From Streptomyces humicola (GTDB taxonomy: Bacteria; Actinomycetota; Actinomycetes; Streptomycetales; Streptomycetaceae), in the NCBI RefSeq assembly GCF_024436035.1, contig NZ_JANFNG010000003.1, forward strand, positions 62,001-126,000: a stretch of DNA of 64,000 bases, in the 5' to 3' direction. The translations under genes were made by a program, and so were the position numbers. Shown here piece by piece: positions 1 through 64,000 of the stretch. Positions within the stretch are counted from its first letter, which is position 1, and each line of letters opens with the position of its first letter. Below the pieces are notes generated by a model, which made no database searches, was not told where the DNA came from, and was given only the letters and a program-made list of their open reading frames with translations.

Positions 1-465
1 GCTGAGCGGCAGACCCTGGATCGGTGCGTTGAGCGGCTGGGCCTGCGCGCCCTGCAACGGCAGGTCCTGGACCGCCTGCAGTCCGCGCCCCACCAGGTCG
101 GAGGCCGTCGGCATGCCGGCGGTCTGCACGGGCATCGCGCTGTTCACCAGGTCGCCATTCTGCAGGGACTTCGATGCCTGGTCGGTGACCTGACCCAGCA
201 CCTTGGAGGCGTCGCCCGTGGCTTCCTGCGTGGCCGGTACGGCGTTCTTGCCCGCACTGTCGACGAGGCCGGCGGCCGCCGGCGTGGCGTCGTTGACGGT
301 GGTGCCGAGGGGGACGGCGTTGTCCAGGCTGCTCATTCCACCCAGGCCGGCCGCCTGGGGCTGCTCGGCGGCCGACGCCGTGGTGGCGCCCATTCCGATC
401 ACGGGGGCAGCTGCCGCCACGAGCAGGGCGGCCCGGGCGATCCGGCTCTTGAGGGGGAGGGACAT
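1..465 (-). CDS. Secreted Ala-rich protein, unknown function (3' end outside window)
   Basis: The reading frame is open from an ATG at 465 down to base 1, giving 155 codons without a stop, so the gene runs off the left edge. The start follows AAAGGAG at a spacing of about 6. The N terminus is a clear Sec signal peptide: basic residues (KSR, then R), a hydrophobic Ala/Leu/Val stretch at about 12-23 and an Ala-Ser-Ala-Ala cleavage region near 34-37. The mature part is low in aromatics and rich in Ala, Gly, Gln and Asp, with repeated short Gln-Pro/Leu-Pro segments, resembling unnamed secreted proteins of streptomycetes. No enzyme motif was seen. An extracellular or wall-associated location follows from the signal peptide; function is unknown. 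Confidence 0.8.
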   Translation of the reverse strand, partial: MSLPLKSRIARAALLVAAAAPVIGMGATTASAAEQPQAAGLGGMSSLDNAVPLGTTVNDATPAAAGLVDSAGKNAVPATQEATGDASKVLGQVTDQASKSLQNGDLVNSAMPVQTAGMPTASDLVGRGLQAVQDLPLQGAQAQPLNAPIQGLPLS

Positions 466-781
466 GGTGCTCCTTTTACGGAGAGAAACGACAGAGAACT
501 TCAGACGTTGCAGAGTCCGGCGGGCGGACGCCGTGACTACCGTCCGAGGAGCCCTAAAGTTGCGGCTGTTCGAAGTAAAGAATTGGCAATGCATCGCATA
601 ATATCGTTTCGGGAGAATGGGGCATTCCGCTCGACTCGGCTCTGTGTGAAGAATCGTCACAGCGCCACGGCCGCTTGTTAAGTCAGGGCAATACGGGGGA
701 GCGCGGGAGAACGCCTCGACCGGCCGCGCGACGCGAACCCGCCATTAATCCGGAGGAGTTAACCGCCGTACCCCTGCACGC
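466..781. other. Noncoding stretch between two minus-strand genes
   Basis: About 315 bases lie between the start of the secreted-protein gene and the stop of the lysozyme-like gene. The part around 545-625 is distinctly more AT-rich than its surroundings and probably holds the promoter of the secreted protein on the minus strand, but no convincing -35/-10 pair could be fixed. The open frames across it on the plus strand have atypical composition and no supported start. Confidence 0.5.
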
Positions 782-1726
782 CTATCGGGCGACCGCGATC
801 CGAACGTCTTCGTACGGCTGTCCGGACGCACCCGGCCGGCCCGGGGCGTCCGCGGCGGGATCCTCGACCCACCCCTTTCCCGAGTGCGAGGCCCGCCACA
901 CCCGGCCCGCATACGAGACCTCGGCGATCCGCAGAGCCTGCGCATGGGCCACCGCCCATTGCGCCAGCACCCATCCATGCTGCGATGCCTGGCCGGCCGA
1001 AGCGCCGGCGCCGGGAGCGACGACAGGCACGTCGACCGACGCCTGCGACGCGTCCTGCTGGGGCAGCGCCTGCTGCCCGAACTCCCGCGCCAGCTGGGCC
1101 CGCACCGCGGCCGCGTTCCCGGCGCCCTCGTCCGGCACCACCCGGCACGTCAGACTCGGCACCCGCCCGGAGAGCGCCGAGGCGAGCACCGAGGCGTCGC
1201 CCTCGCGCTTCGCGTAAGCCTGCGGGTAACCGCTGTGCTGCACCCGCTGCGCGGCGACGGTCAGCGGGAGGTCGGCATAGCCGGGGATCTTGACCAACTG
1301 GTCGAAGAACTCGTTCGCCGAGTACACCGGGTCCACGATCTGCTGCGCCGTGCCCCAGCCCTGAGAGGGACGCTGCTGGAAGAGACCGAGCGAATCGCGG
1401 TCGCCGTCACGGAGATTGCGCAGCCCCGACTCCTGCATGGCGGTGGCGAGAGCTATCGCCAACGCACGCTCCGGCAGATCGCGGGAGGAGGCCACCGCGC
1501 CGATCGTCGTGGCGTTGGCCGCCTGCTCCGGCTGCAGCGCCACGCGCTCGCCGTTCGCCTCCACGGTGCACTCCGTGGCCGCGCCGGTGAGCGTACGGAA
1601 GGTCACATAACCGACAACCGCCAGCAGCGTGAGCAGCGCGGCGCCGTACCGCACCCGGCGACGGCGCCGCCCGGCAGGAGCGGCCGCAGAGCTCCCGCGC
1701 TGCGAAGATCGCTCGGACTCGCGCAT
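782..1726 (-). CDS. Membrane-anchored lysozyme-like protein
   Basis: This 314-residue protein has a cytoplasmic N terminus with an Arg run at about 18-23, one membrane segment at about 27-42, then an extracellular domain. That domain contains Met-Gln-Glu-Ser-Gly, followed by Asp-Ser-Leu-Gly-Leu-Phe-Gln-Gln-Arg and a Trp-Gly-Thr segment. This arrangement is seen in lysozyme-fold/lytic-transglycosylase-like proteins, where the Glu is catalytic. The C-terminal 100 residues are Ala/Gln-rich and end in a small Trp-containing region. The likely role is peptidoglycan cleavage or binding outside the membrane, which is inference from the fold-like motif. ATG at 1726 was chosen; an in-frame GTG lies three codons upstream. 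It is divergent from dapE with only about 57 bp between the starts. Confidence 0.75.
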
Positions 1727-1783
1727 GGTCCACACCGTAGACCACACCGCGGCCGAGACCTGCGCGCCGGTAAGGTCGCGCAC

Positions 1784-2851
1784 ATGAGCAATCCCGCACT
1801 CGATCTCAGCCAGGACGCCGTGGCCGTGACCGCGCAGCTCGTCGACATTCCGTCGGTCAGCCGTGAGGAGAAGACCCTCGCCGACGCCGTCGAGCAGGCG
1901 CTGCGCGCGCTGCCGCACCTGACCGTCGACCGGGACGGCGATGCGGTGGTGGCCCGTACCGAACTGGGCCGGGCCGAGCGCGTGGTGCTCGCCGGCCACC
2001 TGGACACCGTGCCGATCGCCGACAACCTGCCGTCGCGCTTCGACGGCGGACTGCTGTACGGCTGCGGGACCACGGACATGAAGTCCGGCGTCGCGGTCCA
2101 GCTGCGCCTCGCCGCCACCCTGCCGGAACCCAACCGGGACCTGACCTTCGTCTTCTACGACGCCGAGGAGATTGCTGCCGAGTTCAACGGCCTGGGGAGG
2201 CTCGCCGAACACCACCCGCAGTGGCTCGCCGGAGACTTCGCGGTGCTCCTCGAACCGACCTCGGCCGTGGTCGAGGGCGGCTGCCAGGGGACGCTGCGGG
2301 TGCGCGTCGAGACCACCGGGCGGCGCGCCCACTCCGCGCGCAGCTGGCTGGGCGAGAACGCCATCCACGCCGCCGCGCCCGTGCTCGCCCGCCTCGCCGC
2401 CTACGAGCCGCGCCGGGTGGAGATCGACGGACTCACCTACCGCGAAGGGCTGAACGCGGTGATGATCGAGGGCGGCCACGCCGGGAACGTCATCCCCGAC
2501 TCCTGCGCGGTCACCGTCAACTACCGCTTCGCGCCCAATCGTTCGGAGGACGAGGCGCTGGCGCACGTACGGGAGGTCTTCGACGGCTTCACCGTGGTGC
2601 TCACCGACTCCGCGCCCGGTGCGCTGCCCGGACTGTCCCACCCGGCGGCCGCCGCCTTCGTCGAGGCGATCGGCGGCGAGCCCACGCCGAAGGAAGCCTG
2701 GACCGACGTGGCCCGTTTCTCGGCCCTCGGCGTGCCGGCCGTCAACTACGGCCCCGGCGATCCCAAGCTCGCCCACACCCGCGAGGAATACGTCGAGACC
2801 GCGGCCGTCCTGCGGTGCGAGGAGCGCCTTCGACACTGGCTGACGTCGTGA
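1784..2851 (+). CDS. dapE: Succinyl-diaminopimelate desuccinylase
   Basis: This M20-family metallohydrolase (355 aa) removes succinate from N-succinyl-LL-2,6-diaminopimelate in the lysine and peptidoglycan precursor pathway, in the cytoplasm. Visible metal and catalytic motifs are Gly-His-Leu-Asp-Thr (His72, Asp74), Gly-Cys-Gly-Thr-Thr-Asp (Asp98) and Tyr-Asp-Ala-Glu-Glu (Glu128/129), with Glu-Pro-Thr further on. Length is normal for actinobacterial DapE. The ATG at 1784 has no Shine-Dalgarno sequence, but TAAGGT at 1771-1776 ends 7 nt before it, which fits a leaderless transcript. It lies beside a LOG-family gene and FolP2-like gene, as in mycobacteria. Confidence 0.92.
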
Positions 2852-2883
2852 TCCCGCCGGGGTACGTACGCTGAAGCGAGGCT

Positions 2884-2987
2884 GCGAGCGACGCACGCGA
2901 GCAGGCGGAGTGGGCGGCCGAGGCTCCTGTCGAGGGCGCCTCCGGCACGACAGGCCGTCCGCGGAGCCTGGGAGCGGGCGGAGAAGC
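2884..2987. repeat. Dispersed intergenic repeat, copy A
   Basis: The reverse complement of this stretch matches 8015-8146 over about 100 bases with few mismatches; shared blocks include TGCCGGAGGCG and CGCCTGCTCGCGTG. It contains a hairpin with arms CCTGTCG (2926-2932) and CGACAGG (2948-2954) that could help end dapE transcription. Copy B carries an extra 29-nt segment that this copy lacks. The two copies are in opposite orientation, 5 kb apart. Confidence 0.75.
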
Positions 2988-3033
2988 GAGCAGAGGGCAC
3001 GGCAACCGCCGATGCCCGTGGAGGGAGTGCGAC

Positions 3034-3942
3034 GTGGGAAACGCGAGGGACTCCAGGGAGTCACGAGACTCAAGGGACCCGAAGGACACCAGGAACATCA
3101 AGGACCCCAGGCATTCGGCCGAGGAACAGGGCCGAGCGGTCGGCCACCCCTGGCGCGAGGCGCAGGAGTCCGCCGCGCGCGCCGCGGCCGAGGCGGAGCG
3201 CCTCCCGCGCGGCCAGGGCTGGCCCGAGCGGTACACCGGCCCGGTGCTGCGCCGCCGTGGCCAGGTGACGCCGGGCACGACGGACCAGCGGCTGCTGGAC
3301 ACCCAGGGGTCGACGGAGTGGCTGCACGGCGATCCGTGGCGGGTGATGCGCATCCAGTCGGAGTTCGTCGAGGGCTTCGGCGCTCTCGCCGAACTCGGGC
3401 CCGCGGTCAGTGTGTTCGGCTCCTCGCGGAGCGCGCCCGACTCGCCGGAGTACGAGGCCGGGGTGCGCATCGGACGGGCGCTCGCCGGGGCCGGGTTCGC
3501 GGTGATCACCGGCGGCGGCCCAGGGGCGATGGAGGCGGCCAACAAGGGCGCCTGCGAAGCGGGGGGTGTCTCGGTCGGGCTCGGCATCGAGCTCCCCTTC
3601 GAGCAGGGCCTCAACAACTACGTCGACATCGGGGTGAACTTCCGCTACTTCTTCGTCCGCAAGACCATGTTCGTCAAGTACGCGCAGGGCTTCGTGGTGC
3701 TGCCCGGCGGATTCGGCACGCTGGACGAGCTGTTCGAGGCGCTCACGCTGGTGCAGACGCAGAAGGTCACCCGCTTCCCGATCGTCCTGTTCGGCAACGG
3801 CTACTGGGAGGGGCTGGTCGACTGGGTGCGCGACAAGGTGGTGGGGGAGGGAAAGGCGTCGCCCGCCGATCTGGAGCTCTTCCACGTCACCGACGACGTG
3901 GACGAGGCCGTCGCCCTGGTCACCAAGGAAGTGGAGCTGTAG
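3034..3942 (+). CDS. LOG-family (TIGR00730) Rossmann-fold protein
   Basis: This 302-residue protein has the LOG/lysine-decarboxylase-like signature: GGGPGAMEAAN at about 160-170 and PGGFGT at 224-229, followed by Asp-Glu. Plant and bacterial LOG proteins are cytokinin riboside 5'-monophosphate phosphoribohydrolases. The physiological substrate in streptomycetes is not established, so a nucleotide phosphoribohydrolase role is inferred from the family. The first 30 residues are a charged Arg-Asp-Ser/Lys-Asp repeat absent from typical members. The GTG at 3034 follows GGAGGGAG at a good distance. It sits between dapE and the folP2-like gene. Confidence 0.88.
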   Translation: MGNARDSRESRDSRDPKDTRNIKDPRHSAEEQGRAVGHPWREAQESAARAAAEAERLPRGQGWPERYTGPVLRRRGQVTPGTTDQRLLDTQGSTEWLHGDPWRVMRIQSEFVEGFGALAELGPAVSVFGSSRSAPDSPEYEAGVRIGRALAGAGFAVITGGGPGAMEAANKGACEAGGVSVGLGIELPFEQGLNNYVDIGVNFRYFFVRKTMFVKYAQGFVVLPGGFGTLDELFEALTLVQTQKVTRFPIVLFGNGYWEGLVDWVRDKVVGEGKASPADLELFHVTDDVDEAVALVTKEVEL

Positions 3943-3974
3943 AGGCGGAGCTCCAGCCGCGCCGGTGGGACGCC

Positions 3975-4835
3975 TCAGACCAGGCCGCGGCGGGCCACCG
4001 ACGGGGCGCGTTGGCCCGCGATCGAGGCGACCATGTCCAGCACCTGCTTCGTCTCTGCGACCTCGTGCACCCGGTAGACGCGGGCGCCGATCCATGCCGA
4101 GACCGCCGTCGTGGCGAGCGTACCGATGAGCCGTTCCTTCACCGGCCGGTCGAGCGTCTCCCCGACGAAGTCCTTGTTGGAGAGCGAGACGAGCACCGGC
4201 CAGCCCGTCCTGGTCATCTCGCCGAGCCGCCGCGTCGCCTCCAGCGAGTGCCGTGTGTTCTTGCCGAAGTCGTGCCCGGGGTCGATGAGGATCCCGTCCC
4301 GGCGCACGCCGAGCCCGACCGCGCGTTCCGCGAGGCCGAGCGTGACGCGCAGGATGTCGGCCATCACATCCTCGTACTGCGCGCGGTGCGGGCGTGTACG
4401 CGGCTGCGCACCGCCCGCGTGCGTGCACACCAGACCCGTACCGAAGCGCGCAGCGACCTCGGCGAGCGCCGGATCCACCCCACCCCACGCGTCGTTGAGC
4501 AGATCCGCGCCCGCCTCGCAGACCGCTTCCGCGACCTCGTGCCGCCAGGTGTCAACACTGATCACCACATCGGGATGGCGCCGTCGCACCTTCCCCACGA
4601 ACGCGGCAGTTCGCCTGATCTCCTCCTCGGCCGACACCTCCTCCCCCGGACCGGCCTTCACCCCGCCGATGTCGATGATGGCAGCACCCTCTGACACCGC
4701 CCGGTCCACGCGTACGAGCGCCGCCTCGTCGGCGAAGGTGGCGCCGCGGTCGTAGAAGGAGTCCGGCGTCCGGTTCACGATCGCCATGATCACCGGTTCG
4801 TGGTCCCCGAACTCCCGCGTGCCCAGCCGCAACAT
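3975..4835 (-). CDS. folP2: Dihydropteroate synthase-like protein, FolP2 type
   Basis: The 286-residue TIM-barrel protein is recognisable as DHPS family from Asn-Arg-Thr-Pro-Asp-Ser-Phe at about 21-27, Asp-Ile-Gly-Gly at about 55-58 and the Asp-Pro-Gly-His-Asp-Phe-Gly-Lys block. In active DHPS the loop after Asp-Ile-Gly-Gly usually reads Glu-Ser-Thr-Arg-Pro-Gly. Here it is Val-Lys-Ala-Gly-Pro-Gly-Glu, as in the mycobacterial FolP2 subgroup that does not replace FolP1. It is therefore probably a paralogue with a different or auxiliary job rather than the folate pathway enzyme (inference). It is convergent with the LOG gene (32 nt apart). Next to it lies the DivIVA-like gene, in the same order as in mycobacteria but without gpgS. 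Confidence 0.85.
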   Translation of the reverse strand: MLRLGTREFGDHEPVIMAIVNRTPDSFYDRGATFADEAALVRVDRAVSEGAAIIDIGGVKAGPGEEVSAEEEIRRTAAFVGKVRRRHPDVVISVDTWRHEVAEAVCEAGADLLNDAWGGVDPALAEVAARFGTGLVCTHAGGAQPRTRPHRAQYEDVMADILRVTLGLAERAVGLGVRRDGILIDPGHDFGKNTRHSLEATRRLGEMTRTGWPVLVSLSNKDFVGETLDRPVKERLIGTLATTAVSAWIGARVYRVHEVAETKQVLDMVASIAGQRAPSVARRGLV

Positions 4836-4999
4836 CTTCCGAACGCCTTCCTCGTCGCCTTCCCCCGGGCGACCCTAATGCCTGCCTGATGCCTGGCACT
4901 CTCCGCAGCGGGGGGACCGCGCGCCGGACGGCATGGCACGATCGTCCCCGACACCTGGCAACACGTAGCATGGATGGCCTGGCACCCGGGGAGATCGTC

Positions 5000-5365
5000 T
5001 TGTTCTGGTTCATGCTCATCGCGCTGGTCGCGGTGGTTGCCGCCGTCGCGCTCGCGGTGCTCGGCGACGGCGAGGTGCTCGGTGAGGCCGAGCCCGACCG
5101 TCTGCACGACCCGCTCCCCGACGACCGGCCACTGGGCCGCGCCGACCTCGACGCGCTGCGGCTGCCGACCGCCCTGCGCGGCTACCGCATGAGCGACGTC
5201 GACGACGTGCTCGACCGGCTCGGCGCCGAGCTCACCGAACGTGACGCCAGGATCGCCGAGTTGGAGGCCGCCCTCGCCGGTGCGCACGCCGCGCAGCAAC
5301 GCCCGCAGCCGCTGCGGTCCCCGGAGCCCCCGCAGCCGCCGCACCGTCCGGGAGGCCCTCGATGA
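5000..5365 (+). CDS. Membrane-anchored DivIVA-domain protein
   Basis: This small protein (121 aa) has one N-terminal membrane helix, then Leu-Arg-Gly-Tyr-Arg-Met-Ser-Asp-Val-Asp-Asp-Val-Leu, the hallmark of the DivIVA/antigen-84 N-terminal domain, followed by a short coiled coil and a Pro-rich tail. It probably marks a membrane or division-associated site, by family inference. TTG at 5000 was chosen because GGGGAG (4988-4993) lies 6 nt upstream. The in-frame ATG at 4970 overlaps a -10-like TAGCAT and has no ribosome binding site. The stop overlaps the start of the glycosylase gene (ATGA), so the two are translationally coupled. Confidence 0.75.
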   Translation: MFWFMLIALVAVVAAVALAVLGDGEVLGEAEPDRLHDPLPDDRPLGRADLDALRLPTALRGYRMSDVDDVLDRLGAELTERDARIAELEAALAGAHAAQQRPQPLRSPEPPQPPHRPGGPR

Positions 5366-5949
5366 GCGGCACTGGCCCGGTGGTCGGCCCCGACGGTCTC
5401 GTCCGCTGCCCCTGGGGGCTGGACGCCGACGACTACCGCGCCTATCACGACACCGAGTGGGGCCGCCCGGTTCACGGCGACGACCTTCTCTACGAGCGGC
5501 TGTGCCTCGAAGCCTTCCAGTCGGGCCTGTCGTGGCTGACCATCCTGCGCCGCCGCGAGGGATTCCGCAGCGCCTTCGCCGGGTTCCGCGTCAAGGACGT
5601 CGCCGAGTTCACCGACGCCGACCGCGCACGGCTGCTCGCCGACCCCGGAATCATCCGCAACCGCGCGAAGATCGACGCGGCCATCGCCAACGCCCGCGCC
5701 GCCCGCGAGCTCACCGAGAACCACGACGGCGGTCTCGACGCGCTCATCTGGTCGTACGCACCCGACCCGGCCGCGCGCCCGGCCCCCCGCACCACCGCCG
5801 ACGTGCCGGCCACCACCCCCGAATCCACCGCGCTCGCCAAGGAGCTGAAGAAAAGAGGCTTCCGCTTCGTCGGACCGACCACCGCGTACGCGCTGATGCA
5901 AGCGTGCGGCCTGGTCAACGACCACCTCGCCGACTGCCACGCCCGCTAA
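5362..5949 (+). CDS. tag: DNA-3-methyladenine glycosylase I
   Basis: This 195-residue base-excision-repair enzyme removes 3-methyladenine from DNA. The Tag family signature is clear: Cys-Pro-Trp near residues 13-15, Tyr-His-Asp-Thr-Glu-Trp-Gly near 29-35, Leu-Cys-Leu-Glu-Ala-Phe-Gln-Ser-Gly-Leu-Ser-Trp, and a C-terminal zinc site including Cys-Gly-Leu-Val-Asn-Asp-His and the terminal His. Length is normal. It is coupled to the upstream DivIVA-like gene by a 4-base overlap. Its stop overlaps, tail to tail, the stop of the enoyl-CoA hydratase gene on the other strand. Confidence 0.93.
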   Translation: MSGTGPVVGPDGLVRCPWGLDADDYRAYHDTEWGRPVHGDDLLYERLCLEAFQSGLSWLTILRRREGFRSAFAGFRVKDVAEFTDADRARLLADPGIIRNRAKIDAAIANARAARELTENHDGGLDALIWSYAPDPAARPAPRTTADVPATTPESTALAKELKKRGFRFVGPTTAYALMQACGLVNDHLADCHAR

Positions 5950-6746
5950 CGGCCGACGTACGTGGGGGGCTCCTTCTTCAAGAACGCCTCGACCGCGATC
6001 CGGTGGTCCTCCGACGTGCCCGCGCGCTCCTGCAGCTCGTCCTCCTTGGCGAGGGTCTCGACGAGCGAGTGCCCGGCGCCGTAGGCGAGCGACTCCTTGA
6101 TCGCCGCGTAGGCGACCGTCGGGCCCTCGGCGAGCCGCCGCGCGACCTCCGCCGCCGTGGCGGGCAGCTGCTCCGCCGGCACCACCTGCTGGGCGATGCC
6201 GAGCTCCAGCGCCTCCTGAGCGGTGATCTTGCGGGGGAAGAGCAGCAGGTCGGCGGCGCGGCCATGGCCGACGAGGCGCGGCAGCGACCACGAGACGCCC
6301 GAGTCGGCGGTGAGGGCGACCCCGGCGAACGAGGTGTTGAACGAGGCCGTCTCCGCGACGATCCGGTAGTCGGCGGCGAAGGCGAACCCCGCACCCGCGC
6401 CGGCGGCGACGCCGTTGACCGCCGCGAGCACCGGCTTCGGCATGGTCGCGATCGCCGTGACGATGGGGTTGTAGTGCTCGGCGACCGTGCTCATGGTGCG
6501 GCCGCCCGCGTCCTGCCCGCTTCCCGTGAGCGTGCCGATGTGCTCCTTGAGGTCCTGCCCGACGCAGAACGCACGCCCGCTGCCGATCAACAGCACGGCC
6601 CGCACCGCCTGGTCCTGCGCCGCCTCCTGCAGCACGTCCCGGAGCGCGACCTTGGTCGCCGTGTCGAGGGCGTTCATCGCCTCCGGCCGGTTCAGGGTGA
6701 TCGTCGCGAGCCCATCAGCCACCTCGTACAGCACGGTGTCGGCCAT
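5946..6746 (-). CDS. Enoyl-CoA hydratase/isomerase family protein
   Basis: The 266-residue crotonase-fold protein shows Ile-Thr-Leu-Asn-Arg-Pro-Glu-Ala-Met-Asn-Ala-Leu at the N terminus, the oxyanion-hole segments Gly-Arg-Ala-Phe-Cys-Val-Gly-Gln-Asp-Leu and Ala-Gly-Ala-Gly-Ala-Gly-Phe, and a PaaG/PaaB-like length. It should act on enoyl-CoA thioesters in fatty acid or aromatic acid degradation; the exact substrate cannot be told. The ATG is preceded by GGAGGGGAAG at a suitable distance. It faces the glycosylase gene and is divergent from the DUF3117 gene. Confidence 0.85.
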   Translation of the reverse strand: MADTVLYEVADGLATITLNRPEAMNALDTATKVALRDVLQEAAQDQAVRAVLLIGSGRAFCVGQDLKEHIGTLTGSGQDAGGRTMSTVAEHYNPIVTAIATMPKPVLAAVNGVAAGAGAGFAFAADYRIVAETASFNTSFAGVALTADSGVSWSLPRLVGHGRAADLLLFPRKITAQEALELGIAQQVVPAEQLPATAAEVARRLAEGPTVAYAAIKESLAYGAGHSLVETLAKEDELQERAGTSEDHRIAVEAFLKKEPPTYVGR

Positions 6747-6940
6747 GGCAGTCTTCCCCTCCGTTGCGGCTCCTGCACGGCTTGTCGGGCTCAGCATGCC
6801 GGAGATCTTCGGCCAGGGACATGTGACCTGCATCAAATAAACACACGCGCCGTCGACCGCGCCGAGTGTCATTGGTGGCGAAGTATTGCAGTCCCATCGC
6901 CGTATTGGGTGGTTTTGGGACAGCGGGTCGTCGAACGGGC

Positions 6941-6982
6941 GGTCCCCGATATTGGTCATCGGGGACCGGCATGCGGGATAAT
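6941..6982 (+). promoter_or_regulatory. Promoter of the DUF3117 gene with an overlapping inverted repeat
   Basis: A -35-like TTGGTC (6952-6957) and -10-like GATAAT (6977-6982) are separated by 19 bases. A perfect 10-bp inverted repeat, GGTCCCCGAT (6941-6950) and ATCGGGGACC (6958-6967), brackets the -35 element with a 7-base gap. This layout is typical of a repressor or activator site, but no regulator can be named. The rest of 6747-7062 shows nothing else. Confidence 0.5.
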
Positions 6983-7062
6983 GGCCTGGAACCAATGTGT
7001 TCGAGTCCGGTGGCGCCTGGGTCGCCGGTTGCGAAGAGCTGGTTTCAGGAAGGGGAACGAGC

Positions 7063-7230
7063 ATGGCGGCCATGAAGCCGCGGACGGGTGATGGCCCGCT
7101 CGAGGTGACCAAGGAGGGGCGGGGCATCGTCATGCGCGTTCCGCTCGAGGGCGGCGGACGTCTCGTCGTCGAGCTGACACCCGATGAGGCCAAGGCCCTC
7201 GGGGAGGCCCTGGAGAAGGTCAGCGTCTGA
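7063..7230 (+). CDS. DUF3117 small protein
   Basis: This 55-residue protein is nearly universal in actinobacteria and of unknown function. It reads Met-Ala-Ala-Met-Lys-Pro-Arg-Thr-Gly-Asp-Gly-Pro-Leu-Glu-Val-Thr-Lys-Glu-Gly-Arg, followed by a short acidic helix ending Glu-Ala-Leu-Glu-Lys-Val. This matches the full family length. The ATG follows AGGGGAAC. It is monocistronic, with its own promoter and a 54-bp palindromic terminator downstream. The mycobacterial orthologue also sits beside tag. Confidence 0.9.
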   Translation: MAAMKPRTGDGPLEVTKEGRGIVMRVPLEGGGRLVVELTPDEAKALGEALEKVSV

Positions 7231-7277
7231 ATCCGGGGCGCCGGCCGCGCCTTCGGCGCGCTCGCCCTTCGGAGCTC

Positions 7278-7331
7278 TTTCGGCTCCCGGTTCGCACGTA
7301 CGGATCCGTACGTGCGAACCGGGAGCCGAAA
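7278..7331. terminator. Perfect 54-bp palindrome, bidirectional terminator
   Basis: The palindrome has 27-bp arms with no mismatch, centred on GGATCC between 7304 and 7305. The 5' end is TTTCGGCTCCCGG and the 3' end CCGGGAGCCGAAA. It sits between the ends of two convergent genes (DUF3117 and O-methyltransferase), so it can serve as an intrinsic terminator for both strands. Confidence 0.8.
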
Positions 7332-7360
7332 CCGTTGGCTGGGGGCCGACGGCCCGGCGG

Positions 7361-8032
7361 TCAGCGCTTCACCGCGCAGAGCAGACCGTCGTCGGTCGGC
7401 AGCAGGACGGGGACGAGTGCCGTGTTGTCCCGCACCTCCCGCATCACCTCGCGCAGCCCCCGTACTTCCGTCTCCTGGAACGAGGCGTCCATCGCCCGGC
7501 CGCGGGCGAAGACGCCCTCGAAGCAGACGAGACCGCCGGGCCGCAGCAGACGCAATGATTCGGCCAGGTACTCCGGGTACTCCAGCCGGTCGCCGTCACA
7601 GAACACCAGGTCGTAGCCGCCGTCCGCGAGCCGCGGCAGGACGTCGAGGGCGCGTCCGGGGATGAGCCGCGCCCGGTTCGGGGCGAACCCCGCCTCCCGG
7701 TACGCCTCCCGGGCCAGCTGCTGTCGGTCCGGCTCGGTGTCGACGGTGGTCAGTACCCCGTCGGGGCGCATTCCGTGCAGCAGGTGGATGCCCGAGACGC
7801 CGGCGCCGGTGCCGATCTCGACGATCAGCCGTGCCCCGGCCGTCGCCGCAAGCATCCGCAGGGTCGCCCCCGTACCGGGCGACACGGCGCGCACACCGGA
7901 TTCGTGTGCGCGTTCCCGGGCACGTAGCAACGCGTCGTCCTCGGCGACGAACGCGTCGGCGAACGCCCAGCTCGCCTGCCGGTTGCCGGTAATGGCCGTC
8001 TCCTGTCCCCGTTCGCTTCTCCACCCGCTCAC
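7361..8032 (-). CDS. SAM-dependent O-methyltransferase, class I (Rv1220c-like)
   Basis: The 223-residue protein carries the SAM-binding motif [11 protein letters not shown] near 65-75, an acidic residue at the end of the next strand (Thr-Thr-Val-Asp-Thr-Glu-Pro) and Phe-Cys-Asp-Gly-Asp. All are typical of the methyltransferase_24/COMT-like family. The acceptor is unknown. It lies divergently upstream of the sigma factor gene, as in mycobacteria. GTG at 8032 is the only supported start, but it has no Shine-Dalgarno sequence and its first codons lie inside repeat copy B, so the N terminus is uncertain. Confidence 0.82.
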
Positions 8033-8146
8033 AGGTTCCGCAGCCGGCCTGCCGTGCCGGAGGCGCGCCCCTCGATGGGAGCCTCGACCGCCCTCCCCCT
8101 GCCTTGCGGCGGGGGGACCCCCTTCGCCTGCTCGCGTGAGTCGCTC
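8015..8146. repeat. Dispersed intergenic repeat, copy B, with nested 29-nt hairpin element
   Basis: This is the inverted partner of 2884-2987. Compared with copy A it holds an extra segment at about 8094-8122, reading CCCCCTGCCTTGCGGCGGGG followed by GGACCCCC. That segment folds on itself and resembles the short GC hairpin elements at 33931-33960 and 23681-23711. The copy overlaps the first codons of the O-methyltransferase gene and lies in the upstream region of the sigma factor gene. Confidence 0.7.
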
Positions 8147-8228
8147 ACGGTGTCCCCGTCTCTCCCCGGCGTGGTCTCGCCCGCCGGTCGCGCTGAAAGC
8201 CGCTCGGCGACTGTATCCGTTGCGCCCG

Positions 8229-8254
8229 GGAACCCGTGGACGAGCCCGTGCGTT
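8229..8254 (+). promoter_or_regulatory. ECF-type promoter upstream of the sigma factor gene
   Basis: GGAAC (8229-8233) and CGTT (8251-8254) are separated by 17 bases. This is the canonical ECF -35/-10 arrangement and matches the mycobacterial SigE consensus. Transcription would start near 8261, leaving about 130 nt of leader before the sigma gene. Autoregulation is inferred from the match and position. Confidence 0.6.
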
Positions 8255-8389
8255 AGCGCTGGTAGGGCTCGGGTACGGATTCGGTCACGGAAGGGACGCG
8301 CAGGCCCTCCGCCGCCGACTCCGTCACGGAGCGGACAGTGTTCATTCGGAGATGACTGGGCTTATCCGGAGCTAACGGGCGAGGTGGAT

Positions 8390-9202
8390 ATGGTAGGGGC
8401 TCTACTGGAGACCACCAGAGCCGACAGGGGAGGTGCGGCTGCAGCCGAGGGCCGGGGAGCGTTTCTGCGCTTCCTCAGGTTGGGCGGGCAGCCGGAATCC
8501 GTGAACGAGAGCGCTGACCGTCCGACCGACGCCGCCACCGCAGGCAGCTCCGAGACCGCCACCGCGACCTTCGCCACGGCGGCTTCCTTCGGCGCCGACG
8601 GTGACGCGTCGACGTGGACGCCTCCCACCTGGGAGGAGATCGTCAGCACCCACAGTGCACGGGTCTACCGCCTCGCCTACCGCCTGACCGGCAATCAGCA
8701 CGACGCCGAGGACCTCACCCAGGAGGTCTTCGTACGGGTCTTCCGCTCCCTTTCCTCCTACACACCCGGCACCTTCGAGGGCTGGCTGCACCGCATCACC
8801 ACCAACCTCTTCCTGGACATGGTGCGGCGCCGTCAGCGGATCCGTTTCGACGCCCTCGCCGACGACGCCGCCGAACGGCTCGCGAGCCGCGAGCCGTCCC
8901 CCGCACAGCACTTCAGCGACACCCACTTCGAGGCGGACGTGCAGCAGGCGCTCGACACGCTCGCACCGGAGTTCCGGGCCGCGGTCGTGCTGTGCGACAT
9001 CGAGGGGCTGTCGTACGAGGAGATCGCCGCCACTCTCGGAGTCAAGCTGGGCACCGTTCGCAGCCGTATTCACCGCGGTCGCTCCCACCTGCGCAGCGCC
9101 TTGCAGCACCGTGCGCCCGCCGCCCGCCCCGGGCGTGCGATGGCCGCGGTGACGTCCGGCGCGGAGAGCAGCGGCGGATCGGCGACGCGGGGGAGAACGT
9201 GA
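8390..9202 (+). CDS. sigE: ECF RNA polymerase sigma factor (mycobacterial SigE-like)
   Basis: This 270-residue sigma-70 factor of the ECF class has region 2 ([11 protein letters not shown]ough [10 protein letters not shown]) and region 4 (Leu-Ser-Tyr-Glu-Glu-Ile-Ala then [11 protein letters not shown]). About 75 extra residues precede region 2. The order sigma / anti-sigma / HtrA / TatB equals mycobacterial sigE-rseA-htrA-tatB. It is therefore the SigE counterpart of that locus, not the Streptomyces factor historically named SigE (SCO3356). ATG 8390 was chosen from the N-terminal sequence pattern. An ECF-type promoter lies upstream. The stop overlaps the anti-sigma start (GTGA), giving coupled synthesis. 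Confidence 0.88.
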
Positions 9203-10101
9203 GCGGCACTGGTCCTTTCCGTCATCCCCGGATCTCCGCACGGACCCCGGCGGAGGAGCACCTGGGTGATCGCCTCGCTGCCTTCGTCGACGGCGAGCTC
9301 GACAACGGCACGCGCGAACGCGTTGCCGCCCATCTGGCCACCTGCGAGCAGTGCAAGGCCGAGGCCGACGAGCAGCGCCGGCTGAAGAACGTCGTCGCCG
9401 GCGCCATGCCGCCCGCTCTGTCCGCGGGCCTGATCGCCCGGCTGCAGGGGCTTCCGGGCGGGGGCCCCGACGGCCCGGGGGACGGCGGTCCGTTCGACGG
9501 CGGACTCCTCGGGCGAGATGCCTTCGCGCCGCGCACGGGGCTCGGCGGACGCGGTGGACGCGGCGGATTCGGCGAGCTCGGTTCCGATGGGGAGGCCGAT
9601 TCGTATCTCACGCCCGGCCGCGGCAGTGTTCTGGCCCCGACCGGGGAGCGCCTCGAAGGCTTCCGGATCCACGACGTCACCCGTTCGGCCTCACGCGGGC
9701 GCAGATTCGCATTCGTCGCCGCGGGCGCCTTCTCGATGGCCGCCATCGCGCTCGGCGGGGCGCTGCCGTTCGACGCGGCGCTGGAGGGCGGTGCAGCGGG
9801 CGACGGCGGGGCGGCTGCGACCTCGGCGAACATCACTGACGTGCCGCACGCCACCCGCCAGCAGCCGGGTGGGCAGGGCGTAACGCCCGGCGTCGGCGCC
9901 ACCCCGGTCTCCGATCTCCAGCGGCTGTTCGCACCGCAGGGCGGGCGCGCGCACGCTGCGCTTCCGTCGCCCGCCGACGGCGTCTCCCCGGCCGACGTCG
10001 CCGCCGCGACGCCGCTGTCGGCGCGGTCCATGCCGCCGCGGGCGATACCCGTGCTCGGCCCGCCCCACAACGCTCCCTCTCGCGCCCCTCAGCTCCCCTG
10101 A
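9199..10101 (+). CDS. rseA: Zinc-binding anti-sigma factor (RseA-like)
   Basis: The 300-residue protein carries the ZAS motif His45-x3-Cys49-x2-Cys52 in its cytoplasmic N-terminal domain. A Gly-rich linker, one membrane helix at about 170-190 and a Pro/Ala-rich extracytoplasmic tail follow. It should bind and silence the ECF factor encoded immediately upstream; zinc/thiol chemistry or regulated proteolysis would release it (family knowledge). The GTG start overlaps the sigma stop and is preceded by GGGGGAG. The mycobacterial counterpart is shorter; the long external tail here has no recognised domain. Confidence 0.85.
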
Positions 10102-10188
10102 CGGAGTGATCGTCCGGTACGCCCGATTGATTCCTGGTATTCAATCGAGAGGTGGCCTGAACGGGTATCCGGACAGACAGGGGAACCC

Positions 10189-11313
10189 ATGGACGAGGGG
10201 CAGGGCGTACCGCGGCGCGGCCGGCTGTTCGCCGGTGCGCTGCTGCTCGCGCTGCTCGCGGGCGGCGTCGGCGGGGTGACCGGCGCATACCTCCAAAGCA
10301 GCGGATTCGGCAGCGATATGAGCCTGTCCCAGTCTCCGGCCGGCGCCTCCGCCCGCCCGCCCGGTACCGTCGCCGCGATAGCCGCCGCCCTGCCGAGCGT
10401 CGTCTACATCGATGTCAAGGGCGGCGGGGTCGAAGGCAAGGGCACGGGCTTCGTCGCCGACACGGCCGGCCACATCGTCACCAACAACCATGTCGTGGCC
10501 CCCGCCGCCTCCGCCGGCGACATCATGGTGACCTTCAACGACGGCACCGTGCACAAGGCGTCCATCGTGGGCCGTGACACGGGCTACGACCTCGCCGTCA
10601 TCACGGTGCGCGGGGTCTCCTCGCTCAGGCCGCTGCCCCTCGGTGACTCCGACTCCGTACGCGTCGGCGAACCGGTGGTAGCCATCGGTGCCCCGTACGG
10701 GCTCGACGCCACCGTCACCTCGGGGATCATCAGCGCCAAGGACCGCCCCATCACGGCAGGCGGCGACGAGGGAGGCGGATCCGACACCTCCTACGTCAAC
10801 GCGCTGCAGACCGATGCGGCGATCAACCCCGGAAACTCGGGCGGCCCGCTGGTCGACCCGCAGGGACGGGTGGTCGGCATCAACTGCGCCATGCGTTCGG
10901 CCGACGGGGGCTTCGGCGGCCCGGGCAGCCAGGGCGGCAGCATAGGGTTGGGCTTCGCCATCCCGGTCAACGAGGCCAAGCGTGTCACCGAGCAGCTGAT
11001 CGCCACGGGCCGGGCGACCCACCCGGTCATGGGGGTGACCGTCGACATGGGCTACCGCGGCGACGGCGCGCGGATCGCCGCACAGGGCCGTGGCGGCCGC
11101 CCCGGGGTCACGCCAGGAGGCCCCGGCGACAAGGCCGGACTCAGCCCGGGCGACGTGATCAAGGCCGTGGACGGTCGGCGTGTCCACAGCGGCAGGGAGC
11201 TGATCGCCCGCACCCGCAGCCACCGGCCCGGCGACCACATGACGCTGACCGTCCGGGGCGGCAGCGGCACCCGCACCGTCGACCTGGTGCTCGGCACCGC
11301 CGGCGGCAGCTGA
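10189..11313 (+). CDS. htrA: HtrA-like serine protease with PDZ domain
   Basis: This 374-residue protein has one N-terminal membrane helix (about 13-33), a trypsin-like domain with His101, Asp134 and Ser217 (Gly-Asn-Ser-Gly-Gly-Pro), and a C-terminal PDZ domain starting near 280 with the carboxylate loop Pro-Val-Met-Gly-Val. It should act outside the membrane on misfolded envelope proteins, and may also process the anti-sigma factor (inference). ATG 10189 follows CAGGGGAA. A gap of 87 nt separates it from the anti-sigma gene. The order matches the mycobacterial sigE locus. Confidence 0.92.
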   Translation: MDEGQGVPRRGRLFAGALLLALLAGGVGGVTGAYLQSSGFGSDMSLSQSPAGASARPPGTVAAIAAALPSVVYIDVKGGGVEGKGTGFVADTAGHIVTNNHVVAPAASAGDIMVTFNDGTVHKASIVGRDTGYDLAVITVRGVSSLRPLPLGDSDSVRVGEPVVAIGAPYGLDATVTSGIISAKDRPITAGGDEGGGSDTSYVNALQTDAAINPGNSGGPLVDPQGRVVGINCAMRSADGGFGGPGSQGGSIGLGFAIPVNEAKRVTEQLIATGRATHPVMGVTVDMGYRGDGARIAAQGRGGRPGVTPGGPGDKAGLSPGDVIKAVDGRRVHSGRELIARTRSHRPGDHMTLTVRGGSGTRTVDLVLGTAGGS

Positions 11314-11413
11314 TCATCGTGCCGCAGCCTGCACATTCCAGCGCGGTACCCTCCCGCCTCGTCTGTGCGGCCGGGTACCGTGGTCTTCTCGGACGTCCCA
11401 AGGAGCTGCAACG

Positions 11414-11872
11414 GTGTTCTTCGACATAGGGCCATTGGAACTGGTCACTATCGTGCTCCTTGCGGTGATCATTTTCGGCCCGGACAAGCTGCCCAAGCTG
11501 ATCCAGGACGCAAGCCGGATGATCCGCAAGCTCCGCGAGTTCTCCGACAGCGCCCGGGAGGACATCCGCAAGGAGCTCGGCCCGGAGTTCAAGGACTTCG
11601 AGTTCGAGGACCTCAACCCCAAGACGTTCGTCCGCAAGAACCTGCTGGACAACGACAGCCTGGGGTTGAAGGACATCCGCAACAGCTTGGACCTCAAAGC
11701 CGAGATGGCGGCGGTGACCGACGCCGCCCGCGAGACCGACCGCACGGTGCGCGACGCCGCCTCGGACCGCGCCGTGGGCGCGGCAGGTGCACGAGGCAGC
11801 GCCGACGCGTTCGGCACGCAGGAGCCGCTGCGCCCGGGTGAGCGCCCGCCCTTCGACGCCGACGCCACCTGA
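11414..11872 (+). CDS. tatB: Sec-independent protein translocase subunit TatB
   Basis: The 152-residue protein begins Val(Met)-Phe-Phe-Asp-Ile-Gly-Pro-Leu-Glu-Leu and has one N-terminal membrane helix ending in Phe-Gly-Pro-Asp-Lys-Leu-Pro. An amphipathic helix and a charged tail follow. The acidic Glu in the helix (Pro-Leu-Glu) distinguishes TatB from TatA. It forms the substrate receptor with TatC for folded-protein export. The GTG start is preceded by AGGAG. It lies 100 nt downstream of htrA in the same orientation. Confidence 0.92.
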   Translation: MFFDIGPLELVTIVLLAVIIFGPDKLPKLIQDASRMIRKLREFSDSAREDIRKELGPEFKDFEFEDLNPKTFVRKNLLDNDSLGLKDIRNSLDLKAEMAAVTDAARETDRTVRDAASDRAVGAAGARGSADAFGTQEPLRPGERPPFDADAT

Positions 11873-11954
11873 TCCGAACCTGCCTGCTTCGTCCTCGCTC
11901 GGTGGATATCCTCACTCAGGTTGACTCAGGTTGGCATTGCGCGCGGGGTGGGGC

Positions 11955-12602
11955 ATGGGCATGGAGGAGGCGCCGCTAGTGGAGACGACGAGCCAGGCCG
12001 GGGCGGAGATGGGTGGCTATCTCATGGCGTCTTTCCCCTGGTACGGGCTGGACGACGCGTTCACGGGCCCCCGCTGGCTGATGCAGGTGGGGACGAGCGC
12101 CGACGGGACCGTCGAGCACGGTTCGCTCGGCCACGGTGACGTGCCGACGCTCAAGGCGTCGCTGCCCATGGCCGACCCGGCCCCCGACGCCCAGCGTTTC
12201 GCCGTCGTCGTCACGCTCGCCCACCGCCCGGTGCGCCGCAGCGCAGACGGCACCGGTGTGCTCGACGCCACCTCCGTCTCCTCGGCGGCCTGGCTGGCGG
12301 GTGTCGGGCTGCTCGGCTCGACCTGGCCGCACCGCATAGACCGCAGCCTGCGCCAGGACTGGCTCGAACAGCAGTCCGCGATCGCCTGGGACCTCGCCGA
12401 CAACGTCGAAGGGCCCGACTGGACGTCGCTGACGCTGCCGGTGGAGGGGGTGCCGACGCCGTTCCAGTACCGCGAGTCCGAGTTCGGCTGGGTGCTGGCA
12501 GGGACCGCGCAGGACGCGCACATCGGCGCGTACGGGCGCGGCATGAGCGCCTACGGCCTCGGCTTCTCGGTGATCAAGGACCTCGGCGCCTACGAGGCCT
12601 GA
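11955..12602 (+). CDS. Conserved actinobacterial protein, unknown function
   Basis: The 215-residue soluble protein is not recognised. It has no signal peptide or membrane helix. Visible segments are Phe-Pro-Trp-Tyr-Gly-Leu-Asp-Asp-Ala-Phe near 26-35, Trp-Pro-His-Arg-Ile-Asp-Arg-Ser and Trp-Leu-Glu-Gln-Gln-Ser in the middle, and a Gly/Tyr-rich C terminus. Frame bias is typical of the window, so it is a real gene. Two ATGs, 11955 and 11961, lie close together without a strong ribosome binding site. It follows tatB by 82 nt and faces mrp. Confidence 0.7.
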   Translation: MGMEEAPLVETTSQAGAEMGGYLMASFPWYGLDDAFTGPRWLMQVGTSADGTVEHGSLGHGDVPTLKASLPMADPAPDAQRFAVVVTLAHRPVRRSADGTGVLDATSVSSAAWLAGVGLLGSTWPHRIDRSLRQDWLEQQSAIAWDLADNVEGPDWTSLTLPVEGVPTPFQYRESEFGWVLAGTAQDAHIGAYGRGMSAYGLGFSVIKDLGAYEA

Positions 12603-12619
12603 GCCCGCAGCCTGCGGGC
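12603..12619. terminator. Hairpin between convergent genes
   Basis: A 7-bp perfect stem, GCCCGCA (12603-12609) and TGCGGGC (12613-12619) with a 3-base loop, lies directly after the stop of the preceding gene. A second weaker hairpin follows, before the mrp stop on the other strand. Confidence 0.5.
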
Positions 12620-12677
12620 ACCGGGCTCGCCGGAGGTCATCACAACCCGCTCCGGCAAGCCGGTAAGAACGTGTTCC

Positions 12678-13835
12678 TCAGAACTTGTTCCGAGGGGTGA
12701 TGCCGAGCGACATCCCCGCCAGACCGCGCTGCCGCCCGCCGAGCTTGCCCGCGATTGCCCGCAGCGCCGCGCCGGCCGGGGACTCCGGATCGGTGAGCAC
12801 CACCGGCTTGCCCTCGTCGCCGCCCTCGCGCAGCCGCACGTCGATCGGGATCGAGCCGAGCACGGGCACATTGGTGCCGGTCACCTGCGTCAGCCCATCG
12901 GCGACCCGCTGGCCGCCGCCTGTGCCGAACACGTCCACGACCTCGTCGCAGTGCGGGCATGGCATCCCGGACATGTTCTCGATCACGCCGACGATCTTCT
13001 GGTGGGTCTGCACGGCGATCGAGCCGGCCCGCTCCGCGACCTCCGCGGCGGCCTGCTGAGGCGTCGTCACCACCAGGATCTCCGCGTTCGGTACGAGCTG
13101 GGCGACCGAAATCGCGATGTCGCCGGTGCCGGGCGGCAGGTCGAGCAGGAGCACGTCCAGATCGCCCCAGTAGACGTCGGCGAGGAACTGCTGCAACGCG
13201 CGGTGGAGCATCGGGCCGCGCCAGACCACCGGCGAGTTGCCCGGCGTGAACATCCCGATCGAGATGACCCGCACGCCGTTCGCCGACGGCGGCATGATCA
13301 TGTTCTCGACCTGGGTGGGACGCCCGTCGACGCCCAGCATCCGAGGCACCGAGTGGCCGTAGATGTCCGCGTCGACCACACCGACCTTGAGGCCGTCGGC
13401 CGCCATCGCGGCGGCCAGGTTCACCGTCACGGAGGACTTGCCGACGCCACCCTTGCCCGAGGCCACCGCGTAGACCCGTGTCAGCGAGCCCGGCTTGGCG
13501 AACGGGACCTCCCGCTCGGCCTGCCCGCCGCGCAGCGAGGCGGCAAGCTCGCGCCGCTGCTCGTCGCTCATCACATCGAGGGTCACCTCGACGCCCGTCA
13601 CACCGGGCACCTTCGAGACGGCCGCGGTGACCTCGCGGGTGATCGTCTCACGCAGTGGACAACCGGACACGGTGAGATACACCTCGACCCGGACCGCGCC
13701 GCCGTCTGCGACCTCGACGGATTTGACCATGCCGAGGTCGGTGATGGGGCGGTGGATCTCCGGGTCGTTCACCGTCGCGAGCGCTGCGCGCACCGCATCG
13801 GTGTCGGGGACGGTGCCGTACGTGTCGGTAGCCAT
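12678..13835 (-). CDS. mrp: Mrp/NBP35-family Fe-S cluster carrier ATPase
   Basis: This 385-residue protein has an N-terminal MIP18/DUF59 domain (about 10-90). A ParA-like ATPase domain follows, with the deviant Walker A GKGGVGKSS at 127-135 and Cys-Pro-His-Cys in the C-terminal half, the Fe-S carrying CxxC. It should carry and transfer Fe-S clusters in the cytoplasm. The ATG at 13835 lacks a Shine-Dalgarno sequence; TACCAT on the minus strand (13842-13847) ends 6 nt before it, consistent with a leaderless mRNA. The neighbourhood (HtrA, TatB, Mrp, DUF1003, MgtE-like) matches mycobacteria. Confidence 0.93.
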   Translation of the reverse strand: MATDTYGTVPDTDAVRAALATVNDPEIHRPITDLGMVKSVEVADGGAVRVEVYLTVSGCPLRETITREVTAAVSKVPGVTGVEVTLDVMSDEQRRELAASLRGGQAEREVPFAKPGSLTRVYAVASGKGGVGKSSVTVNLAAAMAADGLKVGVVDADIYGHSVPRMLGVDGRPTQVENMIMPPSANGVRVISIGMFTPGNSPVVWRGPMLHRALQQFLADVYWGDLDVLLLDLPPGTGDIAISVAQLVPNAEILVVTTPQQAAAEVAERAGSIAVQTHQKIVGVIENMSGMPCPHCDEVVDVFGTGGGQRVADGLTQVTGTNVPVLGSIPIDVRLREGGDEGKPVVLTDPESPAGAALRAIAGKLGGRQRGLAGMSLGITPRNKF

Positions 13836-13864
13836 GTCCCGATGGTACGGCGACGGTCCGCAGG

Positions 13865-14452
13865 TTACGGGCGGGGTCCGCCGTCTCGTTGGTCACGTAC
13901 GGCGTCCACGGCCTCCTCGTGCGCGGGCAGCCCGTCGCGCAGCTCGGCGCGCAGCTGGGCGTACTGCCGTTCCTCCAGCTCCTTGAGCATGTCCTGCAGC
14001 TCGGAGCGTATCCAGTCGCGCGTCGCCACCTCGCCCAGATTCATCCGAAGACCCGCGATCTCGCGGGTCAGATACTCGGTGTCGGCGATGCTGCGCTCGT
14101 TCTGCCTGCGGTCGCGGTCCAGATTGACCCGGTCCCGGTCGTCCTGGCGGTTCTGCGCCAGCAGGATCAGCGGAGCGGCATAGGCGGCCTGCAGCGACAG
14201 ACCCAGGTTCATGAAGATGAACGGGTACTGGTCGAAGCGCAGGGAGGGCGGGGCCGAGGTATTCCACACCACCCAGGTGATCAGGACGACCGTCATCCAC
14301 ACCAGGAACCGGCCGGTGCCGAGGAAGCGCGCGACACGCTCAGACAGCCGCCCGAACGCCTCGGGATCGTAGGCAGACAGCAGGCTGCGGCTCTGCGAGC
14401 GCGGCACGTCGAGCCGCGTACGCGCCCTGGTGAGCGTCCTCTCAGTGGCCAT
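13865..14452 (-). CDS. DUF1003 membrane protein
   Basis: The 195-residue protein has two closely spaced membrane helices (about 50-66 and 80-100), with the family segment Trp-Val-Val-Trp-Asn and Phe-Asp-Gln-Tyr-Pro-Phe-Ile-Phe-Met-Asn-Leu. A charged region (Arg-Gln-Asn-Glu-Arg) and a coiled coil follow. The function of DUF1003 is unknown. Its start overlaps the end of the upstream MgtE-like gene by 11 bases, so the two are probably co-translated and may act together. Confidence 0.85.
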   Translation of the reverse strand: MATERTLTRARTRLDVPRSQSRSLLSAYDPEAFGRLSERVARFLGTGRFLVWMTVVLITWVVWNTSAPPSLRFDQYPFIFMNLGLSLQAAYAAPLILLAQNRQDDRDRVNLDRDRRQNERSIADTEYLTREIAGLRMNLGEVATRDWIRSELQDMLKELEERQYAQLRAELRDGLPAHEEAVDAVRDQRDGGPRP

Positions 14453-15812
14453 TCGCGCCCTCCCCTCGAACAGGAACCGGAACAGGAACCGGCACAGGAA
14501 CCGGAACCTGAGCCGGCTCGCGGTGCGCCGATTCGCGCCAGTCGTCCGGCAGTAGATGGTCGAGTACGTCGTCGACCGTCACCGCGCCGAGCAGAGCTCC
14601 GCTCTCGTCGACGACGGGCGCGGCGACCATGTTGTAGGTCGCCAGGTAGCTGGTGACCGCCGGCAGCGGCGTATCGGGCGGCAGCGGCCGCAGATCGGTG
14701 TCGACGATGGAGCCGACGAGGGTGAACGGCGGGTCGCGCAGCAGCCGTTGGAAGTGGACCAGGCCCAGGTACTTGCCGGTGGGCGTCTCCTCGGGCGGGC
14801 GGCAGACATAAACCTGGGCGGCGAGCGCAGGGGAGAGGTCCTCCTTGCGGACGCGGGCGAGGGCGTCCGCAACGGTGGCGTCGGGGCGCAGCACGATCGG
14901 GTCGGTGGTCATCAGACCGCCCGCCGTGCGCTCCTCGTACGACAGCAGTCGGCGCAGAGGCTCCGCGTCGTGCGGCTGCATCAGCGCGAGCAGCCGCTCC
15001 TTGTCGCTCTCGGGAAGTTCGGAGAGGAGGTCGGCGGCGTCGTCCGGGTCCATCGCCTCCAGCACGTCGGCGGCGCGCTCCTCGGCGAGCTTGCCGAAGA
15101 TCTCCACCTGGTCGTCCTCCGGGAGCTCCTCGAGGACGTCGGCGAGGCGGTCGTCGTCGAGCGCCGCCGCCACCTCGGCGCGGCGCTTCGCCGACAGGTG
15201 GTGCAGCACGTTGGCGAGGTCGGCGGGGCGCAGCTGCTCGAAGGTGGCCAGCAGGGACTCGGCGCCCTGTTCGTGCTCGACGACGGAGAAGCCCATGACC
15301 GCCGACCAGTCGACGGTGAGCGTCTCTCCCCGGCGCCGCAGCGGCCCGCCGCGTCCCTGGCGGCCGCGGCGGACGAAGACCTTGTCGATCTCCCAGTCGC
15401 GGCGGGCCGGCAGCTGGACCATGGACACATCCAGCACCGTCACCTCCTCGCCGTCGCCCTGCCCCGGCGCCTGCCCCTGCTCCTCGCCCGGGATGTCGAT
15501 GAGACGCACGCGCCGGTCGAGGAGCTCGCCGAGGACCAGGGTCTCGGCGGCGCGCTGCTCGAAGCGCCGCAGATTGACCACGCCGGTGGTGATGACCTGC
15601 CCGGACTCCAGACTCGTCACGCGGGTCATCGGCACGAAGATCCGGCGCCTGCTGACCACCTCGACCACGAGCCCGAGCACGCGCGGCGGCCTGCTGCCGG
15701 TGCGCAGCATGACGACGACGTCGCGCACCCGGCCGACCTGATCACCATTGGGGTCGAACACCGCCACACCAGACAGGTGCGAGATGAAGACCCTAGGCGT
15801 CCCTGCGGCCAT
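14442..15812 (-). CDS. Soluble MgtE N-domain/CBS protein with PRC-barrel start
   Basis: The 456-residue protein starts with a PRC-barrel-like region. An MgtE intracellular N domain follows (repeated Leu-Ala-Asp-Val-Leu-Glu and Asp-Asp-Ala-Ala-Asp-Leu-Leu segments at about 210-310), then a CBS pair (about 320-440). The membrane channel domain of MgtE is absent, so it is more likely an Mg2+-sensing cytoplasmic partner than a transporter (inference). The C terminus has a Val-Pro run encoded by near-identical 12-nt repeats (about 14468-14505). ATG 15812 follows GGGAGG; longer upstream frame is unsupported. Confidence 0.82.
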   Translation of the reverse strand: MAAGTPRVFISHLSGVAVFDPNGDQVGRVRDVVVMLRTGSRPPRVLGLVVEVVSRRRIFVPMTRVTSLESGQVITTGVVNLRRFEQRAAETLVLGELLDRRVRLIDIPGEEQGQAPGQGDGEEVTVLDVSMVQLPARRDWEIDKVFVRRGRQGRGGPLRRRGETLTVDWSAVMGFSVVEHEQGAESLLATFEQLRPADLANVLHHLSAKRRAEVAAALDDDRLADVLEELPEDDQVEIFGKLAEERAADVLEAMDPDDAADLLSELPESDKERLLALMQPHDAEPLRRLLSYEERTAGGLMTTDPIVLRPDATVADALARVRKEDLSPALAAQVYVCRPPEETPTGKYLGLVHFQRLLRDPPFTLVGSIVDTDLRPLPPDTPLPAVTSYLATYNMVAAPVVDESGALLGAVTVDDVLDHLLPDDWRESAHREPAQVPVPVPVPVPVPVRGEGANGH

Positions 15813-15924
15813 GCCGAGCCTCCCATGATCCGGTGGTCTGCTGATACGGCTGATAACGCGGTGCTGGCGGTGATACGACGGGAAGTAATGAAGACCGGAG
15901 GCCAAGCGTAGTGGCGCTGCGCCC

Positions 15925-16464
15925 TCAGCCCTTCCGTGACCTCCGTCGCAGCAGCAGCCTGGGCAGCCCGGCCGGGATCGGCCGCCGCGTGGTGGCCGTG
16001 GTCGGTACGGGTACGGCGGCGCCGCCGCCGTCGGGCATCGCTCCGGGTTTCTCGGTCACGGGACCGGTCGGTTCGAGCCGCAGCACCCGGCACTCGCGCG
16101 CCCAGCGCTCGGGCATCGTCTCGGCGTCGGGGGCGTTGAGCCGCTTGCCCTTCAGCTCGTCGACGGCGGACTGCCACGCCTCGCTGTGCGGCGCGAGCTC
16201 CGTGATCCGGGCCTGGAAGGCGACGAGCCGTCCCCACTTGTCCTTGCTGCGGACGGTCACGGTGGCCGTCCCGCCGTCGGCGAGCCCGCGCAGCGGCTGC
16301 TCGCCCGGCCCGCCGCCGACGAGGCACACGGCGCCGTCATGCCACACGTGCCACAACGGCACCGCAGGGCCCTCGGCCCCCTGCACCCACACCAGCCCGG
16401 ACTTCTTCGCGGCCTCCTCGACGAGGGCGCGCTCCAGCAGGCGAGGGTCCATGGTGTCCGTCAT
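15925..16464 (-). CDS. Probable split-barrel flavin/pyridoxine-type protein, unknown function
   Basis: The 179-residue protein begins with a helix (Leu-Leu-Glu-Arg-Ala-Leu-Val-Glu-Glu-Ala-Ala). Beta-rich segments then run through Val-Pro-Leu-Trp-His-Val-Trp-His-Asp-Gly and Thr-Ala-Thr-Val-Thr-Val-Arg-Ser-Lys-Asp-Lys-Trp-Gly-Arg, compatible with the PPOX-type split beta barrel. The assignment is tentative. The tail is basic (Leu-Leu-Leu-Arg-Arg-Arg-Ser-Arg-Lys). The ATG at 16464 has no ribosome binding site, but TAGGCT on the minus strand (16471-16476) ends 6 nt before it, a leaderless pattern. Confidence 0.7.
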   Translation of the reverse strand: MTDTMDPRLLERALVEEAAKKSGLVWVQGAEGPAVPLWHVWHDGAVCLVGGGPGEQPLRGLADGGTATVTVRSKDKWGRLVAFQARITELAPHSEAWQSAVDELKGKRLNAPDAETMPERWARECRVLRLEPTGPVTEKPGAMPDGGGAAVPVPTTATTRRPIPAGLPRLLLRRRSRKG

Positions 16465-16587
16465 GGGGGAAGCCTATGCGGCCGTCCGGGGAATTCCCCC
16501 ATTCGCCCGGAAGGACAGCTGTAACGGCTTGACACACGCCTTACGTTGGAGCCATCCCCTCATCTCATCGATCCCGGAAGGATCGCC

Positions 16588-17553
16588 GTGCCTCCCGCGC
16601 CGCGTGCCACGCCCGGTCGTCCCGCCCATGCCTCACCGGCACGGGCCGCGGCCGGCCGCGGCCCGCAGGCGGCGCCTGCCCACCGCATGGATCTGCTGCT
16701 GCTCGCCGTCGCGGTCTCCGGGATCTCGTTCTCCGCGCCGCTCATCGCAGCGACCGCCGCGCCCGCGCTCGCCATCGCCTTCTGGCGCAACGCCATCGCG
16801 GTGGGCGCGCTGAGCCCGTTCGCCCTGCTGCGCCACCGCGCCGAGGTGCGCCGGATGGGACGGCGCGCGGTGCTGCTCTCCGCAGCCGCCGGTGCGGTGC
16901 TGGCCCTGCACTTCGGGCTGTGGCTGCCGAGCCTGTCGATGACCTCCGTCGCCTCCTCGACCGCTCTGGTGACCACCACGCCGATCTGGACGACGCTGAT
17001 CCTGCGGCTGCGCGGGCAGCGTCGTCCCGCGCTGGTGTGGGCGGGAAGCGCGCTGGCGATCCTCGGCGTGGTGATGATCTCCGGCGTCGACCTGTCGATG
17101 TCGCCGCGAGCGCTCCTCGGCGACGCACTGGCGCTCGGCGCGGGGATCGCGGCCGCCGGGTACGTGCTGATCGGCGCGGAGGTACGGCGCACGGTGAGCA
17201 CGACCGCGTACACCTACGTCTGCTACTCGACGACCTCGCTGGTGCTGCTCGTCGCCTGCCTGCTCTCCGGCGCCTCGCTCGGTTCCGGGTACGACGCGCA
17301 GACCTGGCTCAAGCTCGTCGCCCTCACCGTCGCCGCGCAGCTGCTCGGGCACTCGCTGATCAACCGCGTGGTGCACGGACTCGGCCCGTCCGTCACCTCC
17401 ACCGCGATCCTGCTGGAGACGCCGGGTGCCGCGCTGGTCGCCGCTGTGTGGCTGGGCCAGCGGCCGCCGGCCGCTACCTATCCGGCGCTGCTGGTGATTC
17501 TCGCCGGGCTCGCCATGGTGATCCTCTCCGACCGCCGCGGCAAGCAGGGCTGA
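16588..17553 (+). CDS. EamA/DMT-family transporter
   Basis: The 321-residue protein has about ten membrane helices in two five-helix halves, as in the drug/metabolite transporter superfamily. Typical helix ends are seen (Ala-Phe-Trp-Arg-Asn at helix 2, and Leu-Leu-Glu-Thr-Pro-Gly-Ala in the second half). The substrate is unknown; members export amino acids, metabolites or drugs. GTG 16588 was chosen because GGAAGG lies 6 nt upstream; the longer frame from 16546 has no such site. A TTGACA at 16529-16534 may be its -35 element. Confidence 0.85.
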   Translation: MPPAPRATPGRPAHASPARAAAGRGPQAAPAHRMDLLLLAVAVSGISFSAPLIAATAAPALAIAFWRNAIAVGALSPFALLRHRAEVRRMGRRAVLLSAAAGAVLALHFGLWLPSLSMTSVASSTALVTTTPIWTTLILRLRGQRRPALVWAGSALAILGVVMISGVDLSMSPRALLGDALALGAGIAAAGYVLIGAEVRRTVSTTAYTYVCYSTTSLVLLVACLLSGASLGSGYDAQTWLKLVALTVAAQLLGHSLINRVVHGLGPSVTSTAILLETPGAALVAAVWLGQRPPAATYPALLVILAGLAMVILSDRRGKQG

Positions 17554-17575
17554 CCACGCGATCTATGCTCAGCCC

Positions 17576-18169
17576 ATGGACGATGTGCTGGAGTTGACGG
17601 AGGCGCGGCTGCGTACGGCGTTCGGCGAACCGGATGCGCGCGCCGCGGTAACCTTCCTCGGCGCCGAGCGCATCGAGGTCCTGCGTTTCGTCGACGCCGA
17701 GAACGAGACGCTGCGCTACGCCACGCTCGGCATGTCCCGCCGGCCGATGACCGACCCGAACGAGCTCGTCGCCGAACCGGTGCGCGGTCCGCGCGCCGAA
17801 CTCGTCCTGTCCGTACGGGCGGGCCATGCGGAGACCGACAAGGCGCTGCGGCCGCTCGCCGTGCTCGCCGCATCCCCGCAGGTCGAGGGCGTGGTCGTGG
17901 CTCCGGGCGCCTCCCTCGACCTGGGCGGGCCGCTGTGGCCGGGCGCGCCCTTCCCGGCGGTGCTCGTCGCCGAGCCGGGAGGCCTCGTCGAGGACCTGGA
18001 GCTGGACCCGCCGATGGACCCGGTGCGCTTCTTCCCGCTGCTGCCGATGACGGCGAACGAGGCGGCATGGAAGCGGGCGCGGGGCGCGGCCGCGCTCCAG
18101 GAGCGCTGGCTGCGGATGGGCACGGACCTGCGCGACCCCTTCCGCGGATCGGTCCCACTCGTCGACTGA
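17576..18169 (+). CDS. Suppressor-of-fused (SUFU) domain protein
   Basis: The 197-residue protein fits the bacterial SUFU domain family: a hydrophobic strand set, then Val-Val-Val-Ala-Pro-Gly-Ala and the characteristic Phe-Phe-Pro-Leu-Leu-Pro-Met-Thr-Ala-Asn-Glu followed by Glu-Arg-Trp. In bacteria SUFU domains are often immunity-type or interaction modules, but no toxin gene is adjacent, so the role is unknown. TATGCT (17564-17569) ends 6 nt before the ATG with no Shine-Dalgarno sequence, indicating leaderless translation. It starts just after the DMT gene. Confidence 0.75.
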   Translation: MDDVLELTEARLRTAFGEPDARAAVTFLGAERIEVLRFVDAENETLRYATLGMSRRPMTDPNELVAEPVRGPRAELVLSVRAGHAETDKALRPLAVLAASPQVEGVVVAPGASLDLGGPLWPGAPFPAVLVAEPGGLVEDLELDPPMDPVRFFPLLPMTANEAAWKRARGAAALQERWLRMGTDLRDPFRGSVPLVD

Positions 18170-18271
18170 CGCCACTGGCGTTGCTCGAGGGCCTATGACG
18201 CCACAACCGACCCGCTGCGTACGGGTGATCGTCCTTGACGCGGGCCCGGCGGACGAGGACCGTGGAGCGCT

Positions 18272-18910
18272 ATGAGGGGCGAACCCAGTTGCCCGAAGTG
18301 CGGTGGCCGGGTACGGGCGCCCGGCCTCTTCGCCGATTCCTGGCAGTGCGACGTGCACGGCACCGTGTACCCGCTGCAGCCGGTGGTACCGCCGAGCGTC
18401 GAGGCGCTCGGCGTGGTCGTGAACCGCTCGCACGTGCCGGTGTGGATGCTGTGGCCGCTGCCGGTCGGCTGGCTGTTCACCGGCGTCGCATCGGCCGGTG
18501 ACGACCGCAGCGGAGGCCGGGCCACCGCCGTCGCCTGCTCCGGTCCGGGGCCGCTCGGCGGCCCCGGCGAGCTGCTGATCGTCGCCGAGGAGCTCGGCGT
18601 GGGCCTCGGCGCACGGTATGCCGGCATCCCCGGACCCGATCCGGGGCCGCAGATGTGCGTCAACAAGCCTCCGGACGCCAAGGTGTTGGCCGCAGGCCGC
18701 CCCACCCCGCTGTGGCACGTCGCCAACGTCCCCTCCGACCGTGCCGTCTTCGCGGGCGAGGCGCGCGGGTTGTGGCTGTGGGCGATCATCTGGCCGGAGC
18801 AGTCCGGGTTGTTGCTCTACGACGAGCTGATACTGACCGATCTGCGGGAGGCTGGCGCGGAGGTCGACCTGCTGCCGTGCGGTGCGCTCTCGCCCCGCCT
18901 GCTCCAGTGA
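18272..18910 (+). CDS. Zinc-ribbon protein of streptomycetes (DUF6758-like)
   Basis: The 212-residue protein begins with Cys-Pro-Lys-Cys-Gly-Gly and a second Cys/His pair (Trp-Gln-Cys-Asp-Val-His-Gly), a likely N-terminal zinc ribbon. It continues with a Trp/Pro/Gly-rich domain (Pro-Val-Trp-Met-Leu-Trp-Pro-Leu-Pro-Val-Gly-Trp) without membrane helices. The family is named by recollection and its function is unknown. The ATG follows GTGGAG. It lies between the SUFU and PHP genes, all on the plus strand. Confidence 0.72.
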   Translation: MRGEPSCPKCGGRVRAPGLFADSWQCDVHGTVYPLQPVVPPSVEALGVVVNRSHVPVWMLWPLPVGWLFTGVASAGDDRSGGRATAVACSGPGPLGGPGELLIVAEELGVGLGARYAGIPGPDPGPQMCVNKPPDAKVLAAGRPTPLWHVANVPSDRAVFAGEARGLWLWAIIWPEQSGLLLYDELILTDLREAGAEVDLLPCGALSPRLLQ

Positions 18911-19014
18911 TGCCCCCGTCCGTCGCCTGGGACTGTGAGGGTCTTCGCGGCCGTTATCCTTGACTTTCGACTGTCGTGATCGAGACCAGACGAGAGCAGA
19001 GGGGAGTCCGAGCC

Positions 19015-19872
19015 GTGCGCATCGACCTGCATACGCACTCCACGGCGTCGGACGGTACGGACACCCCTGCGGAGCTGGTCCGGAACGCGGCACGCGCCGG
19101 ACTCGACGTCGTCGCCCTCACCGACCACGACACCGTCGCCGGGCACGCGGAGGCGGCAGCGGCGCTGCGGCAGCTCGGCGCCCCGCTGACGCTGGTCCCG
19201 GGGGCGGAGCTCTCGTGCCGTCTCGCCGGTACGAGCCTGCACATGCTGGCGTATCTCTTCGACCCGGACGAGCCGGAGTTCGCGCGTGAACGCGAGCTCG
19301 TGCGGGACGACCGGGTGCCGCGCGCCCGGGGCATGGTGGCCAAGCTGCGGGAGCTGGGCGTTCCGATCACGTGGGAGCAGGTCGCACGGATCGCCGACGG
19401 CGGCGCGGTGGGAAGGCCGCATGTGGCCAGCGCGCTGGTGGAGCTCGGCGTGGTGGAGACTGTCTCCGACGCGTTCACGCAGGCGTGGCTCGCCGACGGC
19501 GGCCGGGCGTACGTGGAGAAGCACGAGCTGGACCCGTTCGAGGCGATCCGTCTGGTCAAGGGTGCCGGCGGAGTCTCCGTCTTCGCGCACCCGGCCGCCG
19601 TCAAGCGCGGCGAGACCGTGCCGGAGACGGCGATCGCCGAACTTGCCGCCGCCGGGCTCGACGGCATCGAGGTCGACCACATGGACCACGACGAGGAGAC
19701 CCGCGTCCGGCTGCGCGGCCTCGCCGGCGACCTCGGGCTGCTGACCACCGGCTCCAGCGACTACCACGGCAGCCGCAAGGAGTGCCGGCTCGGGGAGTAC
19801 ACCACTGACCCCGAGGTCTACCGCGAGATCTCGCGCCGCGCGACCGGGGCCGTCCCGATCACCGCCATTTAG
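19015..19872 (+). CDS. PHP-domain phosphoesterase
   Basis: The 285-residue protein has the PHP metal motifs: Asp-Leu-His-Thr-His-Ser at the N terminus, Thr-Asp-His-Asp-Thr near 35-39, Pro-Gly-Ala-Glu-Leu-Ser, a His in Val-Phe-Ala-His-Pro, and Gly-Ser-Ser-Asp-Tyr-His-Gly near the C terminus. It resembles the YciV/RnaAM group, 3'-5' nucleases or nucleotide phosphoesterases, so cytoplasmic phosphodiester hydrolysis is likely. GTG 19015 is preceded by GAGGGGAG. It is followed by marC. Confidence 0.9.
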   Translation: MRIDLHTHSTASDGTDTPAELVRNAARAGLDVVALTDHDTVAGHAEAAAALRQLGAPLTLVPGAELSCRLAGTSLHMLAYLFDPDEPEFARERELVRDDRVPRARGMVAKLRELGVPITWEQVARIADGGAVGRPHVASALVELGVVETVSDAFTQAWLADGGRAYVEKHELDPFEAIRLVKGAGGVSVFAHPAAVKRGETVPETAIAELAAAGLDGIEVDHMDHDEETRVRLRGLAGDLGLLTTGSSDYHGSRKECRLGEYTTDPEVYREISRRATGAVPITAI

Positions 19873-20023
19873 CGCGCCGCACGAGCGCGCACCCGGCACG
19901 TCTCCGGGGTCCTGCGCTGCCGTGCCGGCGTGCTGCGTGCTTCGCCCCTGTCCCTGTCTGTCCTTGTCTGTCCTTGTTTGTCCTCCCCCAACCGCTCCCT
20001 TCCGCCGAAAGCGCTCATTCACC

Positions 20024-20632
20024 ATGTTCGACGTCACCCTCTTCGGGTCCGTGTTCGTCACACTGTTCGTGATCATGGACCCGCCGGGCATCACCCCGAT
20101 CTTCATCGCCCTCACCTCGGGGCGGGCCACCAAGGTGCAGCGCAGAATGGCGCTCCAAGCGGTGCTGGTCGCCTTCGGCGTCATCGCCGTTTTCGCCGTC
20201 TGCGGCCAGCAGATCCTCGACTATCTGCATGTCTCGGTGCCGGCGCTGCGGATCGCCGGCGGTCTGCTGTTGCTGCTGATCGCCCTCGATCTGCTGACGG
20301 GGAAGGCGGACGAGCCGACGCAGACCAAGGACGTCAACGTGGCGCTCGTGCCGCTCGGCATGCCGCTGCTCGCCGGGCCGGGTGCGATCGTCACGGTGAT
20401 TCTCGCGGTGCAGCACGCGCAGGGCGCGGGCCAGCAGATATCGGTGTGGGCGGCGATCGTCGCGATGCACGTGGTGCTGTGGCTGACGATGCGCTATTCG
20501 CTGGCGATCATCAGGCTGATCAAGGACGGGGGTGTGGTGCTGGTGACCAGGCTCTCCGGCATGCTGCTCTCCGCGATCGCCGTGCAGCAGGTGGCCAACG
20601 GCGTGATGGGCTTCGTCCACGGCGGCTCGTGA
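20024..20632 (+). CDS. MarC-family integral membrane protein
   Basis: The 202-residue protein has six membrane helices and the family motif Val-Ile-Met-Asp-Pro-Pro-Gly-Ile-Thr-Pro-Ile-Phe in helix 1, plus Met-Pro-Leu-Leu-Ala-Gly-Pro-Gly-Ala-Ile in helix 4. These two motifs are mirror repeats of the two-fold MarC fold. The function of the family is unsettled. A short C/T-rich imperfect tandem repeat (unit about TGTCCTTGTC, 19946-19983) lies between the PHP gene and marC. A 12-bp hairpin terminator follows. Confidence 0.88.
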   Translation: MFDVTLFGSVFVTLFVIMDPPGITPIFIALTSGRATKVQRRMALQAVLVAFGVIAVFAVCGQQILDYLHVSVPALRIAGGLLLLLIALDLLTGKADEPTQTKDVNVALVPLGMPLLAGPGAIVTVILAVQHAQGAGQQISVWAAIVAMHVVLWLTMRYSLAIIRLIKDGGVVLVTRLSGMLLSAIAVQQVANGVMGFVHGGS

Positions 20633-20672
20633 GCGGGGCGTGAGCATGCCGTGAGCGGTTCGTGATACGTCG

Positions 20673-20702
20673 AGCGCCCCGTACGTCGCTGTACGGGGCG
20701 CT
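20673..20702. terminator. Bidirectional hairpin terminator
   Basis: A 12-bp perfect stem, AGCGCCCCGTAC (20673-20684) and GTACGGGGCGCT (20691-20702) with loop GTCGCT, lies between the convergent marC gene and the 46-residue small gene. Confidence 0.75.
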
Positions 20703-20744
20703 GTGCGTCGTCGCCGGATCAGGGCCGTGGGTGGCCCGTCGGAG

Positions 20745-20885
20745 TCACTCTGCAGGGCGGATGTAAAGGCGCTCGCCGGTGGCCGCGGCCTGCTGAACGA
20801 TCTTCTTGACGGAGGCGGCGTCCACGACGGTGCTGTCGATGGCGATGCCGTCGACGTCGTCGAGTCGCATGATCTCGAAGCGCAT
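20745..20885 (-). CDS. Small 46-residue protein
   Basis: This ORF is easily missed. It begins Met-Arg-Phe-Glu-Ile-Met-Arg-Leu-Asp-Asp-Val-Asp-Gly-Ile-Ala-Ile-Asp-Ser and ends Gly-Glu-Arg-Leu-Tyr-Ile-Arg-Pro-Ala-Glu. The start has a good ribosome binding site (AGGGAG, about 6 nt upstream), a promoter 60 nt upstream and a terminator downstream, so it forms a complete transcription unit. Composition and codon bias match real genes here. It appears to be a streptomycete small protein of unknown function; the alternating hydrophobic/acidic pattern suggests a small soluble fold. Confidence 0.78.
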   Translation of the reverse strand: MRFEIMRLDDVDGIAIDSTVVDAASVKKIVQQAAATGERLYIRPAE

Positions 20886-20946
20886 GGGGCGTCTCCCTTC
20901 GTCGGTTCTGTACTGGTCAACGGCTGAACCGACGAAAACATTCCCT

Positions 20947-20994
20947 ACGCTAAGGAAATTTTTTCTCTGTCTAAACGTGTAACGACTATGTTAC
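20947..20994 (-). promoter_or_regulatory. Promoter of the 46-residue gene with an adjacent GTAAC-N6-GTTAC site
   Basis: On the minus strand a -35-like TTAGAC (20969-20974) and a -10-like TAGCGT (20947-20952) are separated by 16 bases, with an A/T run in the spacer. Just upstream lies GTAAC-N6-GTTAC (20979-20994), an inverted repeat that also contains the stop codon of the hydrolase gene. It may be an operator, but no regulator is known. Confidence 0.5.
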
Positions 20995-21863
20995 CGGCTT
21001 GTTCCCCAGAAGTTGTCGAGCACTGCCGCGGTCGCCTCCGGCTGCTCGGCGTTGGGCGAGTGCTCGGCGCCCCCGATCACCTCACGACGTGCGGAGAGCT
21101 CCTCGGCCATCGAGTCCAGCCACGGCGTGGGCCATGCGTAGTCCACCTCCCCGGACATCACCAGCTTCGGCAGCACCACGGCCGCCAGCTCGGCGACGCG
21201 ATCCGGCTCCGACACCAGCTGACGGCCGGTGGCCGTCAGCTGCTCGGGTACGGTCGCAAGCCAACGCCGGTGCAGGAACTCGTCGATGGCATCCGGCGAG
21301 GTGCGGGTGTCCAGGTCCTCGGCGTCGAGCCGGCGCATCTGCTGCCACACGCTCTCCATGTCGTTGCCGTTCGCGGCGAGCGCGTCGGTCAGGAGCTGCG
21401 TACGGACCTGCTGGCTCGCGTCGATTGCCGCCGGACCGGAGCTCATCAGCGTCAACGAGGCCCAGAGCGAGGCATCATGAGCGGCATCCCGAAGGACGGC
21501 GGCACGGGCGACGAGCCCGCCGAACGAATGCCCCAGAAGGTGGACCGGCCCGCCGTCGCCGACGGCTTCCGCCTGCGCGATGACATCCGCGGCCAACTCG
21601 GCCTGGGCATAGGCCTTCTCGTCGTGCGGCCCCTCACTCTCGTACTGGCCGCGGCCGTCGATGGCGACGACGCGCCACCCGGCGTCGGCAAGCGGCTCCA
21701 GCAGCGCAATGAAGTCCTCCTTGCTGCCGGTGAATCCGGGCACGAGCAGCGCGGTGCCGCGGAGCGGCCGGCCGGCATCGAGGACTGCGAACGCCCCGCG
21801 GGAGGTCTCCAACGCATAGGCAAGCGCGGCGTCCGGCAGGACAAGCGTGGGGGGTCGGCTCAT
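20991..21863 (-). CDS. Alpha/beta hydrolase
   Basis: The 290-residue hydrolase has the nucleophile elbow Gly-His-Ser-Phe-Gly-Gly at about 116-121, an oxyanion segment Leu-Val-Pro-Gly-Phe-Thr-Gly-Ser, an acid in Ser-Gly-Glu-Val-Asp near 240 and a terminal His in Gly-Gly-Ala-Glu-His-Ser. The substrate is unknown. The ATG has no Shine-Dalgarno sequence; minus-strand TACGCT (21870-21875) ends 6 nt before it, a leaderless signal. It lies downstream of the DEAD-box helicase gene in opposite functional context, with no obvious operon link. Confidence 0.85.
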   Translation of the reverse strand: MSRPPTLVLPDAALAYALETSRGAFAVLDAGRPLRGTALLVPGFTGSKEDFIALLEPLADAGWRVVAIDGRGQYESEGPHDEKAYAQAELAADVIAQAEAVGDGGPVHLLGHSFGGLVARAAVLRDAAHDASLWASLTLMSSGPAAIDASQQVRTQLLTDALAANGNDMESVWQQMRRLDAEDLDTRTSPDAIDEFLHRRWLATVPEQLTATGRQLVSEPDRVAELAAVVLPKLVMSGEVDYAWPTPWLDSMAEELSARREVIGGAEHSPNAEQPEATAAVLDNFWGTSR

Positions 21864-21929
21864 GGCCCGAGCGTACGACGCACCCGGGCCGCGCGGTTGC
21901 GCGGCCCGTGACCCGGCGTCGGCGGCGGG

Positions 21930-23579
21930 TCAGCTCTCCGGGATGTCGGCGGAGGAGCGGCGAGTGCGGCGGCGACGACGGGGCTTGGCGGGCTCGTCGG
22001 ACGTCGCCGCGGGGTTCGGGGCTGTGTCGGCCGCGGCAGCGTCGGCCGGGACGCCGGCGCGGGTGCGGCGGCGCCGGCGCGGGGCCGCCGCCTTCGGTGC
22101 GTCGGCCTCGGCCTGGGCTTCGGCTGCCGCGGGCTCGGCCGCGGACTCAGGCTGCTCCGGGGCGTCGACCGGCTTGCCGGCGCGCGTGCGACGACGTGGG
22201 CGCTGGCGCTTGGGGCGCTCCGAACGCTCCGAACGCTCGGAACGCTCCGGGGCGGCGGAGCGGCGGCGGCCGCCCGTCTCGCCCAGGTCTTCGATCTCCT
22301 CGGCCGCAAGACCCGCACGCGTGCGCTCCGCGCGCGGAAGCACACCCGTCGTCCCTTCCGGGATGCCCAGCAGCTCGTAGAGGTGGTCGGAGGTCGAGTA
22401 CGTCTCCTCCGGCTCGTTGAACGGCAGGTCGAGCGCCTTGTTGATCAGCTGCCAGCGCGGGATGTCGTCCCAGTCGACGAGTGTGACGGCCGTACCCGAG
22501 GCGCCTGCGCGGCCGGTGCGGCCGACGCGGTGCAGGTAGGTCTTCTCGTCCTCCGGGGACTGGTAGTTGATCACGTGCGTGACGCCGTCGACGTCGATGC
22601 CGCGCGCCGCGACGTCCGTGCAGACGAGCACGTCCACCTTGCCGTTGCGGAACGCCCGCAGAGCCTGCTCGCGCGCGCTCTGGCCCAGGTCGCCGTGGAC
22701 GGCGCCCGCCGCGAAGCCGCGATGGGAGAGCTGGTCGGCGATGTCGGCCGCCGTCCGCTTCGTACGGCAGAAGATCATCGCGAGGCCGCGGCCCTCCGCC
22801 TGCAGAATGCGGGAGACGACCTCCGGCTTGTCGAGCGAGTGCGCACGGAAGACGTGCTGCGTGATGTTGGCGACGGTCGCGCCCTCGTCGTCCGGGGCGG
22901 TCGCCCGGATGTGGGTGGGCTGCGACAGGTAGCGGCGCGCGAGCGAGATGACCTGGCCCGGCATGGTCGCCGAGAACAGCATGGTCTGCCGCTTGGCCGG
23001 CAGCATTTCGATGATCTTCTCGACGTCGGGCAGGAAGCCGAGGTCGAGCATCTCGTCGGCCTCGTCGAGCACGAGCACCCGCACCGCCTTCAGGCTCAGC
23101 TTGCGCTGGCCGGCGAGGTCGAGCAGGCGGCCCGGGGTGCCGACGACGACGTCGACGCCCCTCTTCAGCGCCTCGACCTGCGGCTCGTACGCACGGCCGC
23201 CGTAGATCGCGGCGACCCGCACATTGCGGACCTTGCCGGCGGTCAGCAGGTCGTTGGTGACCTGCTGGCACAGCTCGCGGGTGGGGACGACGACGAGCGC
23301 CTGAGGGGTGTCGCAGAGCTCTTCGGGCTGCGCGCGGCCGGCCTCGACATCGGCGGGGACGGTGACGCGTTCGAGGAGCGGGATGCCGAAACCGAGCGTC
23401 TTGCCGGTTCCGGTCTTGGCCTGGCCGATGACGTCGTTGCCGGGCAGTGCGACCGGCAGCGTCATCTCCTGGATCGGGAACGGTGTGGTGATGCCGACTG
23501 CCTCAAGGGCCTCGGCGGTCTCGGGGAGAATCCCCAGGTCGCGGAAGGTCGTTGTGGACAGGATGCTTGCCTCTTCCAT
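21930..23579 (-). CDS. DEAD-box RNA helicase
   Basis: The 549-residue helicase has the Q motif region (Phe-Arg-Asp-Leu-Gly ... Pro-Ile-Gln), Ala-Lys-Thr-Gly-Thr-Gly-Lys-Thr, Pro-Thr-Arg-Glu-Leu, Asp-Glu-Ala-Asp, Ser-Ala-Thr, and the C-terminal His-Arg-Val-Gly-Arg-Thr-Gly-Arg motif. It unwinds RNA in ribosome assembly or decay. The C-terminal tail is disordered and basic: a Ser-Glu-Arg triplet repeat followed by three Arg-rich Arg-Arg-Thr-Arg-Ala-Gly type modules, likely RNA-binding. ATG 23579 fits the family start. The upstream 450 nt hold a long untranslated region, typical of cold-inducible helicases (inference). Confidence 0.93.
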   Translation of the reverse strand: MEEASILSTTTFRDLGILPETAEALEAVGITTPFPIQEMTLPVALPGNDVIGQAKTGTGKTLGFGIPLLERVTVPADVEAGRAQPEELCDTPQALVVVPTRELCQQVTNDLLTAGKVRNVRVAAIYGGRAYEPQVEALKRGVDVVVGTPGRLLDLAGQRKLSLKAVRVLVLDEADEMLDLGFLPDVEKIIEMLPAKRQTMLFSATMPGQVISLARRYLSQPTHIRATAPDDEGATVANITQHVFRAHSLDKPEVVSRILQAEGRGLAMIFCRTKRTAADIADQLSHRGFAAGAVHGDLGQSAREQALRAFRNGKVDVLVCTDVAARGIDVDGVTHVINYQSPEDEKTYLHRVGRTGRAGASGTAVTLVDWDDIPRWQLINKALDLPFNEPEETYSTSDHLYELLGIPEGTTGVLPRAERTRAGLAAEEIEDLGETGGRRRSAAPERSERSERSERPKRQRPRRRTRAGKPVDAPEQPESAAEPAAAEAQAEADAPKAAAPRRRRRTRAGVPADAAAADTAPNPAATSDEPAKPRRRRRTRRSSADIPES

Positions 23580-23960
23580 TCGCGCGGCACTGTGTGGTGA
23601 GGGGGGTCGAGCATCCGTTGTCTCATCGGGTGCTGACCGCGCCGTGGGGAGTCGTACGGCCGCGGGATTCCCCTCCCCCATAGCCCTTCGGGCATGAGAG
23701 GTGCCCCCTCCAAAGGCCAGGGGAGGCCGAGAAGCGCGGGACCGCAGCCCTCACGTGTGCCGCGAGCGGGCCCCTCCCACCGGGGGGTGGGGAGGGTGGT
23801 CGGTTCGGAGCCGATCGGGCCACCGACCGGGCATCCGCATTCGTGCGATGACCCGCCAGGATCTGGCAGGTCCTTTATCACTGTACCCCGGAATCGCGCA
23901 GCCAAGTCCGAATCGTTGTTTCAGCACCTTTACGAGGGCATCGAGCCCACCCTCGCCCAG
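23580..23960. other. Noncoding region upstream of the helicase, with short GC hairpin element
   Basis: This stretch, between the divergent helicase and ferritin-like genes, holds a C-rich element at about 23681-23711. The element contains a GCCC-TTCG-GGC hairpin, related to the nested element at 8094-8122. Further on are a G/C-rich block (23770-23800) and an AT-richer stretch (23875-23935). No gene is supported. Confidence 0.5.
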
Positions 23961-24003
23961 GACGTCCGCAAGATGTCCGTAAGACGTCCGCAGGACATCA
24001 CGG
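23961..24003 (+). repeat. 11-bp phased tandem repeat before the ferritin-like gene
   Basis: Three direct units of 11 bases (GACGTCCGCAA, GATGTCCGTAA, GACGTCCGCAG) and a degenerate fourth (GACATCACGG) stand end to end. They stop 16 nt before the TATTGT (24020-24025) of the leaderless promoter. The spacing equals about one helical turn, which would place bound proteins on one face of the DNA. Confidence 0.65.
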
Positions 24004-24032
24004 CAGGCCACCGGCGGGCTATTGTGCCCAGC

Positions 24033-24788
24033 ATGGAGACGCCTGACGAGACCAACGCCAACGCCACCACCGACGCCGCCGGCGCTGCCACGAACGGCAT
24101 CGCCGCCCAGGACTGGGCCACCGCCTCCGCGGACCCGCACTACCGGGCCGCCGTCGTCGATCTGCTGGGTGCGCTGGCGTACGGGGAGCTGGCCGCGTTC
24201 GAGCGGCTGGCGGAGGACGCCAAGCTCGCACCGACCCTCGCCGACAAGGCGGAGCTGGCCGCGATGGCATCCGCAGAGTTCGGCCACTTCGAGCGGCTGC
24301 GCGACCGGCTCGCCGACATCGGTGAGGACCCGACGTCCGCCATGGAGCCCTTCGCGACCGCACTGGACGAGTTCCACCGTCAGACTGCGCCGTCCGACTG
24401 GCTGGAGGGCCTGGTCAAGGCGTACGTCGGCGACTCGATCGCCAGCGACTTCTACCGCGAGGTCGCGGTGCGGCTGGACTCGGACACCCGGGGCCTGGTG
24501 CTCGCGGTACTCGACGACACCGGGCACGCCAGCTTCGCGGTGGAGAAGGTACGCGCGGCGATCGAGGCCGAGCCGAGGGTCGGAGGGCGGCTCGCGCTGT
24601 GGGCGCGGCGGCTGATGGGCGAGGCGCTGTCCCAGGCCCAGCGGGTCGTCGCTGAGCGCGACGCGCTGTCGACGATGCTCGTGGGCGGGGTCGCGGACGG
24701 CTTCGATCTCGCGGAGGTCGGGCGGATGTTCACCCGGATCACGGAGGCGCACACCAAGCGGATGGCTGCGCTCGGCCTCGCTGCCTAG
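24033..24788 (+). CDS. Ferritin-like (MiaE_2-type) diiron-fold protein
   Basis: The 251-residue helical protein has paired Glu/His residues fitting a four-helix diiron bundle: Tyr-Gly-Glu-Leu-Ala-Ala-Phe-Glu-Arg near 50-58, Glu-Phe-Gly-His-Phe-Glu-Arg near 84-90, and Asp-Ser-Ile-Ala-Ser-Asp-Phe-Tyr-Arg-Glu. It resembles the actinobacterial MiaE_2/ferritin-like family found next to RhlE in mycobacteria. A tRNA hydroxylase-type activity is possible but unproven. The ATG at 24033 is leaderless by pattern (TATTGT 7 nt upstream, no ribosome binding site). Confidence 0.8.
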   Translation: METPDETNANATTDAAGAATNGIAAQDWATASADPHYRAAVVDLLGALAYGELAAFERLAEDAKLAPTLADKAELAAMASAEFGHFERLRDRLADIGEDPTSAMEPFATALDEFHRQTAPSDWLEGLVKAYVGDSIASDFYREVAVRLDSDTRGLVLAVLDDTGHASFAVEKVRAAIEAEPRVGGRLALWARRLMGEALSQAQRVVAERDALSTMLVGGVADGFDLAEVGRMFTRITEAHTKRMAALGLAA

Positions 24789-25061
24789 TCAGACCACGCG
24801 CGGGGTGCGTGATCGGCGCGGTGCGGGGGCCCGGACGAGGAGGGAGAGGATCGCCGCGCCGACCGCCAGGGCGGCGACGAGCGTGACGGGAATGTGCCCG
24901 GGGCCCAGGATGATGCGGGTGATCAGGCCGCCGACCAGGCCTGCCGAGGGGCCCGTGGCGAGGACCATCGTGCGGGACGGGAAGCGGCGTGGCAGCCAGC
25001 GCAGTGCCGCCCAGGCAGCGGCCAGTCCCACGAGCGCGCTGCCGAGTGCTTCCCAGATCAT
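24789..25061 (-). CDS. Small membrane protein
   Basis: The 90-residue protein has three hydrophobic segments (about 5-22, 29-50 and 56-76) and a basic Pro/Arg tail. It is not recognised beyond its being an integral membrane protein. The ATG has a GGGAGGG site. Its stop abuts the stop of the ferritin-like gene on the other strand. Confidence 0.65.
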   Translation of the reverse strand: MIWEALGSALVGLAAAWAALRWLPRRFPSRTMVLATGPSAGLVGGLITRIILGPGHIPVTLVAALAVGAAILSLLVRAPAPRRSRTPRVV

Positions 25062-25132
25062 CGCGATCCCTCCCGCAGCGGTGAAAATCAGACGTCTCCG
25101 GTCCTACCCACTTCACGGCGGTTTGCAAACGG

Positions 25133-25177
25133 AAGGCGGCGGCCGTCCCGGATTCTCACCGGGACGGCCGCCGCCTT
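25133..25177. terminator. 19-bp stem terminator downstream of the DUF3107 gene
   Basis: Arms AAGGCGGCGGCCGTCCCGG (25133-25151) and CCGGGACGGCCGCCGCCTT (25159-25177) are perfectly complementary around a 7-base loop. It lies just after the DUF3107 stop on the minus strand. Confidence 0.8.
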
Positions 25178-25195
25178 CTTCAGTGCTCGGATGTC

Positions 25196-25423
25196 TCAGA
25201 GCGTTCCGAAGCCCACCTTGTGCTTGGTCGGCTCGCCGATCTCGACGTACGCCAGCCGGTCGGCGGGCACCAGGATCTTGCGGCCCCGGTCGTCGGTCAG
25301 GCTGAGCAGCTTCGCGGCGCCGGAGAGAGCCGCGGAAACGGCCTGCTCGATCTCCTCGGCCGACTGCTCGCTCTCGATGTTGATCTCGCGCGGCGCATTC
25401 TGCACGCCGATCTTGACCTCCAC
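25196..25423 (-). CDS. DUF3107 protein
   Basis: This 75-residue protein, Val(Met)-Glu-Val-Lys-Ile-Gly-Val-Gln-Asn-Ala-Pro-Arg-Glu-Ile, matches the actinobacteria-wide DUF3107 family, full length, with a C-terminal Tyr-Val-Glu-Ile-Gly segment. The function is unknown; the mycobacterial member is a ubiquitous cytosolic antigen-sized protein. GTG 25423 follows GGAGGG. It lies 100 nt downstream of the TetR gene in the same orientation, as in mycobacteria. Confidence 0.88.
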   Translation of the reverse strand: MEVKIGVQNAPREINIESEQSAEEIEQAVSAALSGAAKLLSLTDDRGRKILVPADRLAYVEIGEPTKHKVGFGTL

Positions 25424-25522
25424 GGCTGTTTCCCTCCGATGGTCTGCCGATGGGCGCTTCAGGTCGCGCCGTACGCGGCCCACATTAGTCGCAGGTCGGG
25501 CCGGCGTCTGTGCTGGCCCGCC

Positions 25523-26173
25523 TCAGTGCTGGCCCTGCTGGCCTTCGCCGCCGTGCAGAGGGAAGCCCGCGATACCGCGCCAGGCGAGCGAGGTGAGCAG
25601 CTGCACCGCCTCCTCGCGCGGGATCGAGCCGCCCGAGGAGAGCCAGTAGCGCGCCACCACCTGCGAGACGCCGCCGAGGCCGACGGCGAGCAGCATCGAC
25701 TGCTCCCTGGGCAGGCCGGTGTCCTCGGCGATCACCTCGCTGATCGCCTCCGCGCAGTCGAGCGCGACCTTGTCGACCCGCTCGCGCACCGCCGTCTCGT
25801 TGGTCAGGTCGGACTCGAAGACGAGGCGGAAGGCGCCGCCCTCGTCCTCGACGTACGCGAAGTAGGCGTGCATCGTGGCCTCGACGCGCTTCTTGTTGTC
25901 CGTCGTGGACGCGAGCGCGGTGCGGACCGCGTGCAGCAGGGCCTCGCAGTGCTGGTCGAGCAGGGCGAGATAGAGCTCCAGCTTCCCGGGGAAGTGCTGG
26001 TAGAGCACCGGCTTGCTGACGCCGGCGCGCTCGGCGATGTCGTCCATGGCGGCCGCGTGGTAGCCCTGTGCGACGAACACTTCCTGCGCGGCGCCCAGAA
26101 GCTGGTTACGGCGGGCACGGCGCGGCAGACGCGTCCCGCGCGGGCGCGCCTCTGTCTGCTCGATGGCTGTCAC
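25523..26173 (-). CDS. TetR-family transcriptional regulator
   Basis: The 216-residue regulator has an N-terminal HTH (Arg-Arg-Asn-Gln-Leu-Leu-Gly-Ala-Ala through Val-Ser-Lys-Pro-Val-Leu-Tyr-Gln-His-Phe) with the typical Met-Asp-Asp-Ile-Ala-Glu-Arg-Ala-Gly recognition region. The C-terminal ligand domain includes Phe-Glu-Ser-Asp-Leu-Thr. GTG 26173 was chosen since GGGAGG lies close upstream. Ligand and targets are unknown; the conserved neighbour DUF3107 may share regulation. Confidence 0.88.
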   Translation of the reverse strand: MTAIEQTEARPRGTRLPRRARRNQLLGAAQEVFVAQGYHAAAMDDIAERAGVSKPVLYQHFPGKLELYLALLDQHCEALLHAVRTALASTTDNKKRVEATMHAYFAYVEDEGGAFRLVFESDLTNETAVRERVDKVALDCAEAISEVIAEDTGLPREQSMLLAVGLGGVSQVVARYWLSSGGSIPREEAVQLLTSLAWRGIAGFPLHGGEGQQGQH

Positions 26174-26384
26174 GCCGCCTCCCAATGCTGGCTATGGCTT
26201 CGGCTTGCTTACCGGATGGCTTGCGTATCCCCGGCATCCCCCGGCACTCGCGGCGCTGCGATGCGAGTGATGCGTACGCCATCGTACTTTTCGGTAACCG
26301 ACCTGTGCGTGGCGCTGCCCCAGAATCTCACCAAGTGGATTTTGTGAGAAGCCGACAATGCCCCACTTTGTGCACCGATGACGG

Positions 26385-26564
26385 CTACCAGCGGTAGTCG
26401 TCCTCGTCCAGTGGAACCGTCCGGTGCTGCTCGGCGGCGTCGGCCGGATTGGCCTCGTCCGGGGTCTCCTCGATGGTTTCGAGGGCCGCGCCCTCGTCAT
26501 CCACCAGCTCGAACTGTTGCTCCGCGGCATCGGCCTCGTTCGCCTCGGGCTCTACGTCGGACAT
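26385..26564 (-). CDS. Small acidic protein (59 aa)
   Basis: The protein starts Met-Ser-Asp-Val-Glu-Pro-Glu-Ala-Asn-Glu-Ala-Asp-Ala-Ala-Glu-Gln-Gln and ends Leu-Asp-Glu-Asp-Asp-Tyr-Arg-Trp. Nearly 40 percent of residues are Asp/Glu and it contains the repeat Ala-Asp-Ala-Ala-Glu-Gln twice. A GGGAGG ribosome binding site supports the start. It is probably disordered and of unknown role. The 211-nt gap to the TetR gene shows no other feature. Confidence 0.72.
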   Translation of the reverse strand: MSDVEPEANEADAAEQQFELVDDEGAALETIEETPDEANPADAAEQHRTVPLDEDDYRW

Positions 26565-26747
26565 GGCGCCTCCCTTTCACTGACGAGCGTAGGAGAGCCG
26601 GGCGGGGAACGCACCGTGGTGGAGCTGTTGACCTGCGCAGGATCTGTGTCTTTCGGCGGTCGCCCTGGCAGTTGCCGCGGCATTGCGCGGCGTGCGGCGT
26701 GCGGCACAGGCGGTGTGGCCTGTGTGATCGGCTCGTAATATTGCTCC

Positions 26748-27761
26748 ATGTCTTCGACCGAGTCGCCTGATGCCGCCCGGGCAGCCGTGGGTCCCGCCGA
26801 AGTAACGTCAGCCGCTGGCGCGGCGGTGCCGACGGGACCCCAGACACTCGACGGAGAGGTGGTCGGCTCGGTGTCGCTGCCCGGGCTGACGCTGACCGTA
26901 CGGCGGCGGGCCGCGCAACGCGACGGGCTCTCGCCCGCGCTCTTCGTGCACGGCCTGGACGGCTCGTCGGACAACTGGTCGGCGCTGATGCGACGGCTGG
27001 AGGACGTCGTGGAGTGCGAGGCGCTCGACCTGCCCGGCTTCGGGTACTCGCCGCCGCCCGACGACGGCGACTACTCGATCAACGGGCATGCGCGGGCGGT
27101 CGTGCGGCTGGTCGAGGCGAGCGGGCGCGGCCCCGTCCATCTCTTCGGCAACTCGATGGGAGGGACGGTGGCCACACGCATCGCCGCGCTGCGTCCCGAT
27201 CTTGTCCGCACGCTCACCCTCGTCTCGCCGGCACTGCCCGAGCTGCTGGTGCAGCGCACCGCGTGGTTCACCGTCCTCGCCTCGGTGCCGGGCCTGCCTC
27301 AGCTGTACGCGCGCGCCTCGCGGGGCTGGCCGGGCGATCGGCGGGCGCGTGCGCTCGCCGAACTCGTCTACGGCGATCCCTCCTCGATCCCGCCGGAGGA
27401 GCTGGCGGCCGCGGCGCGCGAATCCGAGCGGCGGATGGCGCTCCCGTACTACTGGGACGCGCTGATCCGCTCCACGCGCGGCATCGTCGACGCATACACC
27501 CTCGGCGGCCAGCACTGCTTGTGGCGGCAGGCGGAACGGGTGCTCGCGCCGACCCTGCTGGTGTACGGCGGGCGCGACAAGCTGGTCTCGTTCCGCATGG
27601 CACGCAGGGCGCTCAAGGCCTTCCGTGACGCACGCCTCGTGGCGATCCCCGAGGGCGGGCACGTGTGCATGATGGAACACCCGGATGTGGTGGCCCGTGC
27701 CTTCCGTGATCTGCTCGCGGAGACCGCCGAGCGGGAGCAGGGCTCATTCACACGGTTTTGA
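26748..27761 (+). CDS. Alpha/beta hydrolase
   Basis: The 337-residue hydrolase has the nucleophile elbow Gly-Asn-Ser-Met-Gly-Gly near 141-146, an oxyanion His-Gly-Leu-Asp-Gly-Ser, a Gly-Gly-Arg-Asp-Lys acid region and Glu-Gly-Gly-His-Val-Cys with the catalytic His near the C terminus. Esterase or lipase-like activity is likely; the substrate is unknown. TAATAT (26736-26741) ends 6 nt before the ATG without a ribosome binding site, so a leaderless start is proposed. Its stop is overlapped by the -35 element of the next unit. Confidence 0.85.
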   Translation: MSSTESPDAARAAVGPAEVTSAAGAAVPTGPQTLDGEVVGSVSLPGLTLTVRRRAAQRDGLSPALFVHGLDGSSDNWSALMRRLEDVVECEALDLPGFGYSPPPDDGDYSINGHARAVVRLVEASGRGPVHLFGNSMGGTVATRIAALRPDLVRTLTLVSPALPELLVQRTAWFTVLASVPGLPQLYARASRGWPGDRRARALAELVYGDPSSIPPEELAAAARESERRMALPYYWDALIRSTRGIVDAYTLGGQHCLWRQAERVLAPTLLVYGGRDKLVSFRMARRALKAFRDARLVAIPEGGHVCMMEHPDVVARAFRDLLAETAEREQGSFTRF

Positions 27762-27786
27762 CATCCGCTGTTGAATCATTCAATCT
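27758..27786 (+). promoter_or_regulatory. Promoter of the peptide-transport operon
   Basis: TTGACA (27758-27763) and CAATCT (27781-27786) are separated by 17 bases. An inverted repeat, TTGAA-TCA-TTCAA (27771-27783), fills the end of the spacer and part of the -10. Transcription would begin at about 27793, essentially at the ATG of the 31-codon ORF. Confidence 0.6.
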
Positions 27787-27793
27787 TCTCGGC

Positions 27794-27889
27794 ATGCCGA
27801 AGTATCGTCACGCCATCGAGCCCGCCAGCATCGAGCTGGCGCTCATCGGCGTGACCTGGCTGTGCGTGGCCGATATCCACTGTCGCTGA
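27794..27889 (+). CDS. 31-codon leaderless ORF, possible leader peptide
   Basis: The ORF begins Met-Pro-Lys-Tyr-Arg-His-Ala-Ile-Glu-Pro-Ala-Ser-Ile-Glu-Leu and ends Thr-Trp-Leu-Cys-Val-Ala-Asp-Ile-His-Cys-Arg. Its promoter puts the transcription start at the ATG, so it would be translated from a leaderless end. It precedes the ABC peptide importer by 182 nt. It could be a sensing leader peptide or a genuine small protein with a short hydrophobic stretch. No rare-codon run or strong downstream terminator was found, so an attenuation role is only a suggestion. Confidence 0.55.
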   Translation: MPKYRHAIEPASIELALIGVTWLCVADIHCR

Positions 27890-28071
27890 CCCCGCCCGTC
27901 CCCGACGCGTAGAGGCCGAGCCTCCGCTCAGGGACACCGTCTTCCGCGGGCGCAGCCTTTCCTGCCACCATGCTTGCCGTGCCGGCCGTCGCTCCCGCCT
28001 GCGGATTTCCCGTCACCCGTACACAGTTCGTGTCGCCGTGATCCGCTCGACGCAGCGAAAGGCTCGTTCCG

Positions 28072-29784
28072 ATGTCCCACCATCCCCACAGATCCCGCCG
28101 CTTGGCCGCGGTGGCCGTCAGCGCCGCCCTCCTCGGAGGGGCCGCCGCCTGCGGCCCGAAGAGCGGGGACACGAACTCGGCCGACGCCACGCCGCACAAG
28201 GGCGGCACGCTCTACGTCCTCAACCAGAACCCGCAGAACGAGTTCGACCCCGCCAGGCTGTACACCACCGGCGGCGGTGACGTGCCCTCGCTTGTCTTCC
28301 GGACGCTGACCACCCGCAACCGGGTGAACGGCGCGGAGGGCACCAAGGTCGTGCCGGACCTCGCCACCGACACCGGCGAGCCTTCGCAGAACGCCACGGT
28401 CTGGACGTACCACCTCAAGAAGGGCTTGAAGTTCGAGGACGGCACGCCCATCACCTCGGCCGACGTCAAGTACGGCATCGAGCGCTCCTTCGCCCCCGAG
28501 CTCTCCGGCGGCCCGCCGTACTTCCGCGACTGGCTGGTCGGCGGCGCCGGCTACCAGGGTCCGTACAAGGACCCCCAGGGCCTGGACTCGATCGCGACGC
28601 CCGACCCCTGGACCATTGTCTTCCACCTCACCAAGCCCGAGGGCGACTTCCCGTACCTCGCGACGATGACGCAGTTCGCGCCGGTGCCCAAGGCGAAGGA
28701 CACTGGGACGAACTACTACAAGCACCCCATATCCTCCGGCCCGTACGAGGTCGCGGAGAACCAGAACGACGGTGTGCACCTCATCCTCAAGCGCAACCCG
28801 TACTGGTCGACGGCGACCGACAGCCAGCGCAAGGCCTATCCCGACACGGTCGACGTGCTCGCCGGGCTCGACCCCTCGGTGATCAACCAGCGGCTTTCCG
28901 CCGGCACCGGCAACGACGCGGACGCCGTCACCACCGACACCAACCTCGACCCGGCCGAACTCGCACAGGTCAGCTCCGACAAGCAGCTCGCATCGCGGGT
29001 CGGCACCGGCCACTTCGGCGAAACCTACTACCTCGCCTTCAACCCGAAGGTGAAGCCGTTCGACAACATCAAGGTGCGTGAGGCCATCGCCTACGCGATC
29101 AATCGCACCTCGGTCGTCAACGCGGCCGGCGGCTCCTCGCTCGCCGACCCCGCCACCACCTTCCTGCCCGACCAGGCGGCCTTCGGCTACACGCCGTACG
29201 ACCCCTTCCCGGCGGGCGCGACGGGCAACCCGGCCAGGGCCAAGGAGCTGCTGAAGGAGGCCGGTTACCCGAACGGGCTCACCGTCAATCTCACCCACGA
29301 GAGCGACGACGCCGACTACAAGGGACCGGCCCTTGCCACTGCCGTGCAGGACGCGCTGAAGGCCGCCGGGATCACGGTGAAGTTCACCGCCGTCCAGGAC
29401 GACAACTACGACAACACCATCGACTCGACCAAGACCGAGCCGGGCTTCTTCCTTTCCGGCTGGGGCGCCGACTGGCCCTCCGGCGCGCCGTTCCTGGCGC
29501 CCATCTTCGACGGCCGTCAGATCGTCACCAACGGCTCCAACTTCAACTCTGCCCAGCTCAACGACCCGACCGTCAACGCCACCATCGATCGGATCAACAC
29601 GCTGACCGACCACGCCGCCGCCGCCAGACAGTGGGGCGCGCTCGATCAGCAGATCGGCCAGGAGGCGCTGGACGTGCCGCTCTTCCACCCCATCTACAAG
29701 CGGCTGTTCGGCAAGAACATCCGCAACGTGGTGATCGAGGACTGGGACGGACGTCTCGACCTCGCCGAGGCAGCGGTCAAGTAA
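28072..29784 (+). CDS. Peptide ABC transporter substrate-binding lipoprotein (family 5)
   Basis: The 570-residue protein has a lipoprotein signal with the lipidated Cys at 27 (Gly-Ala-Ala-Ala-Cys). It continues with the SBP_bac_5 pattern (Gly-Gly-Thr-Leu-Tyr-Val-Leu, Leu-Lys-Phe-Glu-Asp-Gly-Thr-Pro-Ile-Thr-Ser-Ala-Asp-Val, Ile-Ser-Ser-Gly-Pro-Tyr). It is a surface-bound receptor for oligopeptides or similar solutes. The start follows AAAGG. Its stop overlaps the next gene by one base (TAATG), the first member of a tightly coupled operon with two permeases and a fused ATPase. Confidence 0.9.
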   Translation: MSHHPHRSRRLAAVAVSAALLGGAAACGPKSGDTNSADATPHKGGTLYVLNQNPQNEFDPARLYTTGGGDVPSLVFRTLTTRNRVNGAEGTKVVPDLATDTGEPSQNATVWTYHLKKGLKFEDGTPITSADVKYGIERSFAPELSGGPPYFRDWLVGGAGYQGPYKDPQGLDSIATPDPWTIVFHLTKPEGDFPYLATMTQFAPVPKAKDTGTNYYKHPISSGPYEVAENQNDGVHLILKRNPYWSTATDSQRKAYPDTVDVLAGLDPSVINQRLSAGTGNDADAVTTDTNLDPAELAQVSSDKQLASRVGTGHFGETYYLAFNPKVKPFDNIKVREAIAYAINRTSVVNAAGGSSLADPATTFLPDQAAFGYTPYDPFPAGATGNPARAKELLKEAGYPNGLTVNLTHESDDADYKGPALATAVQDALKAAGITVKFTAVQDDNYDNTIDSTKTEPGFFLSGWGADWPSGAPFLAPIFDGRQIVTNGSNFNSAQLNDPTVNATIDRINTLTDHAAAARQWGALDQQIGQEALDVPLFHPIYKRLFGKNIRNVVIEDWDGRLDLAEAAVK

Positions 29785-30776
29785 TGAGCACGCAAGACCT
29801 GTTGACCGGGGGTACGCCTGCGATCGCGGGCGCATCCCCGGCCGCCGGGCCCCGGCAGGTGTGGCGGCGGCTGCGCTCGCAGCGCGCCGCCCTCGCGGGC
29901 GCGATCGTCATCGCCCTGCTGGTGGTGGTCGCGGTCGCCGCACCGCTGCTGACCGCCCTCGAGGGCCAGGACCCCAACACGTACCATGACTCCCTTGTCA
30001 ACTCCGCGACGGGCGGCGTCCCGATCGGCTCCTTCGGCGGGGTCAGCGCCCAGCACTGGCTCGGCGTCGAACCGGGCACCGGGCGCGATCTCTTCGCCCG
30101 CCTCGTCTACGGGGCGCAGATCTCGCTGCTCGTCGCCGTCGGTGCCACCCTGGTCGAGGTGGCCGTCGGCGTCGGGGTCGGCCTGGCCGCGGGCCTCGGC
30201 AACCGCCTCCTCGACCAGCTGCTCAGCCGGACCACCGACGTCATGCTCGCGCTGCCCTGGCTGCTCTTCGCCATCGCGCTGATCGCGATCGTGCCCCCTG
30301 GCTTCCCGCGCCCGCTGCTGCTGATGCTCGCCATCGGTCTATTGGGCTGGGGCGGGATTTCCCGCATCGTGCGGGCCCAGACGCTGACGCTCAAGGAGCT
30401 CGACTACGTGGCGGCGGCGCGGCTCGGCGGCTCCGGGCCGTGGCGGATCGCGCGACGCGAGCTGCTGCCGACACTGACCGCACCCGTGGTCACCTACGCG
30501 GCGCTGCTGCTGCCGGCGAACGTGGTCGGCGAGGCGTCCATGTCGTTCCTCGGAGTCGGGGTTCAGCCGCCGACGTCGTCGTGGGGGCAGATGCTCTCCT
30601 CGGCGACCACCTGGTTCCGTGAGGACCCGACGTACGTGCTGCTGCCCTCCGGGCTGATCTTCGTCACCGTCCTCGCCTTCACCGTCCTCGGCGACGGGAT
30701 ACGCACCGCACTCGACCCGCGCGCCGCCTCTCGCTTGCGCGTCGGCACGGGACGGAAGAGGGAGGCGCAGTCATGA
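29784..30776 (+). CDS. Peptide ABC transporter permease, DppC/OppC type
   Basis: The 330-residue permease has about six membrane helices, the N-terminal OppC domain, and the EAA-type loop Leu-Asp-Tyr-Val-Ala-Ala-Ala-Arg-Leu-Gly-Gly-Ser-Gly that contacts the ATPase. ATG 29784 overlaps the upstream TAA and the stop overlaps the next start (ATGA), giving translational coupling. It works with the paired permease and the fused ATPase for import through the membrane. Confidence 0.9.
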   Translation: MSTQDLLTGGTPAIAGASPAAGPRQVWRRLRSQRAALAGAIVIALLVVVAVAAPLLTALEGQDPNTYHDSLVNSATGGVPIGSFGGVSAQHWLGVEPGTGRDLFARLVYGAQISLLVAVGATLVEVAVGVGVGLAAGLGNRLLDQLLSRTTDVMLALPWLLFAIALIAIVPPGFPRPLLLMLAIGLLGWGGISRIVRAQTLTLKELDYVAAARLGGSGPWRIARRELLPTLTAPVVTYAALLLPANVVGEASMSFLGVGVQPPTSSWGQMLSSATTWFREDPTYVLLPSGLIFVTVLAFTVLGDGIRTALDPRAASRLRVGTGRKREAQS

Positions 30777-31762
30777 AGGGCTATCTGCTGCGCCGGTTCA
30801 TCGGCATGGTGTCCGTGCTGCTGGCGCTCTCCCTCGTCGTCTACGCGATCTTCTACATCGCCCCGAGCAATCCCGCCCAGCTCGCCTGCGGGCTCAAGTG
30901 CAGCCCGGCACAGGTGGCGCAAGTTCGCCAGCGACTCGGTCTCGACGCCCCCGTCTACCTGCAGTACGCGCGCTTCCTCGAGGGGATCTTCGTGGGACGC
31001 GACTTCTCTACGGGAACGGGCGTCATGCACTGCAACGCGCCCTGTCTGGGCATCTCCTACCGCACCGGCGAACAGGTCACCAGCATGCTCGCCACCCGGC
31101 TGCCGGTGACGGCGTCCCTCGCGCTCGGCGCGATGGTCGCCTGGCTGCTGCTCGGCGTGGGGACGGGGCTGGTCTCCGCGTTGCGCCGAGGCCGCTTCAC
31201 CGAGCGGGCGCTGACCACGCTCACCCTCGCCGGAAACTCCCTGCCCGTCTTCATCATCGGCCTGCTGCTGCTCATCGTCTTCTGCTCGGTGCTCCAGTGG
31301 CTGCCGTTCCCCACGTACGTGGGACTCAGCCAGGATCCGCAGCAGTGGTTCTGGGGGCTGCTGCTGCCGTGGACGACGCTGGCGCTCTACGAGTCCGCCA
31401 AGTACGCGCGCCTGACGCGGGCTTCGATGCTGGAGACGCTTGCCGAGGACCACATCAGGACCTTCCGCGCCTACGGCGTCGGCGAGCGCCACCTGATCAC
31501 CCGGCATGCGCTGCGCGGAGCGCTCACCTCGGTGATCGCGCTGTCCGCGATCGACCTGGGCACGATGTTCGGCGGTGCCGTGCTGACCGAATCGCTCTTC
31601 GGACTTCCCGGGATCGGGCGGCTGCTGGTGTATTCGGTGCAGATCGTCGATCTGCCGGTGGTCGTCGGGGTGACGCTGGTCACCGGGGTCTTCGTGGTAT
31701 TCGCCAACGCCGTCGCGGACGTGCTGTACGCGGTGGCCGACCGACGGGTGGTGCTGACATGA
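30773..31762 (+). CDS. Peptide ABC transporter permease, DppB/OppB type
   Basis: The 329-residue permease has six helices, with the N-terminal Leu-Leu-Arg-Arg-Phe-Ile-Gly-Met and the EAA loop Phe-Arg-Ala-Tyr-Gly-Val-Gly-Glu. Its periplasmic loop has an unusual set of four Cys (Cys-Gly-Leu-Lys-Cys and Cys-Asn-Ala-Pro-Cys) that may form disulphides. The order C before B is the reverse of common dpp operons. Both ends overlap neighbours by 4 bases. Confidence 0.88.
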   Translation: MKGYLLRRFIGMVSVLLALSLVVYAIFYIAPSNPAQLACGLKCSPAQVAQVRQRLGLDAPVYLQYARFLEGIFVGRDFSTGTGVMHCNAPCLGISYRTGEQVTSMLATRLPVTASLALGAMVAWLLLGVGTGLVSALRRGRFTERALTTLTLAGNSLPVFIIGLLLLIVFCSVLQWLPFPTYVGLSQDPQQWFWGLLLPWTTLALYESAKYARLTRASMLETLAEDHIRTFRAYGVGERHLITRHALRGALTSVIALSAIDLGTMFGGAVLTESLFGLPGIGRLLVYSVQIVDLPVVVGVTLVTGVFVVFANAVADVLYAVADRRVVLT

Positions 31763-33405
31763 GCGCGCAGCCTCAGGCCGAGCCTTTGGTGGAGGTGAGC
31801 GGGCTCACCGTCGAATTCCCCGTCGGCGACGGCGTCGTCAAGGCCGTCGACGGTCTCGACTTCACCCTCGGCGCGGGGCAGGCGCTCGGGATCGTCGGCG
31901 AATCCGGATCCGGCAAGAGCGCAACCGCGTTCAGTCTGCTGGGCATGCACCGCGGGACGGGCGCACGGATCGGCGGCTCGGTGCGGGTGGCGGGCGTCGA
32001 CCCGCGCACCGCGGAAGGGGACGAACTCACCCGGCTGCGCGGCGGCCTTGCGGCGATGGTCTTCCAGGACCCGCTCTCCGCCCTCGACCCGTACTACGCC
32101 ATCGGTGACCAGATCGCCGAGGTCTACCGGGTGCACACGAAGGCAACGCGGCGCGCCGCCCGCGCCCGCGCCGTCCAGGCGCTCGACCGGGTCGGCATTC
32201 CGGACGCCGCGAGGCGCTCCCGTTCCCGGCCGCACGAGTTCAGCGGTGGCATGCGGCAGCGCGCGCTCATCGCGATGGCTCTCGTCTGCGAGCCCCGGCT
32301 GATCATCGCCGACGAGCCGACCACCGCCCTCGACGTGACGGTCCAGGCGCAGATCCTGGACCTGCTGCACGAGGTGCGCACCGAGAACGGCACCGGGCTC
32401 ATCCTCGTCACCCACGACCTCGGAGTGATCGCGGGGAGCGTCGATGACGTGCTGGTGATGAAGGACGGGCGTGCGGTGGAGCGTGGCACCGTCGCCGAGG
32501 TGCTGGGCGCGCCCCGCGAGAGGTACACCCGGGCGCTGGTTGACGCCGTGCCCAGGGTGGACGCCGCACCGCCGCCGCGCGCGGCGCCCGGGCGTGAGGT
32601 GCTGCTCGAAGCGGACGGCCTGCGACACACGTTCGGCCGCCGCGGCGCCGCAGTGACCGCGGTCGACGATGTGTCGCTGACCGTGGGGCGCGGTGAGACG
32701 ATCGGCATCGTCGGCGAGTCCGGCAGCGGCAAGACCACCCTTGGCCGGATGCTCGTGCGGCTTGTGGAGCCCTCCGCAGGCCGGATCCGTTACGAGGGGC
32801 GGGAGATCGGCCGGCTGCGGGAGAAGGAGCTGCGACCGCTGCGGCGCGAGCTGCAGATGGTCTTCCAGGACCCGGTCTCCTCGCTCAACCCGCGCCGCAG
32901 CATCGGCGAGTCGATCGCCGATCCGCTGCGCGCGGCGGGCGAACGCGACGAGAAGCGGATCGCGGCACGCGTCGGCGAGCTGCTCGAACGGGTCGGTCTC
33001 GACCCCGACTGGTACCACCGCTATCCGCACGAGTTCTCCGGCGGCCAGCGCCAGCGCGTCGGCATCGCCCGGGCACTGGCCCCCGGCCCGAAGCTGATCG
33101 TGTGCGACGAGCCGGTCTCGGCGCTCGACGTCACCACGCAGTCGCACGTCGTGGAGCTGCTTGGGGAGTTGCAGCGCGACCTCGGGCTGTCGCTCGTCTT
33201 CATCGCCCACGACCTGGCGGTGGTGCGGCAGGTGAGCGACCGGGTGGCGGTGATGCGCGCGGGCCGCATCGTCGAGGAGGGCACGGCCGACCAGGTCTAC
33301 GGCGCTCCCCAGCACCCCTACACCAAGGGGTTGTTGGCGGCGGTGCCGGTACTGGACCCGGAGGAGTCGGCGGCCCGGCGGGAGTCGCGGCTCGCGAGCG
33401 CGTAG
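31759..33405 (+). CDS. Fused peptide ABC transporter ATPases (DppD-DppF)
   Basis: The 548-residue protein contains two ABC domains. Walker A sites are Gly-Glu-Ser-Gly-Ser-Gly-Lys-Ser near 48-55 and Gly-Glu-Ser-Gly-Ser-Gly-Lys-Thr near 318-325, and the signatures are Phe-Ser-Gly-Gly-Met and Phe-Ser-Gly-Gly-Gln. The second half ends with the oligopeptide-type tail (His-Pro-Tyr-Thr-Lys-Gly-Leu). It energises the importer as a single chain, a fusion common in actinobacteria. It overlaps the permease stop by 4 bases and ends the operon; a weak hairpin (33429-33444) follows. Confidence 0.92.
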   Translation: MSAQPQAEPLVEVSGLTVEFPVGDGVVKAVDGLDFTLGAGQALGIVGESGSGKSATAFSLLGMHRGTGARIGGSVRVAGVDPRTAEGDELTRLRGGLAAMVFQDPLSALDPYYAIGDQIAEVYRVHTKATRRAARARAVQALDRVGIPDAARRSRSRPHEFSGGMRQRALIAMALVCEPRLIIADEPTTALDVTVQAQILDLLHEVRTENGTGLILVTHDLGVIAGSVDDVLVMKDGRAVERGTVAEVLGAPRERYTRALVDAVPRVDAAPPPRAAPGREVLLEADGLRHTFGRRGAAVTAVDDVSLTVGRGETIGIVGESGSGKTTLGRMLVRLVEPSAGRIRYEGREIGRLREKELRPLRRELQMVFQDPVSSLNPRRSIGESIADPLRAAGERDEKRIAARVGELLERVGLDPDWYHRYPHEFSGGQRQRVGIARALAPGPKLIVCDEPVSALDVTTQSHVVELLGELQRDLGLSLVFIAHDLAVVRQVSDRVAVMRAGRIVEEGTADQVYGAPQHPYTKGLLAAVPVLDPEESAARRESRLASA

Positions 33406-33620
33406 CGAAGCGGTTGCCATCCCCGGCGTTCGCCCCGAGGCGAAGACGAGCTTGCGTCCTACCGCAACGGGCGGGCGTACACGCAGAACGGTTGCGGGGG
33501 TGGAAAGTTACGACCGTTCACCCCTTTTGGTGGCGCGGTGGACAACCGTCCGCCGCGCCACTGCCATGTCGGCATAGCGTCACCCCGTCGACTTACACCT
33601 GGTCACGAGGGGGTGCGTTC
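33406..33620. other. Intergenic region before the polysaccharide cassette
   Basis: About 215 nt hold a small hairpin (TTCGCC-CCGA-GGCGAA, 33429-33444) and an AT-richer stretch around 33505-33540. A TAGCGT at about 33572 could be a -10 element, but no fitting -35 was found. No gene is visible. Confidence 0.4.
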
Positions 33621-35435
33621 ATGCGCATTGCGTTGCTCACGGAAGGCGGCCTTCCGCAGCCGTACGGCGATGCCTCCGCGTGGTGCGACCGTCTCGTACG
33701 CGGGCTCGCGGGCCAGGACTTCGAGGTGTTCGCGCTCGCCCGCGCACCCGGGGAGGTGCCCGGGGGGAGGCCCGAACTCCCGCCGCAGGTAAGGGCCGTG
33801 CACATCCTCCCGGTCTACGGGGCGCCACCGGCGGACGGGGCGCGCATTCCGCGGCGGCGCTTCCTGGAGTGCTACCAGGAGTTCGTGGCGGCGCTCACCG
33901 TGCGCCCGGACACCTCCGCCCTCCCGTCTCCCGCCCCTGGCCTGCGGCATGGGGGACCCCGCACCCTCAACGGAGGCGCTGCGCGCTCCTCCACCGATCA
34001 GGCGGACCGTTTCGCCGCAAGTCTGTACGGACTTGCCGAGCTCGCCCGTGAGCACGGCGGCCTCCCCGCCGCGCTCCGCTCCGAGACAGCGATCCGGGCG
34101 CTCGAAGCCGCCTGCCGCGCACCCGGCGCCGAACCCCTCGTGGGCGGCGCCCAGGTCCGCGATCTGCTCACGGCGAGCGCGCTTCTGGAGCGTGCCCTGC
34201 GGCCACTCTCCGTGCCCTGGTACGGGGAGTGCGCGGCGTACGAGGCGTCGTATGCGGCGTATGAGGCGCACGAAGGCGGAACGCTCGCGTCCGCGGATCT
34301 GTGCCATGCCACGACGGGTGGACCCGCAGCGCTGCCCGGGATCGTCGCAAAACGATTCTGCGGAACGCCGCTCCTCATCACCGAGTACGCGGTCCGGTTG
34401 CGCGAGCACTACCTCGGCGAAGCCGCGAGTGAACTGCCCACGCAGGTCAGGGCGTTGCTTGCGGCCTTCCACCGGCTGCTCGCGGGCGAGGTGTACCGCC
34501 AGGCGGATCTGATCACCCCCGGCAATGCCCACGTCAGGCGCTGGCAGGAACGTTGCGGTGCGCCGCGTACGAAGATCAGGACCGTCCATCCGGGCATGGA
34601 CGCCGGACCGCTCGCCGCCGTGGGCGAGGCCGCGGAGGCGGGTTTGCTCGACGCCGACGAGCTCACGCTCGCATGGGTGGGGCGCGCCGGACCGGACAAG
34701 GATCTCGTCGGGCTGCTGCACGCGTTCGCCGACGTACGCAAGGAAGAGCCCAGCGCGCGCCTGCGCATCATCTCGGCCGATGTGGAGGAGCGCGCAGACG
34801 ACAGGGGCGGCGAGGACACTGCGAACGACGGACCGTCCCCCGAGTGCCTGGACTCCTGCCGTGCCCTCGCCGCCCAGCTCTTCCCCGACGAGGCGGCCGA
34901 CGCGGTCTCCGTCGGCGAGAATCCGGTCTCCTTCGAGGAGGTCGGCTCGCCGTACGTGCCGGAGCGCGCGGACGCGTACGCGGCAGGTGCCGTCGTCGTG
35001 CTCTCCAGCGTCGTGGAGGGGTTCCCGCTCTCCCTCGTGGAGGCGATGTTCTGCGGCCGGCCCACCGTCTCCACCGACGTCGGAGCCGTCCGCGAAGTGA
35101 TCGGCGGTACCGGCCTCGTCGTCCCGCCGCGCAACCCGCGGGCGCTCGCCGAGGCGTGCGTCGAGCTTCTGCGCGACCCCGAGCGCCGTGCGCGCCTGGG
35201 CGCGGCGGCACGCGCCCGCGCACTCGAACTCTTCACCGTCGAACAGAACATCCGCGCCTTCCGGGAGATCTACCTCGACCTGGTCGCCCATCGCGAACCT
35301 GCCGCCGCGGAGACCGACGCCGTCCCGTTCGCGCTGCCGGCCGAGGCCCATCTGCCCGGCACCTGGACGGGGACGCCCGGACGGCCCCGCCGCGGCCCGG
35401 CCTGGGCGGCCCGGGGCGAAAGGGAGTACGCATGA
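33621..35435 (+). CDS. PelF-like (DUF3492) GT4 glycosyltransferase
   Basis: The 604-residue cytoplasmic enzyme has the PelF/DUF3492 N-terminal signature: Leu-Leu-Thr-Glu-Gly-Gly at 5-10 and Asp-Ala-Ser-Ala-Trp-Cys-Asp-Arg-Leu-Val-Arg-Gly at 17-28. The mid-protein block Leu-Leu-Ile-Thr-Glu-Tyr-Ala-Val-Arg-Leu-Arg-Glu-His-Tyr-Leu follows. The C-terminal GT-B half shows Val-His-Pro-Gly-Met-Asp, Trp-Val-Gly-Arg-Ala-Gly-Pro-Asp-Lys-Asp and Glu-Gly-Phe-Pro-Leu-Ser-Leu-Val-Glu, with the E-x7-E motif near 464. PelF polymerises a GalNAc-rich polysaccharide in Pel systems. The start has weak AGGGGG. An in-frame segment near 33925-33995 looks like inserted repeat sequence. Downstream genes overlap. Confidence 0.88.
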   Translation: MRIALLTEGGLPQPYGDASAWCDRLVRGLAGQDFEVFALARAPGEVPGGRPELPPQVRAVHILPVYGAPPADGARIPRRRFLECYQEFVAALTVRPDTSALPSPAPGLRHGGPRTLNGGAARSSTDQADRFAASLYGLAELAREHGGLPAALRSETAIRALEAACRAPGAEPLVGGAQVRDLLTASALLERALRPLSVPWYGECAAYEASYAAYEAHEGGTLASADLCHATTGGPAALPGIVAKRFCGTPLLITEYAVRLREHYLGEAASELPTQVRALLAAFHRLLAGEVYRQADLITPGNAHVRRWQERCGAPRTKIRTVHPGMDAGPLAAVGEAAEAGLLDADELTLAWVGRAGPDKDLVGLLHAFADVRKEEPSARLRIISADVEERADDRGGEDTANDGPSPECLDSCRALAAQLFPDEAADAVSVGENPVSFEEVGSPYVPERADAYAAGAVVVLSSVVEGFPLSLVEAMFCGRPTVSTDVGAVREVIGGTGLVVPPRNPRALAEACVELLRDPERRARLGAAARARALELFTVEQNIRAFREIYLDLVAHREPAAAETDAVPFALPAEAHLPGTWTGTPGRPRRGPAWAARGEREYA

Positions 35436-36724
35436 CCGACGCACCCCGCCTCGATCCGCCACCCCGCCTCGATCCGCCACCCCGCCTCGATCCGCCACCC
35501 CGCCTCGACGAGCCACCACGCCGCAACCAGCCACCCCGCCTGGCCGAACCCCCTGGGCGCAACGCCGCGCCGCGCCCCTACGAGCAGCCACGGCGCCGCA
35601 GCCCGGCCGATCCCGTGCTCGCGTTGATGCACCGTCACTACGACCTGTGCGCCCGCGCGGTCGACCCGCTGGAGATCGCCGCCGCGCTCGAAGCCCACGG
35701 CGTCACCGATCGCGCGGCGGCCCGCTTCCGCCACCGGGACGTCTTCTCGCTCGCCGAGGAGCTGTACGCCCGCGTGCCGCGCGAGCCGGCGGACGGCTCC
35801 GCCGCCTCACCACCGCCGCAACCGGAGCTCCCTGGCCGGCTGACCGCGCGGCGGGCGGCGCTGCATCTGCTGCCCGGCCTCCTCTGTGCCGCCGGGGTCG
35901 TCGCCTCGCACCTGCTCGCCGCGGTGCCGTACGGACAGGCTGCGGAAGCCGCACTCGTCCTCGTCCTCGCCCTGCCGGCCGCCCGCGCCGCGGTGCGCCA
36001 CGGGCCGCTCCGCGCGGGCAGCATGGGCGGTAACGCACTGTGGACGTGCTGGCTGCTCGCCTTCGGGCTCTACGGGGCGCAAGGGGTGACCACGCTGCTC
36101 GACGCGCGGTCCTCCGGTCCGACGGCGGGCCTTCCCGGGCTGCTCGTCCCGGCATTCGCGCTGCTGCCCGCCGCCTGGTGCGCGCGCCGCTATGCGCTGC
36201 GCACGCGGGCACGGCTCGCCGACAGCCACGGGCTCGCCGAGTTCGCCTCCGAGGTGAGGCCGCTGCTGGTGCGCACCTTCGCGCTCTTCGGCGTTGCGCT
36301 GCTCGTCCTGCTCGCCGCCGCGTACACCGCCGTCACGATCCTCGCCCCGGCCCAGGCCGCGCGGCGCCCCGATCCCGTCGATCTCGTCGCGCTCGCCGGT
36401 AGCGCACTCCTCGGCCTGCTGCTCTTCGTCGCCCAGCTGCTCTCCGTCCACGGCTTCCCGGCCGTCGCAGCCGCCGGAACGGGAGCCGCGTGCGCCCTCG
36501 AAGCGGCCGCCCTCGTCACCGCCGCACTCCAGCGGCTGCCCGGCCTGCACGCCGCAGGCCGCCCGTTGCGCGATCTCGTCCGTGCGGCGGGCCCCGGCTC
36601 GGTCCAGGCCGTCGCGTGCACCGCAGCCGTCGTCGCGCTGATCGCCTGCGCGCTCCCGGCACTCTGCCGGGTCTCCGCACACGCGACAGCCGACCTCACG
36701 GACCCCACCTCACAAGAAGCCTGA
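35432..36724 (+). CDS. Polytopic membrane protein of the polysaccharide cassette
   Basis: The 430-residue protein overlaps the glycosyltransferase by 4 bases (ATGA). Its N terminus is disordered with a Pro-Pro-Arg-Leu-Asp-Pro repeat from an 18-nt tandem array. A soluble segment of about 55 residues follows (Met-His-Arg-His-Tyr-Asp-Leu-Cys-Ala-Arg), then about eight membrane helices. It lacks the recognisable N-terminal start of PelG. By position it may export the polymer or hold the synthase at the membrane, but this is inference. No similarity was otherwise recognised. Confidence 0.75.
   Translation: MTDAPRLDPPPRLDPPPRLDPPPRLDEPPRRNQPPRLAEPPGRNAAPRPYEQPRRRSPADPVLALMHRHYDLCARAVDPLEIAAALEAHGVTDRAAARFRHRDVFSLAEELYARVPREPADGSAASPPPQPELPGRLTARRAALHLLPGLLCAAGVVASHLLAAVPYGQAAEAALVLVLALPAARAAVRHGPLRAGSMGGNALWTCWLLAFGLYGAQGVTTLLDARSSGPTAGLPGLLVPAFALLPAAWCARRYALRTRARLADSHGLAEFASEVRPLLVRTFALFGVALLVLLAAAYTAVTILAPAQAARRPDPVDLVALAGSALLGLLLFVAQLLSVHGFPAVAAAGTGAACALEAAALVTAALQRLPGLHAAGRPLRDLVRAAGPGSVQAVACTAAVVALIACALPALCRVSAHATADLTDPTSQEA
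35444..35515 (+). repeat. 18-nt tandem repeat in the coding region
   Basis: Unit CCCCGCCTCGATCCGCCA occurs three times exactly (35444-35461, 35462-35479, 35480-35497) and once degenerate (35498-35515). It encodes a Pro-Arg-Leu-Asp-Pro-Pro hexapeptide. It probably varies in copy number by slippage. Confidence 0.85.
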
Positions 36725-36755
36725 CCCCACAAGAAGCCGTAGGAGCAGAGAAGAC

Positions 36756-36794
36756 ATGACGCACCACCGACAGCACGTGGGCGGAAGCCGATGA
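36756..36794 (+). CDS. 12-codon coupling ORF
   Basis: The ORF Met-Thr-His-His-Arg-Gln-His-Val-Gly-Gly-Ser-Arg is preceded by TAGGAGCAGAG. Its TGA overlaps the ATG of the epimerase gene (ATGA at 36791-36794), which itself has no ribosome binding site at usual spacing. It probably serves only to hand ribosomes to the epimerase. Its conservation is untested. Confidence 0.4.
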   Translation: MTHHRQHVGGSR

Positions 36795-37708
36795 GAGTGT
36801 TGCTGCTCGGCGCCGACGGATTCCTCGGCCGCCATGTGGCCGAACGGCTGCTCGCCGACCCGGCCGTCCAACTCACGGCGCTCGGCCGCCGCGACGACTC
36901 CGACGTCCGGTTCGACCTGGCGAGCGGCAGCCCTGGCGCCCTCGCCCGGTTCTTCGACGCCGTGCACCCCGGCGTCGTCGTCAACTGCGCCGGCACCACC
37001 CGCGGCAGCGCCCGCGACCTGGCACGTCACAACACCGTCGCGGTCGCGAGCATCTGCGAGGCGCTGCGGCGCAGCAGCTGCGGAGCGCGGCTCGTACAGC
37101 TGGGCTGCGCCGCCGAGTACGGGCCCTCGCAGCCGGGTTCGTGCACGGCGGAGGACGCCACGCCGCGGCCGGGAGGCCCGTACGGGGTGAGCAAACTCGC
37201 CGCCACCGAACTCGTCCTCGGCTCCGGCCTCGACGCGATCGTGCTGCGCGTCTTCTCCCCGGTCGGCCCCGGCACGCCGCCCGCCTCGCCGCTGGGCCGC
37301 CTCGCCGAAGCGCTGCGCCGTGCGATGCAGAACGGCGACGGCGAGTTGAAGCTCAGCGGACTCGGCGTCCAGCGCGACTTCGTGGACGTGCGGGACGTGG
37401 CACGCGCCGTCCACGCGGCCTCGCTCTCCGCCGCTCAGGGCGTGGTGAACATCGGCACCGGTCGCGCGGTACGGCTGCGTGACTCGGTCGCCAACCTCGC
37501 CCGCGCCGCCGGGTTCGCCGGCTCCCTGCACGAGCTGGACGACCCCGCGGTGCTGCCGGCCGCGGGCTCCGCCCCGTACCCCGACGGCTGCGGCGTCTGG
37601 CAGCAGGCCGATGTGCGCACCGCGCGCGACCGGCTGGGCTGGCGCCCCCGTATCGCTCTCGACGAATCCCTCGCCGACATCTGGATGGAGGCGGCATGCC
37701 GCATCTGA
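36791..37708 (+). CDS. NAD-dependent epimerase/dehydratase (SDR family)
   Basis: The 305-residue protein has an N-terminal Rossmann motif (Leu-Leu-Leu-Gly-Ala-Asp-Gly-Phe-Leu-Gly, with Gly-x-x-Gly-x-x-Gly), an Asp at the end of the second strand region and the catalytic pair Tyr-x3-Lys (Tyr-Gly-Val-Ser-Lys near 133-137). This fits a sugar-nucleotide epimerase, for example a UDP-GlcNAc/GalNAc 4-epimerase. The sugar cannot be read from sequence. It is coupled to the mini-ORF upstream and overlaps the next gene by 13 bases. Confidence 0.82.
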   Translation: MRVLLLGADGFLGRHVAERLLADPAVQLTALGRRDDSDVRFDLASGSPGALARFFDAVHPGVVVNCAGTTRGSARDLARHNTVAVASICEALRRSSCGARLVQLGCAAEYGPSQPGSCTAEDATPRPGGPYGVSKLAATELVLGSGLDAIVLRVFSPVGPGTPPASPLGRLAEALRRAMQNGDGELKLSGLGVQRDFVDVRDVARAVHAASLSAAQGVVNIGTGRAVRLRDSVANLARAAGFAGSLHELDDPAVLPAAGSAPYPDGCGVWQQADVRTARDRLGWRPRIALDESLADIWMEAACRI

Positions 37709-38481
37709 CCATCGACGTCGCGGGCTTCGGTGTCCCGGCCCACGCCCACCCCCTGGTCGCACCCTCGGAATGGGACGCACTCGCCCGCCCCGACGCGCCT
37801 GTCCACTGGGTCGTGCTCAATGTCGACGACGGGCCCGGCGCCTGCCCCGACCCCTTGTACGCGAAGGCGGTGGCGCGGCTGCGCGAGGCGAGGGTGCGAG
37901 TGCTCGGCCACCTCGATGCGGCGTACGGGGACCGGGGGTTCGCCGAGCTCGTCTCCGACGCCCGCCACTATCTGGACTGGTACGAGGTGACCGGCTTCTA
38001 CCTGGACCGTGCGCCGCAGACCCGGGACCGGCTCCCGGAGTGCCGGCGGGCGGCGGCGACGCTCGAAGCGCTGCTCGGCCGCGGCGACGGCCACATCGTG
38101 CTGGGGCACGGCACCCATCCGTACCCCGGCTTTGCGGAGATCGCCGATCAGCTCGTGACGTACTGCGGGCCGTGGACCGGCTACCGCTGGTCGGAGGCGC
38201 CCGAATGGACGGCGGGCTATCCACCGGAGCGTTTCTGCCATCTGGTCCACGGGGTGCCGCGGCCGCATCTGGAGGAGGCGATGCGCATCGCCCGCTGGCA
38301 GGGCGCCGCCAGCGTCTACTTCACCGACCGCACGGATGGTGCGGATGATGAATACGCGACCTACGCGACCGATGCGGCGCGTGATGCCGTGGGGAGGGGG
38401 TTCGATCCCTGGGAAGGGCTGCCCGCATACTGGGACGAAGCGGCACGAATACTCCGGGATCAACCACCTCCCAGTCGCTGA
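37696..38481 (+). CDS. Spherulin-4 family protein (GH135-like), no signal peptide
   Basis: The 261-residue protein shows the spherulin-4 pattern: an N-terminal strand then Val-Val-Leu-Asn-Val-Asp-Asp-Gly-Pro-Gly (39-48), a helix, Val-Leu-Gly-His-Leu-Asp-Ala-Ala-Tyr-Gly-Asp-Arg (69-80), Tyr-Leu-Asp-Trp-Tyr and Gly-Phe-Tyr-Leu-Asp (100-104). In the fungal Sph3 hydrolase, which cleaves GalNAc-containing galactosaminogalactan, acidic residues in these strands are catalytic. The strand Gly-Phe-Tyr-Leu-Asp holds the candidate acid. Unlike secreted members it has no signal peptide. A cytoplasmic hydrolase or carbohydrate-binding role in the cassette is inferred. Confidence 0.8.
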   Translation: MPHLTIDVAGFGVPAHAHPLVAPSEWDALARPDAPVHWVVLNVDDGPGACPDPLYAKAVARLREARVRVLGHLDAAYGDRGFAELVSDARHYLDWYEVTGFYLDRAPQTRDRLPECRRAAATLEALLGRGDGHIVLGHGTHPYPGFAEIADQLVTYCGPWTGYRWSEAPEWTAGYPPERFCHLVHGVPRPHLEEAMRIARWQGAASVYFTDRTDGADDEYATYATDAARDAVGRGFDPWEGLPAYWDEAARILRDQPPPSR

Positions 38482-38606
38482 ATGCCCCGGATGCCCGGCA
38501 TTTGGGCCGCAATCGTCTCGCGGACCGGACCGGCGGTCTCGGAATGCCGACGGTCGTGGCACTGTTACGGGGAGAGTAACCGTTGTCCTACCGATCCGGA
38601 GTCCCC

Positions 38607-39785
38607 GTGACGCTGCCACCCTTGGTCGAGCCGGCTTCCGAGCTCACCGTCGACGAGGTCCGCAGGTACTCCCGCCACCTGATCATCCCGGATGTCGGGA
38701 TGGACGGGCAGAAGCGGCTGAAGAACGCGAAGGTGCTCTGTGTGGGCGCCGGCGGTCTGGGTTCGCCGGCGCTGATGTACCTGGCCGCCGCCGGCGTGGG
38801 CACTCTCGGCATCGTCGAGTTCGACGAGGTCGACGAATCGAATCTGCAGCGCCAGATCATCCACAGCCAGGCCGACATCGGCCGTTCCAAGGCCGAGTCC
38901 GCGCGCGACACCGTGCTCGGCATCAACCCGTACGTCACGGTCAATCTCCACGAGGAGCGCCTCGACTCCTCGAACGTGATGGAGCTGTTCGCGCAGTACG
39001 ACCTGATCGTCGACGGCACTGACAACTTCGCCACGCGCTACCTGGTCAACGACGCCTGCGTGCTGCTGAACAAGCCGTACGTGTGGGGCTCGATCTACCG
39101 CTTCGACGGCCAGGCGTCGGTCTTCTGGAGCGAGCACGGTCCGTGCTACCGCTGCCTGTACCCGGAGCCCCCGCCGCCCGGCATGGTCCCGTCGTGCGCC
39201 GAGGGCGGCGTGCTCGGCGTGCTGTGCGCGTCGATCGGCTCGATCCAGGTCAACGAGGCGATCAAGGTGCTGACGGGTATCGGCGAGCCGCTGGTCGGCC
39301 GCCTGATGATCTACGACGCCCTGGAGATGAAGTACCGCGAGGTCAAGGTCCGCAAGGACCCGGAGTGCGCGGTCTGCGGCAAGAACCCGACCGTCACCGA
39401 GCTCATCGACTACGAGGCCTTCTGCGGAGTCGTCTCGGAGGAGGCCCAGGAGGCCGCCGCCGGTTCCACGATCACGCCGAAGCAGCTGAAGGAGTGGATC
39501 GACGGCGGCGAGAACATCGAGATCATCGATGTCCGCGAGCCGAACGAGTACGAGATCGTCTCCATCCCCGGCGCCCGCCTGGTCCCGAAGAACGAGTTCC
39601 TGATGGGCAACGCCCTTCAGGACCTCCCGCAGGACAAGCGCATCGTCCTGCACTGCAAGACCGGCGTACGGTCGGCCGAGGTGCTCGCCGTGCTGAAGAA
39701 CGCGGGCTTCGCGGACGCCGTCCATGTCGGCGGCGGCGTGATCGGCTGGGTCAACCAGGTCGAGCCGCACAAGCCGGTGTACTAA
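38607..39785 (+). CDS. moeZ: MoeZ/MoeB adenylyltransferase-sulfurtransferase
   Basis: The 392-residue protein has an E1-like domain (Gly-Ala-Gly-Gly-Leu-Gly-Ser-Pro, Asp-Glu-Val-Asp-Glu-Ser-Asn-Leu-Gln-Arg-Gln, and structural zinc Cys pairs Cys-Tyr-Arg-Cys and Cys-Ala-Val-Cys). A C-terminal rhodanese domain carries the active Cys in Leu-His-Cys-Lys-Thr-Gly-Val-Arg-Ser near 350. It adenylates and thiocarboxylates sulfur-carrier proteins for molybdopterin, thiamine, cysteine and some secondary metabolites. GTG 38607 fits the family N terminus; the TTG at 38583 is less likely. A strong hairpin terminator follows. Confidence 0.93.
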   Translation: MTLPPLVEPASELTVDEVRRYSRHLIIPDVGMDGQKRLKNAKVLCVGAGGLGSPALMYLAAAGVGTLGIVEFDEVDESNLQRQIIHSQADIGRSKAESARDTVLGINPYVTVNLHEERLDSSNVMELFAQYDLIVDGTDNFATRYLVNDACVLLNKPYVWGSIYRFDGQASVFWSEHGPCYRCLYPEPPPPGMVPSCAEGGVLGVLCASIGSIQVNEAIKVLTGIGEPLVGRLMIYDALEMKYREVKVRKDPECAVCGKNPTVTELIDYEAFCGVVSEEAQEAAAGSTITPKQLKEWIDGGENIEIIDVREPNEYEIVSIPGARLVPKNEFLMGNALQDLPQDKRIVLHCKTGVRSAEVLAVLKNAGFADAVHVGGGVIGWVNQVEPHKPVY

Positions 39786-39814
39786 TCAGCCGTCCGGCTG
39801 ACCAGTGAGGCAGA

Positions 39815-39856
39815 ACAGGCCCACGGCTCTGACCAGTTCAGATGCCGTGGGCCTGT
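39815..39856. terminator. Hairpin terminator after moeZ
   Basis: Arms ACAGGCCCACGGC (39815-39827) and GCCGTGGGCCTGT (39844-39856) are perfectly complementary, and the loop contains a further TCTGA/TCAGA pair. It lies 30 nt after the moeZ stop. Confidence 0.8.
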
Positions 39857-40184
39857 GCCATTGTTGGTCGGCGTTGGCTGACGTCATACGGCCCAGCGAC
39901 GGCCCGGCCTCGGAGGGGCCCCTTGATGCCGCACGTGATCACGCGGGCGGTGGTCCGAGACTTTGGGCGGGAGCCGCCATGGGCGAGAGGTCATGGGGCC
40001 GTAAGCCGCACCGCGAATCGGGCTGGCTGCTCGCCTGACGTCGCGTCGTTATGTGGCGGGTGGTTGGGGTGTGACGGAGGGTGCCTGGTCCCGGCGGCAG
40101 ATGGTGATCGTGTAGGTGACATTGCCGGTGGGCACGGGTCCGGGTGACCAAAGTCTGACGAGAGACACGAGGGAGCGGTTCGCT
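39857..40184. other. Noncoding boundary between moeZ and the molybdate operon
   Basis: About 330 nt with no supported gene. Open frames on the minus strand here are low-complexity and have no start signal. There is no direct repeat or tRNA to mark an insertion site. It may be degraded sequence. Confidence 0.45.
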
Positions 40185-42149
40185 CTACAGTGCCACCAGG
40201 GTGATTTCGGTGGCCTTGACGCTGACCCAGACGGTGCCGCCCTCCGCGAGGGCGAGTTCGGCCGCGGCGGAGGCGGTGATCTCGGCGAGCGCGTCGAGCC
40301 CGTCCGATGTGACCAGCGCCCGCATCCGGCTGCCCAGTGCGGTGAGTTCGCGCACCTGCCCCTGCCATACATTGCGCGGGCTTCCCGAGGGCCGTACCCG
40401 GTGCAGGGAGACCGCCTCGGGACCGACCACGGCGAGCGCCGCCGTCCCCTCGGGCAGCGGTTCCGCCGCCACCAGACGAGCCCCGCCGGGAAGTTCGAGG
40501 CCGTCCGCCTTCGCGGTGCCCGCCCACGCGTTTCGGCCGAGCATCCGTGCCACCCACGGCGAACGGGGGTGACGGGCGACATCGGCGGGCGATGCGTACT
40601 GCACGGCGCGCCCGTCCTCCAGTACGAGCACCCGGTCGGCGAGCGTGACGGCCTCCACCGGATCGTGCGTGACGATCAGACAGGCCCCGGTGAACCCGGC
40701 GAGGTGCTCGCGCAGCGTGTGCCGCACCTTGGCGCGCGTCGTCTGGTCCAGCGCGGCGAGCGGTTCGTCGAGCAGAAGCAGGCGCGGGCGCACGGCCAGT
40801 GCACGCGCCAGCGCGACGCGCCCGGCCTGCCCGCCGCTGATGCGCCCCGGCTTGCGGTCGGCGAGGTCGCCCACGCCGAGCCGGTCGAGCCACAGCTGCG
40901 CCTGCGCGCGCGCCGACCGGCGTGGCACGCCCTGGGCGCGCAGCCCGTATGCGGTGTTGCCCAGCACCGTCAGATGCGGGAAGAGCGCACCGTCCTGCGG
41001 GACCCAGGCGACACCGCGCTTGTGCGGCGGTGCCCCGGCCGCGTCCACCGCGCCCAGCAGCAACTGCTCCGCATGGGCGCGGTGGGTGAGGCCGAGCAGT
41101 GCACGCAGCAGCGTGGTCTTGCCTGCGCCGTTGGGGCCGACGACGGCGACGGTGGTGCCCGGTTCGGCTTCGAGGGAGAGCCGGGTGAAACCGGTCACGG
41201 TGGTCTTGAGCGGCCAGCGCTCGGGCGGCGGCTCCGTGGGCACGGTGGCGGATGCGGCGGGCGCCGGAGCCTCCGCCTCGGCCTCGACCGCATCCAGTAC
41301 CGCATCGGGTGCTGCGGCCGGAGCCGGGTCGGCGGCCGTGGCGGTCCTCGCCCCCGACCCCGTCCAGCGGCCGCGCAGCCCGGTCAGCACGACCATGGCC
41401 ACCACAAGAAGCAGCAACGAGACGGAGGTTGCCCCCTCGGGGTTGTCCTGGAGCAGCAGATAGACATTGAGCGGAAGCGTCTGCGTCACCCCGGGGAGAT
41501 TGCCCGCGAAGGTGATCGTCGCCCCGAACTCTCCGAGTGCGCGCGCCCAGCACAGCGCCGCCGCCGCGACGAGGCCGGGTGCGGCCATGGGGACGGTGAC
41601 GGTGAGGAAGGCACGCAGTGGCCTTGCGCCGAGCGAGGCCGCCGTCTCCTCGTACCGCGGGTGGAGCGAAGTGAGCGTGCCTTCCAGGCTGATGACGAGG
41701 AACGGCATCGCGACGAAGGCCGCCGCGACGACCGCGCCGGGCGTGGAGAAGGGGAGGGTGACACCGAAATCGGCGAGCAGCGGTCCGAGCAGCCCCCTGC
41801 GGCCGAACCCCATCAGCAGCGCGACACCGCCGACGGTGGGCGGCAGCACCATCGGGAGCATGACGAGGGCGCGCACCGCCGGTTTGCCGGGGAAGTCGAC
41901 GCGCGCCAGGATCCAGGCCAGCGGCACCCCGAGAACGACTGCGAGGCCGAGCGCCCACAGCGAGACGGTGAGCGACAACCAGAGCGCCTGGGTGACTTCG
42001 GGGCTGGTCAGCTGGTCCGGGAGGGTGGACCAGGGGGTGCGGGCGAGCACACCGGCCAGCGGCAGCGCCAGGAAACAGACCGCTGCCAGCGCGGGGAGTA
42101 CGAGGGCGATCGGCAGCCTCGCTGCCGCCGCCGGCCGGGTGCTGGTCAC
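40185..42149 (-). CDS. modBC: Fused molybdate permease-ATPase (ModB-ModC)
   Basis: The 654-residue protein joins a ModB permease (about 1-265, with six helices and the EAA loop near 170-180) to a ModC ATPase (Walker A Gly-Pro-Asn-Gly-Ala-Gly-Lys-Thr, signature Ile-Ser-Gly-Gly-Gln-Ala-Gly) and a C-terminal Mop/TOBE domain near 585-654. The linker is an Ala/Pro-rich stretch of about 45 residues. It imports molybdate. The GTG start overlaps the modA stop (GTGA). Fusion of both subunits in one chain is seen in some actinobacteria. Confidence 0.9.
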   Translation of the reverse strand: MTSTRPAAAARLPIALVLPALAAVCFLALPLAGVLARTPWSTLPDQLTSPEVTQALWLSLTVSLWALGLAVVLGVPLAWILARVDFPGKPAVRALVMLPMVLPPTVGGVALLMGFGRRGLLGPLLADFGVTLPFSTPGAVVAAAFVAMPFLVISLEGTLTSLHPRYEETAASLGARPLRAFLTVTVPMAAPGLVAAAALCWARALGEFGATITFAGNLPGVTQTLPLNVYLLLQDNPEGATSVSLLLLVVAMVVLTGLRGRWTGSGARTATAADPAPAAAPDAVLDAVEAEAEAPAPAASATVPTEPPPERWPLKTTVTGFTRLSLEAEPGTTVAVVGPNGAGKTTLLRALLGLTHRAHAEQLLLGAVDAAGAPPHKRGVAWVPQDGALFPHLTVLGNTAYGLRAQGVPRRSARAQAQLWLDRLGVGDLADRKPGRISGGQAGRVALARALAVRPRLLLLDEPLAALDQTTRAKVRHTLREHLAGFTGACLIVTHDPVEAVTLADRVLVLEDGRAVQYASPADVARHPRSPWVARMLGRNAWAGTAKADGLELPGGARLVAAEPLPEGTAALAVVGPEAVSLHRVRPSGSPRNVWQGQVRELTALGSRMRALVTSDGLDALAEITASAAAELALAEGGTVWVSVKATEITLVAL

Positions 42150-42943
42150 GGTTGCTGGAAGCCGTAGCTGCGCAGGATCTGCTGCCCCTGTGCGGAGGAG
42201 AGGAACGCCACGAAGGAGGCGGCGGCCGAAGCGTCCTTGGAGGTGTTGAGGGTGGCTGCGGGGTAGGAGGCGATGGCGTTCTGCGCGTCGGGGATGGTGA
42301 CGGTGGCGACCTTGCCCTTGGCCGACTCCGCGTCGGTGATGTAGACGATTCCGGCGTCGGCCTCGCCGAGCTCCACCTTGGTCAGCACGGCGCGAACGTT
42401 GGTCTCCAGCGACACCGGCTTGACGTTGAGGTGCTGCTCCTGCAGCACCTTCGCGCCGTAGTTGCCGACCGGCACCTGCGGGGCGGCCAGGTCGACCTTC
42501 AGACCCGGCTTGGCGAGGTCGGCGAGACTGGTGATCTTCTTCGGGTTGCCGGGGGCGGTGACGATGGTCAGCCGGTTCTTGGCGATGATCGTCGGGGTAC
42601 GGGTGTCGCTCTTGAGGCCGTCCATCGTCTTGGTGTCGGCGGTGACGAGGACGTCGGCGGGCGCGCCCTGGCCGACCTGCGCGGCCAGCTCCTGCGAGCC
42701 GGCGTAGGAGAACTTGATGGTGGTGCCGGGGTGGGCCTTCTCGTAGGCCTTGCCCTCGGCGTTGAAGACATCGGTGAGCGAGGCGGCGGCCAGCACGGTC
42801 AGGCTCGCCGGCTTGCTGCTGCCGGTGGAGGAGGAGCTGGTCGCCGCCGACTTGCTGCCACCGCAGGCGGCGAGCGGGATGGCGAGGGCGGCGGCCAGCA
42901 GCGGCAGAGCCAGCTTCCGGCGGCGGGGCATGTGGCGGGGCAT
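42146..42943 (-). CDS. modA: Molybdate-binding lipoprotein ModA
   Basis: The 265-residue protein has a lipoprotein signal with the modified Cys at 27 (Leu-Ala-Ala-Cys). The ModA pattern follows: Leu-Thr-Val-Leu-Ala-Ala-Ala-Ser-Leu, Ala-Asp-Val-Leu-Val-Thr-Ala-Asp, Gly-Glu-Ala-Asp-Ala-Gly-Ile-Val-Tyr and Tyr-Pro-Ala. It binds molybdate outside the membrane for ModBC. It has a GGAG site at 8 nt and overlaps the permease start by 4 bases. The upstream gene is a Mop-domain regulator, so the three form one operon. Confidence 0.93.
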   Translation of the reverse strand: MPRHMPRRRKLALPLLAAALAIPLAACGGSKSAATSSSSTGSSKPASLTVLAAASLTDVFNAEGKAYEKAHPGTTIKFSYAGSQELAAQVGQGAPADVLVTADTKTMDGLKSDTRTPTIIAKNRLTIVTAPGNPKKITSLADLAKPGLKVDLAAPQVPVGNYGAKVLQEQHLNVKPVSLETNVRAVLTKVELGEADAGIVYITDAESAKGKVATVTIPDAQNAIASYPAATLNTSKDASAAASFVAFLSSAQGQQILRSYGFQQP

Positions 42944-42974
42944 CGTGTCACTCCAGGCGCTAGGGCGCGGTCGT

Positions 42975-43373
42975 TCAGGCGCGGTCGATATGGACGTTGG
43001 TGGACTTCACGCGGGCCACGGCCTCCATGCCGACTTCGAAGCCCAGCTCTTCTACGGCTTCGCGGGTGAGGAGGGAAACGAGGCGGTGCGGCCCGGCCTG
43101 GATCTCGACCTGGGCCGCGACGTCCCCGAGCTTGACGGCGGTGATGATGCCGGGGAACGCGTTACGGGCGGAGGTGTACGGGCCGTCGGCCTCCTCGGCA
43201 CTCGCCTCCTCGGCGAGCGTCACGGAGAACGCGGCCAAGTCCCGGCCGTCGATCAGCCGTTTGCCGGACTCGTCCCGATGGGTCGGGATCCGTCCCGCGT
43301 CCGCCCAGCGGCGCGCGGTGTCCGGGCTGACGCCGAGCAGTCGCGCTGCCCGGCCGATGGTGTAGGACCGCAT
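42975..43373 (-). CDS. MerR-like HTH protein with Mop (TOBE) domain, ModE-like
   Basis: The 132-residue protein combines an N-terminal excisionase/MerR-type HTH (Tyr-Thr-Ile-Gly-Arg-Ala-Ala-Arg-Leu-Leu-Gly-Val-Ser-Pro-Asp-Thr-Ala-Arg-Arg-Trp) with a C-terminal Mop domain (Ser-Ala-Arg-Asn-Ala-Phe-Pro-Gly-Ile-Ile and Ile-Gln-Ala-Gly-Pro-His-Arg-Leu-Val-Ser-Leu-Leu-Thr). It therefore should sense molybdate and regulate the operon. ATG 43373 is leaderless by pattern: TAACGT (43381-43386) and TTGCAG (43405-43410) lie 18 bases apart on the minus strand. It begins the mod operon. Confidence 0.82.
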   Translation of the reverse strand: MRSYTIGRAARLLGVSPDTARRWADAGRIPTHRDESGKRLIDGRDLAAFSVTLAEEASAEEADGPYTSARNAFPGIITAVKLGDVAAQVEIQAGPHRLVSLLTREAVEELGFEVGMEAVARVKSTNVHIDRA

Positions 43374-43380
43374 GTGCGGC

Positions 43381-43410
43381 ACGTTAGAGCTGCAGGGACC
43401 GCATCTGCAA
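43381..43410 (-). promoter_or_regulatory. Promoter of the molybdate operon
   Basis: On the minus strand TTGCAG (43405-43410) and TAACGT (43381-43386) are separated by 18 bases, and the -10 ends 7 nt before the ATG, so the transcript is leaderless. An inverted repeat CCGCATCT (43399-43406) / AGATGCGG (43435-43442) with a 28-nt gap overlaps the -35 and could be a site for the adjacent Mop-domain regulator. Confidence 0.6.
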
Positions 43411-43466
43411 GAAAATTCGGTCGATGAGACTGGTAGATGCGGGCGTGGCTGTAGCTTCCTCCGATG

Positions 43467-46259
43467 CTAGAGGGAGCCCTTCTTCGTGAGATACGTGAAG
43501 GAGGCCCACCCGGGCAGCACGGGCACCCAGAAGGTCAGCAGCCGGTACAGCAGCGTCGCCGACAACGCGGTGGAGGCGGGCAGCCCCGCGAGGGTGAGGG
43601 CACCGGCGATCGCGGCCTCGATCGGGCCGACACCGCCCGGCGTGGGGATCGCCGAACCCGCCGCGTTGGCGACGAGGAAGACGACGGCGATGGTCGCGAA
43701 GCTGAGCGACTGCCCGAACGCCCGCACCGAGGTGTCGAGGCAGGCCATGAACGCCAGATTGAGCAGCAGGATGCCGCTGATGCCGCTGATCAGTTTCGTC
43801 GGACGCTGCAGCAGATCGAGCATGCGGGGCACGACACCGGCGAACAGCGCCCGCACCCGCGTGACGACGAACCTGCGCAGCTGCGGTACGGCGGCGACGA
43901 CCAGCACCAGCACGGCCGCGGTCAGCAGCCCGCCGATCACCGCCCTGGACGGCGAGAGCGACGGCGTGTGCTGCGTGCCCGTGACGTAACCGAAGGCCAG
44001 CAGCAGGGTGAGGTGGCTGCACGCCGTGGCCAGCTGCGAGGCGCCGACACTGGCGACGGCGAGGCCGGGACGCACCTTGTTGCGCTGCAGGAAGCGGGTG
44101 TTGAGCGCGACACCGCCGATCGCGGCGGGCGCGACGAGTTTCACGAACGAGCCGGCGATCTGCGCCATCACCGCGCGCCAGAACGGCACTTTCTCGGGGA
44201 CGAACCCGAGCAGGCTCATCGCCGCCGCAATGTAGGTGAGCGCGGCGAAGGCGAGCGCGGCCACCACCCAGAGCCAGTGGGCCTGGTGGACCATGGCGCC
44301 CAGTTTGATCGTGATGAGCTGGGAGAGCAGGTAGTACGCGGCGATGACGCCCGCGATCAGGCTGACCAGGGTGCGGCCCCTGATCCGTTCCAGCCGAGCG
44401 GGGACGGCCGGGGCCTGCGGTCTGATCAACAGCACCTGGCGGCGGATCTGGGCGAGCATGTCGTCCTCGTGGGCCTGCTCCACGGCCTCGTCGAGAGCCC
44501 GCTTCTCGGCGTCCTTCTGGGCCTTGGCCTCCGCCTTGCTGGCCTTGCGGTCCTTTGCGTCGTCCGTGTCACCGGCGGACGAGGACTTGCGGGCGTGGAA
44601 GGCGGCGAGCACCGCCTCGCGTTCGCGTTCCGCCCGCTCCTTGGCGAGCCTGCGGAGCGTGGCGCGGGTCGAACGGCTCAGCGCGATCGGCTGCAGCAGG
44701 GGGAGGCTGTCGGCGACCGCGTCGGTGCCGAGGACGCGCAGCGCCGAGGCGACCGAGCGCTCGGCGCCTGCACGCAGCGCGAACGTGGTCAGCAGCTGGG
44801 CGATGTCCATCCGCAGGACGATGTCGCCCGCGGCGATCTCCCCGCTGCGCAGGTCGGTGACGTAGAGCGTGCCGGAACGATCCACCAGGAGCGACTCGCC
44901 GGTCAGCCGGCGGTGGGCGATGCGCCGCGACTGCAGCGCCTTGACCTGCTCCCAGGCGGCGTCGAGCACGTCGTCGGTGATGTCGTCGTCGGTGAGGGAG
45001 TCGAGCGTGCGGCCGTCGATGTGCTCGTAGACGAGCATCACCGCGTCCGGGCCGAGCTCGGAGGTGGCGATCAGCTTGGGGGCATGCGCTCCGGCGGAGA
45101 TCGCGGCGTAGGCGAGCAGCGCCTCCTGCTCCAGCGCCTGGCGCAGCGACTGCAGGCTGCGGCGCTCGGTGATGCCGCGCAGCTGCATCCGCCGCCAGAC
45201 CCGGTAGAAGAAGCCGTGCGCCTGCTGCTCGCGGTCGACGACCGTGATGTCGAGCGGTGGCCCGTCCTCCAGGGTGACCAGATAGCGGCGGCCGCGTTCG
45301 GAGTCCGATGGTTCGACGCCGTCGTCGAGGCGCTGGGCCGTGAGCGGCGCGAAGCCGACGCGGCGCAGCCCGGCGAGAAGGGTGCGGCCGGTGGGCCGCA
45401 CGTTGGGCGAGCCGACCGTGTAGACGGTGCCGTATGCCACCGTCCAGCCGATCAGCACGGTCACCAGGATCGAGAACGGCGTGGTGTAGCCGCCGACGAG
45501 CACCGCGAAGGCGTCGAGGACGAGCACGCACCACAAGGCGATGCGCCAGCGCGGGCGCCGTGCCATGCCGACGGCCGTCATGTATGCGATGACGGGCGCG
45601 AGATACCCGTGCACGGGATCGGTGATTCCGCCGCTCGGCGCGGTACGCGTGAGCGCGTCGCGGATCGCGGCGGGGGCGGAGCCGGTCACCCACAGATCGC
45701 CGGCGAGGGACACGCCGTGCGCGAGGACGGCCGCGAGCACACCGTCGGCGACGCGCAGCCCGTCCCTCTTGATCAGCCGCTCGACCGCGAACGCGACCGG
45801 GACGATCAGGACGGCGACGCTCGCGGTGAAGCCGGCGAAGCTGATCAGGAAATTGGGGGCGTTGTTGGTGCCGCGTGAGATGTCCTGCTCGACACCGGTG
45901 GTGGTGCCGTGCGCGAAACCGGCGATGCCGAGCACCACGGCAATCCCCACGATTCCCATGAGGAAGCGCAGCAGGTCCACCGGCCGGTGCACGCGCGCGG
46001 CCAGCAGCGGCTCGTCGCCCGCGACCTCGTCGACGTGCGCCACGTGCTCGCCGTGCGGCTCCGGCGGGGTGCGGTCGTCGTCGCCCGGGGGATCAGGGGG
46101 ATCGGTGGAGGGGGTCGGCGAGGCGGGCTCGGGCGCGGGCTCGGACACGGACCCGGGGGCGGGCTCGGGCCCGGTTGCGGGCATGCCCGAGGCATCGCGC
46201 AGCGCATCACTTTGCTCCGCGCTCATCTCTCCCGCCGTCGCATCTTGATCTCGTATCAC
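43467..46259 (-). CDS. Large flippase-like (LPG-synthase TM/YbhN) protein with pseudokinase-like domain
   Basis: The 930-residue protein has a disordered acidic Pro-rich N terminus (1-90) and about six membrane helices (about 95-285). A cytoplasmic domain of kinase-like appearance spans about 325-560. A Lys/Ala/Asp linker and a C-terminal polytopic domain (about 635-925) of the UPF0104/YbhN family, which includes glycosyl-1-phosphate flippase-like proteins, follow. In the kinase-like part the catalytic-loop analogue reads His449-Arg-Arg-Leu-Thr-Gly-Glu-Ser456, without the usual Asp and Asn, and the DFG analogue reads Asp-Leu-Arg. GTG 46259 was used; an ATG at codon 12 is possible. Confidence 0.8.
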   Translation of the reverse strand: MIRDQDATAGEMSAEQSDALRDASGMPATGPEPAPGSVSEPAPEPASPTPSTDPPDPPGDDDRTPPEPHGEHVAHVDEVAGDEPLLAARVHRPVDLLRFLMGIVGIAVVLGIAGFAHGTTTGVEQDISRGTNNAPNFLISFAGFTASVAVLIVPVAFAVERLIKRDGLRVADGVLAAVLAHGVSLAGDLWVTGSAPAAIRDALTRTAPSGGITDPVHGYLAPVIAYMTAVGMARRPRWRIALWCVLVLDAFAVLVGGYTTPFSILVTVLIGWTVAYGTVYTVGSPNVRPTGRTLLAGLRRVGFAPLTAQRLDDGVEPSDSERGRRYLVTLEDGPPLDITVVDREQQAHGFFYRVWRRMQLRGITERRSLQSLRQALEQEALLAYAAISAGAHAPKLIATSELGPDAVMLVYEHIDGRTLDSLTDDDITDDVLDAAWEQVKALQSRRIAHRRLTGESLLVDRSGTLYVTDLRSGEIAAGDIVLRMDIAQLLTTFALRAGAERSVASALRVLGTDAVADSLPLLQPIALSRSTRATLRRLAKERAEREREAVLAAFHARKSSSAGDTDDAKDRKASKAEAKAQKDAEKRALDEAVEQAHEDDMLAQIRRQVLLIRPQAPAVPARLERIRGRTLVSLIAGVIAAYYLLSQLITIKLGAMVHQAHWLWVVAALAFAALTYIAAAMSLLGFVPEKVPFWRAVMAQIAGSFVKLVAPAAIGGVALNTRFLQRNKVRPGLAVASVGASQLATACSHLTLLLAFGYVTGTQHTPSLSPSRAVIGGLLTAAVLVLVVAAVPQLRRFVVTRVRALFAGVVPRMLDLLQRPTKLISGISGILLLNLAFMACLDTSVRAFGQSLSFATIAVVFLVANAAGSAIPTPGGVGPIEAAIAGALTLAGLPASTALSATLLYRLLTFWVPVLPGWASFTYLTKKGSL

Positions 46260-46387
46260 CAGTCACCGCCCGGACGATGGTGGCATGGCCGATCCCCGTA
46301 CGGGGGCATGAGGGTGCATTTCGGGGTGGTGAACGCCGGATGATATGCGCCCCTGCACCCCGCGGGACGTGCGGCAGGATGGCCTCG

Positions 46388-46789
46388 ATGACTGAGGCTG
46401 CGATGACTGAGAACAGCAAGATCCCCGAGTATGCGGAGCGGGTGCTGCACGTCGCCGAGCTGATTCCGCGCGGCCGCGTGATGACCTACGGCGACGTCGC
46501 GGAGTGGCTGGAGGAAGGCGGTCCCCGTCAGGTGGGCCGGGTGATGGCGCTGTACGGGGGCGCCGTGCCCTGGTGGCGCGTGGTGCGCTCGGACGGTGTG
46601 CTGCTGCCCGGCCACGAGCAGCGCGCGCTGGCGCACTACCGGGAGGAGGGTACCCCGCTGCGCGGCGCCTCCCGGGCGGCGCAGGGCCACATCCCGCGTG
46701 TGGACATGGCGCGGGCCCGCTGGGACGGCCCGGTCGGCGACGAACCGGCTGACGAACCGGGCTACGAACCTTGGGACGGCGACGGATGA
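46388..46789 (+). CDS. Alkyltransferase-like (ATL) DNA repair protein
   Basis: The 133-residue protein belongs to the O6-alkylguanine-DNA methyltransferase fold: Tyr-Gly-Asp-Val-Ala-Glu-Trp, Gly-Gly-Pro-Arg-Gln-Val-Gly-Arg-Val-Met and Val-Pro-Trp-Trp-Arg-Val-Val. The active Cys of Pro-Cys-His-Arg is replaced by Trp62 and the His by Trp63, so it cannot transfer alkyl groups. As an ATL it flags lesions for nucleotide excision repair. ATG 46388 was chosen because a CAGGAT hexamer lies 7 nt upstream; ATG 46403 is an alternative. It lies beside adnA. Confidence 0.85.
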   Translation: MTEAAMTENSKIPEYAERVLHVAELIPRGRVMTYGDVAEWLEEGGPRQVGRVMALYGGAVPWWRVVRSDGVLLPGHEQRALAHYREEGTPLRGASRAAQGHIPRVDMARARWDGPVGDEPADEPGYEPWDGDG

Positions 46790-46960
46790 CCTGCACCTCA
46801 CACCATCCAGCTTCCGCCATCCGGGGCCCAAGCATGCTCCGGGCGGCCCATACCGCCCGTAAGGCGTAATCCGTTCGCGAATGGTCGACCCGCCTGCGGC
46901 CCGCATGCGGCGTGGCGTACCGTCGGCACCCGAACGGAACTCACGGAACCCCCGAACCAC

Positions 46961-49900
46961 GTGACATCCTCCATCTCGTCCGTCCCGACCGTGCCCGCAC
47001 CGCCCGTGGCCACGGGCGGTTACCGCCTGCTGCGCACACCGCCGGCCCCCCCGGTGCCCCCTGATCTGGACGCCCGCCAACGCGCTGTGGTTGAGCACGC
47101 GAACGGGCCGCTTCTCGTGCTCGCCGGGCCCGGCACCGGCAAGACCACCACCCTCGTCGAGGCGGTCGCCGAGCGCGTGCGCCAGGGGGCCGACCCGGCG
47201 CGCCTCCTCGTCCTCACCTTCAGCCGCAGGGCCGCGCTCGAACTGCGCGACCGGATGACGGCCCGCCTGACCGGGACACAGGCGCAGGCGCAGGCCCCGC
47301 AGGCGACGACGTTCCACTCCTTCTGCTACGCCCTCGTCCGCGCTCACCAGGAACCCGAGCTGTTCGCCGACCCGCTGCGGCTGCTGTCGGGACCGGAGCA
47401 GGACGTCGTCGTGCGTGAGCTGCTGGCCGGCCACAGCGAGGGTCTCGGCTCGGTGCGCTGGCCCGACGAGCTGCGGGCCTGCCTGACCACCCGTGGCTTC
47501 GCCGACGAGGTGCGGGCCGTGCTCGCCCGCAGCCGTGAGCTGGGCCTCGGCCCCAATGAGCTCGCCGCCTTCGCCGAGCGGGCCGGACGCCCGGACTGGC
47601 GGGCCGCGGCCGGTTTCCTCGCCGAGTATCTCGACAACCTGGACGCGCAGGGCGTCGTCGACTACGCGGAACTCGTGCACCGCGCCGTGCTCCTCGCCGG
47701 GCGCCCCGAGGTCGCGGCCCGCCTCGCCACTGCCTACGAGGCGGTCTTCGTCGACGAATATCAGGACGCCGACTCCGCCCAGATCCGGCTGTTGCACGCG
47801 CTCGCCGGCTCCGGCCGTACCCTCGTCGCCTTCGGCGACCCCGACCAGTCGATCTACGCCTTCCGTGGCGCCGACGTCGGCGGCATCCTCGGCTTCCCGC
47901 ACGACTTCCCGCGCGCCGACGGCCGCCCCGCCCCCGTCGAGGTGCTGCGGGTCAGCCGCCGCTCCGGGGCCGGGCTGCTCGCCGCGACCCGGCTGATCAC
48001 GCGCCGGATGCCGCTGGGCCGGCTGCCCGCCGAGGCGGTACGCGCGCACCGCGACCTGACCGCCGTGCGGGACGGCGGCCGCGTCGAGGTGCTCACCTAC
48101 CCGACGCCGGGCGCCGAGACCGAGAACATCGCCGACATCCTGCGCCGGGCGCATCTGGAGGACGGGGTGCCCTGGAGCGGGATGGCCGTCCTCGTGCGCG
48201 CCGGCGCGCGCTCCATTCCCGGCCTGCGCCGGGCGCTGACCAATGCCGGTGTACCGGTCGAGATCGACGGCGACGACCTCCCGCTGCGCGAGGAACCCGC
48301 CGTCGCGCCGCTGCTCCTCGCCCTGCGCGCCGCCGCGCAGGCGGCACTGCGCCCCGACGAGGCCGCGGACACGCCCGCCGCGCTCCCCGTCGACGAAGCC
48401 CTCACGCTGCTCTCCTCGCCGCTGGGCGGAACGGACGCCACCGACCTGCGCCGTCTCGGCCGTGCCCTGCGCGACGAGGAGCGGGGCGCGGGGGTCACCG
48501 TGCCCCGGCCCTCCGACGTCCTGCTCGCCGAGGCGCTGGCCGAGCCGGGACGGCTCGTCGCCCACGATCCGTCGTACGCCCGTGGTGCCCAGCGGCTCGG
48601 GCTGCTGCTGCAACGCGCCCGCACCGTGCTCGCCGACGGCGGCACCGCGGAACAGGCGCTGTGGGAGCTGTGGGACGGCACGTCGTGGCCGCAGCGCCTG
48701 GAACGCGCGGCAGCCCGCGGAGGCGCGGCCGGCCGCAACGCCGACCGCGACCTCGACGCCGTCTGCGCGCTGTTCGAGACGGCGGCCCGCGCCGAGCGTT
48801 CGGGCGGGCGCGGGGCCCTCAACTTCCTCGACGAGCTCGCGGCCCAGGACATCGCCGCCGATGTCCTCAGCCGCCGCACGGCCCGCCTCGAGGCCGTGCG
48901 GCTGATGACGGCCCACCGCTCCAAGGGGCTCGAATGGCGGCTGGTCGTCGTCGCCGGGGTGCAGGAGGGGCTGTGGCCGGATCTGCGCCGCCGCGGCTCG
49001 CTCCTGGAAGCGGACAGGATCGGAGGCGACGGCCTCGCCGAGCCGCTGCCCGCGGGCGCCCTGCTCGCCGAGGAGCGGCGGCTGTTCTACGTCGCCGCGA
49101 CCCGCGCCAGGGAGCGGCTCGTCGTCACCGCGGTCAAGGCACCGGCGGACGACGGTGACCAGCCCTCCCGTTTCCTCACCGAACTCGGCGTCGAGCCACG
49201 GGACGTGACGCACCGCCCCCGCCGCCCGCTCGCCGTCTCCGCGCTCGTCGCCGAGCTCCGCGCCACCACCGTCGACCCGCAGGCCTCGCCCGCGCTGCGC
49301 AAGGCGGCCGCCGAGCGCCTCGCGCGCTTTGCCGCGCTGCGCGACGAGGAGGGGCAACCCCTCGTGCCGGCCGCGCACCCGCGCCGCTGGTGGGGCCTTG
49401 ACGAGCCGACCCGGTCGCAGATCCCGCTGCGCGACCGCGAACGCCCAGTGACCCTGTCCGGCAGCGCGCTCGACCAGCTCGTCAACAGGTGTGCGCTGCA
49501 ATGGTTCCTGGGGCGTGAGGTCAAGGCGGACGAGCTGCCCACCGCCGCCCAGGGATTCGGCAACGTGGTGCACGTCCTCGCCGACGAGGTCGCCTCCGGC
49601 CGCACGGCGGCCGAACTCGACGTGCTCATGGCCCGGTTGGACTCCGTCTGGGACGCACTCGCCTTCGACGCGCCGTGGAAGTCGCGGCAGGAGCGCGAGC
49701 AGGCGCGCGCCGCACTGGAACGTTTCCTGCGCTGGCACGTCCTGGAACGCGGCCGCGAGGTGGCGGGCACGGAGCACGGCTTCGACGTGACGCTGGCAGC
49801 GGGCGAGTACGAGGTACGGATCCGGGGCAGCATGGACCGCGTCGAACGGGACGCGGAGGGCAACGCCTACGTCGTCGACTTCAAGACCGGCAAGGGCGCC

Positions 49901-50245
49901 CCCACCGCCGCGGAGGTCGCCGGCCATCCCCAGCTCGCGGTCTACCAGCTGGCGGTGGCCGAGGGCGCGGTGGACGACGCCTTCGACGGCCGGCGCCCCC
50001 GCCCGGGCGGCGCGGAGCTCGTCCAGCTTCGCCAGGGTGCCCCCAAACGGGACGGCGGCGATGCGCTGCCGAAGGTGCAGGCACAACCGGCGCTCGACGG
50101 CGACTGGGTGGGCGAGCTGTTGACGACGGCGGCGGCCAAGGTCCTGGACGAACGCTTCACGCCCACCCCCGGCCGGCACTGTACGACCTGCGCCTTCCGC
50201 AGCAGCTGCAGTGCCCGGCCCGAAGGCCGTCACGTCATCGAGTGA
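46961..50245 (+). CDS. adnA: AdnA-like helicase-nuclease (UvrD + RecB domains)
   Basis: The 1094-residue protein has a UvrD-type motor (Walker A Gly-Pro-Gly-Thr-Gly-Lys-Thr-Thr at 56-63, Asp-Glu-Tyr-Gln near 267) and a C-terminal RecB-type nuclease (Gly-Ser-Met-Asp-Arg ... Val-Val-Asp-Phe-Lys-Thr-Gly). Cys residues at about 846 and in Cys-Thr-Thr-Cys-Ala-Phe-Arg-Ser-Ser-Cys near 1070-1079 fit an Fe-S cluster clamping the nuclease. With the next gene it matches the AdnAB double-strand break resection machine. The start is GTG with a weak upstream site. Confidence 0.85.
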   Translation: MTSSISSVPTVPAPPVATGGYRLLRTPPAPPVPPDLDARQRAVVEHANGPLLVLAGPGTGKTTTLVEAVAERVRQGADPARLLVLTFSRRAALELRDRMTARLTGTQAQAQAPQATTFHSFCYALVRAHQEPELFADPLRLLSGPEQDVVVRELLAGHSEGLGSVRWPDELRACLTTRGFADEVRAVLARSRELGLGPNELAAFAERAGRPDWRAAAGFLAEYLDNLDAQGVVDYAELVHRAVLLAGRPEVAARLATAYEAVFVDEYQDADSAQIRLLHALAGSGRTLVAFGDPDQSIYAFRGADVGGILGFPHDFPRADGRPAPVEVLRVSRRSGAGLLAATRLITRRMPLGRLPAEAVRAHRDLTAVRDGGRVEVLTYPTPGAETENIADILRRAHLEDGVPWSGMAVLVRAGARSIPGLRRALTNAGVPVEIDGDDLPLREEPAVAPLLLALRAAAQAALRPDEAADTPAALPVDEALTLLSSPLGGTDATDLRRLGRALRDEERGAGVTVPRPSDVLLAEALAEPGRLVAHDPSYARGAQRLGLLLQRARTVLADGGTAEQALWELWDGTSWPQRLERAAARGGAAGRNADRDLDAVCALFETAARAERSGGRGALNFLDELAAQDIAADVLSRRTARLEAVRLMTAHRSKGLEWRLVVVAGVQEGLWPDLRRRGSLLEADRIGGDGLAEPLPAGALLAEERRLFYVAATRARERLVVTAVKAPADDGDQPSRFLTELGVEPRDVTHRPRRPLAVSALVAELRATTVDPQASPALRKAAAERLARFAALRDEEGQPLVPAAHPRRWWGLDEPTRSQIPLRDRERPVTLSGSALDQLVNRCALQWFLGREVKADELPTAAQGFGNVVHVLADEVASGRTAAELDVLMARLDSVWDALAFDAPWKSRQEREQARAALERFLRWHVLERGREVAGTEHGFDVTLAAGEYEVRIRGSMDRVERDAEGNAYVVDFKTGKGAPTAAEVAGHPQLAVYQLAVAEGAVDDAFDGRRPRPGGAELVQLRQGAPKRDGGDALPKVQAQPALDGDWVGELLTTAAAKVLDERFTPTPGRHCTTCAFRSSCSARPEGRHVIE

Positions 50246-50255
50246 GACGGCCGCG

Positions 50256-50278
50256 CTGTCAGTGGTGCCCGATAGCCT
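50256..50278 (+). promoter_or_regulatory. PafBC/RecA-NDp-like DNA-damage promoter of adnB
   Basis: CTGTCAGTG (50256-50264), 8 bases, then TAGCCT (50273-50278) match the mycobacterial RecA-NDp/PafBC motif (TTGTCAGTG-N8-TANNNT) except the first base. The -10 ends 7 nt before the adnB start, so the transcript is leaderless. The motif lies inside the end of and just after adnA (stop at 50245). Confidence 0.6.
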
Positions 50279-50285
50279 CACTCGG

Positions 50286-53200
50286 GTGGCGTCCCGTATC
50301 ACCGAACCCGACGAGCTCAAGGAGCTCCTCGGCATCCCGTTCACCCCAGAGCAGCTGGCGTGCATCACCGCACCGCTCGCCCCGAACGTCATCGTGGCCG
50401 GGGCCGGATCGGGCAAGACCACCGTCATGGCGGCCCGCGTCGTCTGGCTGGTCGGCACGGGCCAGGTCGCGCCCGAGCAGGTGCTCGGGCTCACCTTCAC
50501 CAACAAGGCGGCCGGCGAGCTCTCCGGGCGGGTGCGCAAAGCCCTCGTGGAGGCAGGCGTCACGGGCACGGACACGAGCACGAGCGCAGGCCCCGAGCCG
50601 CCCGAGGAACCGCCTGGCGACCCGAGGATCTCCACGTACCACGCCTTCGCCGGTCAGCTGCTGAAGGACCACGGACTGCGTATAGGCCTCGAACCGGGCG
50701 CCCGGCTGCTCGCCGACGCCACCCGCTTCCAGCTCGCCGCACATGTGCTGCGCGCCGCCCCCGGCCCGTACCCCGCGCTCACCAAGGGCCTGTCCGCGCT
50801 CGCCGCCGATCTGCTCGCCCTCGACGCGGAGCTCGCCGAGCACCTCGTTCCCGTCGACGCCGTGCGCGAGTACGACGCGGAGCTCGCCGAGCGCCTCGAC
50901 CCGTTCGACCCGGAGCGGCGCGGCTTCGCCTGGGTGCGCGAGGTGGCCTCTGCCGTCGCGGCGCGGCGCGACCTCGCCGGGCTCGTCCAGGCCTACCGCG
51001 AGCAGAAGACCCGCCGCGACCTGCTCGACTTCGGCGACCAGATCGCCCTGTCCGCCGAGCTCGCCCGCACCAGGCCCGAGGTCGGCCGCGCGCTGCGCGA
51101 GGAGTTCGCCGTCGTGCTCCTCGACGAGTACCAGGACACCTCCGTCGCCCAACGGCTGCTGCTCGCCGGCCTGTTCGGCGGCGGCACCGGCCATCCCGTC
51201 ACCGCCGTCGGCGACCCCTGCCAGGCGATCTACGGATGGCGCGGCGCCTCCGTCGCCAACCTTGACGACTTCCCGCGCCACTTCCCCGGTGCCGACTCCA
51301 CCCCGGCCCGCCGCTACTCGCTCAGCGAGAACCGCCGCAGCGGCGGCCGCCTGCTGCAGTTCGCCAACGCACTCGCCGCCCCGCTGCGCGAACGCCACGA
51401 GGGCGTCGAGGCGCTGCGGCCCGCACCGGGCGCCGAACGGGACGGGGTGGTGCGCTGCGCCCTGCTCCCCACCTACGCCGACGAGATCGCCTGGATCGCC
51501 GACTCCATCCGGCATCTGACCGCGACGGGCACCCCGCCCGGTGAGATCGCGGTGCTGTGCCGCACGGCAGGCCAGTTCGCCGATCTGCATGCGGCGCTCG
51601 TCGCTCGCGATGTGCCGGTGGAGGTCGTGGGCCTGTCCGGACTGCTGCACCTGCCCGAGGTCGCCGACCTCGTCGCCACCTGCGAGGTGCTCCAGGACCC
51701 GACCGCCAACGCCTCCCTCGTTCGGCTGCTCACCGGCCCGCGCTGGCGGATCGGCCCCCGCGATCTGGCGCTGCTCGGCCGCCGGGCCCGGCTGCAGGTG
51801 CGGCACGCGCAGCCCGAGGGCGAACCGGATCGCCTCGCGGAGGCCGTGGAAGGCGTCGACCCGGCCGAGGCCGTCTCGCTCGCCGACGCCCTGGAGACCT
51901 TCCTCCACGCCGAAGAACCCGACGACGGCCTGCCCTTCTCGCCCGAGGCGCGCATCCGGTTCGCCCGCCTCGCCGCCGAGATACGCGACCTGCGGCGGTC
52001 GCTAGCCGATCCGCTCATGGACGTCCTGCACAAGGTCCTCGCCGTCACCGGGCTCGACGTCGAGCTGTCCGCGTCCCCTCACGCGCTCGCCGCCCGCCGC
52101 CGTGAGACGCTGCAGTCCTTCCTCGACATCGCCGCGGGCTTCGCCTCGCTCGACGGGGAAGCCACCCTCCTCGCCTTCCTCGCCTTCCTGCGGACCGCGG
52201 CGCAGCACGAGAAGGGCCTCGACAGCTCACTCCCCGGCGGGGAGAACACCGTCAAGGTGCTCACCGCCCACAAGTCCAAGGGGCTGGAGTGGGACGTGGT
52301 CGCTGCCCCCGGCCTGGTCGAGGACGCCTTCCCCAGCGCGCGGGTCCGCGAACTGTGGCCCTGGCACGGCAAGGTCCTCCCGCACGCGCTGCGCGGCGAC
52401 GCGCCGACCCTGCCCGACGTGACGCAGTGGACCAAGCAGGGCCTCGACGCCTTCAAGGAGGCGATGAAGGATCACAACTCCACCGAGGAACTACGCCTCG
52501 GATACGTCACCTTCACCCGGCCGAGGTCGCTGCTGCTCGCATCGGGGCACTGGTGGGGGCCGTCCCAGAAGAAGCCGCGCGGCCCGTCCTCCTTCCTCCG
52601 GCGGCTGCGCGAGCACTGCGAAGCCGGCCACGGCGAGATCGAGCACTGGGCCGCGGAGCCGGCACCGGACACCGAGAACCCCGCGCTCGACCGCACCACC
52701 GAGTATGCCTGGCCGTTGCCGCTCGACCCCGAGGCGCTGGACCGCCGCCGCCGGGCCGCCAAGACCGTCCTCGCGCACCTCGAGCACCCCGACGGCGCGC
52801 AGGCGCGAACGCTGACGGCGACACAGCTGGCGACGCAGACGGCGATGCAGACGGCGACGGCGACGGAAGATCAAGCGGCGCCGGAACTGCCGCCCGAGGA
52901 GGCCCGGCTCGTCGCCTCCTGGGACCGGGACCTCGAAGCGCTCGCCGGCGAGCTGCGCCGATCGCGCACCGCCGTACGCGAGGTCCCGCTCCCGGCATCC
53001 CTCAGCGCCTCCCAGCTGATGCGGCTCGCCGCCGACCCCGACGACTTCGCCCGCGACCTGGCCCGGCCGATGCCGCGCCGACCGCAGCCCGCGGCCCGCC
53101 GTGGCACCCGCTTCCACGCCTGGGTCGAGTCGCGCTTCGACGAGCTGCCGCTGCTCGGACTCGACGAGCTGCCCGGCATGGAGGAAGGCGGCGCCGAGGA

Positions 53201-53579
53201 GATCGCCGACGAGAAGGACCTCGACATGCTCAAGGAGGCCTTCCTGCGCACCTCGTACGCCCACCGCACCCCGTACCGGGTCGAGGCCCCGTTCCAGCTG
53301 AGTCTCGCGGGCCGCGTCATCCGCGGCCGCATCGACGCGGTGTACAAGGACGAGGAGACCGGCGGCTACGAGATCGTCGACTGGAAGACCAACCACGCTC
53401 CCACCGCCGACCCTCTGCAGCTCGCCGTCTACCGCCTCGCCTGGGCCGAGCAGCACCGCCTGCCGCCGCGGCGGGTCGCCGCCGCATTCGTCTACGTACG
53501 CACCGGGCAGACCGTCCGACCCGACGACCTGCCCGACCGGCCGGCTCTCGAGCGGCTCCTCCTGGGGGAAAGGCCCTGA
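50286..53579 (+). CDS. adnB: AdnB-like helicase-nuclease (UvrD + RecB domains)
   Basis: The 1097-residue protein has a UvrD motor (Walker A Gly-Ala-Gly-Ser-Gly-Lys-Thr-Thr at 39-46, Asp-Glu-Tyr-Gln-Asp near 280). Its C-terminal RecB-type nuclease carries Arg-Gly-Arg-Ile-Asp-Ala-Val ... Ile-Val-Asp-Trp-Lys-Thr. Unlike AdnA it lacks the Cys cluster. It is the predicted partner of the upstream protein in AdnAB, which resects double-strand breaks in actinobacteria. GTG 50286 was preferred over the frame start at 50211 because TAGCCT ends 7 nt upstream and the sequence after it matches the family N terminus. A Thr/Ala/Gln low-complexity linker lies near 838-862. Confidence 0.86.
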   Translation: MASRITEPDELKELLGIPFTPEQLACITAPLAPNVIVAGAGSGKTTVMAARVVWLVGTGQVAPEQVLGLTFTNKAAGELSGRVRKALVEAGVTGTDTSTSAGPEPPEEPPGDPRISTYHAFAGQLLKDHGLRIGLEPGARLLADATRFQLAAHVLRAAPGPYPALTKGLSALAADLLALDAELAEHLVPVDAVREYDAELAERLDPFDPERRGFAWVREVASAVAARRDLAGLVQAYREQKTRRDLLDFGDQIALSAELARTRPEVGRALREEFAVVLLDEYQDTSVAQRLLLAGLFGGGTGHPVTAVGDPCQAIYGWRGASVANLDDFPRHFPGADSTPARRYSLSENRRSGGRLLQFANALAAPLRERHEGVEALRPAPGAERDGVVRCALLPTYADEIAWIADSIRHLTATGTPPGEIAVLCRTAGQFADLHAALVARDVPVEVVGLSGLLHLPEVADLVATCEVLQDPTANASLVRLLTGPRWRIGPRDLALLGRRARLQVRHAQPEGEPDRLAEAVEGVDPAEAVSLADALETFLHAEEPDDGLPFSPEARIRFARLAAEIRDLRRSLADPLMDVLHKVLAVTGLDVELSASPHALAARRRETLQSFLDIAAGFASLDGEATLLAFLAFLRTAAQHEKGLDSSLPGGENTVKVLTAHKSKGLEWDVVAAPGLVEDAFPSARVRELWPWHGKVLPHALRGDAPTLPDVTQWTKQGLDAFKEAMKDHNSTEELRLGYVTFTRPRSLLLASGHWWGPSQKKPRGPSSFLRRLREHCEAGHGEIEHWAAEPAPDTENPALDRTTEYAWPLPLDPEALDRRRRAAKTVLAHLEHPDGAQARTLTATQLATQTAMQTATATEDQAAPELPPEEARLVASWDRDLEALAGELRRSRTAVREVPLPASLSASQLMRLAADPDDFARDLARPMPRRPQPAARRGTRFHAWVESRFDELPLLGLDELPGMEEGGAEEIADEKDLDMLKEAFLRTSYAHRTPYRVEAPFQLSLAGRVIRGRIDAVYKDEETGGYEIVDWKTNHAPTADPLQLAVYRLAWAEQHRLPPRRVAAAFVYVRTGQTVRPDDLPDRPALERLLLGERP

Positions 53580-53614
53580 CCGGCGCAGGACCGGCGCCGG
53601 ATAGGCTCGGGGAC

Positions 53615-53722
53615 ATGAGCGAGCGCAGTGTGAGGGTATCCCCGGCCGAAGGCTGGGGAAGAATCATGGGAAGGTCCGCACCGTGCGACGGCGCGGCCGA
53701 GCGCAGCGAGGCCGGCGCATGA
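53615..53722 (+). CDS. 35-codon leaderless ORF coupled to the dipeptidase
   Basis: The ORF begins Met-Ser-Glu-Arg-Ser-Val-Arg-Val-Ser-Pro-Ala-Glu-Gly-Trp-Gly-Arg and ends Arg-Ser-Glu-Ala-Gly-Ala. TAGGCT (53602-53607) ends 7 nt before its ATG, and its TGA overlaps the dipeptidase ATG (ATGA at 53719-53722). It therefore looks like the first translated unit of this transcript. Whether the peptide has a role is unknown. Confidence 0.5.
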   Translation: MSERSVRVSPAEGWGRIMGRSAPCDGAAERSEAGA

Positions 53723-55134
53723 GCACCGCCTTCGCAGACCAGGCACCGGACACCGCGGTCCGCGCCTACATCGACACGCACCGCGCCGCCTTCCTCGACG
53801 ATCTGGCGGCATGGCTGCGCATCCCATCGGTCTCCGCCGACCCGCAGCGCGCGGACGACGTGCGGCGCAGCGCCGAATGGCTCGCGGCGGAGCTCAGCGC
53901 GACCGGCTTCCCCGTGGTGGAGGTCTGGGAGACGGCGGGCCTGCCCGCGGTCTTCGCCGAGTGGCCCTCCGGCGACCCGGACGCCCCGACCGTCCTCGTC
54001 TACGGACATCACGACGTCCAGCCCGCGGCCCGCGAGGACGGCTGGGACAGCGAGCCGTTCGAACCCGTCGTACGGGACGGCCGGATGTACGGGCGCGGTG
54101 CCGCCGACGACAAGGGCCAGGTCTTCTTCCACACCCTCGGCGTCCGCGCGCACCTCGCCGCGACCGGCCGCCACGCCCCCGCCGTCAACCTCAAGCTGAT
54201 CATCGAGGGCGAGGAGGAATCCGGCTCGCCCCACTTCGGCGCCCTGATCCGCGAGCGTGCCGCGCGCCTCGCATGCGACACCGTGATCGTCTCCGACACC
54301 GGCATGTGGGCCGAGGACACCCCGACGGTCTGCACAGGCATGCGCGGGCTCACCGACTGCCAGATCGACCTGACCGGGCCCGACCAGGACATCCACTCCG
54401 GCTCCTTCGGCGGCGCCGTGCCCAACCCGGCCACCGAGGCCGCCCGGCTCGTCGCCGCCCTCCACGACGAGCACCGCCGCGTCGCCATCCCCGGCTTCTA
54501 CGATGGGGTCGCCGAGCTCACCGACCGCGAGCGCGAACTCTTCGCCGAGCTGCCCTTCGACGAGGAGGCGTGGCTGCGCACCGCCAAGTCGCACGCGGCG
54601 ATGGGCGAGGCGGGATACAGCACCCTGGAGCGGATCTGGGCCCGACCGACCGCCGAGGTCAACGGCATCCACGGCGGCTACGGCGGTCCCGGCGGCAAGA
54701 CGATCGTCCCCGCCTCCGCCCAGCTCAAGCTCTCCTTCCGGCTGGTCGCCGGGCAGGACGCGGAGAAGGTGCAGCAGGCGGTGCGGCAGTGGGTCGCGAG
54801 CAGGCTGCCCGACGGCATCCGGCACGAGATCACCTTCTGGGGAGCGACGCGGCCCTGCCTGACCCCGCTCGACCACCCGGCGCTGCAGTCCACCGTGCGC
54901 GCGATGGGCCGTGCCTTCGGACAGAAGGTTCTCTTCACCCGCGAGGGCGGCTCGGGACCGGCCGCCGAACTGCAGGACGTGCTTGATGTCCCCGTCCTGT
55001 TCCTGGGAATTTCCGTGCCGTCCGACGGTTGGCACTCAGTGAACGAGAAGGTCGAACTCGACCTGCTGCTCAAGGGCGTGGAGACGTCCGCGTACCTGTG
55101 GAGCGATCTCGCCGAGCACTGGACCGCACGCTGA
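53719..55134 (+). CDS. M20 family dipeptidase/peptidase
   Basis: The 471-residue metallopeptidase has Gly-His-His-Asp-Val-Gln-Pro near 109-115, Gly-Ala-Ala-Asp-Asp-Lys-Gly-Gln, Glu-Gly-Glu-Glu-Glu-Ser-Gly-Ser and a C-terminal His region. Two metal ions are expected. It resembles the dipeptidases that act on unblocked or beta-alanyl dipeptides, so peptide nitrogen recycling is likely. The ATG is preceded by the overlapping 35-codon ORF and a GAGG site. It lies downstream of adnAB, transcribed the same way. Confidence 0.88.
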   Translation: MSTAFADQAPDTAVRAYIDTHRAAFLDDLAAWLRIPSVSADPQRADDVRRSAEWLAAELSATGFPVVEVWETAGLPAVFAEWPSGDPDAPTVLVYGHHDVQPAAREDGWDSEPFEPVVRDGRMYGRGAADDKGQVFFHTLGVRAHLAATGRHAPAVNLKLIIEGEEESGSPHFGALIRERAARLACDTVIVSDTGMWAEDTPTVCTGMRGLTDCQIDLTGPDQDIHSGSFGGAVPNPATEAARLVAALHDEHRRVAIPGFYDGVAELTDRERELFAELPFDEEAWLRTAKSHAAMGEAGYSTLERIWARPTAEVNGIHGGYGGPGGKTIVPASAQLKLSFRLVAGQDAEKVQQAVRQWVASRLPDGIRHEITFWGATRPCLTPLDHPALQSTVRAMGRAFGQKVLFTREGGSGPAAELQDVLDVPVLFLGISVPSDGWHSVNEKVELDLLLKGVETSAYLWSDLAEHWTAR

Positions 55135-55174
55135 CCGTTGATCACTCACGTCCTACGGGGAGTTGGAAGCAGCC

Positions 55175-56152
55175 TTGTCCGCCTTGTCGCGCAGTGACCT
55201 GACCGGCCGTAACGCACCTGCCGAAGCACGTGTCACGAGGCCGCTGGCGCTCACCCGCGCAGCCGTCGACCGCGCCGCACACCACCGCCTCGACGAGGCG
55301 TGGCTCGCCGCCGCATGGAGCCACCCGTCCACCCGCGTCCTGGTGGTCTCCGGCGGCCAGGTGCTGGTCGAGGAGACCGAGGACGGCCGCACCGAACTCG
55401 TCATGGTCCCGTCCTTCGACGCGCCCCCGAGCGAGAACCACCGCTACTTCCTCGGTACCGACGCGGACGGGGTGAGCTACTTCGCGCTGCAGAAGGACAC
55501 CCTGCCGGGGAGGATGGACGACGCCGCCCGTCCGGCGGGGCTGCGCGAGGTCGGCGGGTTGCTCTCCGAGCGCGACGCAGGTCTGATGGTGCACGCGGTG
55601 GCGCTGGAGAACTGGCAGCGGATGCACCGCTTCTGCTCGCGCTGCGGCGAACGCACGGTGATCGCCGCGGCCGGCCACGTACGCCGCTGCCCGGCGTGCG
55701 GCGCTGAGCACTACCCGCGTACCGACCCCGCGGTGATCATGCTGGTCACCGACGACCAGGACCGCGCGCTCCTCGGCCGCCAACTGCACTGGCCCGAGGG
55801 CCGCTTCTCCACCCTCGCCGGCTTCGTGGAACCGGGGGAGTCGCTGGAGCAGGCGGTCGCCCGCGAGGTCCTGGAGGAGTCCGGGGTGCGGGTCGGTGAG
55901 GTCTCCTACGTCGCGAGCCAGCCGTGGCCGTTCCCCTCCAGCCTGATGCTCGGCTTCACGGCGCGCGCCACCACCTCGCAGATCCAGGTGGACGGCGAGG
56001 AGATCCACGAGGCGCGCTGGTTCTCCCGCGACGACCTGCGCAAGGGCATCGAGTCGGGCGAGATCCTGCCCCCGTCGGGAATCTCGATCGCGGCGCGCCT
56101 GATCGAGCTGTGGTACGGCAAGCCGCTGCCCGCGGCCCCGCGCCAGCCGTAG
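55175..56152 (+). CDS. nudC: NAD-capped RNA/NADH pyrophosphatase NudC
   Basis: The 325-residue protein has a zinc ribbon (Cys-Ser-Arg-Cys and Cys-Pro-Ala-Cys near 150-175), the Nudix box (Gly-Phe-Val-Glu-Pro-Gly-Glu-Ser ... Arg-Glu-Val-Leu-Glu-Glu-Ser-Gly) and the NADH-specific Ser-Gln-Pro-Trp-Pro-Phe-Pro-x-Ser. It hydrolyses NAD(H) and removes NAD caps from RNA. TTG 55175 is supported by GGAAG five bases upstream, while TTG 55163 has no room for one. It is followed by a 230-nt gap before the convergent mycoredoxin gene, in which nothing was seen. Confidence 0.9.
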   Translation: MSALSRSDLTGRNAPAEARVTRPLALTRAAVDRAAHHRLDEAWLAAAWSHPSTRVLVVSGGQVLVEETEDGRTELVMVPSFDAPPSENHRYFLGTDADGVSYFALQKDTLPGRMDDAARPAGLREVGGLLSERDAGLMVHAVALENWQRMHRFCSRCGERTVIAAAGHVRRCPACGAEHYPRTDPAVIMLVTDDQDRALLGRQLHWPEGRFSTLAGFVEPGESLEQAVAREVLEESGVRVGEVSYVASQPWPFPSSLMLGFTARATTSQIQVDGEEIHEARWFSRDDLRKGIESGEILPPSGISIAARLIELWYGKPLPAAPRQP

Positions 56153-56382
56153 CCGGAGCCGCGTGACATGCTGCCCGGCTGTCCGGCTGAAGTCCTCCCG
56201 CGCCCCGAAGTGATCGTCGCCGACGCATCGATGACGGAGCCCCGTGACGTCACCGGCCCGCTGGGGCCCTCGTGGCCTGCGCGCCCGATACGACAGGTAG
56301 ACACGGCACGTTGGCACGTGGAGGACGCGGCAACCCCCGACGAGCCGCGAAGGCCGGTCGGGGGGCGCGCGGCAGGGGACGA

Positions 56383-56640
56383 TCAGGCGCTCAGAGCCTG
56401 CTTGACCTGGGCGAGAGAGGGGTTGGTCATGACGACCTCGGAGCCGCCGTCGGCAGGAATCACCAAAACCGTCGGGACGGTCTGGTTGCCGCCGTTGGCC
56501 TTTTCCACGAACGCGGCCGAGTCCGGGTCCTGCTCGATGTTGATCTCGGTGTAGGCGATGCCTTCGCGATCCATCTGGCTCTTCAGGCGGCGGCAGTAGC
56601 CGCACCAGGTGGTGCTGTACATGGTCACGGTGCCCGACAT
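56383..56640 (-). CDS. mrx1: Mycoredoxin
   Basis: The 85-residue glutaredoxin-fold protein has the active pair Cys13-Gly-Tyr-Cys16 after Tyr-Ser-Thr-Thr-Trp, and a cis-Pro in Gln-Thr-Val-Pro-Thr. It reduces mixed disulphides with mycothiol in the cytoplasm. The ATG follows GAGG at 5 nt. A SigR-type promoter lies upstream. It is divergent from uvrD2 and convergent with nudC, the mycobacterial order. Confidence 0.9.
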   Translation of the reverse strand: MSGTVTMYSTTWCGYCRRLKSQMDREGIAYTEINIEQDPDSAAFVEKANGGNQTVPTVLVIPADGGSEVVMTNPSLAQVKQALSA

Positions 56641-56682
56641 CGGATCCTCGCTTCGTGTGGCTGGGTGGTCCTCCGGGGAGGG

Positions 56683-56709
56683 AACGCTAACCCAGGGGCC
56701 CCGCATTCC
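56683..56709 (-). promoter_or_regulatory. SigR/SigH-type promoter of the mycoredoxin gene
   Basis: On the minus strand GGAAT (56705-56709) and CGTT (56683-56686) are separated by 18 bases, matching the oxidative-stress sigma factor consensus. Transcription would start near 56676, leaving a leader of about 35 nt. It fits thiol-stress control of a mycothiol-dependent reductase. Confidence 0.6.
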
Positions 56710-56734
56710 TGCGGTCCCATGATCACACCACGCC

Positions 56735-56743
56735 TGTGGATAA
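56735..56743 (-). other. DnaA box
   Basis: On the minus strand TTATCCACA, a perfect 9-mer, is embedded in AAGTTATCCACAGGC, which recurs at 63278-63286 with the same flanks. It lies between the mrx1 and uvrD2 starts. It is a single box, so it is not an origin. Confidence 0.5.
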
Positions 56744-56782
56744 CTTTCCCTGCCGCCTCACAGGACCTGGCAGCATGGCGGG

Positions 56783-59002
56783 GTGACTGCAGCAACGGAC
56801 GCCTTGCCCTTCCCGGCCTTCCCGGAGGCACCATCCTCCGCCGACGCGGTGCTCGACGGGCTCGATCCCGAGCAGCGCGAGGTGGCCACCTCGCTGCACG
56901 GGCCGGTGTGCGTGCTCGCCGGCGCCGGCACCGGCAAGACGCGGGCGATCACCCACCGGATCGCGTACGGGGTGCGGGCGGGGATGCTGCAGCCCGGCAA
57001 TGTGCTCGCCGTCACCTTCACCGCACGGGCCGCGGGCGAGATGCGCGGGCGGCTGCGTCAGCTCGGCGCCGGAGGGGTGCAGGCCCGCACCTTCCACTCG
57101 GCCGCGCTGCGGCAGCTGCAGTACTTCTGGCCGCGCGCGGTGGGCGGCGAGCTGCCCCGGCTGCTGGAGCGCAAGATCCAGCTGGTCGCCGAGGCCGCCG
57201 CGCGCTGCCGTGTCCGGCTCGACCGCAATGAGCTGCGCGATGTGACCGGCGAGATCGAGTGGTCGAAGGTCACCCAGACCGTGCCCGAGGACTATCCGGC
57301 GGCCGCCGGCAAGTCGGGCCGTGAGACGCCGCGCGACGCTGCCGAGATCGCCCGCATCTACACCACGTACGAGCAGCTCAAGCGGGACCGCTCGGTGATC
57401 GACTTCGAGGACGTGCTGCTGCTCACCGTCGGGGTGCTCGAAGAGCGCCCGGATGTCGCCGATCAAGTGCGTGCCCAGTACCAGCACTTCGTCGTCGACG
57501 AGTACCAGGACGTCAGCCCGCTGCAGCAGCGGCTGCTCGATCTGTGGCTCGGTGACCGGGACAGCCTGTGCGTGGTCGGTGACGCCAGCCAGACCATCTA
57601 CTCCTTCACCGGCGCCACCCCGGAGTACCTGCTGGGTTTCCGCACCCGGCACCCGCAGGCCACCGTGATCAAGCTGGTGCGCGACTACCGGTCGACCCCT
57701 CAGGTGGTCCACCTCGCCAACGGGCTGCTGGCGCAGGCCCGAGGCCAGGCCGCGACCCACCGCCTCGAACTGGTCTCGCAGCGCGAGACCGGCCCGGAGC
57801 CCTCGTACACCGAGTACACCGACGAGCCGGCCGAGGCGGAGGGCGTCGCGCGCAGCATCCGGCAGCTCATCGACGCGGGCACCCGGCCCAGCGAGATCGC
57901 CGTGCTGTACCGGATCAACGCGCAGTCCGAGGTGTACGAGCAGGCGCTGGCGGACGCCGGGGTGCCGTATCAGCTGCGCGGCGCCGAGCGGTTCTTCGAA
58001 CGGCCCGAGGTGCGGGAGGCCGGGATGCTGCTGCGCGGGGCCGCCCGCGCCGGGGGCACCTCGGATCCCGCTCTCGACGAGGCCGATGTGCCGTCCCAGG
58101 TCCGCGCGGTGCTGGGCACGCGCGGCTGGTCGCCGGAGCCGCCCGCGGGATCGGGCGCGGTGCGCGACCGCTGGGAGTCGCTGGCAGCCCTGGTCCGATT
58201 GGCCGAGGATTTCGCGGGCGCCCGGCCGGACGCGACACTCGCCGGCTTCGTCGCCGAGCTCGACGAGCGTGCGGGCGCCCAGCACGCCCCGACCGTGGAG
58301 GGTGTCACCCTTGGTTCGCTGCACGCGGCCAAGGGTCTGGAGTGGGACGCGGTGTTCCTGGTCGGCCTCACCGAGGGGATGATGCCGATCACCTACGCCA
58401 GGACCGAGGAGCAGGTGGAAGAGGAGCGGCGGCTGCTCTACGTCGGGGTGACGCGGGCCCGGCTCCATCTGGCACTGTCGTGGGCGCTCTCCCGTGCGCC
58501 CGGCGGGCGCGGCGGGCGGCGGCCGTCCCGCTTCCTCACCGGACTGCGTCCGGGGCCGTCGGCCCGCGGCGGCGGTGGGGCCGGCCTGACGGGTGGCGGG
58601 GTGGAGCGCGGCTCGGGCGGGCGCCGCAAGCGGGGGCCGGTGCACTGCCGGGTGTGCGGACGCACCTTGTCCGACGCCGGCGAGATCAAGCTGATGCGGT
58701 GTGAGGACTGCCCGTCCGACCTCGACGAGGCGCTCTACGAGCGGCTGCGCGATTGGCGTACGGCACAGGCCAAGCGGCTCGGGCAGCCCGCATACTGCGT
58801 GTTCACCGACAAGACGCTGCTGGCGATCGCCGAGAACGTGCCTGGCGACGAAGCCGCGTTGAGCCGCATCGCCGGGGTGGGCGCACGTAAGCTGGAGAGG
58901 TTCGGGGCGGATGTATTGGCACTGTGTGCCGGGGCACCGGCCGGAATCCCGGATTCCGGAGAATCCGCTGATGAAACCGCTGAGGATTCGTCGGAAAAAT
59001 AG
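56783..59002 (+). CDS. uvrD2: DNA helicase UvrD2
   Basis: The 739-residue SF1 helicase has Walker A Gly-Ala-Gly-Thr-Gly-Lys-Thr-Arg at 47-54, Val-Val-Asp-Glu-Tyr-Gln-Asp, and motor motifs to Val-Gly-Val-Thr-Arg-Ala-Arg. A tetracysteine segment (Cys-Arg-Val-Cys ... Cys-Glu-Asp-Cys near 622-640) and a C-terminal HRDC domain near 650-715 follow. This layout is diagnostic of actinobacterial UvrD2, which is essential in mycobacteria. GTG 56783 has no ribosome binding site, but CAGCAT (56771-56776) ends 6 nt upstream. Its end overlaps the AT element of the wblC promoter. Confidence 0.92.
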   Translation: MTAATDALPFPAFPEAPSSADAVLDGLDPEQREVATSLHGPVCVLAGAGTGKTRAITHRIAYGVRAGMLQPGNVLAVTFTARAAGEMRGRLRQLGAGGVQARTFHSAALRQLQYFWPRAVGGELPRLLERKIQLVAEAAARCRVRLDRNELRDVTGEIEWSKVTQTVPEDYPAAAGKSGRETPRDAAEIARIYTTYEQLKRDRSVIDFEDVLLLTVGVLEERPDVADQVRAQYQHFVVDEYQDVSPLQQRLLDLWLGDRDSLCVVGDASQTIYSFTGATPEYLLGFRTRHPQATVIKLVRDYRSTPQVVHLANGLLAQARGQAATHRLELVSQRETGPEPSYTEYTDEPAEAEGVARSIRQLIDAGTRPSEIAVLYRINAQSEVYEQALADAGVPYQLRGAERFFERPEVREAGMLLRGAARAGGTSDPALDEADVPSQVRAVLGTRGWSPEPPAGSGAVRDRWESLAALVRLAEDFAGARPDATLAGFVAELDERAGAQHAPTVEGVTLGSLHAAKGLEWDAVFLVGLTEGMMPITYARTEEQVEEERRLLYVGVTRARLHLALSWALSRAPGGRGGRRPSRFLTGLRPGPSARGGGGAGLTGGGVERGSGGRRKRGPVHCRVCGRTLSDAGEIKLMRCEDCPSDLDEALYERLRDWRTAQAKRLGQPAYCVFTDKTLLAIAENVPGDEAALSRIAGVGARKLERFGADVLALCAGAPAGIPDSGESADETAEDSSEK

Positions 59003-59033
59003 TTTGCGCGCGCCACGCGAATACCCATAGCCT
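58995..59033 (+). promoter_or_regulatory. WblC/WhiB7-type promoter of wblC
   Basis: AAAAAT (58995-59000) stands 3 bases upstream of -35 TTGCGC (59004-59009), followed by TAGCCT (59028-59033) at an 18-base spacer. This is the AT-rich element plus -35/-10 arrangement recognised by WhiB7 and its sigma partner in mycobacteria. The AT element overlaps the uvrD2 stop codon (59000-59002). The start of transcription is expected near 59040. Confidence 0.7.
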
Positions 59034-59151
59034 GCGTGAGCACGGTCGCAGTGACACCAGCCGCTGACGCGGCGGGGCCCTTCACGGGACCGCTGAAGCC
59101 GTGCTGTACTGGCCCATACGCCCTACGAGACGCCGAGAGGAGGCGAGCCCG

Positions 59152-59448
59152 ATGATCAGCTTCACGAAAATGACCGCCGTTCGTTCGGCCGCCGCCTGCG
59201 GTCTGTCCGGTTCCCGCCTCCGCGGCACCGGTCTGTCCGGCGTCGAGTCCGTGCGTCCGGGCGCCTTTGGGGTCCTTCCGCTCATCGAGCGACCGACCAA
59301 GGCACCGGCGGCAGCGGCGGCAGCGCAGGCCTCCGCCTATGCGTTCGCGGCCAATGGTGCCGGCACCAGCGAACCGACCGTAACGACGCAGCAGCACCAG
59401 ATGATGCGGGCCTTCCGCGGGCTCGAACCCTGGAGAGATCCAGCCTGA
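59152..59448 (+). CDS. 98-codon upstream ORF in the wblC leader
   Basis: The ORF begins Met-Ile-Ser-Phe-Thr-Lys-Met-Thr-Ala-Val-Arg-Ser after a strong AGAGGAGG site 8 nt upstream. It contains a six-Ala run and ends Arg-Gly-Leu-Glu-Pro-Trp-Arg-Asp-Pro-Ala. It lies between the wblC promoter and its leader terminator, ending 25 nt before the hairpin. Ribosome traffic on it probably senses translation-inhibiting antibiotics, as known for whiB7/wblC leaders. The peptide itself has no recognised function. Confidence 0.72.
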   Translation: MISFTKMTAVRSAAACGLSGSRLRGTGLSGVESVRPGAFGVLPLIERPTKAPAAAAAAQASAYAFAANGAGTSEPTVTTQQHQMMRAFRGLEPWRDPA

Positions 59449-59473
59449 TAGGACATCAGGTCGGCGCCTTCCA

Positions 59474-59520
59474 GGGCCGCGGAACCCGTGAACCGGGATC
59501 CGCGGCCCTTCTGTTTTCTC
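59474..59520 (+). terminator. Leader terminator (attenuator) of wblC
   Basis: Perfect 10-bp arms GGGCCGCGGA (59474-59483) and TCCGCGGCCC (59499-59508) enclose an inner CCCG/CGGG pair and are followed by TTCTGTTTTCTC (59509-59520). This is a rare, U-rich intrinsic terminator for such GC-rich DNA. It stands 108 nt before the wblC start, so read-through is needed to express wblC. Confidence 0.85.
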
Positions 59521-59627
59521 GGGTGAAAGCCCAGGTGAAAGCGGGTGGAGGGGCCTCGGAGCAGCACCGACCCGGTACCGACAGACACCGGCCCACCGGC
59601 CGGCCGACAGACAGGAAGACACAGACC

Positions 59628-59984
59628 GTGCATCCCGAAGCGCACGCCCCGTCAGTGCCGCATTCCGAAACGATCCCGCCGCCTGTCCCTCCGGAGGTTC
59701 CCTTGCTGCCCCTGTCCGAGCTCGACGACGAGATCGAGCGCCTCGGCGTACCCGTCCCGTGCCGGTCGTACGACCCGGAGGTCTTCTTCGCCGAGACCCC
59801 GGCCGACGTCGAGTACGCCAAGTCGCTGTGCCAGACCTGCCCGGTGCGTGAGGCCTGCCTCGCCGGGGCCAAGGCCCGCCGCGAGCCGTGGGGCGTCTGG
59901 GGCGGCGAGCTCTTCGTCCAGGGCGTCGTGGTCGCCCGGAAGCGGCCGCGGGGACGTCCGCGCAAGCACGAGGTCGTGGCATGA
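59628..59984 (+). CDS. wblC: WhiB-like transcription factor WblC/WhiB7
   Basis: The 118-residue protein has four Fe-S ligands, Cys45, Cys68, Cys71 and Cys77 (Cys-x22-Cys-x2-Cys-x5-Cys), the Gly-Val-Trp-Gly-Gly-Glu turn at 89-94 and a basic AT-hook at 104-113 (Arg-Lys-Arg-Pro-Arg-Gly-Arg-Pro-Arg-Lys). These mark the WhiB7 subgroup that activates intrinsic antibiotic-resistance genes with the principal sigma factor. GTG 59628 was chosen for AGGAAG at a 9-nt spacing and for the family start; the frame is open further upstream. It is preceded by its own attenuator. It overlaps the next gene by 4 bases. Confidence 0.93.
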   Translation: MHPEAHAPSVPHSETIPPPVPPEVPLLPLSELDDEIERLGVPVPCRSYDPEVFFAETPADVEYAKSLCQTCPVREACLAGAKARREPWGVWGGELFVQGVVVARKRPRGRPRKHEVVA

Positions 59985-60298
59985 ACGCCCGTACGGCCGT
60001 CGGAACCATCGACAACCCCCTGACGCACGATCCGCAGAAGCAGGCAGCCCCTATGAACCCGTCCGCCACCGACACGCCCGTCCGCCGAAACGACGCCGAG
60101 GCGTCGCGCCAGAACAGGACCCGTCAGATGCAATTGATGCACGAAGCCCTGGCCCGGGCTCAATACCGCTCGCGGCTGTACGAGGCCGAATCCGAACGCA
60201 GGGCCCTCCGTCTGGCCCGGGCCAGGCGGTTGCAGCGCCGCGCCGAGCGCGCGTCGCTGCGGGCCCGCCGCGCCATCGCCCTCGCGGTGATGCAGTAG
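59981..60298 (+). CDS. Small Arg/Ala-rich protein co-transcribed with wblC
   Basis: The 105-residue protein overlaps the wblC stop (ATGA), indicating coupled translation. It has a disordered N terminus and, from about 45, a highly basic helix (Arg-Ala-Arg-Arg-Leu-Gln-Arg-Arg-Ala-Glu-Arg-Ala-Ser-Leu-Arg-Ala-Arg-Arg), typical of a coiled or nucleic-acid-binding segment. Function is unknown; it could be a WblC-linked accessory. A second ATG at 60053 is possible. A strong terminator follows. Confidence 0.7.
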   Translation: MNARTAVGTIDNPLTHDPQKQAAPMNPSATDTPVRRNDAEASRQNRTRQMQLMHEALARAQYRSRLYEAESERRALRLARARRLQRRAERASLRARRAIALAVMQ

Positions 60299-60351
60299 CA
60301 GCCGCCTGAGGCTCGCACTCCGAAACCTGTCGGCGACAAAGCAAGGTCGGC

Positions 60352-60391
60352 CACCGCTGGGCCGGTTCCGAACGGGACCGGCCCAGCGGTG
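60352..60391. terminator. Hairpin terminator after the wblC operon
   Basis: An 18-bp stem (one wobble) runs from 60352-60369 to 60374-60391 around the loop GAAC; the arms begin CACCGCTGGGCCGG and end CCGGCCCAGCGGTG. It closes the wblC transcription unit. Confidence 0.8.
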
Positions 60392-60435
60392 CGTTGCGTC
60401 GTAGTCCGCGCGGTAGGTGGAGGTATCGTCGGCAG

Positions 60436-60645
60436 GTGGATCAGAAGACTCAGCAAACCGCTTCTGAAGACCGGACCGCTCGGCCGGCCCCGGCCGTGTG
60501 CGCGCGCTGCGGCGCCACCAGCGACAACCTGCCCATCACCTGGACCTGCTCCGTGGAGGGCGGGGTACGCCTTTACTTCTGCGACCACTGCGGCCGCACC
60601 CATCTGCGCAGCATCGAGGGACGGCTCGACTCCGCCTGGTGGTAG
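60436..60645 (+). CDS. Small zinc-ribbon protein (69 aa)
   Basis: The protein has two Cys pairs, Cys-Ala-Arg-Cys-Gly near 18-22 and Cys-Asp-His-Cys-Gly near 47-51, a likely single zinc ribbon, with a C-terminal Leu-Asp-Ser-Ala-Trp-Trp. Function is unknown. TATCGT (60424-60429) ends 6 nt before the GTG without a ribosome binding site, so a leaderless transcript is likely. Its stop directly abuts the kinase gene stop on the other strand. Confidence 0.75.
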   Translation: MDQKTQQTASEDRTARPAPAVCARCGATSDNLPITWTCSVEGGVRLYFCDHCGRTHLRSIEGRLDSAWW

Positions 60646-61995
60646 TCAGGCCGTCTCGGTCTGCTCCGGGTGGGCGAATCCGGGCAGCCATTCCAGCAGT
60701 TCGTCGCGCAGCCGCACGGTGGCGTCCAGCTGGCACAGCACGCCGATCGTGCTGAGCGTCACGCGGTGGATGAGCAGGTACGACGGCGGCAGATTGAGCT
60801 GCTTGCCCAACTGGTAGGCGGGGGAGCGGGGATCGGCCACGCGTGCCGCCTGGGCGCGCATCCACGCCCTGCCGAAAGTGAACTCCGTGACCCGGGCAGG
60901 TTCGATCACCGGCCGCAGGTAGTCCAGTACGGCGTCGGGGTCGAGCTTGATCGTCGGCCTGACGAACCCTTCGTCGCACAGGATGGCAAGCACCTCTTCA
61001 GCCTCGTCCTCCAGGGCCAGCCGCAGCGATGTGCCTATCGGCAGCGGCAGCCCCTCGGGCAGGCGGTCGACCGTGCCGAAGTCCAGAACGCCCAGCCGCC
61101 ATCCCTCCGCCGGGCCGTCGTCGACGAGCAGCCGGAAGTTCCCCGGATGCGGGTCGGCGTGCAGCAGCCCGGTGCGGGCCGGACCGGCGAAGAGGAAGCG
61201 CGCGAGCAACTGCCCCGCCCTGTTCCTCTCCTCCGCACTGCCACGGGAGATCACCTCGGCCAGCGGCACCCCCTCCAGCCATTCGGTGACGAGCACCTCG
61301 TCGGCCTGATGCACGACGTCGGGCACCACCACATCCGGGTCATCCGCGAACTCGACCGCGTGCGCATGCTGGGCCGAAGCCTCCAGCGCGTAGTCCAGCT
61401 CCTCCTTGACCCGGTCGCGCAGCTCCGCGATGAGCGGCTTCATGTCCATGCCCGGAATCAGCGGACCAAACAGCCGTGCCACCCGGCTGAGTTGGGACAG
61501 GTCTGACAGCAGCGCATCTCCGGCCCCGGGATACTGCACCTTCACCGCGACCTCGCGCCCGTCCTGCCAGACGCCGCGGTGCACCTGGCCGATCGATGCG
61601 GCTGCGGAGGGCTTGTCCTCGAAGTTCTCGAAGAGATCCCGCCAGTCCTCGCCGAGCCGTTTCGCCAGCACGTCGTGAACGGTGCGCGCTGGCATCGGCG
61701 GCGCGGCGTCCTGCAGCTTGGTGAGCGCGGCCCGGTAGGGCCCCGCGACCTCCTCCGGCAGCGCTGCCTCGAACACTGACAGCGCCTGGCCGAACTTCAT
61801 GGCTCCGCCCTTGAGCTCGCCCAGCACCTTGAACAGCTGCTCAGCGGTCTGCTGCTGCAGCTCGCTCGCCACCACGTCGGCCGGCCGGCCCCCGATCCGC
61901 TTGCCGAGCCCGATGGTGGCACGGCCTGCAAAGCCGAGCGGCAGCGCGGCCAACTTCGCGGTACGGGTCATGGCCTTACGAGGAAGATCCGACAT
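60646..61995 (-). CDS. ABC1/UbiB-family atypical kinase
   Basis: The 449-residue protein has the family Lys-x-Gly-Gln motif (Met-Lys-Phe-Gly-Gln), Ala-Ala-Ala-Ser-Ile-Gly-Gln-Val, Val-Ala-Val-Lys-Val-Gln-Tyr-Pro-Gly, Ala-Asp-Pro-His-Pro-Gly-Asn catalytic region and Leu-Asp-Phe-Gly. It is an atypical kinase of unknown substrate; relatives handle isoprenoid lipids. The ATG follows GAAAGAGGG. The mycobacterial counterpart also adjoins whiB7 and affects antibiotic tolerance. Confidence 0.9.
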   Translation of the reverse strand: MSDLPRKAMTRTAKLAALPLGFAGRATIGLGKRIGGRPADVVASELQQQTAEQLFKVLGELKGGAMKFGQALSVFEAALPEEVAGPYRAALTKLQDAAPPMPARTVHDVLAKRLGEDWRDLFENFEDKPSAAASIGQVHRGVWQDGREVAVKVQYPGAGDALLSDLSQLSRVARLFGPLIPGMDMKPLIAELRDRVKEELDYALEASAQHAHAVEFADDPDVVVPDVVHQADEVLVTEWLEGVPLAEVISRGSAEERNRAGQLLARFLFAGPARTGLLHADPHPGNFRLLVDDGPAEGWRLGVLDFGTVDRLPEGLPLPIGTSLRLALEDEAEEVLAILCDEGFVRPTIKLDPDAVLDYLRPVIEPARVTEFTFGRAWMRAQAARVADPRSPAYQLGKQLNLPPSYLLIHRVTLSTIGVLCQLDATVRLRDELLEWLPGFAHPEQTETA

Positions 61996-62056
61996 GCGCC
62001 CTCTTTCGGTCGGGATGGCACAGCAACTGCCCAGTCGCTCACGGTGAGCCGGGTGG

Positions 62057-63175
62057 TCACCCGGCCATTGTCGCGCGTGCTGCCGACTGTGAAGCACTGC
62101 ACCCGCAACCACACTCGGGATGCGCCGCGATCCGCGTGTGCCTCAGGCCGAGTCCGGACAAGGAGAACTCCAGGCGCGCCCCCACGCTGGGCGGAGTGCC
62201 GCCGTCGAGGAAGGCGAGCGCATGCGTGCCCGCCAGCCCCGCGACCAGTGTCGCCAGGGCCACGTCGCAGGCAGGCACCGCCGGCGGACGGCCGGAGCGC
62301 AGCTGGGCGAGGATCCTCGGCCACGCAGGATCGGCGTCGGCGCGGCCCAGCTCAAGACACCCGGCGCACGGCGAGCGGCCCGGCACCACCAGCGGCCCGA
62401 CGAATCCGACACCCTCGACAACGCCCGCGTACAGGTGGGGGATCCCGGCCATGACCAGCGGCTCCGCCTCCGCGGGGTCGGGTGCGTACGCCGCCAGACC
62501 GTCGCGCGGCGCCAGCACCATCAACCCCAGAGCGGGTTCGGAACCCGCTGGGCGCCCGGAGCGGGACGAGGCAGGCCGCGGGTCGGGCGCGGCGCGCCGG
62601 ACCGCGGCGCGCGCCGCCGACTCCCTGCGCTCTCCCACCTGTATCGCAGGGATGCCGCACGGCGCCGCGTCCCACGGCTCTGCTTTTCCGCCGTCCTGCA
62701 CATCGACGCGGGCGAGACCGGCGGCCGAGAGCACCGCGGCGAGCGACGCCCCCACCCGCCCGGCGCCGCGCACCCTGACGCGGAGGGCACGCCGAGCCGC
62801 CATCCGCGCGGCGGCAGCACCCGGCTCGCGGTGGACCAGCGAAAGCGACGCCAGATCCGGCCGCAGCCGTTCGAGCGCACCCGTCCCGCTCCCCATGACG
62901 TCGCTGAGCCCTCCCGTGCTGTCCGCGTCGTCGAGCACGCCGCCGCGTGCGAGCTCGTCCAGGAGCCGCTCGGCGCGATCCGGCGCGAGGCCGAGCGCCG
63001 CGGCCTCCTGGTAGAGCAGGCCGAGGCCGCGTGTCCCGTCGAGCAGACGGAGGAAGCGCGATGCCGGGCCGTCCAGCGACTCCAGCACCACTGCCTGCTC
63101 CGGGCCGACCCCGAACTGCAGGCTCGTGCGCTCCCGCCAGCTGCGCCGCAGTGCGGGCTTGAGCATCGGATGCAT
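62057..63175 (-). CDS. E1-like/ThiF-family protein, orphan
   Basis: The 372-residue protein has an N-terminal helical region of TOMM/ThiF-like appearance and a Rossmann-like segment (Val-Arg-Gly-Ala-Gly-Arg-Val-Gly-Ala-Ser-Leu-Ala near 129-140). Cys pairs Cys-Ala-Gly-Cys and Cys-Gly-Cys-Gly-Cys near the C terminus probably bind zinc. The adenylation Arg and Asp residues of active E1 proteins were not recognised. No precursor peptide, dehydrogenase or other E1 partner is adjacent. A role in thiocarboxylate or peptide modification chemistry is possible but unsupported. The ATG follows GGGGGA. Confidence 0.65.
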   Translation of the reverse strand: MHPMLKPALRRSWRERTSLQFGVGPEQAVVLESLDGPASRFLRLLDGTRGLGLLYQEAAALGLAPDRAERLLDELARGGVLDDADSTGGLSDVMGSGTGALERLRPDLASLSLVHREPGAAAARMAARRALRVRVRGAGRVGASLAAVLSAAGLARVDVQDGGKAEPWDAAPCGIPAIQVGERRESAARAAVRRAAPDPRPASSRSGRPAGSEPALGLMVLAPRDGLAAYAPDPAEAEPLVMAGIPHLYAGVVEGVGFVGPLVVPGRSPCAGCLELGRADADPAWPRILAQLRSGRPPAVPACDVALATLVAGLAGTHALAFLDGGTPPSVGARLEFSLSGLGLRHTRIAAHPECGCGCSASQSAARATMAG

Positions 63176-63277
63176 GACACGTCCCCCTTGTCCCGTTATC
63201 CCGTTTTCTCGTTGTCCTGTGCCGGGTTTCCTCCGGTCGGCTCCAGAATGCACGCTCCTCCCGGGCCCTGCCGGAAG

Positions 63278-63286
63278 TTATCCACA
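63278..63286 (+). other. DnaA box
   Basis: A perfect TTATCCACA lies in the 190-nt gap before the metallopeptidase gene, in the same AAGTTATCCACAGGC context as 56735-56743. Single box. Confidence 0.5.
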
Positions 63287-63365
63287 GGCTGTGGGCATTA
63301 GTCATTTCATAGGCGTCAGCCCGGGACGCGCGACTTATCCGCACCCCAGCCGGTAACGTCGGGGC

Positions 63366-63965
63366 GTGTCCGCCGAGCCCGTATCCCCCGCATCCCGCAG
63401 TCATCCCCTCGGCTCCCGGGCGACCGCAGTGGAGGTACGGCGCAGCGCGCGCCGCCGCAGAACGGTTTCCGCGTACCGCGAGGGAAATCGCACCATCGTG
63501 CTGATCCCCGCCCGGATGTCGGCAGCCGAGGAGCAGCGCTGGGTCGCCGTGATGCTCGACAAGCTCGCCGCCCAGGAGAGCAAACGGATGCTCGGCGACG
63601 ACGAGCTCGCCGAACGCGCGGCATGGCTGTCCGAGCAATATCTCGACGGACGCGCCAGGCCCGACACCGTACGGTGGGTCACCAACCAGAACACCCGCTG
63701 GGGCTCGTGCACCCCTGCCGAGGGCAGCATCAGGCTCTCCCACCGCCTGCAGGGCATGCCCGAGTACGTCGTCGACTACGTGCTGCTGCACGAGCTCGCG
63801 CACCTGCTCGTCCCCGGCCACGGGCCGCGCTTCTGGGCGCTGTTGGAGGCGTATCCACGCACCGAACGGGCGCGCGGCTATCTCGAAGGGGTGGTCGCGG
63901 CGGCCCGTCTGCCCTGTCTGCCGACGGCCCGCGACGGACGCGGCGGGCAGCGCGAGGAGCGTTAG
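63366..63965 (+). CDS. YgjP-like (M48/DUF45) zinc metallopeptidase
   Basis: The 199-residue protein has the zinc motif His-Glu-Leu-Ala-His near residue 142, a downstream His in Pro-Gly-His-Gly-Pro-Arg-Phe-Trp, and the conserved Arg-Trp-Gly-Ser-Cys. These are typical of the YgjP/DUF45 metallopeptidase group. The substrate is unknown. TAACGT (63354-63359) ends 6 nt before the GTG start with no ribosome binding site, indicating leaderless translation. Confidence 0.86.
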   Translation: MSAEPVSPASRSHPLGSRATAVEVRRSARRRRTVSAYREGNRTIVLIPARMSAAEEQRWVAVMLDKLAAQESKRMLGDDELAERAAWLSEQYLDGRARPDTVRWVTNQNTRWGSCTPAEGSIRLSHRLQGMPEYVVDYVLLHELAHLLVPGHGPRFWALLEAYPRTERARGYLEGVVAAARLPCLPTARDGRGGQREER

Positions 63966-64000
63966 ACCAGCGCGCGGGTGCGGTCGAGGAGCCGTACCAC
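63962..64000 (-). CDS. C-terminal end of a gene continuing beyond the window
   Basis: On the minus strand the frame ends Val-Arg-Leu-Leu-Asp-Arg-Thr-Arg-Ala-Leu-Val-stop (TAA complement at 63962-63964). It overlaps the stop of the metallopeptidase gene tail to tail. Too short to identify. Confidence 0.4.
   Translation of the reverse strand: MVRLLDRTRALV

Follow-up and report, generated by a model that had tools for sequence, protein, structure and literature searches.

The window analyzed here, a 64,000-nucleotide stretch of Streptomyces humicola DNA, contains on its forward strand a compact cassette of four genes. The first (33621..35435, 604 aa) encodes a GT4 glycosyltransferase with a DUF3492 (PelF-type) N-domain, here called GT, which was assigned from Pfam (DUF3492, 76.4 bits, plus GT4 domains) and from motif alignment. 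It overlaps by 4 nt (ATGA) the gene for a membrane protein, MP (35432..36724, 430 aa), in which no Pfam domain was matched. An extended SDR of the NAD-dependent epimerase/dehydratase family follows (36791..37708, 305 aa; Pfam Epimerase, 128 bits), with a 13-nt overlap between its gene and that of a spherulin-4 (GH135-like) protein, SPH (37696..38481, 261 aa; PF12138, 85.6 bits against a cutoff of 30.2). The earlier note had described four adjacent genes that overlap or nearly do so; all four open reading frames were intact at the positions it gave, and the Pfam families held. To these we add a 12-codon leader ORF (36756..36794, same strand; MTHHRQHVGGSR followed by the stop), preceded by a Shine-Dalgarno sequence and with a stop codon that overlaps the SDR start (ATGA). 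The constant downstream neighbor is a moeZ/moeB-type sulfurylase gene (38607..39785, forward strand), which lies outside the function of the cassette.

A scan of the named genomes with a GT profile yielded 80 loci, nearly all of them in Streptomyces. The exact order GT-MP-SDR-SPH-moeZ, on one strand, was found in 73 of the 80, the other seven being truncated by contig ends. Thus, the four genes constitute a real unit that is not due to chance, and the co-occurrence across Streptomycetaceae on which the earlier reading relied is confirmed.

Searches with each window protein against 60 relatives, followed by gene calling of the clusters found, revealed a second, longer and paralogous cluster type elsewhere in Streptomycetaceae. 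It comprises, in this order, genes for a protein of ∼700 aa, GT, an MP of ∼490 aa, SDR1, a nucleotidyltransferase, SDR2, SPH, and often GH114. The ∼700-aa protein is putatively Agd3-like: it scored 21.5 bits against Agd3_CE, below the cutoff, and along most of its sequence it shares 26% identity with an unambiguous Agd3 family protein encoded at locus L176. Operons containing agd3 have already been published, all with a cytoplasmic glycosyltransferase and a multispanning membrane protein, GH114 being highly consistent and spherulin-4 present in some of the actinobacterial ones (PMC7229062). The full operon is therefore of a known type, of which the window cassette is a reduced relative. L176 itself (L176:5915-15078, genome G331), from a deep actinomycete, encodes, besides a GAF/GGDEF protein, both PelF and PelG, a deacetylase resembling Agd3, and a spherulin-4 protein in which the D-E...E set is complete and the N terminus carries a hydrophobic segment; judged by its predicted proteins, it is a Pel/GAG hybrid operon. 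Two spherulin-4 genes, one with and one without an N-terminal hydrophobic segment, were observed near a single cluster at L067:1051-7528 (G057).

The description of GT as PelF-like in the earlier note holds in part. On the PelF equivalog model of NCBIfam (NF038011; curated cutoff, 100 bits), the window GT scored 81.2 bits, below the cutoff, and the GT of a relative (G009) scored 108.1 bits when its pieces were joined, so that the cassette GT family straddles the limit; the full-cluster GT reached 173.7 bits, above it. Identity of the window GT to the L176 PelF is 24%. In favor of the description, along with DUF3492, donor-site residues R355 and K360 and the EX7E pair E466 and E474 are retained, and among the GTs of the reduced cassettes the donor Arg and Lys and EX7E are kept at 95 to 100% (EX7E glutamates, 99 to 100%). 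Against it, besides the score, stands a degenerate EHG-Y-RER motif: where PelF has EHG...Y.RER, the window GT has EYAVRLREH, with the His replaced by Tyr256. This position is Tyr in 95% of the reduced-cassette GTs and an invariant His in the full-cluster GTs, and two bona fide PelFs carry the His within EHGIYTRER. By analogy with other GT4 enzymes, the His would be catalytic; a search of HMMs of solved structures with GT gave coverage mainly of the C-domain, and the EHG histidine could thus not be placed. With its donor site intact, the window GT may still polymerize.

For its part, SPH keeps one of the three residues to which catalysis is putatively assigned in fungal Sph3, namely Asp166, Glu167 and Glu222 (PMC10485009). 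The window protein, which matches 5C5G in phmmer at 5e-9, has a D/R/C set in the alignment to that structure: D104 is kept, R105 stands for Glu167, and C157 stands for Glu222. The Glu222 position is Glu in 12 of 12 full-cluster SPHs and in none of the 78 reduced-cassette ones (mostly Ser or Ala), 19 of which have lost the Asp position too. Full-cluster SPHs likewise lack Glu167 (mostly Gln), so the bacterial residue set may differ from that of Sph3. The replacement of both glutamates by R105 and C157 makes a hydrolase label unsafe for the window protein, and the acidic set that the earlier note had made decisive for its own assignment of a hydrolase is missing. Moreover, SPH showed neither a signal peptide nor an in-frame upstream start, and it would thus have no means of reaching an exported polymer.

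The window SDR contains GADGFLG (GxxGxxG) and Y131-x3-K135, and among the aligned SDRs the catalytic Tyr is present in 90/91 and the Lys in 91/91. However, the catalytic Ser/Thr position, which is Ser in every SDR2 of the full operons, is occupied in the window by Cys106 and is Cys in all 74 SDRs of the reduced cassettes. Cysteine is sometimes able to replace serine. Upstream, a short ORF with a Shine-Dalgarno sequence, mostly of 12 to 27 codons, ends in the ATGA of the SDR start in 69 of 73 loci, and codon 2 of SDR is AGG or AGA in 72 of 73 genes, such codons making up ∼5% of the Arg codons in the same genes. This overlap, together with the AGR codon, points to a translational coupling that would be under selection. 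A remnant of the nucleotidyltransferase C terminus was considered as the source of the leader ORF and was rejected, since the leader is unlike the ends of the nucleotidyltransferases of the full operons.

The C-terminal half of the window MP aligns with the MP of the full operons without large gaps, but approximately four helices of the N-terminal half of the latter are missing. The model of the full-operon MP is predicted to have a MOP/MATE-type fold (Foldseek, 4e-4; VIA Z, 18.3 to MATE1). That of the window MP gave a VIA Z of 12.1 to MurJ/MATE and nothing significant in Foldseek, with no match under an E value of 0.29, and its fold assignment is consequently only moderate. The resemblance to MOP-class transporters is at the level of the fold in both cases and is stronger for the full-operon MP. 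As modeled, the window MP would be related, in a shortened form, to the 12-helix, MOP-fold exporter that the full operons encode, and the earlier view of it as the cassette's own exporter loses its footing with these four helices. Its identification as PelG was rejected as well (no PF16933 match; hhalign probability to PelG, 0.1%). The repetitive, proline-rich N terminus of MP contains tandem repeats of the LDPPPR type (encoded at 35432-35520).

A complete GAG-type operon lies directly at the moeZ locus in L064:4555-19001 (G015), an arrangement from which the window cassette appears to have arisen. The SDR tree places the proteins of all moeZ loci together (support, 100/100), with the window among the reduced cassettes; in the tree as drawn (midpoint root), L064 branches off first (next fork, 93/76), and the Ser-to-Cys change falls on a branch with support of 100/99. 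Synteny and this tree support the proposed descent of the cassette from a complete GAG/Pel-like operon formerly at the moeZ locus, which would have served the synthesis, export and trimming of a sticky amino-sugar polymer; the intermediate is based on one genome, the single one of its genus among those covered. In such a descent, the Agd3-like deacetylase, one SDR, the nucleotidyltransferase and GH114 would have been lost, and the GT, MP, SDR and SPH families would have been kept with key sites altered, the changes being visible in the alignment. The kinship with PelF and with GAG enzymes that the earlier note had recognized is right as ancestry.

The gene content of the host genome was in agreement with this loss. 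It contains no GH114 and no Agd3-like gene (G000; such a gene is present in 13 of the 37 family genomes searched), and PelG (PF16933) was found neither in it nor in 40 relatives, so that the absence of PelG noted earlier is borne out, along with that of an Agd3-type deacetylase. No PelD or PelE was recognized among the four cassette genes or their immediate neighbors. A second complete operon elsewhere in the host genome was rejected, because there is one MP, one spherulin and no close second GT, and a supply of Agd3 or GH114 in trans was rejected because both are absent.

The cassette has the GT, MP and spherulin families in common with the bacterial agd3 operons (Bamford et al. 2020, PMC7229062) but lacks their deacetylase, GH114, nucleotidyltransferase and second SDR, its SPH, GT and SDR are altered at active-site positions, and its MP is shortened. 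With the fungal galactosaminogalactan cluster (uge3, gtb3, agd3, sph3, ega3) it shares an epimerase-type SDR, a glycosyltransferase and an Sph3-like protein; however, it has no agd3 or ega3, and fungal Gtb3 is an integral membrane glycosyltransferase, whereas GT and MP are separate proteins. Similarly, the Gram-positive Pel operon (pelDEADAFG, PMC7112168) combines a PelF-type glycosyltransferase with an adjoining exopolysaccharide exporter, as the window does, but the window GT falls below the PelF cutoff, and neither PelG nor an Agd3-type deacetylase accompanies it.

According to the earlier note, the cassette is a minimal but working Pel/GAG-like system in which a 1,4-linked aminosugar is polymerized, exported and trimmed. 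The Pfam families fit such a system, GT keeps EX7E and the donor Arg and Lys, the kin operons have Agd3-like and GH114 enzymes, and a galactosamine polymer of Streptomyces walls has been discussed (PMC7229062). Nevertheless, we regard this reading as very unlikely, as the SPH acid is lost in 78 of 78 cassettes whose window member has no signal peptide, the exporter is shortened, the SDR serine has become Cys, GT is under the PelF cutoff, and the host genome is without the Agd3-like, GH114 and PelG genes.

The four genes differ in how widely they are retained. Of 298 Streptomycetaceae genomes, 288 have SDR and 180 a close GT match; in G001, which belongs to the genus of the window, SDR is retained (92%) and searches with GT, MP and SPH gave no match. 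SDR is therefore close to a core gene, whose partners are lost more readily. Within Streptomyces, GT, MP and SPH stay intact. In other genera, the L054, L063, L066 and L070 loci have no SPH and have degenerate GTs, L068 retains SDR and SPH, and L061 retains MP and SDR. These losses are what would be expected of the main rival explanation, a decaying relic in which SDR alone would remain important, serving a conserved but unrelated function, and GT, MP and SPH are lost stepwise. In contrast, the ORFs are intact and their order is fixed in 73 genomes. The median omega over 2,588 locus pairs (Nei-Gojobori; rough under strong GC bias, with nonindependent pairs, and compared internally among the cassette genes and moeZ) was 0.30 for GT, 0.47 for MP, 0.10 for SDR, 0.32 for SPH and 0.13 for moeZ. 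The cassette is thus under purifying selection, with values for GT and SPH of ∼0.3, well below 1, although the relaxed omega and the repeated losses could alternatively mean a slow decay.

Expression in Streptomyces coelicolor also bears on the relic explanation. SCO5178 is moeB, so SCO5174 to SCO5177 are very probably the cassette of this species, as judged from gene order and annotation rather than from sequence. SCO5174 (annotated as a transferase), SCO5175 and SCO5177 are among the most induced conserved genes of unknown function in the second mycelium (MII), with log2 values of 3.0 to 3.8 at 48 to 72 h and a >8-fold induction in sporulating mycelium (PMC3610822), and insertion mutants in SCO5174 show reduced actinorhodin (PMC6585502). 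Such developmental induction and a mutant phenotype speak against a relic, which we consider unlikely.

On the evidence, a remnant put to a new use is a better explanation than a minimal Pel/GAG system that still works. A key active-site residue is gone from three of the proteins and the exporter is shortened, yet the set is conserved, which suggests that it probably has a different job now. The cassette would then be, as we think probable, a degenerate GAG-type operon, reduced and repurposed around its SDR. This SDR, its best-conserved part, would still have a nucleotide sugar as its substrate, though its chemistry would be altered; GT, working at the membrane with the shortened MOP-like protein, would transfer a sugar or only bind it, and SPH would be a cytoplasmic, nonhydrolyzing binder of the sugar product. 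No long cationic polymer would be made, exported or trimmed, and the cassette would act in the cell envelope, in aerial growth and sporulation. More tentatively, a matrix-polymer operon may have become, in the ancestor of most Streptomyces, a group of conserved near-pseudoenzymes around a Ser-to-Cys SDR with a role in the aerial or spore envelope, the SDR turning into a near-universal core gene of Streptomycetaceae. If this is true, an exopolysaccharide operon without its polymer chemistry has been selected genus-wide and is induced in sporulating mycelium, and the family has a near-universal core enzyme in this SDR, in which Cys occupies the place of the catalytic Ser. The presence of PelF and spherulin genes alone would then be no proof of Pel/GAG polymer production. 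Testable orthologues (probably SCO5174 to SCO5177) and intact full operons are available for comparison.

Beside moeZ, positions 40185-42149 of the window encode, within a single ORF, an apparent fusion of the molybdate permease ModB and the ATPase ModC; next come ModA (42146-42943) and a TOBE/HTH-like protein, all as judged by eye from the translations.
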